This document shows, one piece after another, positions 1 through 39,864 of a stretch of DNA of 39,864 bases. How positions within the stretch are numbered: position 1 is the first letter of the stretch; the number at the start of each line of letters is the position of its first letter. The notes under the pieces are model-generated. The model saw nothing but the letters and a program-made list of their open reading frames with translations, had not been told where the DNA came from and made no database searches. Source of the stretch: a virus; IMG/VR virus record IMGVR_UViG_3300033144_002936, positions 13,202 through 53,065 of that record; one strand, given 5' to 3'. Position numbers and translations under genes: made by a program.

Positions 1-207
1 AGCCTCACCACCTGAATCTGGCTCAGCCGGAGTTTCCTTGGGCTTTGCTTCAGCCGGAGCCTTAATAGCCCCAATAAAATCCTGAAGTTCCTTAAGTTTT
101 AAATCAGGGGTAACTATCTTTACGATGGCTACCTCATCATTGTCAAATAAAAGACCCATGTACCCACTTTCCAGTTCAAGGGTCCTAACGATTGTTCTTC
201 CTTCCAT
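1..207 (-). CDS. Partial unknown protein, N-terminal 69 residues
   Basis: The first 69 codons of a minus-strand gene that runs off the left edge of the window. It starts MEGRTIVRTLELESGYMGLL, continues with a short beta-rich stretch and then becomes Ala/Pro/Glu-rich (KAPAEAKPKETPAEP), which looks like a flexible linker. I recognise no domain in the visible part. The start follows a copy of the recurrent TACTATTA motif by 32 bases, so it is probably the first gene of a transcription unit. No Shine-Dalgarno sequence precedes the ATG. Confidence 0.6.
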   Translation of the reverse strand, partial: MEGRTIVRTLELESGYMGLLFDNDEVAIVKIVTPDLKLKELQDFIGAIKAPAEAKPKETPAEPDSGGEA

Positions 208-239
208 AATTATGGTTTTAAGTTAATAACTATATTATA

Positions 240-263
240 TAATAGTACTTTAGGTCTACTAGT
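240..263 (-). promoter_or_regulatory. Candidate phage promoter, motif copy 1
   Basis: On the minus strand this reads ACTAGT, 10 bases, then TACTATTA, inside the longer string AAAGTACTATTATATA. It lies in the 56-base gap between the 305-aa gene and the partial gene at the left edge. The same core recurs in six other gaps. Promoter function is inference; an operator or RNA-processing site would also fit. Confidence 0.5.
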
Positions 264-1181
264 TTACTTTCGTTTATCCAGGCCTGCCACATGAGCCTTT
301 GTGTACCCCGGAATTGCTATCATGGCCTGAAGATCATATATGTTATGTTTATAATCATCCTTCTCTTCATGCTTATGCCAACACCATTCCGGAAATACCA
401 ATATAGATTCTAGGTGGATTGAACATACATAGTTATGCTCTGGACTTGGGTTAGCTTCAAATATATGGATAAACCCTCTTGAAATGAACTCGGCTCTTAC
501 ATATTGCAAACGAGGTCCATAAATAGGTTCAGGCTTAAGGTGTTTTTCTATCCTCTTACTGAAGATGTCGTATAACATATCAGCTACCTCATCCACCAGA
601 TAGGGTCCTACATCATAATGAGCCTGAAGACATCTTACGATATTGGATAGGACTACAATTTCCCTGAAATCCAATCCGTGTTCTTTTTTCCACCTCTTAA
701 TACCTGGTACAGGTTGAGAAAATGCCCAATGATGGTTTCTCCATTTCTTTAATCGCTTTGTGAATAAGACTGGTTTGTCCTCGATAATCTCCCAAACTAT
801 AGTCTTATTTAACTTGGGTCTTTCTTTGTCTGTTTTCATACGCCTTCTTTCATTATTCCTAAATAACTGCTTTTGGTACTGGGTTTTACAATCCTTAGGA
901 TATTTAAATTTGGGGTGTTTCGAAATCTTATCCCGCTTCTTAGATTTATCATATTCAGGTTGCCGTGCAATTTTAAACTCCTTAGCCTCCTTCCAAGATA
1001 CTATCCAATACCCTGAATTAGGTCCGCAATGTATATCTATAAAATCCTGTGCTTGCTGTTTATTATCAAAATGCTTTATAATAATCTCAGGAAACCTGTA
1101 ATCCCTAACATCCACTACATACCATTTCCACTTCTGGATCGAGAATCTTTCCTGTATATGTTTAGGTAATGTACTAGTCAT
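264..1181 (-). CDS. Unknown 305-aa protein
   Basis: Not recognised. The first 60 residues alternate strands and helices and include KWKWYVVDVRDYRFPE and HFDNKQQAQDFIDIHCGPNS, an arrangement seen in small alpha/beta domains. Residues 70 to 125 are very basic (Lys/Arg-rich), so nucleic-acid contact is possible but unproven. The C-terminal half is mixed and contains several Trp and His residues (FPEWCWHKHEE). There is no signal peptide or membrane segment. It overlaps the upstream 70-aa gene by 8 bases and is the last gene of the unit that starts at 2127. Confidence 0.75.
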   Translation of the reverse strand: MTSTLPKHIQERFSIQKWKWYVVDVRDYRFPEIIIKHFDNKQQAQDFIDIHCGPNSGYWIVSWKEAKEFKIARQPEYDKSKKRDKISKHPKFKYPKDCKTQYQKQLFRNNERRRMKTDKERPKLNKTIVWEIIEDKPVLFTKRLKKWRNHHWAFSQPVPGIKRWKKEHGLDFREIVVLSNIVRCLQAHYDVGPYLVDEVADMLYDIFSKRIEKHLKPEPIYGPRLQYVRAEFISRGFIHIFEANPSPEHNYVCSIHLESILVFPEWCWHKHEEKDDYKHNIYDLQAMIAIPGYTKAHVAGLDKRK

Positions 1182-1386
1182 TATACTTACCCATATTTTT
1201 TACAAACTTTTTGAATCTGGCTCTCCAAGTCTTTTCCTCAAGTTTTTTAACCAGTTTCTTAAGCTCGTCTCGTTCATCAATTGTCCTGGCTAATCTGATA
1301 CCTTGATCATAGAGATAAGCTTCCTTCTCCTTGAGTTGTTTCTTTAATTTTTTTACATACGTGGTTAATTGTTCTTTGCTACTCAT
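1174..1386 (-). CDS. Small coiled-coil protein, unknown function
   Basis: A 70-residue, highly charged protein that is almost entirely predicted helix (KLKKQLKEKEAYLYDQGIRL, then DELKKLVKKLEEKTWRARF), with heptad-like spacing of Leu residues. This suggests a coiled coil that dimerises or binds a partner. Its start overlaps the end of the upstream 183-aa gene by 4 bases, and its end overlaps the 305-aa gene by 8 bases, so the three are probably translationally coupled. No family recognised. Confidence 0.7.
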   Translation of the reverse strand: MSSKEQLTTYVKKLKKQLKEKEAYLYDQGIRLARTIDERDELKKLVKKLEEKTWRARFKKFVKNMGKYND

Positions 1387-1934
1387 AGCTTCTTAGATTT
1401 GTTAAACCATATACTTATTGATTTCTCTGATGCATCTGGAAACTGTTCCAATACCTGAACTATAACCTGTTGTTTATCCAACCCAGTTTTCTGAAGTTGA
1501 AACGTAAGAGCTTTCTTTGTACCTGCAAATACCCCCTGTGCTGTTCTCTCCCTTCTTTTCTTCTTTTTCTTTACTATGGACCTAACACGTTTCCTTTTGG
1601 TAACATTCCCTTCATCATCCCGTTCAGCGATAAATCCTAACCTTAATGCAGGGTGGATAATGTCATCAGCATCCCCTTCCTTATCCACCATGGCCAATTT
1701 GATTTGTTCTTCTTGCCAATCATCGAACTCATCTAAAAGGTTATGCTGGACATTATCATAGAAATGTTCCCTGAAATAGCCTGATAGTTGGTGTATCCCG
1801 CCTTCTATCAATTCCTGAAAAGGCATCCCGCGCATTACACACTCACGCTTAAGATCCTTATATTTCATTTTCATCATATGCCCATCAGCTGGGTGGGCAT
1901 CCATTTCAAATTTCCTCTTCTTCCTTGACATCAT
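1383..1934 (-). CDS. Unknown basic protein with HTH-like C-terminus
   Basis: A 183-aa protein in three parts: an N-terminal alpha-helical region (residues 20-90), a strongly basic linker around residues 112-130 (KRKRVRSIVKKKKKRRERT), and a C-terminal domain of about 50 residues (LQKTGLDKQQVIVQVLEQFP followed by DASEKSISIWFNKSKK). The helix-turn-helix spacing of that last part suggests DNA or RNA binding; this is inference. The ATG used here overlaps the preceding 73-aa gene by 29 bases. A second Met directly follows the first and Met12 is a further candidate start, so the exact N-terminus is uncertain. Confidence 0.7.
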   Translation of the reverse strand: MMSRKKRKFEMDAHPADGHMMKMKYKDLKRECVMRGMPFQELIEGGIHQLSGYFREHFYDNVQHNLLDEFDDWQEEQIKLAMVDKEGDADDIIHPALRLGFIAERDDEGNVTKRKRVRSIVKKKKKRRERTAQGVFAGTKKALTFQLQKTGLDKQQVIVQVLEQFPDASEKSISIWFNKSKKL

Positions 1935-2127
1935 CTAAAGGTTCGCAATGTTCAACTAAAGTAGCCACCAAGTTATCATAATCCCCAGATTGGCATTTCT
2001 TGAGGACTTCATCGATTTCTTCCTTAGGCCATTTTTCTTTTCTAGCCTGCTTTTGAAAGTGGCCCATTAAACTAAAGGCATTACCATCGATGGTTGTAAG
2101 GTCAAGATTAACTGTTTTTTGTGTCAT
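1906..2127 (-). CDS. Small conserved phage protein, function unknown
   Basis: A 73-aa protein with the pattern VNLDLTTIDGNAFSLMGHF, then ARKEKWPKEEIDEVL and DYDNLVATLVEHCEPLDD. I recognise this as a small hypothetical family common in many unrelated phages and prophages, always short and acidic at the C-terminus; its function is not established. The 75-base gap upstream is AT-rich and has no clear copy of the TACTATTA motif. The end overlaps the 183-aa gene by 29 bases. Confidence 0.8.
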   Translation of the reverse strand: MTQKTVNLDLTTIDGNAFSLMGHFQKQARKEKWPKEEIDEVLKKCQSGDYDNLVATLVEHCEPLDDVKEEEEI

Positions 2128-2202
2128 AACTAGTTCGTTTATAATTATTTAATAATATATAAATATATGCAAATGGTTTTTACTAGCAAAATAATTAGGG
2201 TA

Positions 2203-3186
2203 CTATTTTACTCCAGGATAGAACTTTTTTGCGTCCTGTACACGGTCCTTATTTTCTTTCTTTTTTCTTTGGCCTTTAACCATATCTTTATCAAACGTTG
2301 CCCAGTCCAGATATGTACGAGATTTATGGATATTTTCTAATTCACTATAGTTAACAGCCTGCACTACTAATTCCCTAAACTCTGGCCAGAACCTTTGACC
2401 GGTCTTACAGTTCTTTATATTATCAACAAAATAGCCCGATACTAAGTGCCCGAATTCATCAGCCCTAGCTCGATCGTCAAATAAAAATAAACCTGCTTTA
2501 GTTAGTTCTACAATAGAAGCAGGCTTATGTTTTACATCTATCACTTTATACTTATCATCTAAGTGGATTGATATCAGGGGTAAATACACCTTCTTATATT
2601 TACCACTGTAGGAGAATTTCTGGATAATTATATAAACAGAATATCTAGGTAAAGATATTATCTTCTTTAAATGCTTTACATTCCTAGCCTTATTCCTACG
2701 TTTAAAAGCAGATGGTTCTTGAACCTCGATAGGGAGAATCCTAAAGTTATTCCACCTATCAAAATCCATGATGAGGTTATATATGTCCTTGGCAGGCTCA
2801 CTAGTATCAGCCTGTAGTTTCTTAATTTCTTTTACGATTAACTTGTTTCTCTTATTGGCTACACTATAAGAAGGATCCTCCATTTGCTTGACTGCACGGG
2901 ATATATGTTTCCTCTCTAAAACCGTCAATGTCAGATACTCCTTGAAAGCGAAGGAAATAGCAATATTCTCTGGGAATAATCCCCCATACTTCTCGAAATG
3001 GTTCGTGAATATTTCCAGGAACTTTCTGGCTCTCTTTTGAATTTCCAAGTATTTGAAATGTGCTTTGCTCATTATCTCTCCTGCCTCCCAAGTCGATTTG
3101 CTGTGAGCCAAGGATAGGCTGGCTGCTGTTCGTTCGTCCAGATTTAGTAATTCCCATGTGTCAGTATTTATTTTAGTCCTCTCCAT
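2203..3186 (-). CDS. Unknown 327-aa protein
   Basis: Not recognised. The N-terminal 120 residues are helical and charged. Residues about 170-260 look like an alpha/beta domain (SVYIIIQKFSYSGKYKKVYL, KVIDVKHKPASIVELTKAGL). The C-terminus is basic (KGQRKKKENKDRVQDAKK). No transmembrane segment or catalytic motif is evident. Its start overlaps the end of the NusG-like gene by 14 bases, which places it in the transcription unit with the resolvase-like and NusG-like genes and could mean a role in gene expression or recombination; that is inference from position only. Confidence 0.7.
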   Translation of the reverse strand: MERTKINTDTWELLNLDERTAASLSLAHSKSTWEAGEIMSKAHFKYLEIQKRARKFLEIFTNHFEKYGGLFPENIAISFAFKEYLTLTVLERKHISRAVKQMEDPSYSVANKRNKLIVKEIKKLQADTSEPAKDIYNLIMDFDRWNNFRILPIEVQEPSAFKRRNKARNVKHLKKIISLPRYSVYIIIQKFSYSGKYKKVYLPLISIHLDDKYKVIDVKHKPASIVELTKAGLFLFDDRARADEFGHLVSGYFVDNIKNCKTGQRFWPEFRELVVQAVNYSELENIHKSRTYLDWATFDKDMVKGQRKKKENKDRVQDAKKFYPGVK

Positions 3187-3958
3187 AACTTATTTTTGCA
3201 TAAATTTTGTCAAGGCCCCGTTTACCCTTAGCATCAATCTCATCTAGGCTTTTCTCCCTATGGGTTTTATCGAAGTTTGAGTAAACTGTGTAGAATATAT
3301 TCTCGAAACTAACAGTTGCTGTGGTAATCATTGTTTCTAACAGTAAGCGAACCTTAACCTCTTTCTTGCTCTTATTAATATCCACTATCTCTGCTGGCAT
3401 ACCTTCGTAAGGATACCCCTGTAATGTGATGAAGGATCCTATCTCTAATTGGTCTATAATACCATCTGAGAATACTGACATATTTTCTGCAGCTCTCAAT
3501 AGGCTAACTATCTCTTCTTCTTTGGCTATAGCTACCGTTGGAATTTGTAAGGGTTTTTTAAGAATTTTTATACCATCTTCTGTAACCTCTTCTTTCTCCT
3601 CTTCTGTATCCTTATTATCCATTCGAAGATTAGGTTTCTTTTTCATTACAGCTACTGGATCAGCTACCCATGCATAGATTGCCGGTATTTTTTCACGCAT
3701 ATTCTTTAGAAACTCTACATCGCAAGCCTTGTCATATGGTAATTGAAAGAACCCATAGTTGAATAAGAGGGGGATATATTCATAGATATTTTTATTCTTA
3801 AACTGTTTTTTAAGAATCCTAACGGTAGGGATATAAACACGAATGGAACCAAATTCATGTTTTAATAAATCTGATTCCACTCTCTCGACATAATCCCTGT
3901 TGATATATGCTATCACCCAAATATAATCAAGCTTTGTTCCTGGTGACATGTCTTGCAA
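3173..3958 (-). CDS. NusG-like transcription elongation/antitermination factor
   Basis: A 261-aa protein with the two-domain layout of the NusG/RfaH/UpxY family. Residues about 12-90 match an NGN domain: YIWVIAYINRDYVERVESDL, then IRVYIPTVR and the aromatic IPLLFNYGFFQLP. A charged linker follows (residues about 115-135, Glu/Lys-rich). Residues about 170-225 match a KOW domain (GSFITLQGYPYEGMPAEIVD with KKEVKVRLLL). NusG proteins bind the RNA polymerase clamp through the NGN domain and modulate pausing and termination. The linker is longer than in E. coli NusG. The gene overlaps the upstream resolvase-like gene by 32 bases. Whether it promotes antitermination of the phage operons or subverts host NusG cannot be told from the sequence. 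Confidence 0.72.
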   Translation of the reverse strand: MQDMSPGTKLDYIWVIAYINRDYVERVESDLLKHEFGSIRVYIPTVRILKKQFKNKNIYEYIPLLFNYGFFQLPYDKACDVEFLKNMREKIPAIYAWVADPVAVMKKKPNLRMDNKDTEEEKEEVTEDGIKILKKPLQIPTVAIAKEEEIVSLLRAAENMSVFSDGIIDQLEIGSFITLQGYPYEGMPAEIVDINKSKKEVKVRLLLETMITTATVSFENIFYTVYSNFDKTHREKSLDEIDAKGKRGLDKIYAKISYGED

Positions 3959-4466
3959 TTTTCTTTAGAGTTTTATAATCCCAAGAGAAAAAGTCCATGG
4001 AATTAAATATAGTTATATTGATTTCCGGAGTACTATATGTAATGATACCATGATCCACATTAAAATCATCAGGTAGGTCGATCAATAAACTTTGGTTCAT
4101 AATAACGAAATGCGTATTAGCCGCTTGCATATTTCTCCGCATAAATACCAATGGTTCTTTATTAAATGGCTTAGCATCCCTAACGGATTGTTCCCAGAAT
4201 TCAACTATTTTATTACTCTTTTTCCCTTTAAGACCTTGTATAAGATGGAGTAAATCTAATTCTTTATGAAATTTGCATTCGATAGAAAAGGGGAATCTTG
4301 ATGAATGTCGTTCATCTATGCAAACTATATCACCAGATGTGTGAGCTTTCTTCCAATGTAACCCCCCAGATTGAGGGGTACGGGCAAATTCATAACCAGT
4401 CCATTCTTCAAATAACTTAGCTACTCCCCTTTCATTTCGACCACCTTTTTTTCCAGAATCTATCAT
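3927..4466 (-). CDS. Holliday-junction-resolvase-like PD-(D/E)XK nuclease
   Basis: 179 aa. The N-terminal half carries the PD-(D/E)XK signature: Glu12 in GGRNERGVAKLFEEW, Asp46 in HTSGDIV and Glu63-Cys-Lys65 in FSIECKF. This spacing is typical of phage and archaeal Hjc-like resolvases and related penton-type nucleases. The C-terminal half, with the repeated FVIMN/ITIFN strands, is not recognised. Such an enzyme would resolve branched recombination intermediates before packaging, which suits a gene just downstream of gp46/gp47. A copy of the TACTATTA motif sits 21 bases upstream of the ATG, so it probably opens a unit with the NusG-like gene. A restriction-type or other nuclease role is the main alternative. 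Confidence 0.65.
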   Translation of the reverse strand: MIDSGKKGGRNERGVAKLFEEWTGYEFARTPQSGGLHWKKAHTSGDIVCIDERHSSRFPFSIECKFHKELDLLHLIQGLKGKKSNKIVEFWEQSVRDAKPFNKEPLVFMRRNMQAANTHFVIMNQSLLIDLPDDFNVDHGIITYSTPEINITIFNSMDFFSWDYKTLKKIARHVTRNKA

Positions 4467-4487
4467 AAGGCCTTAGTCTTTATTTAT

Positions 4488-4509
4488 TAATAGTACTTTC
4501 TAGACTATT
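4488..4509 (-). promoter_or_regulatory. Candidate phage promoter, motif copy 2
   Basis: On the minus strand: AATAGT (one mismatch from ACTAGT), 8 bases, then TACTATTA within GAAAGTACTATTAATAAATA. It sits in the 46-base gap between the gp46-like gene and the resolvase-like gene, 21 bases before the start codon. No Bacteroidetes-type TAnnTTTG box is present here. Confidence 0.5.
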
Positions 4510-4512
4510 GGT

Positions 4513-6327
4513 TTAGGCCAGGCTAGTAACCCCATCCTCGAAAAGGATATTGATTATGTTTGAATTAGTGGGATTGAATTCAGGTCTATGTGTGACCACA
4601 TATAAACATTTATCAGCAGCTTTATCTTGGATAATCTCTGTGATTAGCTCGATGTTGTCTTTATCTAAAGATTCAAAGACTTCATCCATAGCTAATAAAC
4701 TACATGATTTAGAGCTAGATACCACATCATGGATTGCAAAAGCTGTTGCTATATCCACTGACTGTTGTTGACCCCCTGAAAGATCATCATATGGTACCGG
4801 TTGCTCTCCGTGAAATACATATGTTTCTAAGTCTTTATTAGCCGATTTCATATCCATAAAAAAGGCTACTTGGAACTTAGTATATTTAGTATAAAATTCT
4901 AGCCTATCGTTTATCTTATCCAACATTAGGTTAAAGATGAAAGCCTTTATCCCAGAGTTAGATAGTGGGTCTTTGATTACCCATTGATAGGTTATTAGAT
5001 CCCTATTTATTTGTCTCAGTTCCCTTTTACTCGTTTTTAACGTACCCTGTAAATCCGTAAGCTCGATCTGAAGTTTAGATATTCTATCTGTTAACTTCTT
5101 ATCCCTGATCATATGCTTCTTTTTTATCAATTCCTTAAGTTCTTTTTCGGATTCATTTAATTCACTTTCCTTCTTTTCTAGTGCATCTATATTCTTTGTA
5201 GTAATATCATATGATTCTTGCAGTTTTACTGCACTAGAGATATCCCCATTAAGCTCCTTGATTTGCCCCCGTAACTTTCCAATGGTATCAATATGACTTT
5301 GATAAGTTTTTTGCTCCTCTTTTAAATCCTTCTCCAATCTTTCTTTTTCTCTAACCCTTTCCTCCTTAGTAAATGGTTTACCACAATTGTCACATGAAGT
5401 AGGAACATTTTCAATCATTGACTTAATGATTTGAATACCATGGTTCACCTTTTCAGCATCTTCTTCTTCTCTATCACGTTTCCCTTCGCGCCTTGTAAGT
5501 TTCTTTTCCATTTTGATAATTTCCGCATTGGAAAACATATCCTTTTCCCACATTTCAAGTTCATGCCTATTTGCCCGAAGTTGCTCATCGATATCTGCAT
5601 TGACACTTAAAAGCTCACCGTGAGCTACTCGCTTAGCTCGTACCTTTTCTTTAATATCCTGAAGCTCTTTCTTTTTACCCTCTTCGAAATTATCTATGAG
5701 CCATTGCTGAGAATCAATTTCTGCTTGTTTAGCATTTACCGTTCCCAGAATCTTTTCATAAGCCAAGGATTTCTCTTGGTGTTCTGTGTTTAATCTATTT
5801 CTTATCTCCTCCGCAATTTTCTTACCCTTCTGTATATAAGTAACCTCAAAAGCTTCATCAAAGACCTTTTTCTTGTTAGGTCCCGTTTCCGAGATAATTC
5901 TTTTGAGCTTTTGTCCAAATATGATAGATGCCTTAAATAGCTCATAATTATATCCTAATGCCTGTTCTAATTTATGTTGTGTAGTAAATTTATCATAATC
6001 CCAATCTATACCGTCTCGTTCAACGATCAATGCATTTTTCATTTTAGTATACCCTTTATAACGGGTTACTATAAACTTCATATCATTTAACATAAATGGT
6101 GTAGAAACCTTAGTACCCTGATAGCTCGAACTCCGAAGATGGTCCCATGTCTCAACTGAACCAGATAATGTTTTTCCAAATAAACACCATACTAAAGCAT
6201 TTATAAATTTGGTTTTACCATAACCATTTGGGGCCTGAAGAATGTTTAACCCTGGTATTCCCCAATCAAATTCAGCTTCCTGGATAGAAGAGAATCCTTC
6301 CACTTGCATTTTTCCAAATTCAATCAT
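4513..6327 (-). CDS. SbcC/Rad50-like recombination ATPase (T4 gp46-like)
   Basis: 604 aa, the size of T4 gp46. Walker A is at residues 32-39 (APNGYGKT). Long charged coiled-coil arms run from about 165 to 470 and are interrupted by a zinc-hook-like CDNC (Cys312, Cys315). The ABC signature is LSGGQQQ (516-522), Walker B is LLAMDE (544-549), and the switch His is His580 in VVTHRP. It pairs with the Mre11-like nuclease encoded just upstream, with which it overlaps by 8 bases, to process DNA ends for recombination-dependent replication. All core motifs are intact. Confidence 0.93.
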   Translation of the reverse strand: MIEFGKMQVEGFSSIQEAEFDWGIPGLNILQAPNGYGKTKFINALVWCLFGKTLSGSVETWDHLRSSSYQGTKVSTPFMLNDMKFIVTRYKGYTKMKNALIVERDGIDWDYDKFTTQHKLEQALGYNYELFKASIIFGQKLKRIISETGPNKKKVFDEAFEVTYIQKGKKIAEEIRNRLNTEHQEKSLAYEKILGTVNAKQAEIDSQQWLIDNFEEGKKKELQDIKEKVRAKRVAHGELLSVNADIDEQLRANRHELEMWEKDMFSNAEIIKMEKKLTRREGKRDREEEDAEKVNHGIQIIKSMIENVPTSCDNCGKPFTKEERVREKERLEKDLKEEQKTYQSHIDTIGKLRGQIKELNGDISSAVKLQESYDITTKNIDALEKKESELNESEKELKELIKKKHMIRDKKLTDRISKLQIELTDLQGTLKTSKRELRQINRDLITYQWVIKDPLSNSGIKAFIFNLMLDKINDRLEFYTKYTKFQVAFFMDMKSANKDLETYVFHGEQPVPYDDLSGGQQQSVDIATAFAIHDVVSSSKSCSLLAMDEVFESLDKDNIELITEIIQDKAADKCLYVVTHRPEFNPTNSNIINILFEDGVTSLA

Positions 6328-7267
6328 CTGTTAGGTTTAAAATATCAATAAGTACATTAAGTTTTCTAGGTGACTTGTTCTTTATTTCCTTCATGTATTT
6401 TTTAGCCAGCTTTGTTTTATCCATAGTAGGTTTAAATTCAGCCTCAGAATGTTTTTTCAGTTTTCTAGGCTTAGGTATTTCTATCCAAAAATCATTAGTA
6501 TCCACATGCCATTCTCCTTCTTTATAATATCTAAAGCCGGGTGAATTATATTTTACAAATTCGACAGAAAAATCATCATATATTTTTAAATACCCGAATT
6601 CACATTCAGCATCTGATTTTCTTTGTTGATTAGGAGCTCCAACCATGTAAACCCCTTTTCTTACTTTAATATATTTATGAACATGCCCAGCTAAAACCAA
6701 TTTAAATCCCTTGAATAAGGATTTCAAATCTCTTGGGAGATTCATTGGTTCTGGTGTATGACCACTAGGATCAGGAGCTCCATATAATTCTGTATGAATA
6801 AGAAGAACCTTCTTTCCAGGTTTGTTAGCAATAAAGTTTATCTTATTAACTAAGTTTTTATTTCTCTTTTGATATGGTATACCATAAATGGTATAACCTG
6901 GCATTGTAATTTTATCATTATCAATACACTGTATAATATCCGGAAATGCCAGTTGCATGGCTTGAACCAAAGAAATATCTTCATCCGTATCATGATTCCC
7001 AGATGTGGTGATAAATCTAGTATCTGGGTAATTTAACCTAATACCAGCCATAAGTCGGTTAAACATAAATAATGTCCTAGTAGTTAAACCTTTTGGGGTG
7101 TGAAACCAATCACCGGGTATCCAAATAGGGACCTTATGTTCCTCGGCTACTACGCATAGCTCGAGGATGAAGTTCTCAGTAATTAAAGTACGTCTATAAT
7201 CCTCATTAAATTGTTTCCAATCATGAAAATGCCAGTCTGCAGATGCTATCGCTATGAGTTCAGCCAT
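6320..7267 (-). CDS. SbcD/Mre11-like nuclease (T4 gp47-like)
   Basis: 315 aa. It shows the calcineurin-type metallophosphoesterase motifs in order: Asp11 and His13 in ASADWHFHD, Asp53 and His56 in IPGDWFHTP, Asn91-His92-Asp93 in TSGNHDTD, a later His in LLIHTELYG and the GHVH motif in LAGHVHKY. The C-terminal 60 residues are basic and may contact the ATPase partner. It is the nuclease of the gp46/gp47 end-resection complex. It overlaps the P-loop kinase gene by 16 bases and the gp46-like gene by 8 bases. Confidence 0.92.
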   Translation of the reverse strand: MAELIAIASADWHFHDWKQFNEDYRRTLITENFILELCVVAEEHKVPIWIPGDWFHTPKGLTTRTLFMFNRLMAGIRLNYPDTRFITTSGNHDTDEDISLVQAMQLAFPDIIQCIDNDKITMPGYTIYGIPYQKRNKNLVNKINFIANKPGKKVLLIHTELYGAPDPSGHTPEPMNLPRDLKSLFKGFKLVLAGHVHKYIKVRKGVYMVGAPNQQRKSDAECEFGYLKIYDDFSVEFVKYNSPGFRYYKEGEWHVDTNDFWIEIPKPRKLKKHSEAEFKPTMDKTKLAKKYMKEIKNKSPRKLNVLIDILNLTDD

Positions 7268-7833
7268 TGGTCAATTAATCTTTTACGTTCACGTAAATCC
7301 CACTTTGCAAGTATTAACCGCTTTTCTATCCTTGATGCTTCTATAATAGGATCCCATAATGCCCAGTCCATAAGTTTATTGGTCATCATATGGTAATAGC
7401 GATTTTTAATCCTATGATCAGTTAGTTGAATATCCTCACTATATGGTGTGATTATCAAATGGGTTCCGATACTCATTAAAGCTCTGACTTTTGATAAGAA
7501 AGCTTTAGTCTCTGCCCCAGTTATAAGAGGGGCTATGGAAACCATAAAGTATACGAAGTTATCAATGGGACTTCTATCACATACCCAGGTATCACTTTTT
7601 ATTAAAGCCTCAGTTCTATCATTTAAAACATCAAGCTGGTAATTGAAACCTTTTGACGGATTCAATACAGATAACTGGTGAGCCTGCTCATGATCCTTGA
7701 ACCCATAAGTTGACCATAACTTCCTAGCCGAAGTAGAGATGAAAGGGATACCGTGTTTTTCTTCAATATATTCGGCCAAAGTAGTTTTACCCATACCGCT
7801 TGGGCCTGTGATAAATATTCTCTTATCCATCAT
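7252..7833 (-). CDS. P-loop (deoxy)nucleotide kinase-like protein
   Basis: 193 aa. Walker A is GPSGMGKTT near residue 10, followed by a helix (LAEYIEEKHG) and, mid-protein, WVCDRSPIDNFVYF. That DRSPxDN block is typical of the LID/substrate region in deoxynucleoside and nucleoside-monophosphate kinases and AAA_28-type ATPases. The C-terminal part is helical, with several Arg residues that could act on phosphates. It could be a dNMP kinase supplying phage DNA synthesis, comparable in role to T4 gp1. Its location among recombination genes means a repair-linked ATPase cannot be excluded. It overlaps both neighbours by 11 to 16 bases. Confidence 0.65.
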   Translation of the reverse strand: MMDKRIFITGPSGMGKTTLAEYIEEKHGIPFISTSARKLWSTYGFKDHEQAHQLSVLNPSKGFNYQLDVLNDRTEALIKSDTWVCDRSPIDNFVYFMVSIAPLITGAETKAFLSKVRALMSIGTHLIITPYSEDIQLTDHRIKNRYYHMMTNKLMDWALWDPIIEASRIEKRLILAKWDLRERKRLIDQWLNS

Positions 7834-8731
7834 TTAGTCTTTTAAAGGTATTTATAAATTGGGGCTTTAGAAATGAATTAATTTCGAATTCTGCACAGAG
7901 TTGTTTAAGCCTCCCTTCCATCATCATGTTATTATTGTTATGCCAAGGGATCACTTCTTTCATCATAAACTTCCTGTAAAAATATTTTAGGTCTATAAGC
8001 TTTTTATTCCTTTGATATATCTCTGCAAGCTTTACCTTGTCCACGTTACCAAACTTATCATCACATCTTAGAAATTCCGTAATACTCCCAAATTCTTCAA
8101 GAAATTGAAGTGCTCTCTTTTCCCCTATACCAGGGTAGCCAGGAATGTTATCGGACTTATCCCCTCGTAAGCAAAGGTAATCCACACATTGTTCGGGCTT
8201 ATACCCCAAATTGGTCCTGAGAAAATACTCATCGATCATTTTACCCTTACTCACATTGTACATCATTATGGCTCCATGCCTATCATCAGTGAGAGGCTTA
8301 AGCAATTGATGGAAATCCTTATCTGCTGAAACTATTACTACCTCCCATCCCTTCTGGGAATACCTACGAGCAATTTGAGCTATAATATCATCAGCTTCAA
8401 ACCACCTCCTATGAGCAACACGTAACCCTAGTGCCATGAAGATTTCCATTCCCATGTCCTTCTGCCTATAAAAATCCTCCCTATCAAACCCCAACTTCTG
8501 AGTTCGCTTTTTATAGTCTGGCCATGTTGCAATCCTAGACTCATGCTTACCTCCATCAAAAACCATTATAGCTTTATTAGGACCAAGTCTACGGATCAAA
8601 CTTTCAGCAATATAAGGCATACCATAAATAACACCAGTTCTTATACCGTCAATGGTTTTTAAATTGGTAAATTTATAGTAAGCTCGATAAGCAAGGTGAT
8701 TACCGTCGAATATGACTACTCTATTCATCAT
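7823..8731 (-). CDS. 5'-3' exonuclease / flap endonuclease (FEN family)
   Basis: 302 aa. It carries the acidic metal ligands of the T5 D15/T4 RNase H/PolI-N family: Asp9 (VIFDGNH), Asp59 (VFDGG), Glu112, Asp114 and Asp115 (FEADDI), Asp137 and Asp139 (SADKDF), and Asp191 and Asp194 (RGDKSDNIPG). The helix-hairpin-helix (GYPGIGEKRALQFLEEFG) follows. The enzyme would remove RNA primers and flaps during lagging-strand synthesis. This matters here because the phage PolA lacks a 5' nuclease domain. It overlaps the RecA gene by 11 bases. Confidence 0.93.
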   Translation of the reverse strand: MMNRVVIFDGNHLAYRAYYKFTNLKTIDGIRTGVIYGMPYIAESLIRRLGPNKAIMVFDGGKHESRIATWPDYKKRTQKLGFDREDFYRQKDMGMEIFMALGLRVAHRRWFEADDIIAQIARRYSQKGWEVVIVSADKDFHQLLKPLTDDRHGAIMMYNVSKGKMIDEYFLRTNLGYKPEQCVDYLCLRGDKSDNIPGYPGIGEKRALQFLEEFGSITEFLRCDDKFGNVDKVKLAEIYQRNKKLIDLKYFYRKFMMKEVIPWHNNNNMMMEGRLKQLCAEFEINSFLKPQFINTFKRLNDG

Positions 8732-9872
8732 CCTTTTCTTCGGGTTCTTTCTGTTTTTTAATTATAACTGGATATCTATTCTCTCCCCTATTTTCCAACC
8801 TAGTAAGTTTTTTCTGAGTCCTAGAAATAGTATTAACCCCAGATCTCCTAAGTAGTTTTCTACGTAAGCCTTCATCCTCTTGGATTACAGTTTCGAGATC
8901 AGCCTTGCCTTCAGCAATTTTCTTATCTCCCATAAAATACCCTCTTCGACCCCTGATAGTTTTAATAGCTCCAGTACGAAGAAATAATTGCTGTAAGTTC
9001 ATGTATTTGTTAAACCCAACTTTACCATATTCAGCATTGAAATATATCTCTGTAGTAAAGGTAGGTCTAGGAGGAGCAACCTTATTCTTTTTAAGTCTTA
9101 CTGAAACCTCATTACCCAACCAAGTTTGGTTCTCCCCTTTACCATCAGTGATACGTTTCTTTTGGAAAAAGGATAACCTTTGATGAGCAAAAAACTTCAT
9201 AGCATCACCACCGGGAGTTGTATCAGGATCCTCATATATAGTGGCTCCTACTTTCTTTCTCAGTTGGTTAATGAAGATCGGGGTTATACCTAGTTCAGCA
9301 AACATTTGATTCCTGATCCTAACGTATTTAAATAGCGCCTTAGCTCGATTCCCCATTTCTGCTTTTGCACCAAGCATTACCCCGTTAATATTATCCTGGC
9401 AATCCATAGCTGCAATTGAATCAGTCACTAATAAGATAGGCTCATTATTTTTAAGCTTCGATCTACAAGTTACTGCCATATCTGCAGCCCAGTCAGATAT
9501 CTTCTCAATAGAGGTTTCAGGATATATAAATATCTTATCCAAGTCTAACCCGTTTTGTTCAGCCCAGTGTGGATCGAAGGACTGTTCTGCATCGTTCCAA
9601 AGGACTATGCCACCCAGGTATTGAGCAGCATAGCCAAAGTCCATAGCTACAAGGGACTTTCCCGAGGATTCTCCACCAAATATCTCGCAAATTTTACCAA
9701 AAGGGATCCCACCTCCCATGGTATAATTTAAATAAATGTTACGAGAAGGTAACCATAAAGAATCCTCGGGGAGCACAGATATTTCACTGGCCTTTCCCAT
9801 ACCATGATACTTTTTGGAAAGAGCTGCATCAGTTAATACATCTCCAGCTTTTTTAACAACTTTCTTAGCCAT
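8721..9872 (-). CDS. uvsX: RecA/UvsX-family recombinase
   Basis: 383 aa. The RecA core is clear: IPFGKICEIFGGESSGKS with Walker A at residues 66-73, the catalytic Glu in LWNDAEQSFD (Glu96), Walker B in LLVTDSIAAMD, and the L2-adjacent block PGGDAMKFFAHQR. The first 35 residues and the basic C-terminus (LTRLENRGENRYPVIIKK) are phage-type rather than bacterial. It would catalyse strand invasion and feed recombination-dependent replication with the SSB and the UvsY-position protein encoded upstream. The start codon shares one base with the SSB stop (TAATG). Confidence 0.93.
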   Translation of the reverse strand: MAKKVVKKAGDVLTDAALSKKYHGMGKASEISVLPEDSLWLPSRNIYLNYTMGGGIPFGKICEIFGGESSGKSLVAMDFGYAAQYLGGIVLWNDAEQSFDPHWAEQNGLDLDKIFIYPETSIEKISDWAADMAVTCRSKLKNNEPILLVTDSIAAMDCQDNINGVMLGAKAEMGNRAKALFKYVRIRNQMFAELGITPIFINQLRKKVGATIYEDPDTTPGGDAMKFFAHQRLSFFQKKRITDGKGENQTWLGNEVSVRLKKNKVAPPRPTFTTEIYFNAEYGKVGFNKYMNLQQLFLRTGAIKTIRGRRGYFMGDKKIAEGKADLETVIQEDEGLRRKLLRRSGVNTISRTQKKLTRLENRGENRYPVIIKKQKEPEEKDDE

Positions 9873-10597
9873 TAGTCAGCGTCTGATTTCTTTTTTACTA
9901 TCTTTTTCTTCTTCTTCTTCTTTTTGCCTTTACCATCTTCTTTTGATAGCCCTAGAAACTGAGTTAGGAGCTTCTCAGTATCCTCATAAGAAGGTAAGAT
10001 TTTCTGAACCTGTTCATCAAGATCATAAACCTCGTTTCGATATTTCTTAGGCATGGGAGTATTTTTACAGGGGCTTACAGAATATTCTGTATCCTTCATT
10101 CCAGACCCAACTCGTGATAGTTTCAAATCATATCCGGTTTTTGGATCTGTCATATCCCCCCATTCATCCTCATCAAGAAAATATTCGATAATGTCCTGAT
10201 ACATGCCAGAGGTTAGCATTACGAACCTGGGTGATAAATCCTCGTCCAATTCGTCCCCCCGCTTATCCTTATAAAATAGGCAATAAGCCAGATATCTCTT
10301 TCGTGGTGAAAAGGTATTAGCAATCTCCTTGTCCGAGTCCTCTTTGGAATTCTTGAGTTCTTCAAAGCCTTCCATGATAGCGCAAGGTTCGCCGAAAGTT
10401 GCTGGAGAAACAACCCCCTTAATTTCTGACCCTAGATAAAAATGTTCCACCTCTTTGATGAAATCATTCTCTTCTCCCATATTTAGGATCCTTACTCTAC
10501 GAACATCCTTATCTTTCAAGAAGATGATGTCCCCGAGTTGTCTCCGAGACTTTATCTCGGAATCTTTTTCTTTCATTCTCTCTTTCAAATTTCCCAT
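9872..10597 (-). CDS. Single-stranded DNA-binding protein (phage type)
   Basis: 241 aa. The N-terminal segment and core (DKDVRRVRILNMGEE, KRYLAYCLFYKDKRGDELDE, TGYDLKLSRVGSGMKDTEYS) match the OB-fold ssDNA-binding protein family found beside recA-like genes in many large phages, functionally like T4 gp32. The C-terminus is unusual: a run of eight Lys (GKGKKKKKKKKIVKKK) ends in SDAD, where gp32 and SSB normally have a long acidic tail. The acidic stretch here instead lies before the Lys run. The gene sits between the UvsY-position gene (3-base gap) and recA, as expected for a recombination filament cassette. Confidence 0.82.
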   Translation of the reverse strand: MGNLKERMKEKDSEIKSRRQLGDIIFLKDKDVRRVRILNMGEENDFIKEVEHFYLGSEIKGVVSPATFGEPCAIMEGFEELKNSKEDSDKEIANTFSPRKRYLAYCLFYKDKRGDELDEDLSPRFVMLTSGMYQDIIEYFLDEDEWGDMTDPKTGYDLKLSRVGSGMKDTEYSVSPCKNTPMPKKYRNEVYDLDEQVQKILPSYEDTEKLLTQFLGLSKEDGKGKKKKKKKKIVKKKSDAD

Positions 10598-10600
10598 AGT

Positions 10601-11062
10601 TTAACCCTTTCTAATGTTTGCTGATAATGTTTGTATTAATGGATATCTTTGTTCAAATGATTTCACACAATGGTTAATAGTACCATAATTCTCTTTGGCT
10701 TGATGGTAATACTCAATAGCTTTTTGGTGCTTTGATGAATTAGTAGCCTTTTCCTTAGCTACATCATGAGAAGTGTTCCTATTTGTAGTTTCATCGACTT
10801 GACTCCTATATTTAATATACATAGAAGAATAAGCCTTTTCCATCTCCTTTTTCTTATCATTCATCACCCTTTCCAACTTCACTAATAACATACCTAAGAA
10901 TCCATAAGCAGAAGGTTGCTCCTTTATCTCCTCATTGATCCTATTCTCATCAATGATAATCTCTGAGTTAAGATTAAAGCTAAACTTCTCCTTACCATAG
11001 ATTATTGATATCTCCATGATTTTAGAGTTCCAGGCATACTCTATTAATTGGCTTCTTCGCAT
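10601..11062 (-). CDS. Candidate recombination mediator (UvsY-like by position)
   Basis: 153 aa, or 138 aa if Met16 (MEISIIYG) is the true start; T4 UvsY is 137 aa. It is mostly helical and charged. Residues 50-153 form a long helical array (LVKLERVMNDKKKEMEKAY, then TSHDVAKEKATNSSKHQKAI) with a basic surface. It is encoded directly before SSB and RecA, the place a mediator that loads RecA onto SSB-coated DNA would be expected. I see no decisive UvsY motif, so the call rests on size, helical character and context. The motif copy at 11077 leaves only 14 bases before the first ATG, which slightly favours the shorter start. Confidence 0.4.
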   Translation of the reverse strand: MRRSQLIEYAWNSKIMEISIIYGKEKFSFNLNSEIIIDENRINEEIKEQPSAYGFLGMLLVKLERVMNDKKKEMEKAYSSMYIKYRSQVDETTNRNTSHDVAKEKATNSSKHQKAIEYYHQAKENYGTINHCVKSFEQRYPLIQTLSANIRKG

Positions 11063-11076
11063 ATTACCTTTATATA

Positions 11077-11085
11077 TAATAGTAC
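11077..11085 (-). promoter_or_regulatory. Candidate phage promoter, motif copy 3
   Basis: On the minus strand: CTAAAGTACTATTATATATA, located 14 bases before the ATG of the UvsY-position gene and ending beside the PolA stop codon. It shares AAAGTACTATTATATA with copy 1. It would start the recombination module (mediator, SSB, RecA, FEN, kinase, gp47, gp46). There is no clear ACTAGT upstream. Confidence 0.5.
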
Positions 11086-11086
11086 T

Positions 11087-13264
11087 TTAGGCAGCTAACT
11101 TTATATAATCTTCTTGTGGGTTATAACCCCTTAAAGCACCCCAATGAGTGCCTAGCTCGAAGTCGACCTTCATTACCACATCTTTCATTTCAAAATTAAA
11201 CCATTCCTTAGTTTCAGGATTTTCACATATCTGTTTTAGCTTCGGGATCGCGTACTGTATATCAGCTGGGTCGATATAAAAAATGAGTGAATCGTGTACA
11301 GTACCTACTTGAACCAAGCTAAGGGGTAAATTCCCCAGTTTGATATGTTCCCTAATGAGTATTGAACTAAATAAGGCGTAATCTGATGCCGCTCCTTGAA
11401 TTGGTGCATTAACAGCTTGTCGTAATGCCTCCGCTCTCTCTCCCCAGTTCGGTGAATCCACGTTAGGAAGTCGTCGTTTACGTCCAAATAAATTAAAGAC
11501 CCATCCATCGCGGTTAGCAATCTTGGCTTGTCTTGCAATATGTCGTGCAATTTTCGGGAATTGATTATTAAAGTTGTCAAGGAACTTCTGTGCTTCACCA
11601 ACAGAGACAGTATGTTCATCACTAGATAAAGATTCGGCAAGTTTTCTGGCAGTTTGTCCATAGACGATACCAAAATTAATTGTCTTGGCTTGTTTTCTCC
11701 TAGCTTTCCACTTAATGAACTCAGTGTGGGATTCATTTTTATATATTTTTAAAATCTCATCGTAATCTTCTCCCCATTTAAGGCAAGCAGAAGCAAGGTG
11801 TACATCCCTACCAATCCTAAACCATTCTATCATTGTTTCTTCACCAGCCGAGGCGGCAAGTACCCGAAGTTCCGCTTGAGAATAGTCGAGTTGAAAAAAG
11901 AGTTTCCCTGTGGGGGCAATGAACATACGCTTGATATCACTGGCCGTTGTGTCCCTCGGTATGTTTTGCAAATTGGGATTGCGGCTTGAAAGTCTTCCCG
12001 TAACTGTTCCATGTAGGAGGAATGACCCATGTATTTTATCATTTGAATTTAGTCTTTCCCACATACCAACTACATATGTGGAGTTAAGTTTTGTTAATCC
12101 CCTTAGCTCGAGAAGATTCTTTATAAAACCCGTCTTATCTTTAGGCTGCAATTCTAGTAAGGCATCCTCCCCCGTTGATGGTGTCTCAGATTCTTGTTTT
12201 CTTTTCTTATCAAGAGTATATCGTTTTACTTTAAGCTTTAAACCGAATTCACTTCTATAAAGTAAATCCACCATTTGAGGTGGGCTATTAAAATTAACCG
12301 GATCCAATTTTTCTCGATCCTTTTTAGCAGGGAATATTCCGGCAGAAAAATTCGATATTTTCTTCTCCCTATTAACTATTAACCTTTCATTCCCAGATTC
12401 CTTTTTCAAAGCTTTTATCTCCAGCTCGACCTCTTCGATCATTCGTTTTTTGATTTCCTTGATCTTACCTCTCTCATATTTTACCACCCTTGGAATGGAC
12501 CTTAATTTTTCTTCACATTCTGCAATTTTTATTTCATAGTCATCCAATAAATCAGAAAGGTAATCCCTGTCTACTGTCATACCTTCCCATTGAGCTTCAG
12601 CTAATACCCGTGAGGCCATCATTAACATATTTCTAAACAGCGGGTAAAAATTATGCTCAATTAATCTTGGCTCCAAGTAAATATATAATCGAAAAGTTAG
12701 ATCAGAGTCAAAGGCACAATACTTAGAAAGATCTGGTAAAGGAACGTTACTCCAGAACGCAGTAAGTTGGGCCGATGTTGCTTTAGGTCCAGGCTTACCC
12801 GGTAAATCATAACCATCAAAATCGGGCAACCATCTACCTACTAATGATTTTAAATCATGTGGTCTATTTTCATCGAGTAAATACTTAGCAAGCATAGTAT
12901 CAAATACTCTACCCAACATAGTTATACCATACTTGGTCCACCAATTCATCTCATACTTTATGTTCTGGCCTATCTTTACAATATCTGGATTCTCTATTAC
13001 CTCTCGACCAAAATACTGTAACATCCTAAGCCATTCCCCATTAGCTTTGGATGGAGAATCCTTATGGGCTAAAGGTATAACCCATGCCCCCCCTGGTTGG
13101 AAAGAAACCCCTAATAAAGTAGGGTAACTCCCAGGGAACATGGCATTATTCCCACTCGATTCAAAGTCAGATGAAGCATAACCTGTTTGCTTACAATAAG
13201 CCACCAAGTCATGCAGATCTGACCAAGTTTCTACTAGTTTATATTTATAATCTAACTGCTTCAA
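11087..13264 (-). CDS. Family A DNA polymerase with 3'-5' exonuclease domain
   Basis: 725 aa. The exonuclease domain spans residues 25-200, with motif I Asp33/Glu35 (SDFESS), motif II NIKYE (Glu105 where Klenow has Asp424) and motif III YCAFD (Tyr182, Asp186). The polymerase domain has motif A Asp460 (QLDYSQAELR), motif B RRKQAKTINFGIVYGQ (Arg523, Lys527, Phe531, Tyr535) and motif C VHDS (His657, Asp658, with Ser659 replacing the usual Glu). A charged helical insertion occupies about residues 242-320, between the exonuclease and the palm. There is no 5' nuclease domain; the FEN gene supplies that activity. It is the replicative polymerase candidate. It overlaps the TS-family gene by 4 bases. 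Confidence 0.95.
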   Translation of the reverse strand: MKQLDYKYKLVETWSDLHDLVAYCKQTGYASSDFESSGNNAMFPGSYPTLLGVSFQPGGAWVIPLAHKDSPSKANGEWLRMLQYFGREVIENPDIVKIGQNIKYEMNWWTKYGITMLGRVFDTMLAKYLLDENRPHDLKSLVGRWLPDFDGYDLPGKPGPKATSAQLTAFWSNVPLPDLSKYCAFDSDLTFRLYIYLEPRLIEHNFYPLFRNMLMMASRVLAEAQWEGMTVDRDYLSDLLDDYEIKIAECEEKLRSIPRVVKYERGKIKEIKKRMIEEVELEIKALKKESGNERLIVNREKKISNFSAGIFPAKKDREKLDPVNFNSPPQMVDLLYRSEFGLKLKVKRYTLDKKRKQESETPSTGEDALLELQPKDKTGFIKNLLELRGLTKLNSTYVVGMWERLNSNDKIHGSFLLHGTVTGRLSSRNPNLQNIPRDTTASDIKRMFIAPTGKLFFQLDYSQAELRVLAASAGEETMIEWFRIGRDVHLASACLKWGEDYDEILKIYKNESHTEFIKWKARRKQAKTINFGIVYGQTARKLAESLSSDEHTVSVGEAQKFLDNFNNQFPKIARHIARQAKIANRDGWVFNLFGRKRRLPNVDSPNWGERAEALRQAVNAPIQGAASDYALFSSILIREHIKLGNLPLSLVQVGTVHDSLIFYIDPADIQYAIPKLKQICENPETKEWFNFEMKDVVMKVDFELGTHWGALRGYNPQEDYIKLAA

Positions 13265-13980
13265 ACTACTTGAATATCTTCAATACATTGTTTGAGAGTG
13301 GTCCAATCTTTTTTATAAGCATGAAGTGACCCGATGTTGTGGTATAAAAAGCCAGGAGAAACTTGTACCTCTGAAGCTACATGTTCCATTAATCTCCATG
13401 CAAGGTATACATCATTACCAAAGTGGGTTACGACATCTGCACTACGTTGGTTATATATGATATCAAGTTGCCCATTTCTGATAAGGCATTGATAATATAT
13501 AGAACATGGTACCCTTCTTTTACCTCCCAAATTACCTGGGTCAATTTGTGGATCCCAAACACTAATGATAGCTTGTCTTGAATCCGGGTTCCTTTCGAGT
13601 TCACTAATTACACATTGCCTTGAAAACCACATGCGGTTATTATATGAGTAATCAAATCTGGTGGTCTCATTTAAAAATTGTTCCCAAAGATTTTCTCTAA
13701 TTTTCCAAGCCTTTCCTGGATTAATATAGTCCGAACTAACCCTTTCAGCAAATTCTTCCTCTGCCCATTCCTGGGATCTTTTATCAGTGAAGAATAAATA
13801 TCTAAGCTTTTGTAAACTGGTTAGGCAATAATTATAATTAGTAATCTCCTTAGTAGAAAAATTCTCATCATCCTTTACAATCTTATTTTGCATAGAATAT
13901 GGGTGTACGATAGTACCCATCTCCCAGACCTCCCTAAAGATCTCGGACATCAATTCATAACTGTTTGCATAAATCCTCAT
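13261..13980 (-). CDS. Thymidylate synthase-family enzyme, predicted dCMP hydroxymethylase-like
   Basis: 239 aa, closer to T4 gp42 (246) than E. coli ThyA (264). Core TS motifs are clear: NPDSRQAIISVWDP (Arg135, phosphate binding), the catalytic Cys159 in RVPCSIYYQ, Gln178-Arg179-Ser180 with Asp182 (YNQRSADVV) and His220/Tyr222 in IGSLHAYKKD. Aligned without gaps from QRS, Asp190 falls on E. coli Asn177, the residue that reads uracil; Asp there is the known hallmark of dCMP specificity in T4 dCMP hydroxymethylase. The N-terminal 120 residues are divergent and I could not place the catalytic Glu58 equivalent. A one-residue shift would put Asn189 there instead. It overlaps GroES and PolA by 4 bases each. 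Confidence 0.78.
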   Translation of the reverse strand: MRIYANSYELMSEIFREVWEMGTIVHPYSMQNKIVKDDENFSTKEITNYNYCLTSLQKLRYLFFTDKRSQEWAEEEFAERVSSDYINPGKAWKIRENLWEQFLNETTRFDYSYNNRMWFSRQCVISELERNPDSRQAIISVWDPQIDPGNLGGKRRVPCSIYYQCLIRNGQLDIIYNQRSADVVTHFGNDVYLAWRLMEHVASEVQVSPGFLYHNIGSLHAYKKDWTTLKQCIEDIQVV

Positions 13981-14288
13981 GATGATATAAGTGTTAATAG
14001 GCCTATGATATCAGCCTGGTTCATAACTTTATATACTTCATCACCCCACTCTAGGTTAAGTTTAACCTCAAGTCCTGCATAGTCACTGTATAATACAAAT
14101 TGACCCACTGACCACATCATAGGGTGATCTTTACTACCTGCACCAACTTCAACAATCTTACCCATACCAGGTTTATTTTCCTGTGCATCTGTTGGTAGGA
14201 TTATACCCATAGCAGTTTTCTTTTCTCGCATTTCTTCAGGCAATACTACTACCCGTTGATCGGCCGGTTCTAATAAATACTTTTTCAT
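13977..14288 (-). CDS. GroES-like co-chaperonin
   Basis: 103 aa, the usual Cpn10 length. It shows LEPADQRVVVLPEE at the N-terminus, a mobile loop with KKTAMGIILPTDAQENKPGM (the GIIL tripeptide-like hydrophobic motif that docks to GroEL), GKIVEVGAG, QFVLYSDYAGLEVKL and the final DEVYKVMNQADIIGLL strand. It would cap host GroEL, as T4 gp31 does, to fold large phage proteins such as the capsid. Unlike gp31, it looks like an ordinary bacterial-type GroES. It lies between the TS-like gene (15-base gap) and the TS-family gene (4-base overlap), an unexpected location among nucleotide enzymes. Confidence 0.93.
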   Translation of the reverse strand: MKKYLLEPADQRVVVLPEEMREKKTAMGIILPTDAQENKPGMGKIVEVGAGSKDHPMMWSVGQFVLYSDYAGLEVKLNLEWGDEVYKVMNQADIIGLLTLISS

Positions 14289-14303
14289 AATAAAATATAG
14301 GTT

Positions 14304-15059
14304 TTAAAGTTTACAATTCTTAGCAAGCAATGGTGGATTAGGTAAATGGTGTAATCTTTTTACAGCTCGAAGATGAACTTTGTATTTAATTGTTTCGAGA
14401 GCATCAGGTGCAGAGAACTTATCATACACTGCCATGATCCTTTGCTCCATCCCACTACTCTCTGGATTTATAAAAGACTCAAGACTTTTGTGATTATGGT
14501 ACATGACAAAATTTTCTGCAGTCATGAACACATTACCACAGAAGAGTTTCAAACTTACCCTTTGTTCGGGTCCATAAATATATTCTACCATCCTTTGGAT
14601 TAATAAAAAATCCATTAACAACCTCTTAGTTATCTCTGATGACCTGATATTAATAACAATGATAGGTATATCTATGTTATGTCTACGAGAAAATACCAAA
14701 GAAATTAAACACCCATGCCCAGAGGTATGTACATTAGTAAATTTAAACTCTATGGTATAAGACTGGGCTTTCTTAGCTTCTCTCTCTAATACCCGGCTCT
14801 TGGTTATATCTAACCAATTCATGTCTATGTAATTAGAGATAAGTTTACTCCACTTCTGTATTTTATACCCAAATATATATCCGAAATCAAAATCGGGATC
14901 CACCCATGCTACATCTATCTCCATGAAATGGTCATAGGATATCATCTGTGGTCCGCTCCTTAATCCACCTCGTCTGACAATTTCTTTCTCATGTGTAGCC
15001 AGGTATTCATTTACCCATTCCCAGGCTTCCTGAGAAGTAGCATGTTTGCTCCTCTTCAT
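14304..15059 (-). CDS. Possible divergent thymidylate-synthase-fold protein
   Basis: 251 aa, not confidently recognised. The middle resembles the TS active-site order: Cys117 in TSGHGCLISLVF, 22 residues, then Arg139-Ser140-Ser141-Glu142 (NIRSSEITKR) and Asp150 eleven residues after the Arg (TS has RSxD with Asn177 at +11), followed by a long helix (FLLIQRMVEYIYG) and a beta strand (VSLKLFCGNVFM). The HxY motif of TS is not obvious; a NVFM pattern sits there. The match is by spacing only. It could be a relative of hydroxymethylase enzymes, or a false resemblance. Its start shares one base with the stop of the upstream all-alpha dUTPase/dCTPase-like gene, and it is followed by GroES. Confidence 0.35.
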   Translation of the reverse strand: MKRSKHATSQEAWEWVNEYLATHEKEIVRRGGLRSGPQMISYDHFMEIDVAWVDPDFDFGYIFGYKIQKWSKLISNYIDMNWLDITKSRVLEREAKKAQSYTIEFKFTNVHTSGHGCLISLVFSRRHNIDIPIIVINIRSSEITKRLLMDFLLIQRMVEYIYGPEQRVSLKLFCGNVFMTAENFVMYHNHKSLESFINPESSGMEQRIMAVYDKFSAPDALETIKYKVHLRAVKRLHHLPNPPLLAKNCKL

Positions 15060-15847
15060 TAATATTTAGATTCAATTCTGAACTGGTTTACTTTGTTTTT
15101 CTTGTAGTATATGGTATAGATAGACTCCGGAGAAAACCCCGTGAAAGCTAGAAACTTAAATAAAGCAAGAGCAACCTGAGTCATCTGAGTTTCATATTGA
15201 CCCTTATCTGTTACCATCTGAGTTTGTTTCCATGGTTTATTCTTCAAGGTATTTCTGGCAATTTGAAGGTGGTATGTTATATCCCAGAGTAATTGTTTCA
15301 TCATATCCCTGCGTTCTTTACCCAATAACCTACCACCCCTAAGAAATTCATCCTCTAATAGGTGATCCTTGATGACCCACCTACCCGGGAATCTTTTAGC
15401 ATTGGTTTCTGCCTGAACCGTCTCCTTCCCAACTGCTAACCAATGTTCCAGAAGACCATGTGAAGTACCCTGGTTTATCCAAACCATTAAATCTTTACAA
15501 CCATACCCTGAAAAGATCATGAGTTCCAACCAGAAATGGAGGGCATCAGCCATCTCTTCATTGAAGTTTTGGAGGTGTGGAATCATTTCCTTTTCCAGTA
15601 TACCCATGTGAAACATATCGAGCATCAATAAATATGATTCAAACCCCTCTCCTAATTCCTCTATAATCCTAGCAGAAAAATCCTTTATGATATCTTGTCC
15701 GATCTTTGTGTTGATATCGATAGGGTATGATGGTAACTTTTCAATCTTTGTGTAGTGATCTACGAGTACCAACTGTAGTTCAAATAGATGTTCAAATGCC
15801 TTCCCCCCTGGGTAAATTACTGTTTCTTTAATGTCTCTGATGTCCAT
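15059..15847 (-). CDS. All-alpha dUTPase/dCTPase-like NTP pyrophosphatase
   Basis: 262 aa. It shows the ExxE...ExxD metal-binding pattern of the MazG/dimeric dUTPase superfamily: Glu64 and Glu67 in RIIEELGEGFE, then Glu98 and Asp101 in FNEEMADALHFWLELM. The C-terminal KKNKVNQFR resembles the Lys/Asn/Arg nucleotide-binding end of dimeric dUTPases. T4 gp56, which destroys dCTP and dUTP so that only hydroxymethyl-dCTP is used, belongs to this superfamily. The neighbouring TS-family gene makes a dCTP-targeting role attractive, but the substrate cannot be read from sequence. The protein starts 5 bases after the stop of the Cys-rich gene. Confidence 0.72.
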   Translation of the reverse strand: MDIRDIKETVIYPGGKAFEHLFELQLVLVDHYTKIEKLPSYPIDINTKIGQDIIKDFSARIIEELGEGFESYLLMLDMFHMGILEKEMIPHLQNFNEEMADALHFWLELMIFSGYGCKDLMVWINQGTSHGLLEHWLAVGKETVQAETNAKRFPGRWVIKDHLLEDEFLRGGRLLGKERRDMMKQLLWDITYHLQIARNTLKNKPWKQTQMVTDKGQYETQMTQVALALFKFLAFTGFSPESIYTIYYKKNKVNQFRIESKY

Positions 15848-15852
15848 AGTTA

Positions 15853-16254
15853 TTAATTTAAATCATATATTTGTTTAACATTATCCTTAGTCATGTTTAA
15901 TTCGTGGGATACCTTTAGTATTGTTTTAATCCTCTTAAGTCCTTTCTTTCGGTATTTCCCTATTAACTTGGCAGCTTCAGTTCTTTTCTTTACCATTTCT
16001 AAATCAGACTCTTCTGTATCCTTGAACCTTTGGTTTTGTTCTATGTTAAATCTAACTGTATGTAAGTTTTGAGCCTTAGCTAGTGCACAAAAATCTGAAT
16101 CACCACATTCTAAACATTCTGAAGCAGATAGATCGTGAAGCTTACCGAAACAAGGGTCTTCATCTGAACCTAGTTTAGTTATATCCACAGGTAATAGGAA
16201 ATCTATATCCTCTTTAGAAACTTCTTCTCTAGGTTTTCTTTTATCCTTACCCAT
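15853..16254 (-). CDS. Small protein with a four-Cys cluster
   Basis: 133 aa. Cys35, Cys47, Cys50 and Cys56 (DPCFGKLHDLSASECLECGD followed by SDFCALA) form a likely zinc or Fe-S site, a short motif I have seen in other phage proteins without assigned function. The C-terminal 40 residues are helical and basic and could form a helix-turn-helix (KTILKVSHELNMTKDNVKQI). It may be a nucleic-acid-binding regulator. It is the first gene after motif copy 4, so it leads the nucleotide-metabolism unit. Confidence 0.65.
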   Translation of the reverse strand: MGKDKRKPREEVSKEDIDFLLPVDITKLGSDEDPCFGKLHDLSASECLECGDSDFCALAKAQNLHTVRFNIEQNQRFKDTEESDLEMVKKRTEAAKLIGKYRKKGLKRIKTILKVSHELNMTKDNVKQIYDLN

Positions 16255-16273
16255 TTTATTATATATTTATATA

Positions 16274-16282
16274 TAATAGTAC
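16274..16282 (-). promoter_or_regulatory. Candidate phage promoter, motif copy 4
   Basis: On the minus strand: GAAGTACTATTATATATAAA, located 19 bases before the ATG of the Cys-cluster gene. The downstream part also contains TATAAATA, the T4 late-promoter box, though such a string is easy to find in AT-rich DNA. It fills the 29-base gap after the UvsW gene. Confidence 0.5.
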
Positions 16283-16283
16283 T

Positions 16284-17696
16284 TCATCGTTTATATAGTT
16301 CTATCACTTTGAATCCTTCTGCTTTGTAATATCTGATTCTACGTTTACTGTGGATCCTTAAGTAAGCACCTTCATCATAGAAGTCCTCATAGTATACTTT
16401 CTGTTTAGATTTATGTATCCTAACAGCTCGACCAATTAACTGTAGTGCATTGATTTCAGAGGTACCTGAAGCCGCATTTATCATCACCTTTATCAGAGGC
16501 ATATTCTGACCCAACTTGATGATTAATGAAGCGACCAGAATATCAACGGCCCCAGATTTGAATTCATCCAGAATTCTTTTTCTATCTTTGACCTTGTGGT
16601 GGATATAATTAATACGGTACCTATTTCCAAATCTGGCCTGGATACTGCTGTAAAGGTTTTCAACGTGTTCATGGTACCTGCCGACAATGAGGATGGGTAT
16701 TCTTCCTCTCCTAGCATAAAACTCAATTCGATCAAGCGTTGCACGAGTTCGTTCTCGGGATAAAGACACCCCTTGTTTGTATTCTTCTGCATAATTACCC
16801 TTTATAGTTACCTTAGTATTACCCTTAACAATCTTAACAACGATGGGGGTAGAGTACCCCATCTCCATTAGCTCGATGTTTTTTATTACGAATAATTCAT
16901 CTCCAAAGAATGCCCGGACATCCATGTTTTTAGTCTTATTCTTATGTCCGAATGCAGTTCCGGATAACCCAACTCTAATGAATGTATTATATAGGTGGGT
17001 CATTACATATTTATTAGTTTTACTGGTAATTAAATGACACTCATCAAATATTACCATACCATACTCTAATAATTTTTGTTGGAACTTAGTATTACCTATC
17101 CTATTCCTAAGTGTAGGTGTCATGCATACCATAATATCAGCCCACTTAAGGTTATCCCCTTGCATGTATCCCCAGTCATCTCCAAACATCTGAGGCATAT
17201 CATCTAGAAATTGTTGGTATAGGTCTTTATTATTAACTAAGATTAGAGCCTTGATACTAGGGAATGATTTATATAACATAGCTGCTATCAAAGTCTTTCC
17301 TGCATTAGTAGCCGCTCCTATTATACCTCTCTGAAATGGAACACCGTTAACTTCGTTATATACTATACTTTGTACCGCTTCTTTCTGGTACGGTCGAGCC
17401 TTAAATTTACCAACAATAAGGGGTATCTCATTAAATTCTAGTTCTTTACGCTTATCAATTAAGTTATATTCTTCATCATATTCTTCTATTAAACTAGCAA
17501 TCATAGGAAATAACCCAGTCTTAGCATACCCACTATCTGTTAGGTATTTTATTTTACCATCCCACCCAGCAGGCATGTACTGCCTAATATAATAAGCATT
17601 AGGATGTCGTATCTTTAAATCCTCATGTATTTTATTTAATACCTTTAGATTACCAGATACTCTAACCTTGTTGTTATTTAATTCAATCTGAATCAC
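16284..17696 (-). CDS. uvsW: UvsW-like superfamily 2 helicase
   Basis: 470 aa; T4 UvsW is 587. Helicase motifs in order: the Q-like KARPYQKEAVQSIV, Walker A at 127-135 (GAATNAGKT), motif II DECH (Asp218-His221), motif III GLSGTAF, then in the second RecA lobe IPILIVGRYHEHVENL, VDILVASLIIKLGQNMPLI and motif VI LQLIGRAVRIHKSK. UvsW remodels branched DNA, unwinds R-loops and rescues stalled forks, and in T4 it drives the switch from origin- to recombination-dependent replication. The N-terminal 95 residues look like the UvsW DNA-binding domain. It overlaps the 266-aa gene by 14 bases. Confidence 0.9.
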   Translation of the reverse strand: MIQIELNNNKVRVSGNLKVLNKIHEDLKIRHPNAYYIRQYMPAGWDGKIKYLTDSGYAKTGLFPMIASLIEEYDEEYNLIDKRKELEFNEIPLIVGKFKARPYQKEAVQSIVYNEVNGVPFQRGIIGAATNAGKTLIAAMLYKSFPSIKALILVNNKDLYQQFLDDMPQMFGDDWGYMQGDNLKWADIMVCMTPTLRNRIGNTKFQQKLLEYGMVIFDECHLITSKTNKYVMTHLYNTFIRVGLSGTAFGHKNKTKNMDVRAFFGDELFVIKNIELMEMGYSTPIVVKIVKGNTKVTIKGNYAEEYKQGVSLSRERTRATLDRIEFYARRGRIPILIVGRYHEHVENLYSSIQARFGNRYRINYIHHKVKDRKRILDEFKSGAVDILVASLIIKLGQNMPLIKVMINAASGTSEINALQLIGRAVRIHKSKQKVYYEDFYDEGAYLRIHSKRRIRYYKAEGFKVIELYKR

Positions 17697-18483
17697 TCTC
17701 GATTTGTTTTACTACTATACCTTCCTTATAACAATACCTTACTACCCTTTCTCTAGCTTTAACCCCGATCATTTGACTTGGGTGGGGGATAGTTTTAGTA
17801 AAATCTAGTTCAGCAAATTGTGCAGCCATGTATACCTTTACAGAGATATTAAGTTCTTTAGCCTGCTTCCTAGCTCTGACAAAGAATACATATCTCTCTG
17901 GCATGGATTTTAAATCAGAGAATATACCTGTCTGGGATACCACGTATTGATTGTAGAATGTATACATCTGCTCAGTCATAAAAGGATCAGGATCTAATTG
18001 GATTTCTAATGATGCTTGATATGTCTCACATATACCCTCATACATACCAAGGTATTTATTTAACATAAATTTCTTCATCTTAGTTAACCCAATATCTACA
18101 TATAAAATGAAAGCCTTGCGTCGTGGTATATTATATTCTTTTGAAAATTCCAGAGCATGACCTGTTACTTCTTTAACAGTTTCCCAATCCTTTCCTCCCG
18201 GAGTAATTTGAGAAATGCCTCTGTGCTTCATCAGCCTTCTTCTTGTATAAATTAGCCTAGCAAATAAGTCAGCATCAGCTCTGGAACTATTCATCAATTT
18301 CTTAGCTTTCTTTTCAACACGATCATTAGATATTAAAATGGTACGAGTATGAACCGAGTATGGTTTAGCTCGATAAAAAAATTCATCAGCCATAGATACA
18401 GATTCATAATGCCCAAAACCTATATCCCTTAGTATTTTTATATACTGGGATTTAGTTACGTGGATACTTGGGTCTCTGCTCAT
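17683..18483 (-). CDS. Unknown 266-aa protein in the replication operon
   Basis: Not recognised. It is largely helical, moderately basic and lacks membrane segments. Noticeable stretches are RLIYTRRRLMKHRGISQITP, IPRRKAFILYVDIGLTKMKK and PERYVFFVRARKQAKELNIS. It is encoded between primase (32-base overlap) and UvsW (14-base overlap), so it is probably co-translated with the replication proteins. A helicase loader, or a partner of primase or UvsW, would fit the location, but nothing in the sequence proves this. Confidence 0.7.
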   Translation of the reverse strand: MSRDPSIHVTKSQYIKILRDIGFGHYESVSMADEFFYRAKPYSVHTRTILISNDRVEKKAKKLMNSSRADADLFARLIYTRRRLMKHRGISQITPGGKDWETVKEVTGHALEFSKEYNIPRRKAFILYVDIGLTKMKKFMLNKYLGMYEGICETYQASLEIQLDPDPFMTEQMYTFYNQYVVSQTGIFSDLKSMPERYVFFVRARKQAKELNISVKVYMAAQFAELDFTKTIPHPSQMIGVKARERVVRYCYKEGIVVKQIESDSD

Positions 18484-19411
18484 CTTTTAATTTTAATAGT
18501 TCATGATAATTCATCCATCCAACCTTCCTTACTATCTTAAGAGTTTTCTTTTTACCTAAATCATTTACATCATTATCATCAGGTAAGGCTACGACCCTAA
18601 CCTTTTTATGATACGATAAACTCATAGCCAATTTAACTGAGTCCTCCATAGCATCTGGGTCTAACAACAAAGTATATTTAATAGCCTTCGATTTAATCAT
18701 CATAGAAATCTGATACTTAGATATCTTTTTTCCACCTGTTGCAATCGCATTATCCCCTAAGGTATCAGCATTAAAAACCCCCTCCACCATATAAATATGG
18801 CTATAAATAGCAAGAGCATCTATATTATATAATAATAATGATTTACCTATTCCGAATTCCTCTATAGTAGGGTTAATATATTTAGGACCAGTCCCCATAA
18901 ACTTCCGGGCATTATAGTATATCAATGTACCCCCCATATAAAATGGGATTATTATATAACCAAGATAATCTCCTTTAGTACCATACCCCCAGCCTTGATA
19001 AGCCTTTTCTATTGGGTCGAACCCCCTACCTTCTACATACTTTCTGGCCTGTTTAGCTAAAAAACTATCACCTAGCCGTAGGTTTTTAAACCCCTCTGGA
19101 AAACTTAAATCTACCCTCTCTATCCTTTTAACTACTGGTTCTAAGTACTCAGCCCCCTCGTAAATCTTAAGGAATTTCATAGCTTCTGCCCTAACCTCAA
19201 GCCCTTCTAATTCTATAACCAAGTCAATAGGAATAGGGTGATATCCACATACAAAGCAGTTAGTTCTATTCATACTAATGTTTACCCCGAACTTATCAAT
19301 ACGACTACAGTCAGGACAGTCCCCTTTTAACCACCCTCTGGTGTAAGGTCTTAACCCTAATCGTTTAGTAAAGTAAGCATATAACTTACCCTTGGTTTCC
19401 TGGTTAAACAT
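18452..19411 (-). CDS. DnaG-type DNA primase (zinc finger plus TOPRIM)
   Basis: 319 aa. An N-terminal zinc ribbon holds Cys32, Cys35, Cys52 and Cys55 (GDCPDCSRIDKFGV, RTNCFVCGYH). The TOPRIM core includes YMVEGVFNADTLG with Glu210, LLLDPDA with Asp251 and Asp253, and a later LPDDNDVNDLG like the KDPND block of primases. It is shorter than bacterial DnaG (about 580 aa) and lacks a separate helicase-interaction domain, like T4 gp61-size primases. It shares one base with the stop of the helicase gene, consistent with a coupled primosome. Confidence 0.88.
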   Translation of the reverse strand: MFNQETKGKLYAYFTKRLGLRPYTRGWLKGDCPDCSRIDKFGVNISMNRTNCFVCGYHPIPIDLVIELEGLEVRAEAMKFLKIYEGAEYLEPVVKRIERVDLSFPEGFKNLRLGDSFLAKQARKYVEGRGFDPIEKAYQGWGYGTKGDYLGYIIIPFYMGGTLIYYNARKFMGTGPKYINPTIEEFGIGKSLLLYNIDALAIYSHIYMVEGVFNADTLGDNAIATGGKKISKYQISMMIKSKAIKYTLLLDPDAMEDSVKLAMSLSYHKKVRVVALPDDNDVNDLGKKKTLKIVRKVGWMNYHELLKLKDEQRPKYPRN

Positions 19412-20823
19412 TAATCAGCATCATTTTTCCTTGATTTTTTATTACCATTATAACTGGTATCATCTTCCTCTTCAATCACATTATCCTCATAATATTCTTT
19501 GTATTCTTTCTTATCAAATTCGATCATGGTTTGTTTTTCATAATCCACAAAGAATATGGCTCGACCATGAGATACCCCATCTCTTTGATCAACCACTTCT
19601 ACCCTTTGTATTCCTTTCTGTTCATCCTTAGCACTACGGTTCAATCCAAAGATAGCCTGAACATGTCTGGATACATCTATCGCTCCAGCTATATCTGTAG
19701 ATTCATAACAAGTCTTCTCTCTAACTTTGGCTGCTTCTCTTGTAACATGCTGAGCTGTCCATATATGGTGAAGGTTTCTTTTTAATCCCAAATTATCTAT
19801 ATCTATATAGGCTTCAGAGATCCTTTCATGAAGGGAATCTTTACCAGATATACAACCCATCTTGGCTATGTAATCTATTATAAGTATCTCAGCCTCGAAT
19901 CCAAATTCATTGTATAGAAATTCCATGTAGACATCTATGTCATTAGCAGTGGTTACTAATGAAGGCATCCTCTTAACAACTATCTCACCGTTTACCCTTT
20001 TCTTATGTCTAAATGATTTTCTTATTCTCTCTTCTAAAGCAATGTCATCTGATAATAATTCTAATTTAGTATGGCTGGTCATCGATTGTTCTAACCTGAT
20101 AGTCCAATCATCTTCCCCATTATCTAAATCAATAACCAATACATTTCTTTTACCGATCTTCAAATAATTCGAAGCTAAATTAACTAATGCCCCTGTCTTA
20201 AACTTCTTAGCCCTATCAAGAATAACTAATATACTTCCTTTACTATATCCTCCTGCATTAGTTAATCTGTTTAACCCCCTGTAAGGTAAAGGGACTATTG
20301 AAGGGTTCTCTTTTCTCCTTATCTGTCTATCCCTTATATCCTTGAATAAGAAGTTACCTCGTTCCTCTAGGACTTTTATTCTTGGAGAAATAGCTTTTTG
20401 AATTTTCCTAGAGAAGGTATCATATTGGGAGTAGTCTAATAAATCTACCTTCTCTACTGTATTTTTTAGATCCACGTACTGGGCAAACTTCTCTACACTT
20501 TTTATTAATTGATCGCTATCCTTTAGATCACCTCTGAATAAAGCTTTGGCTATCCTTAGTATCTCATCCCTATCTTCATCAGTCAAGTTATTAGTAAAAT
20601 CTCTATGATCAAAGGTGTTGTGGAGTTCTTCAATAAGCATAGTCTTACCAGGTATTTTCTTAGCTTTTTTGTAATACCTTTTAAGCGTGTAAGCTATGAC
20701 TGCATGTTCTATCAGGGTAAAGTAAGAATCATTGTATAGCTCTAATGCTTTGTACCCACTGCTATTGGTTACTGTATATTTAAGAACATCGAACTGAAAA
20801 TCGGTGGTATAATCAAACTTCAT
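19411..20823 (-). CDS. DnaB-like replicative helicase
   Basis: 470 aa. The N-terminal 160 residues are helical like DnaB N-domains. A RecA-like ATPase core starts near residue 178 (PLPYRGLNRLTNAGGYSKGS). The P-loop is degenerate: ILDRAKKFKTGALVN keeps Lys209-Thr210 but has Phe208 in place of the usual Gly. Later motifs are VLVIDLDNGEDDWTIRLEQS, Walker B EILIIDYIAKMG and DIAGAIDVSRHVQAIFGLNR with the final Arg-rich strand. It would unwind the fork 5' to 3' and recruit the primase encoded next. A direct repeat of AATAGTATC lies just upstream of its start. Confidence 0.85.
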   Translation of the reverse strand: MKFDYTTDFQFDVLKYTVTNSSGYKALELYNDSYFTLIEHAVIAYTLKRYYKKAKKIPGKTMLIEELHNTFDHRDFTNNLTDEDRDEILRIAKALFRGDLKDSDQLIKSVEKFAQYVDLKNTVEKVDLLDYSQYDTFSRKIQKAISPRIKVLEERGNFLFKDIRDRQIRRKENPSIVPLPYRGLNRLTNAGGYSKGSILVILDRAKKFKTGALVNLASNYLKIGKRNVLVIDLDNGEDDWTIRLEQSMTSHTKLELLSDDIALEERIRKSFRHKKRVNGEIVVKRMPSLVTTANDIDVYMEFLYNEFGFEAEILIIDYIAKMGCISGKDSLHERISEAYIDIDNLGLKRNLHHIWTAQHVTREAAKVREKTCYESTDIAGAIDVSRHVQAIFGLNRSAKDEQKGIQRVEVVDQRDGVSHGRAIFFVDYEKQTMIEFDKKEYKEYYEDNVIEEEDDTSYNGNKKSRKNDAD

Positions 20824-20860
20824 GGATTTCTTGCTAATTTATACATATATAAATAGTATC

Positions 20861-20869
20861 TAATAGTAT
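20861..20869 (-). promoter_or_regulatory. Candidate phage promoter, motif copy 5
   Basis: On the minus strand: CTAGCATCTGGGATACTATTA, followed one base later by a second near copy (GATACTATTTATATAT). The core lies 37 bases before the helicase ATG. The pair forms a direct repeat with a 10-base period, which could be a double binding site. This copy has A rather than G before TACTATTA. Confidence 0.5.
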
Positions 20870-20915
20870 CCCAGATGCTAGAACCCTCTAGGTTAATAAC
20901 TTATGCATCAGGAAA

Positions 20916-20946
20916 TTTGCATTTTAATTATTTATTATTATATTTG
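20916..20946 (+). promoter_or_regulatory. Bacteroidetes-type promoter for sigma-like gene
   Basis: TTTG at 20916-20919, a 19-base spacer and TATATTTG at 20939-20946 match the known Bacteroides consensus of a -33 TTTG and a -7 TAnnTTTG separated by 19 to 21 bases. The start codon follows about 30 bases later without a Shine-Dalgarno sequence, in an A-rich leader, as is usual in that phylum. The host housekeeping sigma factor is therefore expected to transcribe the gene at 20977. Confidence 0.72.
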
Positions 20947-20976
20947 AATATTACTAACTAAAATCCCGATTAAACA

Positions 20977-21597
20977 ATGGAAATCCATCGATTAAAACCC
21001 ATGAAACCTGGGTATGATGAAGATCTTTTTAATCAACTCTACAAAGAAACCGAAAACCTCCGAAGAAACTTATCCTATCAAATTGATGCCCGTCGTTATG
21101 GTGTAACAACCGACATCATTAAATCCTGGTTTGATGATAAGTTTATATTTGTTTTTAATAAGCACTGTGGAGAAATTTCGAACAACCAATTGAAGGGTAT
21201 GATTATTAATTCCCTGAAGACTTTTAAATTCAGGATACTACGTAAAGCTTACTCTAAATATAATATTTATAACCACGAGGTGTATTTAGAGGGTGAAAAA
21301 GCATTGATAAACATTATTCCTTTAACAGAAGAGATCACCGACCATGAATTGTTTTTAGAGATGGCTTTAAAATATCTTAAAAAGAATTTATGTGATGATG
21401 CCTTCCTTATATTGGAATTAGATTTAAACCCACCACCTTGGTTTATGGAAAGAACTTCTATAAACACAAAGATACCCGCCAAATTAATTGCCGAGTATCT
21501 TGACCTTGAACCTAGTAATGATAGTGTATCTTATATACGTGACCTACGTAATGAGGTTAACTATTGGGTATTAGAAGCAAAACATCATTTCAATTAA
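20977..21597 (+). CDS. Sigma-factor-like protein (candidate phage sigma)
   Basis: 206 aa, the only plus-strand gene. Residues about 18-85 (KETENLRRNLSYQIDARRYG, DIIKSWFDDKFIFVFNKH) have the helical spacing of sigma-70 region 2. Residues about 120-205 resemble region 4, with a helix-turn-helix like IPAKLIAEYLDLE followed by SVSYIRDLRNEVNYWVL. There is no region 1.1 or 3, similar in economy to T4 gp55 (185 aa) and other small phage sigmas. The match is structural rather than motif-perfect, and a different HTH regulator is possible. It has its own host-type promoter, and its stop overlaps the last codons of the convergent fibre gene. Confidence 0.55.
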   Translation: MEIHRLKPMKPGYDEDLFNQLYKETENLRRNLSYQIDARRYGVTTDIIKSWFDDKFIFVFNKHCGEISNNQLKGMIINSLKTFKFRILRKAYSKYNIYNHEVYLEGEKALINIIPLTEEITDHELFLEMALKYLKKNLCDDAFLILELDLNPPPWFMERTSINTKIPAKLIAEYLDLEPSNDSVSYIRDLRNEVNYWVLEAKHHFN

Positions 21598-22886
21598 CGA
21601 TAAGCCTGGATTTTAATTTGAATATCATTTAACCAATCAGTAATATCACCTGATTGGGCTGCCCAAGTTATGCGAATTGTCCTTGTTGCACTAATTTCGC
21701 ATATAATTTGTTCCGAAAAGTAAATAAAACTAGGGTTATCATTTAAAGCTGTTGAAGAAAAAGGGTGGGGTCCTTGCATTTGATATTTATCAGTAGTTGT
21801 TCCTCCTTTTTGAAATATTACTGCTCCATATCTACCATTAGTGTTACCTGCCCCCCAATAGCACTTCATACTTACTCCTATTACTACCTGATTATATCCA
21901 GCTGGAACCTCATTACTAATATCCAATTCGTATTGACTACCCATTGTAATATTCCCACCTTGGGCAGAAGAGTTATAATGGTATGCAGCAGCAGAACCTA
22001 TAAATACAAATCCCGCTGGTGGTACTGCCCAAGCCCCATCACCTCTTAAGAATTCATCTGTATCATTAGATAACTTTGGTAGTAATCCATGTTCAGCAAT
22101 TGTAGCATCCAGATCTGTGTTATCACCCGGTGTCCCCCACTCATCCAAAGGTTTCGTACCATCAACAGTTTCCAAGTCTGCTAATTGACTCAACGCAAGA
22201 TCCAGAGCACTCAAGCTCTGGGTAAGGCTTGTATAATCTGTTAGGTAATTATTATTAGAATAATTCCTATCCCCTATAACTCCCAATCCCCCAGGTACTG
22301 TTCCTCTATTATCATCGTGCATCCATTTATGACCAAAGAGTACTTCACCCATAATCTCATCTCCAAGATTATCTATGGCTGAAGCTGGGTAAAAATGAAG
22401 GTGAGCGATTTCAGTTGCATAACTATCAGCCTGAATATAAGCTAATGGAACTCTATGATAAGCTTCTAAAAGTGTAGGCATACCACCCCCGCCAGTACCG
22501 GCAATAAACCCATAACTGGCATTGTTAGCTCCTTGTACTTCTACATAATCATGCTCCATGTAAATAATATACCACTTATCATATTGACTAGCATTGTTAT
22601 CCGGTATATCCATAACAATCTCAGTAGCATCCTCATGTATAATGGTTCCTTGAGTAGTTACTGCTACCCCTATTGGACTATCCAATGACGAACCAAGCTT
22701 CGCCAATTTTTGTACAGCTGCAGCTGAATGACTTAAATGTAGGTATATAGTACCATCTGGTGTATCATAGTCAGTTATCTGGTCAAACCCAGAAAACCTT
22801 CCTGGCCTGATTATCCCAAGTAAAGCTTCCCTTAAATCAAAAGATAAGACATCAGCTTGGTATGTAGTGAACTGTTTTTGTGCCAT
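21594..22886 (-). CDS. Tail fibre or baseplate-attached adhesion protein
   Basis: 430 aa. The N-terminal part (residues 1-190) is unique and contains VPLAYIQADSYATEIAHLHF. The centre has the tail-fibre-type phrase LLPKLSNDTDEFLRGDGAWA, a linker common before receptor-binding domains. The C-terminal 140 residues (VFIGSAAAYHYNSSAQGGNI through TRTIRITWAAQSGDITDWLN) look like a beta-sandwich head. It is the last gene of the tail module, after three membrane proteins, and ends tail to tail with the sigma-like gene in a 4-base overlap. A receptor-binding role is inferred from composition and position. Confidence 0.65.
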   Translation of the reverse strand: MAQKQFTTYQADVLSFDLREALLGIIRPGRFSGFDQITDYDTPDGTIYLHLSHSAAAVQKLAKLGSSLDSPIGVAVTTQGTIIHEDATEIVMDIPDNNASQYDKWYIIYMEHDYVEVQGANNASYGFIAGTGGGGMPTLLEAYHRVPLAYIQADSYATEIAHLHFYPASAIDNLGDEIMGEVLFGHKWMHDDNRGTVPGGLGVIGDRNYSNNNYLTDYTSLTQSLSALDLALSQLADLETVDGTKPLDEWGTPGDNTDLDATIAEHGLLPKLSNDTDEFLRGDGAWAVPPAGFVFIGSAAAYHYNSSAQGGNITMGSQYELDISNEVPAGYNQVVIGVSMKCYWGAGNTNGRYGAVIFQKGGTTTDKYQMQGPHPFSSTALNDNPSFIYFSEQIICEISATRTIRITWAAQSGDITDWLNDIQIKIQAYR

Positions 22887-22987
22887 CTTCTAGTTTGTAT
22901 TTTTATATTAATATGTAATATCTATAATAAAAGCTAATTAGATTACTAGTAGGTATATTATATGATACGAGAGTATTACCTTTAGTA
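22887..22987. other. AT-rich gap before fibre gene
   Basis: A 101-base intergenic stretch upstream of the 430-aa gene. It contains one ACTAGT (22945-22950), but the TACTATTA core that follows it elsewhere is degenerate here. There is no convincing hairpin terminator and no small gene. It may be a weak or differently read promoter. Confidence 0.4.
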
Positions 22988-23317
22988 TTATCCACTGAAG
23001 TTAATTGCAATTATGTAACCACTGAGTAAGGCCAGTATAGCTAACAAGGTAGTTATGAACCAACGATTCCTGTCCTTTATCCTGTTCTTTCTCTTTTCTT
23101 CTGTTTTTATACCATCCTGAAACTGTACTGATGCGCTCATAGCGGTTTTTAAGTCTGGTAGTATCTCATTCAATTGCTCTACGTTTTGACTAAGCAGAGG
23201 TACTTGAACATCTAGACCGTCTTTACCATTACCCATTACCTTATCTTTTAAGATTGCTACTACAGCCTCGAGCTCTCCGAACTCTTTGGCCTTATGACAT
23301 TGGTGTTCCCCACCCAT
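22988..23317 (-). CDS. C-tail-anchored small membrane protein
   Basis: 109 aa. A soluble helical N-terminal part (FGELEAVVAILKDKVMG, QNVEQLNEILPDLKTAMSAS) is followed by a basic patch (EEKRKNRIKDRNRW) and one transmembrane helix (FITTLLAILALLSGYIIAI). This layout resembles XhlA-type holin accessory proteins, which have an N-terminal coiled coil and one C-terminal membrane helix. It is the third of three consecutive membrane-protein genes. Function is inferred from layout only. Confidence 0.65.
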   Translation of the reverse strand: MGGEHQCHKAKEFGELEAVVAILKDKVMGNGKDGLDVQVPLLSQNVEQLNEILPDLKTAMSASVQFQDGIKTEEKRKNRIKDRNRWFITTLLAILALLSGYIIAINFSG

Positions 23318-23338
23318 GGCTATGAGATTAGAGAGTTA

Positions 23339-23758
23339 TTATTTTCCGTTCTTATAATATTTCTTGATAGCTTTATGAGTCATGAAATCAATACTAAACC
23401 CTAACCCAAAAGCCGACAAACCGTTTAATTCCATCGTAATATGTTGATGAGCAGAACCAGTGGCATTAGTACTCCCCATATCAAAGATAAATTCAAATAT
23501 CGTAGGTGCCACAACATCGAAGTAAAGGATAACCCATGGAGCAACGATCAAGGTTACTAATAACTTCAAAAATCCACTAAGGAAACGTCTCCATGACCAT
23601 TGAGGTGTTTTTACTTTAGTAACCTTTTCTGGACCAAGAATAATAATGATCCTTGTGATTAGATATACAAATGCCCCAGCCATTGCAATGATAAACCATT
23701 TCCAAAATATGGTTAAAGGCATTCCATTTAATAATTCTATTGCTACTGTGTTTTCCAT
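23339..23758 (-). CDS. Small membrane protein, lysis-cassette candidate
   Basis: 139 aa with about two strong transmembrane helices (IFWKWFIIAMAGAFVYLITR and FLKLLVTLIVAPWVILYFDV) and a weaker third hydrophobic segment near residue 120 (GLSAFGLGFSIDF). A basic stretch separates the first two (VTKVKTPQWSWRRF). The size and topology fit a holin or holin-like protein, but no family was recognised. A UUCG hairpin lies just upstream of its start. Confidence 0.6.
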   Translation of the reverse strand: MENTVAIELLNGMPLTIFWKWFIIAMAGAFVYLITRIIIILGPEKVTKVKTPQWSWRRFLSGFLKLLVTLIVAPWVILYFDVVAPTIFEFIFDMGSTNATGSAHQHITMELNGLSAFGLGFSIDFMTHKAIKKYYKNGK

Positions 23759-23777
23759 GACTTAAGTTTTAAAGGAG

Positions 23778-23791
23778 GGGGCCGAAGCCCC
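23778..23791 (-). terminator. GC hairpin with UUCG loop between membrane genes
   Basis: On the minus strand: GGGGC TTCG GCCCC, a five-pair stem with the very stable cUUCGg tetraloop, in the 39-base gap between two membrane-protein genes. It is followed by CTCCTTTAAAAC rather than a clean T run, so it may be a partial terminator, a pause or an RNA-stability element. It ends about 19 bases before the next ATG. Confidence 0.45.
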
Positions 23792-23797
23792 ATCCAA

Positions 23798-24214
23798 TTA
23801 ACTTATTGATTCCTTTTTTAATTTTACCAGATTCAATAAAAACTCTACAGCAGTTTTTAAGAATAAGACATTCCCAGATCGCATTCCTCCGGCAAGTGCG
23901 CCAGATAAACAACCCCAAAGAATCACCTCATACCATACAGCTTCTGATAAAAATCCTACGTTAATAACACTGCCCAAAAAAGACACTGCTATTGCAATAA
24001 CCCATACAACCACAACCTTCCAAAGCTTCTTTACTGTGTTCAACCCCCGAATTGCAAGTTCCCCTAGGAAAGTTGCAATAGCAGCGATTCCACCATAAGT
24101 AAGCATAAGAGTCCCGAAGTTGTCATAAAGGTCTTGCCAATTTTCAACCGTTTGAGAGAATAAAGGTACAGCAAATAGTACCATGGTAATCGCAAGCATA
24201 AAAAACTTTTTCAT
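23798..24214 (-). CDS. Membrane protein with signal-like N-terminus, holin candidate
   Basis: 138 aa. It begins with a typical signal or first membrane helix (MKKFFMLAITMVLFAVPLFS followed by QTVENW). Three further hydrophobic helices come at about residues 38-55 (YGGIAAIATFLGELAI), 65-85 (LWKVVVVWVIAIAVSFLGSV) and 93-110 (WYEVILWGCLSGALAGG). It has a basic C-terminus. Four segments and the small size suit a holin, but an endolysin gene is not next to it in this window. Confidence 0.6.
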   Translation of the reverse strand: MKKFFMLAITMVLFAVPLFSQTVENWQDLYDNFGTLMLTYGGIAAIATFLGELAIRGLNTVKKLWKVVVVWVIAIAVSFLGSVINVGFLSEAVWYEVILWGCLSGALAGGMRSGNVLFLKTAVEFLLNLVKLKKESIS

Positions 24215-24228
24215 AAACTCAGTTTTAG

Positions 24229-24867
24229 TTAGACATAAGTTACACCTGTTAAAGTAGAAAATATAGGACTAATAAATTGTGTAATCGCATCCTTTAATAA
24301 AGCCATCCAAGTAACCCCGGGATTTCCAGTAGAAGTACCAGGGTAATCCATAATGATTAAACTCCAATTAGAATAGAAAGCAAACCCTGGATCATAAATA
24401 TCCCCATCATCATAGATTAACTCAATAGGTGTTAAATCATATATTATAGGAGTATGGGATTCTTCTGATAAGGTATCAATAGCATACCCATAAATGGCTA
24501 AGAACAATTCCAATGATTCCCTGGTACCCTTAGTCTTTAAGATCCATACAATATGCCTGATCAAGGTAATGTACTGAGGTTCTGTACCAATATCTGGAGG
24601 GTTCGTCCATACATCTGATAGTATATTTAGAAACTCAGTAGGATTGTTTCTTGTTAAACCCGATAAGGCTTCAGCATCTACGATGTCCAGAACCTCATCA
24701 ATATAAGGACTGACCTCAGCATCCAGTTCAGCACAAAATACCTGTAGATACCTTTCTAATAATCCCTCATCATTCCCATCCTTGTAGGTATCATTCTCCT
24801 TAAAGTATAAAGGAAGTTTACCAAATAAGAAGTTCGGCTTAGTTGCTGTTTTACCAAAGGTTATCAT
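24229..24867 (-). CDS. Baseplate protein, P2 gpI-like (tail protein I)
   Basis: 212 aa. It matches the pattern of gpI-family baseplate proteins: an N-terminal helical LLERYLQVFCAELDAEVSPY IDEVLDIVDAE region, the FLNILSDVWTNPPDI and LIRHIVWILKTKGTRESLEL FLAIYGY segment, and a beta-rich C-terminus. It follows gpJ-like with a 4-base overlap, which is the conserved order gp25-gpJ-gpI in contractile tails. It would connect the baseplate wedge with the fibre. I rate the family call as likely, not certain. Confidence 0.72.
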   Translation of the reverse strand: MITFGKTATKPNFLFGKLPLYFKENDTYKDGNDEGLLERYLQVFCAELDAEVSPYIDEVLDIVDAEALSGLTRNNPTEFLNILSDVWTNPPDIGTEPQYITLIRHIVWILKTKGTRESLELFLAIYGYAIDTLSEESHTPIIYDLTPIELIYDDGDIYDPGFAFYSNWSLIIMDYPGTSTGNPGVTWMALLKDAITQFISPIFSTLTGVTYV

Positions 24868-26624
24868 GAAGCTACTAATTGTTCGTTAACCAAAAGCGTT
24901 AGTTGAGTCTCATCATAGACAGGTATGGTGAAGTCATTGAAGACTATTTCTTCGTTGTATTCATAGGTAGTAAATTCCCAACGATCCCCTATATCAAAGT
25001 CAACTCCTTCTACCCCCCATATTTTAAACTGGATTGCATCATTGGCTGAAGTATATAAAGCAGAAGCTCCTTCAGTGGCCCCATATGTTACTTCTCCATC
25101 ATAAACTTCACCTTGTCCTTCATCTGTTCTATGTACCAAAGCCTTATCAGTATCAGTAATAGAAATTCTCCAATCAGATTTGACTATAGATTCTTCTTGT
25201 ACAACTGGGCTCCAATTATTTTCTAAAGAATTAGCCCCAGTAAGGATTCTGGGATAAGGTTTAGTTGATAAAACCTTCAGAGTAAGGTAAGCAACCTTAT
25301 CCAAATTATCGATTAAAGCAATGATATCGGATTTACGAATTTGCCTATTTACCTTAGAATTATTAAACCCAAACTCATCCTCTAAGGCTGACTTGATATC
25401 GTTCTCAGTTTCAGTAACATCCCTACGAAATTTAGCTGTGGCTTCTATATCTAAAATCAATGGAGTATCCCCAGTTGACTTGGCATTAATGACTGTGGTG
25501 AGTATCCTTCTACTATCAAAGAAATTCTCTACATCTGTTAAAAGGGAACCACTAGCAGTACCACCTTCAGAAGGGGATACATAAACATCTACCTGCTTAG
25601 TGTTCTGATTATAATCAACAGCAGCCTTACCAACACCCGGTGTTAATAATGCTATATCTGTATGATCTTGGAGAGTAACTGCTCTGTCCAAAGTTTTTAA
25701 GCTGAGAGGAGCTTTAACTCTGATATCATCAATCCCTTCCTCAGCTCTACCCCCACCTGCAGCAACCGGATTAATAGTTGAGAAATGATCAACCTCAGAC
25801 CACCCCGCTGGATCTGGTTCAGTAGTCCCATCAAAAAATATTAAGGTATCAGCTTCGACATTCCCACCAGCACCTTTAGATTGGTAATAAGTAGCCAATA
25901 CAGTATGCCCTGAAGGTGGTATGTCCCCATTGGTATCGTCCCCAAATACTACCCAAGCCTCCTTAGCTTCATTTATTTCTACAATAAAATGCCGATCAGT
26001 AGGACCAGAAAATGCCAGTGTATTTTGTAATTCCCAAGTTAGAGAATTGATTGTGATCTGAAGAGAATCATGTCTATAATCAGCATGTAATTGATATGCC
26101 TGGTCAGCTGCTGCAGTAGTAGTCCCTACATTTTCATCTGTTATACTATCACCTTGCCTTGCCTTTACCACTACAGAAGAGGTCCCTAAAAACATGGTAG
26201 CCTTCTCCTCTGTAATAAATTCAACTTCATCCTCATCAAGGACAATAATACCAGCATCAAAAGTATAATCCCCACTAGTAAGATCAACGGGATCCCCTCC
26301 CGTTGGGGCATCGATTGCAGTGAATATTAAATCGACTGTAGCAGATACCTTAGCTTTAACCCTATAATCAATTAACCTGGTTAATTTAATCATCGAACTA
26401 TATCTCCTAGCTGTACTGATAAATGATTCTCTTGCTACATTATCAACATAATAATTTAATTGTTCTATCAACCCAGCAAAAGCCGAAACAATAATAACGT
26501 AGATATTACTCTCACTAAAGTCAGTTATCTCAGTTACCAAGGTTCGCATCCTATCAATCAACGAAGACTTAATAGACTTATAACTTCGGTCCAAATATGT
26601 TATCCAAGTATTTTCTAAAGCCAT
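24864..26624 (-). CDS. Baseplate wedge protein, gpJ/T4 gp6-like
   Basis: 586 aa. The N-terminal helical domain (TWITYLDRSYKSIKSSLIDR, then FSESNIYVIIVSAFAGLIEQ and LNYYVDNVARESFISTARRY) and the core with GRAEEGIDDIRVKAPLSLKT and RAVTLQDHTDIALLTPGVGK are hallmarks of the Baseplate_J family (P2 gpJ, Mu gp47, T4 gp6). In T4, gp6 forms the ring that holds wedges together and triggers contraction. The C-terminal 150 residues are unusual and probably carry an attachment domain for a neighbour. The gene lies between gp25-like (2-base gap) and gpI-like. Confidence 0.88.
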   Translation of the reverse strand: MALENTWITYLDRSYKSIKSSLIDRMRTLVTEITDFSESNIYVIIVSAFAGLIEQLNYYVDNVARESFISTARRYSSMIKLTRLIDYRVKAKVSATVDLIFTAIDAPTGGDPVDLTSGDYTFDAGIIVLDEDEVEFITEEKATMFLGTSSVVVKARQGDSITDENVGTTTAAADQAYQLHADYRHDSLQITINSLTWELQNTLAFSGPTDRHFIVEINEAKEAWVVFGDDTNGDIPPSGHTVLATYYQSKGAGGNVEADTLIFFDGTTEPDPAGWSEVDHFSTINPVAAGGGRAEEGIDDIRVKAPLSLKTLDRAVTLQDHTDIALLTPGVGKAAVDYNQNTKQVDVYVSPSEGGTASGSLLTDVENFFDSRRILTTVINAKSTGDTPLILDIEATAKFRRDVTETENDIKSALEDEFGFNNSKVNRQIRKSDIIALIDNLDKVAYLTLKVLSTKPYPRILTGANSLENNWSPVVQEESIVKSDWRISITDTDKALVHRTDEGQGEVYDGEVTYGATEGASALYTSANDAIQFKIWGVEGVDFDIGDRWEFTTYEYNEEIVFNDFTIPVYDETQLTLLVNEQLVAS

Positions 26625-26626
26625 AA

Positions 26627-27010
26627 CTAAATACCTTGATTAATGTAAAAGTAATGTTGCAAGCTATCCTGAATATCGAATTCTTTTATTCTATAAATCA
26701 GGTCTATCGAAAGCTTTTCTGATGAAGGCCTATAGATTTCCATACCAAGTAACTCAATACGATTTTCCCATTCTGATAAGGCATCTCGTACAAACCTTCG
26801 AAGTAGAGTAATTAGGATATCATCATTTGGCTCTTCGAGTAATTCAAAAACCCTTGAACCAAAGTTATCTTCATATTCACTGGTAAACAAAGGCCAGGCT
26901 AGGATACATCTGATTGAATCCTTAATAAGATCGGAGCCCTCTACTAATGTATGGGCTCCAGAGGTTAATGTTAAAGGAAATGATATTCCCTTGGTACGAA
27001 TGGTAGACAT
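26627..27010 (-). CDS. Baseplate wedge protein, gpW/T4 gp25-like
   Basis: 127 aa, the usual size. It shows the pattern of gp25 proteins: GISFPLTLTSGAHTLVEGSD LIKDSIRCILAW, then DNFGSRVFELLEEPND, and the IRLE-type helix LITLLRRFVRDALSEWENRI. T4 gp25 is a lysozyme-like fold without enzymatic activity that joins the sheath to the wedge. The gene shares one base with the upstream 103-aa gene, forming the start of the gp25-gpJ-gpI cluster. Confidence 0.85.
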   Translation of the reverse strand: MSTIRTKGISFPLTLTSGAHTLVEGSDLIKDSIRCILAWPLFTSEYEDNFGSRVFELLEEPNDDILITLLRRFVRDALSEWENRIELLGMEIYRPSSEKLSIDLIYRIKEFDIQDSLQHYFYINQGI

Positions 27011-27321
27011 TATTTTTTATCGAAACTATCTAGGAATTTTTGAAGTTCTATGTGACGTACAGTCCACCTAGAATTTTCTAGAACCTTAGTAAAATTAGTA
27101 TAGTCAGCATCCTCTAAGGATATCTTACCGTCTTTTTTATCCTCTATGGCATTTTGGATTCTGTTCCGATCTCTGATATCCTTAGGAGTGAAACCACCTT
27201 GTGGAACTATATCTAAAACCACTTCCATTAGATCAGCGTAATCCATTGTTTCTACTGGATCCCCCCCGAACTTAACTTTGTCAAAGGTAATACTTGTTTT
27301 CTCGACTTTAATGGTTTTCAT
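27010..27321 (-). CDS. Unknown 103-aa protein of the baseplate cluster
   Basis: Not recognised. It is soluble, mixed alpha/beta and carries FGGDPVETMDYADLMEVVLD, a IPQGGFTPKDIRDRNRIQNA-like helix start, and a C-terminal RHIELQKFLDSFDKK. It is the first gene after motif copy 6 and is translationally coupled to gp25-like (1-base overlap), so it likely takes part in baseplate or wedge assembly. No membrane or catalytic motifs. Confidence 0.65.
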   Translation of the reverse strand: MKTIKVEKTSITFDKVKFGGDPVETMDYADLMEVVLDIVPQGGFTPKDIRDRNRIQNAIEDKKDGKISLEDADYTNFTKVLENSRWTVRHIELQKFLDSFDKK

Positions 27322-27351
27322 AGCTATTAATTATAATATGTTAGTATTGTT

Positions 27352-27373
27352 TAATAGTATCTCGGTTACTAGT
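27352..27373 (-). promoter_or_regulatory. Candidate phage promoter, motif copy 6
   Basis: On the minus strand: ACTAGT at 27368-27373, 8 bases, then TACTATTA (preceded by A). It lies in the 61-base gap between the long fibre gene and the 103-aa gene, 30 bases before the start codon. The string ACTAGTAACCGAGATACTAT shows both halves. Confidence 0.5.
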
Positions 27374-27382
27374 ACATTCAAA

Positions 27383-30300
27383 TTAAGCCGCTAAAATCCT
27401 ATATGTAATCATTACCTTTATCGTAGATGATGCACTACCTCCGGTACTATCAGCATCCGCAGTTATTTGTAAAGAATTGTTAGCCAATACTACAATATTA
27501 CTAGTACTATCAGGGTACATAACCTCGAACCTATCATCGGTATCTACAATAAAATTAGTAGAAGTCCTAAATGGGTAAACAGAATTACCATGATATTTTA
27601 ACCTAAGATAGGTTCCAGTAACAAAGGCTGTAGTATCATAATTATAATAAGCCGATGCACTTATAACCTCTATAAAATAACCACCCCCTGGGTTGGTAAC
27701 GATAACGATAGGAGTAGTATTCAAACCTTGTACTTGGGATTGGGTAAGGGTTACTGTAGCAGTTCTTATATTAGCAAGAGCAGCATAAGATAATAACCCC
27801 GTAGTAGTATTTATTCCTACTGTAGCATTCGGTGTAGTATTTTCTTTAATACCTAAGATAGAAGAACCATCTCCTAAATGAACATCACCTCGTTCACCAA
27901 TTCCACCTCCCAAACCCCCATAAATAAAAACATCACCTCCATCATAATCACCCTCAGTTCCAGCATCTCCACCATAAATCCAAATATCAGGAGCAGGAGT
28001 ATCGGCTATTCCCCCATTCCCAGCATGTAACTTTATCCCATATTGAGTAGTAGCTACGGTTAAGTCTACATAAGTAGTTTGATCTTGTATTCTAAAATGG
28101 GCTAAATCAGCATGAGTTGTACTTAACCACAAACTTTGCCCGCCTTTCGCAGTCATTGTAAGACTTACATGAGATTCGCTTCCAGTAGTTTCAAGATTTA
28201 AACCAATAGGATCATATGATGCATCACCGAAATAGATTGTCCCAGCAGCACCATCATGCCGAATTCCAGGTTTTAAATATATAAAACCTTCTGTAGAAGT
28301 GGCATCTCCACTCCGAGCATTAGCTGCCAGAAGAGTAATATGACCAGCATCGGCTCCTGTAGTACTATAGGGATTCCCTGATAATAATATTAATGTCTTA
28401 CCATCTACCGATGATACAGTACCAGGCTGGGAATATATAGTTAGGTTATCTGTAGTATAACTCGTAATATTATTCGTAGTTACCTTTGGGCTATTTAGAT
28501 TTGAATTAGCGTGAGAAAGTGTTATAGTACCATTCTTTAAATCTAATCGGATTTCCTCATTATTATCATAATAAAAATCCATTAAACTATCAGTATGTAC
28601 CCATTTTATACCTGTATTAGAAGTAGGTGCATTAGGAAATTCAATAATCCAATCCTCCCCAGTACTTATCCCGAACCTTAGCCTTTCTCCAGCCTCTAAT
28701 AGTATATCATAGCCTGGAGTAGCTGGTTTAAGATCAGTCCCAGATACTTGCCAATAACCACCACCTCCAGCAACCAAATCAGCAAGCGTAACAGTCGATG
28801 AATTGGTATCAGTAAACGTCATGTCCCCACTATCGATATCTATATAAGTTGCTGTATCATCAATGTATAACCGATCCACATAACAATTATCCCAAAAATT
28901 AACGACACCACCTAAATTGAGTGTTTTATCATCTGCAGGTAATACAGGTTGGTGGGAAACATTATTGGTACTATTCCACACCCATGCCTGTCCTCCTCCT
29001 GTATTTACTGCCAGACTATTTGCCCCTGTTTCAAAAATCTCAGTATCACCATCACCAAACTTTATACGTTCAGTACTTTGTGCTAATAGTATATCATGAC
29101 CAAGTATTGCAGGAGATATACTTGTTCCGTTTAATTGCCAGTAAGAAGTACCCCCAGTTAAGTCTGATAATGATTTTGTTCCATTAACCGAATCAGTAAA
29201 GGTCATCTCAGAGGCTGAGATATCTATATAGGTATTAGTATCATCTATATAAACCCTATCGAAATAAGAATACCCAAAAAACCCATCCGATTTTCCTATA
29301 GTTTCAAGTTTAGGAGTAGCTGGGGCTAAAGGTAACCAAATAAATATCTCAGTGGTAAGTATATCAAGCCTTTTAGACCCCCCTACAAAAATTTGTAATT
29401 CATCATCGGAATCTTCTATTATATAAGTATCCCCATCCCCAAAAACTAAACGTTCATTAGCAACAGCTAATAGTATATCATCTCCGGTATTACCTGGCTT
29501 AAGGTTAGTCCCACTTCTCTCCCAATAACTAATTCCAGTCACTAAATCATTTAAATTAACAGTCCCTGCATCAGTAGAAGTAAGAGTCATATCATCCCCA
29601 CTTATATCAATATAAGCACTGGTATCATTAACATAAAGCCGATCTACGTAAGCATTACTCCAAAAATGCGTATCATCTCCGAGTTCAAAAGATTTTGTAG
29701 TGGTTGGAATAAATTTCTGATAAGACCAATTTGCTGATGGGTTAAAGAGCATTTTCTCATTTCCATCAATCACAATTAATAAACTATCATCAGCTACTTC
29801 ATATATATAAGTATCTCCATCCCCAAATTTAATTCTTTCAGTAGTAACTGCCAGTAAAATATCATCTCCTGCAGTAGATGGAGATAAGTTTGTTTCAGTT
29901 CTATCCCAGTAAGTTCCAGGAGATACTATATTAGTAAGGGTATATTGACTACCAGTCTCATCCCATGTAACTGAGTAACCATCCTCGGTACCAGTAGGTG
30001 TTTTTAAAATAGTACTGATATCATTACCACCTATCTGAGAGATTATGTTATCCCAATTAAATGGTTTATCTATATATAGAATCCGATAAACAAGAGAGGC
30101 TGAACTACCTGAGCCATCTAAGGTAATATGCCACCTGATATTTCCATATGAGTCTATAGAAGCATTGTAAGTTGCCCCACAAAGGTCACCGAAAGATGTA
30201 ATATCCTTGTCTGGAGTAACAGTACCATTATCAGATATTAATACCCTACCAGTTTGATAAGTAGCATCCCTAGTAAGATCATAATAAATCTCCAATCCCA

Positions 30301-31975
30301 TATGATCATACTTATTACTAACTACTAAGATATTCTCTGTATCATTAGTCAAAGTTTCTGTTCTTTCTACCCCTACGTTGAGGTCCCAATTACGAGGCCC
30401 ATCATCATAGGATACCTCCATACTCATGGTAGCAGTATTCCCAGCAGTAAGAATAGCCTTTAAGTAAATGATATCGTTATTAATCTCTGCACCAAAAGTA
30501 CAACCTACATTACCCCCCACTGACCCTAGTTCTACATGAAGAGTCCCATCCTTATCTAATATTGTTAGATCACCAACCTGAAAAGAGTCGTCCCTAGATA
30601 TACCATATTGGATTTTAATAGACTTATGATCTGAAGTACTCCCTATTGAAGAAGGTGTGATTGTCATACTCTTATCGGGGGTATTAAGGCCTAGCCAAGT
30701 ATTAGGACCATCATCATGTATCCTTACGTACCCTAAGTACCCATCATTCCCAGAAGGTACAGTTACATTCAACCTAATATCCGACCCATCTAAATCCGCA
30801 CCCATAGATATACCGGTACTATCCCCGAATGATGAACGATCCATGGTTATTACACCACCTTTGTTTATAACAAAAATATACCCAGATTCATATGAAGATC
30901 CCCTATATAAAGAATACCTTATATAAATACCTACGTCTGAAGTACTCCCTACTATTATATTTGTTGTTATCCCGTTAGTACAGGTTACATTAGAATGCAA
31001 TACACTATAAATAGATGTCCCACCTACTAAATCATCCACGTAATCCTTTGTAGTTACATGCTGATCTAATGTAGGTACCCAACTTGGCCCAGTTAATATA
31101 CCATCTGATAATTCTAGTTGGCTCGAAACAAATTTAAGATCATCAGTCCCCTCAATAGTGTTTGCCCCAGTAAATACTGCTATCCTATTATCAACCCCAC
31201 CACTTGCTATTGTTATTACATCAGAATGATTTATTATCCTTGCCCAGTCTACTTGTTTTTTACCAGAGTCTTCTCCTTCAAAAAAAGCATCTATCTCCGA
31301 TTCTGTGTAAGCATCTGTTATACCATAACCTGCTATAGTAGTAGGTGTCCCAGTAAGATTAGCCCAAGCCAAATAATATGAGGGTAATTGGTTATCCAAT
31401 CTTTCTGAATCATCTACCACCCCATTCTCATCCGTATCATAAGTAGATTTAAGCATATTACCACCACCCCCAGGTGATAACCCAGTGATAGCGTTATCAA
31501 CATATACCTTAACAGCCCTAGAAGTAGGAACCATATCGTTACCACCTAGTAATAATGGACTAGTCTCAGCATTAAGCATTAAGTCAGTCCCATTTAAATA
31601 TAGAAAAGACTGGGCTCCTATAGTTACCCCCCCTGGAGTAGTGTCATCTGCTAATGGGGATCGAGCAACGAATAATTTATTTGTAGCTTCATTAACCTCT
31701 AAAGTTACACCATCTATTTTATCCTCTAAGTAACCAGGTAATGGGTCTTCTTCACGGGCTTTAAATTGATAAGTTAATTCTATTACTGCTGGATCCAAAA
31801 CATAGGACAACACATGCCAATAAACCGGCTCAGCTATATTAACGATAAGCTGCTCGGTCATATCATACTCGTCATCTCCAGGTCCGTATACTGGATCCGG
31901 TAGAGTAGTGAACCCAGGTTCCACAAGGAACTTCTGGATCATTGCATCCTGTAAATCTTGAAGAGTATCAGCCAT
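27383..31975 (-). CDS. Long repeat-containing tail fibre, 1530 aa
   Basis: The N-terminal 110 residues (DLQDAMIQKFLVEPGFTTLP, LELTYQFKAREEDP-like helix) probably anchor to the baseplate. Residues about 350-643 hold three repeats of about 105 residues, and residues about 689-1115 hold three full and one partial repeat of 128-129 residues that begin YWxxxxTxLxP and carry ERxxFGDGDT. The C-terminal 130 residues (TLTQSQVQGLNTTPIVIVTN PGGGYFIEVISASA) form a distinct tip, a likely receptor-binding domain of a type often seen at fibre ends. It is inserted between the spike-base gene and the gp25 cluster. Confidence 0.82.
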   Translation of the reverse strand: MADTLQDLQDAMIQKFLVEPGFTTLPDPVYGPGDDEYDMTEQLIVNIAEPVYWHVLSYVLDPAVIELTYQFKAREEDPLPGYLEDKIDGVTLEVNEATNKLFVARSPLADDTTPGGVTIGAQSFLYLNGTDLMLNAETSPLLLGGNDMVPTSRAVKVYVDNAITGLSPGGGGNMLKSTYDTDENGVVDDSERLDNQLPSYYLAWANLTGTPTTIAGYGITDAYTESEIDAFFEGEDSGKKQVDWARIINHSDVITIASGGVDNRIAVFTGANTIEGTDDLKFVSSQLELSDGILTGPSWVPTLDQHVTTKDYVDDLVGGTSIYSVLHSNVTCTNGITTNIIVGSTSDVGIYIRYSLYRGSSYESGYIFVINKGGVITMDRSSFGDSTGISMGADLDGSDIRLNVTVPSGNDGYLGYVRIHDDGPNTWLGLNTPDKSMTITPSSIGSTSDHKSIKIQYGISRDDSFQVGDLTILDKDGTLHVELGSVGGNVGCTFGAEINNDIIYLKAILTAGNTATMSMEVSYDDGPRNWDLNVGVERTETLTNDTENILVVSNKYDHMGLEIYYDLTRDATYQTGRVLISDNGTVTPDKDITSFGDLCGATYNASIDSYGNIRWHITLDGSGSSASLVYRILYIDKPFNWDNIISQIGGNDISTILKTPTGTEDGYSVTWDETGSQYTLTNIVSPGTYWDRTETNLSPSTAGDDILLAVTTERIKFGDGDTYIYEVADDSLLIVIDGNEKMLFNPSANWSYQKFIPTTTKSFELGDDTHFWSNAYVDRLYVNDTSAYIDISGDDMTLTSTDAGTVNLNDLVTGISYWERSGTNLKPGNTGDDILLAVANERLVFGDGDTYIIEDSDDELQIFVGGSKRLDILTTEIFIWLPLAPATPKLETIGKSDGFFGYSYFDRVYIDDTNTYIDISASEMTFTDSVNGTKSLSDLTGGTSYWQLNGTSISPAILGHDILLAQSTERIKFGDGDTEIFETGANSLAVNTGGGQAWVWNSTNNVSHQPVLPADDKTLNLGGVVNFWDNCYVDRLYIDDTATYIDIDSGDMTFTDTNSSTVTLADLVAGGGGYWQVSGTDLKPATPGYDILLEAGERLRFGISTGEDWIIEFPNAPTSNTGIKWVHTDSLMDFYYDNNEEIRLDLKNGTITLSHANSNLNSPKVTTNNITSYTTDNLTIYSQPGTVSSVDGKTLILLSGNPYSTTGADAGHITLLAANARSGDATSTEGFIYLKPGIRHDGAAGTIYFGDASYDPIGLNLETTGSESHVSLTMTAKGGQSLWLSTTHADLAHFRIQDQTTYVDLTVATTQYGIKLHAGNGGIADTPAPDIWIYGGDAGTEGDYDGGDVFIYGGLGGGIGERGDVHLGDGSSILGIKENTTPNATVGINTTTGLLSYAALANIRTATVTLTQSQVQGLNTTPIVIVTNPGGGYFIEVISASAYYNYDTTAFVTGTYLRLKYHGNSVYPFRTSTNFIVDTDDRFEVMYPDSTSNIVVLANNSLQITADADSTGGSASSTIKVMITYRILAA
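28637..29911 (-). repeat. Tandem fibre repeats, 384-387 bases
   Basis: Unit starts on the minus strand are at 29911, 29527, 29143 and 28756, giving periods of 384, 384 and 387 bases (128, 128, 129 codons). Each starts YW and contains DILLA, ERxxFGDGDT and later a VDRLYxDDTxTYIDI-like strand. The last copy breaks off after about 40 residues. Similar but not identical copies suggest old duplication with drift and possible recombination between units. Confidence 0.85.
30047..30928 (-). repeat. Divergent fibre repeats, about 105 codons each
   Basis: Three copies begin at residues 350, 453 and 561 (periods 103 and 108). Each has the order [I/L]xIxYxxxR, a glycine-rich turn, a second strand set, and ends with DDGPxxW or DKPFNW. 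Identity is low, so these are ancient copies of a beta domain in the fibre shaft. Confidence 0.65.
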
Positions 31976-31977
31976 AA

Positions 31978-32280
31978 TTAACTACACCCACCTTCAGGTA
32001 TTTCAAGTTCTAGTAATTTACTTGCAATAGCAGTTTGTTCTGCTGCTTGCTCTGCAACTTCAAGAGCTGATTTTATGCCTTGGGTTACCTGGGCCTTTAT
32101 TGCCATAATAGTTGGGCCTACCCCATAGGGGAATTTCGCAGTAACTAAATTAATAGTACTAACAGCCTGATCTGTTGCCTTTGCCACAGTCTCCTCGGCT
32201 TGTGCAATCTGCTTTTCTAATAACTTACAGTAATCTGTATAGGTATCAAGTTCAGCAAATGTTTCTTCTAATTTTCCCAT
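31978..32280 (-). CDS. Unknown 100-aa helical protein in baseplate cluster
   Basis: Almost entirely helical with Ala/Gln/Glu-rich heptads (YCKLLEKQIAQAEETVAKAT, SALEVAEQAAEQTAIASKLL), interrupted by KFPYGVGPTI. No membrane segment. It is encoded between the spike-base gene (1-base overlap) and the long fibre (2-base gap), so it may be a connector or assembly factor for the fibre; that is inference from position. Confidence 0.6.
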   Translation of the reverse strand: MGKLEETFAELDTYTDYCKLLEKQIAQAEETVAKATDQAVSTINLVTAKFPYGVGPTIMAIKAQVTQGIKSALEVAEQAAEQTAIASKLLELEIPEGGCS

Positions 32281-32873
32281 TATGTTATTCCCGTTATCAA
32301 CCCATTTGTAACCTGAATAATTTTCCCATCAGTAGTAGCAAAAACCCCATTAGCTCCTATCGCAAATCTAGGTACCCCACGTATCTCACCTTGAATAAAG
32401 GTCTCACTGGATTCTAGTACTACCTTATCACCTCTTAATACTAGGTATGCATTAGAACTTAGGATAATCTTTTCAACACCATCCCTATCATCAATGATTA
32501 CCATTTGCCCTTTCGGAGTTTTAAACCCATACACCTGAGGACTATCGAACTCTATGGGTTTTTGGTTTAAACTATAATGGGCATGGCTCCAGATAGGAAA
32601 CTTAGGATCACCATGTTCGAATTCAACCATCACCATATCACTTTTCTGTGGTAATACCTGAGCTCCATAGCCAGCACCAGAAAAAGAATCCCTTGGGTAT
32701 GCCCAAGTCGGGTGTTCAACCTTACCAGCAATAACGGGAACGATAACCTTTATTCTATTGAGTCCATCTGGGTCCTCGTTATCCACAACATGACCTCTGT
32801 AAACAGAATAAAATCTACCAATAGATTCCAATCCATGATAGACGAGGTTTTCAAAGAATCGTTGAAGTAACAT
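32280..32873 (-). CDS. Baseplate spike base, gpV/T4 gp5 OB-fold-like
   Basis: 197 aa. The N-terminal half carries the OB-fold features of gpV/gp5: VYRGHVVDNEDPDGLNRIKV, then WAYPRDSFSGAGYGAQVLP and DMVMVEFEHGDPKFPIW. The C-terminal half alternates short strands (MVIIDDRDGVEKIILSS, VVLESSETFIQGE) as in the trimeric beta-helix of the spike. The fold sits on the hub trimer and pierces the outer membrane; no lysozyme domain is present. It shares one base with the hub gene and with the 100-aa gene. Confidence 0.85.
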   Translation of the reverse strand: MLLQRFFENLVYHGLESIGRFYSVYRGHVVDNEDPDGLNRIKVIVPVIAGKVEHPTWAYPRDSFSGAGYGAQVLPQKSDMVMVEFEHGDPKFPIWSHAHYSLNQKPIEFDSPQVYGFKTPKGQMVIIDDRDGVEKIILSSNAYLVLRGDKVVLESSETFIQGEIRGVPRFAIGANGVFATTDGKIIQVTNGLITGIT

Positions 32874-34780
32874 TAGTTTTCCTCTACATTCGGGGCTATT
32901 CTAGAATCGCTGTTAAGCCAGAGTTTCGTGATCTTTTCAATAAATTCATCATCATCTAACTCCTCTTGGATATCATATATGGTTTTCTCTGGGAATTGCA
33001 TTTGTTGAACATAACCTAACCCAGCCACGTACCCTTTTGTACCTTCTATATTCTCTCGTAGTGGCTTAGTTACTTCTATTATAATAGGTTTACCAAACAA
33101 TAACTCTTCCTTTATGAATTGTTTTTCTGCATCCATTGTAACAGCACCTGCTAACAAAATAGCCTTTTCTAACCTCTCACTAGAGGCTAATCTATTAGTC
33201 GATAATACCTTCAAACAATCCATCTCTGTTTTGTATCCCTGGTGGGTAATGATGTGTTCACATTTTTTAATATAATAAAGTCCTTTATGTTGTTTAAACA
33301 CATTACCAATCTGTACTCTCATTTGACTTTGTAAGAAAGGATCTCCCACCACTTTGATATTAGCCTCTTCCTTTTCCATTGCAGCCTTACGAGTTTCATT
33401 TGCTATAAAATTACTCCTATCATCTATAAACTGTAATGGCCTGGCATAATGAAAACCCGTTATGATAGCAACATCATCGTAGTAAGGTGAAGGTTGTGGT
33501 AAATTAGTATTATCCTGTAAAGCTACATCAGGATTAGAGATTTCTGTATAACTAGGAAACCTTGGTTTCAATTGCAATTTAGTCCAACCTACTCCCTCAT
33601 CTGTCATATTCTTTTGAACTACACTGAAAGAAGTTCGAGTTGATTGCCACTTCTCATGAGCTCTTACTAAATCAACCCACCTTTTAAGCCATTTCTTAAA
33701 CCCTTCCTCGGTTAAATTCCTTTCTTCATATATCTCTTTAAAAGTAACCATGGAAAATAACTCATCTAAGTAGGTATCCAACTTATATAAGTTCTGATTA
33801 CTAGGATCATAGGCAGTACTACTAATGCGGTTTTTTTCGAATTGATCGTATTTTGTTTTAGCAGTAAAATCTATTAACTGGCTTGGTTCACTCTTATAAG
33901 TATAAAACCTAACAGGCTTATTTACAAAATCACGATTATGTATTAATAAAGTCTGGCATCGCCCAGTTATATACCAAGGGCCATTAGGACAATCCTTAAA
34001 AAGGTCTCTAATAACTGTGAACTTCGATCTATTCGATTCAATTACACCGCGAACTTTTTCTAACCAAGCTTTAATAGGATCATTATCAGAACAGTACCAA
34101 TGCTCATCATCTGTAATAACAGGTTCAATATTGACAACATTAGGCATATAGCCAATTAAAGGTTTACGAGGAACATGACGTACCACCCCCCTGGCAAATT
34201 TAGTCATATCTCTTCTAGAACTTCTTAACCATAACATAATATCCCAAGGATCTATAGGCATAGTATCATGAAGAGAATAGGTTGCTGTTCGTTGTTCGAT
34301 TTTCCGTTTTAAACCTAAACTCCATATCTCGTTTCCTTTATCTTTTATAACTACATTGTATTTACCAAGAAAACTTGTTTTAAGGTGATCTATCATACTG
34401 GCCTCACCAGCTGCAACAGATCTGGCTGTAGTTAGATAGGTAAGTAAATCCGAACAAATCAGCTGGGTAGTTATTTGAGACCTTCCATATTTAGTTTCGT
34501 GGTCCCTAACAACTACTGTAGCAGCATAAGTCATAGGCCCAGCAACATACCCCCAAGATACCTGAAGCAATGAACTTCTAACTATCCCAATCCTATTAAA
34601 AGCCAAGGGATCAGAAGTTTGTAATTTAATAGTACATTCATCTGACTCCTCATCATCGAACTTGTATCTAAAATCAACTATAGACACATCTCCACCCTTA
34701 TCTGAGGTTGCCAATATATTACCACCATTGTCGGCTACGACAACCTTAACTGTTTCTACTATACCAAGTGGTGCAGGCAT
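32873..34780 (-). CDS. Baseplate hub, gpD/T4 gp27-like
   Basis: 635 aa. The N-terminal 200 residues follow the late-control protein D pattern: VKVVVADNGGNILATSDKGG, VSIVDFRYKFDDEESDECTI and a QVSWGYVAG strand like the LxVxxGY loop of hub proteins. The rest contains a long insertion (residues 200-420) and a C-terminal helical extension (residues 540-635) that gpD of P2 (about 390 aa) does not have. It would form the central hub trimer with the OB-fold protein encoded after it. It lies between LysM and spike genes, as is typical. Confidence 0.8.
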   Translation of the reverse strand: MPAPLGIVETVKVVVADNGGNILATSDKGGDVSIVDFRYKFDDEESDECTIKLQTSDPLAFNRIGIVRSSLLQVSWGYVAGPMTYAATVVVRDHETKYGRSQITTQLICSDLLTYLTTARSVAAGEASMIDHLKTSFLGKYNVVIKDKGNEIWSLGLKRKIEQRTATYSLHDTMPIDPWDIMLWLRSSRRDMTKFARGVVRHVPRKPLIGYMPNVVNIEPVITDDEHWYCSDNDPIKAWLEKVRGVIESNRSKFTVIRDLFKDCPNGPWYITGRCQTLLIHNRDFVNKPVRFYTYKSEPSQLIDFTAKTKYDQFEKNRISSTAYDPSNQNLYKLDTYLDELFSMVTFKEIYEERNLTEEGFKKWLKRWVDLVRAHEKWQSTRTSFSVVQKNMTDEGVGWTKLQLKPRFPSYTEISNPDVALQDNTNLPQPSPYYDDVAIITGFHYARPLQFIDDRSNFIANETRKAAMEKEEANIKVVGDPFLQSQMRVQIGNVFKQHKGLYYIKKCEHIITHQGYKTEMDCLKVLSTNRLASSERLEKAILLAGAVTMDAEKQFIKEELLFGKPIIIEVTKPLRENIEGTKGYVAGLGYVQQMQFPEKTIYDIQEELDDDEFIEKITKLWLNSDSRIAPNVEEN

Positions 34781-35052
34781 TATGTAACTAATACGTTAGG
34801 AATTAAAACCACTTCACCTACAGGTAAAGCAAAGATGTCTTCTATAGTTTCAACATTAGCATCCGCTATTAAATACCAACTATATGAAGTACCGTAGTAT
34901 TTTCTCGCGATAGAATGAAGAGTTTCCCCTTCTTTAATAGCATGAAACTTATCATTAACACTGCCTTTAAAAACCAAAAACTCTCTATACAAAGCGCTAT
35001 CTTCTTCTTTATAAAAAACCAGATACCCCCTATCATACAAACCTAAACTCAT
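34780..35052 (-). CDS. LysM-domain tail protein (gpX/gp53-type)
   Basis: 90 aa. Residues about 35-85 form a LysM motif: FHAIKEGETLHSIARKYYGT, then SWYLIADAN and VGEVVLIPN. Small LysM proteins encoded beside the hub and tape measure (P2 gpX, T4 gp53) are baseplate parts, where LysM either contacts peptidoglycan or packs in the hub. The gene shares one base with the hub gene and overlaps the 270-aa gene by 4 bases. Confidence 0.88.
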   Translation of the reverse strand: MSLGLYDRGYLVFYKEEDSALYREFLVFKGSVNDKFHAIKEGETLHSIARKYYGTSYSWYLIADANVETIEDIFALPVGEVVLIPNVLVT

Positions 35053-35861
35053 GATACATGTTTTATTTGGTCAAAAGTTGTGTTTATCTCATCTATCCTG
35101 GCCAATGTAACCGTCTGATAAGCCTGTACCGGTAGCATATGAGTACGTTCTATAGATCCATCACTCCCACGACGACCTTTATTAAACTGAGTCATACGAT
35201 AAGGAGCTGCAATCATCTGAAAGTATATACCCTCGAAAAGTACATTAGATACCCCCCACTTTAACATCACCCTATGAGGATTACCAGTGTACCCATCCGC
35301 CTTTGTCAAAGCTTCTACCCTTCTACAGTTCTTAATAACCTCTCGGCTATCCCATGAAGTAGAGTACCAATCAATTTCAAACTCCAATTTATCCTCAGAT
35401 CCAGTATAATGATAAAATGCCGAATTCCTACCAAGAGGTTTTATTGCAGCAAAGACAGATTCTGAGTTCCAATTTAATTCTCGTGGAACAGAAACCAATT
35501 TAATTACTTCATACCCTAGATTAGTTCTCTGTGAATCCATATCGATAATTGATACGTAGTCCGAAAGGCTATTATCACCAGAGGGAGTAAAAGAATTCAC
35601 CCCAACGTTAGGGGCGATATCAGCTGGTGATAAAACGTCAGGAGTAAACCGAGTAGCTCTCCAAGTATCTATACCAGGTTGGTCAGGTACATTAGGAGCT
35701 CTACCAACAGAATCTAATAATGGTAATCTACCAGCAACAAAAAAAAAAAAAAAGACAAGAGCTCGTCTAGCATCCAAACCGTATTGAATACCTTTAGTAG
35801 CATCCTTAGATAAATTAAGACGATGGTAATTGGACCAGTTAGGCCCCTTTAATACAGCCAT
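35049..35861 (-). CDS. Baseplate/tube-region protein with Phe tract, 270 aa
   Basis: Unknown protein encoded between tape measure and LysM, where tube-initiator or hub-cap proteins (T4 gp48/gp54-like) are often found. Residues 1-35 precede a stretch of five Phe (ALVFFFFFVAGRLPLL) coded by 15 consecutive T. The remainder is beta-rich, with ELNWNSESVFAAIKPLGRNS and VEALTKADGYTGNPHRVMLK WGV, then a C-terminal MLPVQAYQTVTLARIDEINT. If the tract length varied by one, the product would stop within about 12 codons. A sequencing or assembly error in the tract is possible. Confidence 0.65.
   Translation of the reverse strand: MAVLKGPNWSNYHRLNLSKDATKGIQYGLDARRALVFFFFFVAGRLPLLDSVGRAPNVPDQPGIDTWRATRFTPDVLSPADIAPNVGVNSFTPSGDNSLSDYVSIIDMDSQRTNLGYEVIKLVSVPRELNWNSESVFAAIKPLGRNSAFYHYTGSEDKLEFEIDWYSTSWDSREVIKNCRRVEALTKADGYTGNPHRVMLKWGVSNVLFEGIYFQMIAAPYRMTQFNKGRRGSDGSIERTHMLPVQAYQTVTLARIDEINTTFDQIKHVS
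35739..35753 (-). repeat. Homopolymer of 15 T in a coding gene
   Basis: Minus strand: GTC, fifteen T, GTT, encoding Val-Phe5-Val in frame. One more T gives Cys-Cys-Trp-stop, one fewer gives about eight residues before a stop. Such tracts promote polymerase slippage. The exact length in the real genome needs checking. Confidence 0.75.
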
Positions 35862-35863
35862 GA

Positions 35864-37942
35864 TTATAATATTCCTAAGTTACGTTCTTGTAAATCACTA
35901 TGCTTTTTTATTGTGTTCTGCATATGTTCAGTAAATACAGTATCTCCATCCAGTATTACATTCACTACTAGTGGCTGACCTTCATTTGCACCCATTAGTC
36001 TTTTAATTTCTTGTGCTAACACACTAGCAACCGCTGTATCAGACTTACCTATACCAGTGATACCAGTGATGGCTTTATCCGGAGCAGTGAATCCCATAAA
36101 CCTTATAGCATGTTGCATTATAGCCGTGTTAGCTCCAGAAACCGCTTGTTTCGCTTTACTTTGAATGGTTTTTGTGTTTGCTTCTGTAGCAGCTTTGTTA
36201 CCTTTGATAGCCCTGATAGCCACACCTATTAGTCCCGGTAATACGAATGCTAAAGCTATACCTACTGGACCTCCAAATAAACCAATCAATCTACCTAATG
36301 CCATAGCCCCAACTTTACCTCCTGCAGCTCTAGCACTAAGGTTCATCATACCCCTAGCACCGATTGCACCTAATCCAAACATTCCACGAGCAGCTCTAGC
36401 ACCCTTACTCGCAGAACCGAATGATTGGTACCCTTTAGGACCTTTAACAAAATACCCACCTTTACCCCTATTAAGATTTGGGTTATAGCCATAGTTACCT
36501 CGCCTACGTCCACGCCCTGCACCCATCATAAAGGTTGACCCTGCCGTGGCATTATACCTCATAGCTGCTACTGACATTCTATTCCATGCAGCTGTAGTGG
36601 TAGCCCCCATGGTTGCAGCCGATGAAGCTGTTGCTAAATGCATTAGTTGTAACGTTTTTACTATAGCACCATAGGCAAACCCAACGGTTTTCAAGGCTAT
36701 AAATCCAGCAATACCTATAGCAAAAAACTCACTGAAGAATGGGATTTTAAGTAAGAATGAAAGAGCTTTGGTTATACCCTTTAATGCCTTAACTAAGGTT
36801 ATAACTACGGGCTCTACTGCAGCAGTAAATGCAATCCACATAGATTTCCACTCAGAACCCAATTTCAATAGTTCACCATGTAAGGTGGCCATCATATCTT
36901 TCATGATCCTACCCGAATGCCCAGCAGATTTAGTAGCGATGTCTCCAGTAAACCTTTGGAACTCTTGAAGGTTTCTTAAGAAAAGAGATCCAGCCCTTTT
37001 ACCACGAACCCCAAATATATTTTGAAGGATAGCTTGTTTCTCAACATTCATACCCTCACCAAAATTCTGGTCTATAGCTCTGCCAAACTTAGTCATGATC
37101 TCAGTCATGGTAAGAAGATTTCCAGCCTGATCAGTGACATCTTGAACACCCAAGCCTAATTCAGCCAGAGCCTTTTGACTAGGACCAGAAGCAAATGATG
37201 AGAATGCCCTTGCCATGTACCTCATTGAATTCTCCATAGCAACACCAGCCATAGAACCCTGCATACCAGCATTACCTAATGCCATAACCATAGCAATAGA
37301 TTCATCAAGTGATATGTTCAAGTCCATTGCAGTAGCACCTGAATATTTTAAGGCATCTCCTAAATCAAATAGGTTTGTATTAGCTCGAGTAACTGCATAA
37401 GCTAAACGGTCAGCAACATTCGTGGTATATTTAAAATCTATCCCGAATTGTTTCATGACATTCGTCATGATATCAGCTGAGCCTCCTTTCCCCCCTAACT
37501 GAGACATAGTAGCACCAGCCAAGTTAACCGAACCATTTATATTTTGTAATACTTGGTCAACCTCCATACCAGCCATGGCCATAAACCTCATACCCTCTGC
37601 TATATCCTTAGGATAGAACATCGTTTGACCGGCTAACCTTTCTGCAGTATCTGTTAATTTTTTCTGTTCGTTAGCAGTGGCAGAGGTAATAGATTTTACA
37701 AACTCCATCTCATAACTATACTCAGCAGCCTTTTTGATTTGGCGACTCATACCTCTTAACGCCATTGCGCCACCAAAAGCCATCCCAGCATTGAGATTTC
37801 TTTGACGGCGTAATTCGTCTTGTTGCCTCCGGATCTGGTTCTGAAGATCCCTGGATGCATTCTTAATACGGGCTGCAGGGCCTGTGAATTGATCCCTGAG
37901 GAACATTGTTATCCCTATCCCTAAGGAACTACCTCCTACCAT
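35864..37942 (-). CDS. Tail tape measure protein
   Basis: 692 aa. The N-terminal region has a coiled coil (RIKNASRDLQNQIRRQQDEL). The central TP901-1-type tape-measure core follows (SYEMEFVKSITSATANEQKK, then LAGQTMFYPKDIAEGMRFMA and ALKYSGATAMDLNISLDES). Two hydrophobic segments (FFSEFFAIGIAGFIALKTV, and RLIGLFGGPVGIALAFVLPG) may contact the membrane during DNA delivery. By the usual rule of about 0.15 nm per residue the tail would be near 100 nm. The ATG comes 5 bases after the stop of the frameshifted chaperone frame; no Shine-Dalgarno sequence. Confidence 0.9.
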   Translation of the reverse strand: MVGGSSLGIGITMFLRDQFTGPAARIKNASRDLQNQIRRQQDELRRQRNLNAGMAFGGAMALRGMSRQIKKAAEYSYEMEFVKSITSATANEQKKLTDTAERLAGQTMFYPKDIAEGMRFMAMAGMEVDQVLQNINGSVNLAGATMSQLGGKGGSADIMTNVMKQFGIDFKYTTNVADRLAYAVTRANTNLFDLGDALKYSGATAMDLNISLDESIAMVMALGNAGMQGSMAGVAMENSMRYMARAFSSFASGPSQKALAELGLGVQDVTDQAGNLLTMTEIMTKFGRAIDQNFGEGMNVEKQAILQNIFGVRGKRAGSLFLRNLQEFQRFTGDIATKSAGHSGRIMKDMMATLHGELLKLGSEWKSMWIAFTAAVEPVVITLVKALKGITKALSFLLKIPFFSEFFAIGIAGFIALKTVGFAYGAIVKTLQLMHLATASSAATMGATTTAAWNRMSVAAMRYNATAGSTFMMGAGRGRRRGNYGYNPNLNRGKGGYFVKGPKGYQSFGSASKGARAARGMFGLGAIGARGMMNLSARAAGGKVGAMALGRLIGLFGGPVGIALAFVLPGLIGVAIRAIKGNKAATEANTKTIQSKAKQAVSGANTAIMQHAIRFMGFTAPDKAITGITGIGKSDTAVASVLAQEIKRLMGANEGQPLVVNVILDGDTVFTEHMQNTIKKHSDLQERNLGIL

Positions 37943-37947
37943 ATCGG

Positions 37948-38112
37948 TTATTTTTTCTTGGATTGTGCTTCGACTTCCTCGTCGTATTCATCACATAGAT
38001 CGAGGAATTTTTTTCGTCTTCGTGTAGTAAGCTTAACGAATTCTAAAAAGGCAAGGTTAATATTATACTGAGAAACACGGAAATAATCCCTTTCTATATC
38101 CCTCGTGGAAAT
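37948..38112 (-). CDS. Frameshift-encoded C-terminal part of the tail assembly chaperone
   Basis: A 54-codon frame with no start codon of its own, entered only by a -1 shift from the chaperone gene. It begins ISTRDIERDYFRVSQYNINL, continues with a basic helix (KLTTRRRKKFLDLCDEYDEE) and ends SKKK. Its length, helical character, and position just before the tape measure fit the T-type extension (lambda gpGT, P2 gpE+E') that binds the tape measure during tail assembly. The full fusion would be 310 aa. Confidence 0.72.
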   Translation of the reverse strand: MSTRDIERDYFRVSQYNINLAFLEFVKLTTRRRKKFLDLCDEYDEEVEAQSKKK

Positions 38113-38879
38113 AAAAAATCCGATGAGGCTAGAATGGGGTATTCAATTTTCTCGTTTTGTTTAACGGGGTGTGGTATGATAGTAACGATTTCTACTATGG
38201 GATCATTCTTAAATACCATCTCCCTGATTTCCATCATTTCCTTAGCAACAATATTCTTAAAGGAATTTACATCCTGCCAATCAGCCCCGATCTTTTGTTT
38301 AAGTCCCCTAGCTTTTAACTCTGTATTCTTAGTAAGTTCAACCTCAGGTAATGTCATTAAATACCTTTCACCAACCCCATCCATGAAAGTAAATTTGAAT
38401 TCCTTCTTAGTAGTTATTTTAAATTCTAATTCTTTTTTACCACCGTGAAGGTGTGGGGGTATTCTATAAGGTGAGTAAAGTTGGTCTCCTTTCTTAGGGA
38501 AATCATCCTTACTATAATCCCAAATATAAGAAGTAAGGTCCTCTTCATATGAAGCTATCCTCCCATCTGGCCATTCGTAATCGAATTTCATAACAGCCCC
38601 CATGGAAAATATCCTACTCGCAATAACTATGAAATATTTATCCCCGAGTTTCATTTGTTCTACATCCTCATATGTAGCCGACTTACCACCTTTAAATTTA
38701 ACGATGATACCTTGAACAAATTTATTAATACCAGAGCCAAGAAAGGCACCCGAAGGATCTGAAAGAACATCATCATCCTCCCCAGTTTGTAACCGAATGA
38801 CAACTTCGTAACCAGAAGGGGTTGTAAGTATTGCTACCTCCCCGTGTAATTTTTCAAGTTCTTCAATACCGTTATTCAT
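38094..38879 (-). CDS. Tail assembly chaperone, short form (261 aa)
   Basis: It starts MNNGIEELEKLHGEVAILTT and has the small-chaperone features VVIRLQTGEDDDVLSDPSG, then DVEQMKLGDKYFIVIASRIF, in the style of phage tail assembly chaperones and the related T4_baseplate/gp26 family. It is encoded between tail tube and tape measure, the classic place for lambda gpG-like proteins. Its last codons carry the T TTT TTA heptamer; normal termination gives LFPRGI and stop, a -1 shift gives the longer form. A gp26-like baseplate role is the main alternative. Motif copy 7 lies 13 bases upstream. Confidence 0.7.
   Translation of the reverse strand: MNNGIEELEKLHGEVAILTTPSGYEVVIRLQTGEDDDVLSDPSGAFLGSGINKFVQGIIVKFKGGKSATYEDVEQMKLGDKYFIVIASRIFSMGAVMKFDYEWPDGRIASYEEDLTSYIWDYSKDDFPKKGDQLYSPYRIPPHLHGGKKELEFKITTKKEFKFTFMDGVGERYLMTLPEVELTKNTELKARGLKQKIGADWQDVNSFKNIVAKEMMEIREMVFKNDPIVEIVTIIPHPVKQNEKIEYPILASSDFLFPRGI
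38112..38118 (-). promoter_or_regulatory. Programmed -1 ribosomal frameshift site
   Basis: Minus strand codons GAT TTT TTA TTT contain T TTT TTA in the correct X XXY YYZ register, the same heptamer used by HIV-1. A stop comes six codons later in frame 0, while the -1 frame is open for 54 codons. A possible bulged stem downstream pairs CACG (38107-38104) with a later CGTG. Efficiency cannot be judged from sequence. Confidence 0.7.
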
Positions 38880-38892
38880 AATATTTTATTTG

Positions 38893-38915
38893 TAATAGTA
38901 TTATCATAGACTAGT
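38893..38915 (-). promoter_or_regulatory. Candidate phage promoter, motif copy 7
   Basis: On the minus strand: ACTAGT at 38910-38915, 9 bases, then TACTATTA (preceded by A), 13 bases before the chaperone ATG. It lies directly after a strong terminator, which makes a promoter function here more plausible than at the other copies. Confidence 0.6.
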
Positions 38916-38926
38916 ATAGCAACAAA

Positions 38927-38957
38927 AAGGGGACCTAACTTACGTTAATGTCCCCTT
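38927..38957 (-). terminator. Rho-independent terminator after tail tube gene
   Basis: On the minus strand: AAGGGGAC, a 15-base loop, GTCCCCTT, then TTTG. The stem has eight perfect pairs, and the strand continues with a T run, the arrangement of an intrinsic terminator. It follows the tube gene by about 29 bases and would cap the abundant sheath/tube transcripts before the lower-dose chaperone and tape measure genes. Confidence 0.82.
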
Positions 38958-38985
38958 CTAGCTATGGACCTAAAACCGAGAGAAA

Positions 38986-39447
38986 TTACACTTTCGTATA
39001 TTTATCTAAAGAAAATTCAATATTCTCAATTGTGTTCTCTGAACTCTGACGATCAAGCTCATGACCTGGTAATGAAGAAGGCCAGCATCCTGTAGCAATC
39101 CATGTGTTAAGGATAGTCACCCCATCCTCTCCAAATTCTACAACTGTAATAACCTTCTTGTAAATTTGAGGAGGAGCTCCTCCCCCGAGCAATGAACTTT
39201 GACAGGTATCAAACCAAGACCACAAATAGGAGTCAGGTTGGTCAGAGACCATGAGTTTCTCACAAACCATTTTACCATATGTTACACGACCAGCAGTTTT
39301 GATATCATGGTTAGTGTCACCATGTAATGCTTCTTCAATCTCTGCATCAGGTAATGTAACCTTTTGAAATAAGAATGGGTTAACTGGGTCTGGACTGATC
39401 TGTACAGAAAAGTTAAACCTTTTCCTGGGATTTGCTACGTTAGCCAT
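38986..39447 (-). CDS. Tail tube protein, T4 gp19-like
   Basis: 153 aa; T4 gp19 is 163. It shows a gp19-type beta pattern: KRFNFSVQISPDPVNPFLFQ KVTLPDAEIEEALHGD, the KTAGRVTYGKMVCEKLMVSD stretch that fits the strand before the loop, SYLWSWFDTCQ, and a C-terminal IENIEFSLDKYTKV. The protein polymerises to form the inner tube of the contractile tail. It follows the sheath gene by 23 bases and ends before a strong terminator. Confidence 0.85.
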   Translation of the reverse strand: MANVANPRKRFNFSVQISPDPVNPFLFQKVTLPDAEIEEALHGDTNHDIKTAGRVTYGKMVCEKLMVSDQPDSYLWSWFDTCQSSLLGGGAPPQIYKKVITVVEFGEDGVTILNTWIATGCWPSSLPGHELDRQSSENTIENIEFSLDKYTKV

Positions 39448-39470
39448 TGTATATTATTTTTAAAAGGTTA

Positions 39471-39864
39471 TTATGTAATGTAAACTCCTTCGCCTTGAAC
39501 CAACATTAGATTCAGGGTTAATTCCTGCATAGAAGGAATGGGCCAAATCTTCAGATTGATTTTATACTTACCATTCTGTACATCTGTTGGATCATTAACC
39601 TGCAAGTCATCAATAGTACTTGCATCCTGGTCTCCATAGTACTCATATTTATAAAGAGCACGAGCATCAGGTGAAGTTAGCCTATCCAAGAAAGGAGTAA
39701 TATGATGGTAAATCTTATTGAAGGTAATTGGGTCATTCGGTTCTTCCAGGTAAGTTTCTAAGATAGGCTTAAGAGTCCTATGAAGATATATGATAAGCAT
39801 TGCTACACTTAAAAACCTAAGTTGGTCATTAGCAAATTGGGCAGTAAAGTTTCCAGATAATTGT
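39471..39864 (-). CDS. Tail sheath protein, C-terminal part
   Basis: The frame is open to the right edge of the window, so the visible 130 residues are the C-terminal domain of a longer protein and the Met at 39800 is internal. The pattern NFTAQFANDQLRFLSVAMLI IYLHRTLKPILETYL, then EPNDPITFNKIYHHITPFLD RL, ALYKYEYYGDQDAS, NGKYKINLKIWPIPSMQELT matches the conserved C-terminal domain of contractile sheath proteins (T4 gp18, P2 FI). That domain forms the inner layer that grips the tube. It is followed by the tube gene, as in other myoviruses. Confidence 0.85.
   Translation of the reverse strand, partial: QLSGNFTAQFANDQLRFLSVAMLIIYLHRTLKPILETYLEEPNDPITFNKIYHHITPFLDRLTSPDARALYKYEYYGDQDASTIDDLQVNDPTDVQNGKYKINLKIWPIPSMQELTLNLMLVQGEGVYIT

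Follow-up and report, generated by a model that had tools for sequence, protein, structure and literature searches.

A conserved -1 frame at the end of a T4-type tail assembly chaperone gene points to ribosomal frameshifting in a group of contractile-tail phages

The stretch of viral DNA analysed here (IMG/VR record IMGVR_UViG_3300033144_002936, positions 13,202 to 53,065; 39,864 nucleotides, referred to as the window) carries tail genes in the order tail tube, chaperone ORF and tape measure, the tube and the tape measure being assigned by Pfam and PHROGs comparisons (Table 1). The product of the 261-aa ORF ends in ...SSDFLFPRGI*, and a T TTT TTA heptamer (38118-38112, minus strand) sits in the X XXY YYZ register of this ORF, five codons before the zero-frame TAG (38096-38094). 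On the same strand, the -1 frame has no stop between 38142 and 37951 and closes with a TAA (37950-37948) 54 codons past the slip site; five bases lie between this TAA and the tape measure ATG at 37942, and the predicted fusion, TAC-NC, is 310 aa long. This layout is established, and agrees with a first-pass annotation that had reported T TTT TTA in register at the close of the 261-aa ORF, with coordinates that are correct to the base, and a hidden 54-codon -1 frame without a start codon 5 nt before the tape measure, the position of which was verified. We also note that a run of about 14 T at 35738-35752 (minus strand) lies within a 270-aa ORF (35861-35049), where it encodes FFFFF, and is either a possible transcriptional slippage site or an assembly artefact; relatives align with the C-terminal half only of this ORF.

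Table 1. Features of the chaperone locus and its neighbours in the window.
Feature	Coordinates	Strand	Description	Basis or remark
TAC-N, short tail assembly chaperone	38094..38879	-	Zero-frame ORF, 261 aa	ORF, relatives, predicted fold and PF12322 links of the clade; T4 gp26/gp51-type, a label assigned by clade
Slippery heptamer	38112..38118	-	T TTT TTA	Zero-frame codons GAT TTT TTA
Zero-frame stop	38094..38096	-	TAG	22 nt from the first T of the heptamer
TAC-C, -1 frame extension	37948..38112	-	54 codons + TAA, ISTRDIERDYFRVSQYNINLAFLEFVKLTTRRRKKFLDLCDEYDEEVEAQSKKK	Purifying selection
Candidate stimulatory hairpin	38070..38104	-	13 bp, one mismatch, 7-nt loop	7 nt past the heptamer
Tape measure protein	35864..37942	-	692 aa	PhageMin_Tail PF10145 (E 6.7e-29) and PHROG tape measure families
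Tail tube protein, T4 gp19-like	38986..39447	-	153 aa, upstream neighbour	PF06841 (E 1.2e-17); PHROG tail tube

The heptamer is present 29 times in the window, which does not differ significantly from shuffled sequence (23.9 +/- 4.9), and its predicted genes contain T TTT TTN in frame at eight sites, that of the chaperone being the only one near a gene end. From base composition, a -1 frame open for at least 41 codons has a chance of about 5% per locus. The signal stands above chance because the register, the -1 frame and its peptide are kept in all 37 clusters of related loci, and the observation of a slip site joined to a hidden second frame is confirmed as real.

A scan of viral contigs with the window protein alone found no relatives. 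Relatives were reached through a tblastn search with the same protein, which recovered three human stool phage records encoding proteins 35-37% identical to it, each with an identical split and a similar hidden frame. Alignments of these records reached 54 further viral loci, some contigs being recovered twice. Removal of duplicates, of a locus whose frame was broken upstream and of another truncated before its stop left 44 distinct loci, which form 37 clusters at 70% identity and are as little as 24% identical in pairwise comparison. A human stool phage, KX501134, has a GenBank annotation in which an opposite-strand hypothetical protein is placed over the chaperone gene (L005:200-430), and the actual chaperone and its -1 frame are missing. 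A scan of genome contigs gave a single match, to the rabbit-gut MAG contig L060 (CANQPD010000018.1), which is near-identical to locus L003; the MAG was binned as Dysosmobacter, which is a possible host hint or possibly reflects a co-binned phage contig, and is too little to name a host.

The codon register of the T-run is identical in 37/37 clusters, and the heptamer is TTTTTTC in 31, TTTTTTT in three, TTTTTTA in two (the window's included) and TTTTTAC in one. In 32 of the 37, a distance of 22 nt separates the zero-frame stop from the first T. Beyond this stop the -1 frame remains open for 42-85 codons in every cluster and the +1 frame for 35 codons at most, and in most loci the tape measure ATG follows the -1 stop by a few tens of nucleotides or less. 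The extension is homologous across the clade, with the pattern E.(D/E)(Y/F)F.(V/L).Q...I...EF..LP..RRK.F.EL...Y, and is under purifying selection past the zero-frame stop (pN 0.27, pS 0.64, pN/pS ~0.43, from 22 partly dependent pairs). Conservation of the register and of both frames is established by these comparisons, as is selection on the extension. The conservation check suggested with the first-pass annotation was carried out and leaves its interpretation supported: the heptamer and second frame are kept in every readable relative except one lineage (L036, at 2127-2140, and L040/L041) that has GAT TTT TAC at the slip site, one T fewer, and has retained the conserved -1 frame. Tandem -1 re-pairing would be poor at this site, and single P-site slippage may operate there instead.

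A less direct route was needed to identify the zero-frame protein. Neither the window protein nor its extension matches a family in Pfam or PHROGs, and PF12322, which includes both gp26 and gp51 of T4, gives no match to the window protein at E<=1. Because it falls below the Pfam cut-off, the window protein is considered part of a homologous clade and not a member of PF12322 as drawn. The cut-off of 24.5 bits is passed by the relatives L044 (33.1), L046 (29.6) and L058 (27.8), with the L046 match spanning positions 2-218 of the 219 in the profile, collinear with gp26. A sister family, reached via L044, aligns over its full length with the clade (E 2e-17, in one pairwise comparison), and its members match PF12322 with E values as low as 4e-25. 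The AlphaFold model of the 261-aa protein has a pLDDT of 94.7 and a pTM of 0.91, and its N-terminal domain matches two PDB entries, 3fgx (Z 6.1), which PMC9603447 lists among tail assembly chaperones, and the HK97 chaperone 2ob9 (Z 5.8, residues 3-93); the next unrelated row is at 3.8, and Z values of 5.8-6.1 are modest by the guidance of the tool. Matches in a viral structure library are to phage proteins named as baseplate hub assembly chaperone, gp26 and gp51-like, and searching PDB sequences with the family profile yielded chance hits only. Given the fold matches, the PF12322 homology, the gp19-like tube gene upstream and the tape measure gene downstream, we identify the zero-frame protein as a tail assembly chaperone, on the grounds of position, predicted fold and homology via its relatives. 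This identity had originally been assumed from position, and the matches of the model to HK97 and other chaperone structures and to T4 gp26/gp51-like viral proteins now lend it support.

Folding of the 45 nt past the heptamer yields a hairpin of 12-14 bp in the window and its nearest relatives, starting exactly 7 nt after the heptamer. Among ten sequences of this subclade 79% of cells are paired, compared with no more than 62% once the 3' arm has been slid; the covariation score over 26 sequences is equalled by one of 500 shuffles, and the subclade hairpin is more stable than in synonymous-codon shuffles (p ~0.0009 versus control positions), with the window hairpin taken alone being marginal by such shuffles (z -1.5, p 0.09). 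For the clade as a whole, stem stability is not significant against dinucleotide shuffles (p 0.07), and the hairpin is lacking in many members. RNAalifold found no consensus pair, a search of Rfam gave no match, and upstream Shine-Dalgarno-like 4-mers, seen in 13 of 30 loci, are not distinctive. We conclude that the structure is likely a stimulatory hairpin in the subclade of the window and not a defining part of the system.

The interpretation that we hold with high confidence, judging from the sequence and its conservation, is that the chaperone gene makes both TAC-N and TAC-NC by -1 ribosomal frameshifting on U UUU UUA. The majority of ribosomes would terminate at the zero-frame TAG to give TAC-N, whereas a minority, on reading Phe-Leu at U UUU UUA, would undergo a tandem slip of tRNA-Phe and tRNA-Leu back by one base; in the relatives, which mostly have UUU UUC, two tRNA-Phe would slip instead. 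The downstream hairpin may aid the slip in the subclade of the window. Slipped ribosomes would then translate the additional 54 codons to give TAC-NC. Slippage, its efficiency and the ratio of short to long product are what we infer from this arrangement. By analogy with lambda gpG/gpGT, the roles of which are summarised in PMC5009743, TAC-N would form a coat on the tape measure protein, and TAC-NC, through its short and basic C-terminal domain, would bring the T4 gp19-like tube subunit to it.

The -1 frame could also be joined by transcriptional slippage, with the polymerase adding a U on the T-run, and the homopolymer at the junction, which extends to eight T in three clusters, is of the kind that this would use; most clusters, however, have exactly six T and then C or A, and a six-T run is short for efficient polymerase slippage. 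Moreover, polymerase slippage needs neither an invariant T_TTT_TTN register nor a subclade hairpin at ribosomal spacing, and we consider it unlikely. Less probable still is that a small independent gene occupies the second frame and is translated from its own start by translational coupling, without any fusion. A possible GUG start has been described on the P2 equivalent, E' (PMC3931495), and in many relatives of the window an ATG, GTG or TTG is found somewhere within the -1 frame, but no such codon is present throughout this frame in 13 of the 44 loci (the window and 12 others), and elsewhere these codons are at scattered, non-conserved positions, often deep in the peptide. Conservation of the peptide starts instead at the slip site, with the motif FFLS.GD, and in several loci a -1 frame stop lies directly upstream of this motif.

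Two further explanations each have a negligible probability. Poly-T runs are error-prone and the window comes from one metagenomic virus record, such that an assembly or sequencing indel might have broken one continuous ORF, but 44 distinct loci, drawn from many assemblies, are split at the same codon, as are the GenBank records MT121964, MT121960, MT837498 and KX501134; the artefact is refuted by the relatives that share the split. Some gut phages are known to recode TAG, and recoding of the zero-frame TAG would give readthrough with no frameshift, but the frame conserved past the stop is -1 and not frame 0, several relatives have TAA or TGA at the stop position, and TAG terminates five of the 39 predicted genes in the window. 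Ribosomal frameshifting is thus by far the most probable of these explanations.

A more varied picture emerges when the sister family is included. Three phages (Flavobacterium phage immuto, Streptococcus phage GXN1 and one of 484 kb) belong to this set together with 79 readable viral contigs, in 37 clusters (loci L070:2480-3229, L071:2501-3208, L072:2501-3464 and L073-L152). Its extension lies in the +1 frame, which is open in 82/82 loci, and a -1 frame of at least 40 codons is present in only five. The junction reads TTT TTT TGG CCT in most and TTT CTT TGG in a subset, an example of the +1 site being TTTTTTTGGCC; -2 re-pairing is not possible on the TTT C variant, which is consistent with +1 slippage from UUU to UUC. 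A weak common motif is shared by the extensions of the two families (E 5.6e-5, 66% probability). Part of the +1 frame is annotated in the Flavobacterium phage record as a separate hypothetical protein (L072:3354-3464). The evidence leans, with some reservation, towards a switch in direction within one homologous T4-type chaperone family, with -1 slippage on U UUU UUN in the window clade, +1 slippage at UUU with U or C as the next base in the large sister clade, and two genes in T4. Both shifts would pivot on Phe codons at the same protein position, such that the ratio of short to long product would be conserved and the decoding route interchangeable.

These findings bring a broad and essentially unannotated group of contractile-tail phages, several of them from human stool, into the set of conserved chaperone frameshifters, and show a way to annotate a second frame that has been missed. 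The clade and its sister connect the frameshift system to the two-gene solution of T4 (gp26 and gp51), and offer a natural series for comparing a -1 shift, a +1 shift and gene duplication inside one homologous family.

Frameshifted chaperones are already well known in long-tailed phages, and the window adds one more case. The T4-like gp26/gp51 proteins of PF12322 are its closest point of reference, as a homologous clade with a T4-type tail tube in common. In T4 itself, gp26 (208 aa) and gp51 (249 aa) are made from two genes without a frameshift; genes 26 and 51 (L061:3806-5226) are paralogues, both belonging to PF12322 and phrog_150, and gp51 is about 45 residues longer than gp26, which is the short and long chaperone pattern obtained from two genes. 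Direct similarity between the clade profile and gp51 of Straboviridae is not significant. The extension and the C-terminal part of gp51 that gp26 lacks have a similar alignment layout, and we do not claim homology between them because the profile comparison with Straboviridae gp51 is not significant. HK97 gp13 (2ob9) and 3fgx have the N-terminal chaperone fold in common with the window protein over 86-92 residues (Z 5.8 and 6.1), whereas its residues ~94-261 are beyond their extent.

The lambda heptamer is of the G/A type. Lambda is a siphophage and its heptamer differs from that of the window, and the likeness to gpG/gpGT is one of arrangement, with the same two-product logic and gene position (PMC5009743), as had been suggested when the locus was first annotated. 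P2 gpE/E+E' resembles the window in having a contractile tail, a -1 shift on six T (T6G) late in the chaperone gene, and a second frame that likewise adjoins the tape measure gene, and P2 relatives use T7G and T7C (PMC3931495); the P2 heptamer ends in G, whereas those of the window clade end in C or A, and P2 is compared by mechanism alone. The description of the window heptamer as HIV-type is true of its letters, but its final A is a minority form (2/37 clusters) in a clade with the consensus T TTT TTC, and closer phage precedents are found in P2 T6G (PMC3931495) and the poly-T of T4-like chaperones (PMC12846349). Poly-T frameshift sites are mentioned for T4-like TAC-N genes (PMC12846349), and some T4-like phages are noted as having separate short and long genes instead, as attributed to Vladimirov et al. 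2022 (Virology 566:9) (PMC10885494). In Pseudomonas phage Adele and the Vandenendeviridae/Andersonviridae, as here, a -1 frame with a poly-T motif is conserved across a clade, and the downstream frame has been misannotated or overlooked (PMC12846349); the Adele clade has the motif GTTTTT, whereas the window clade has at least six T in register, with five in one lineage.
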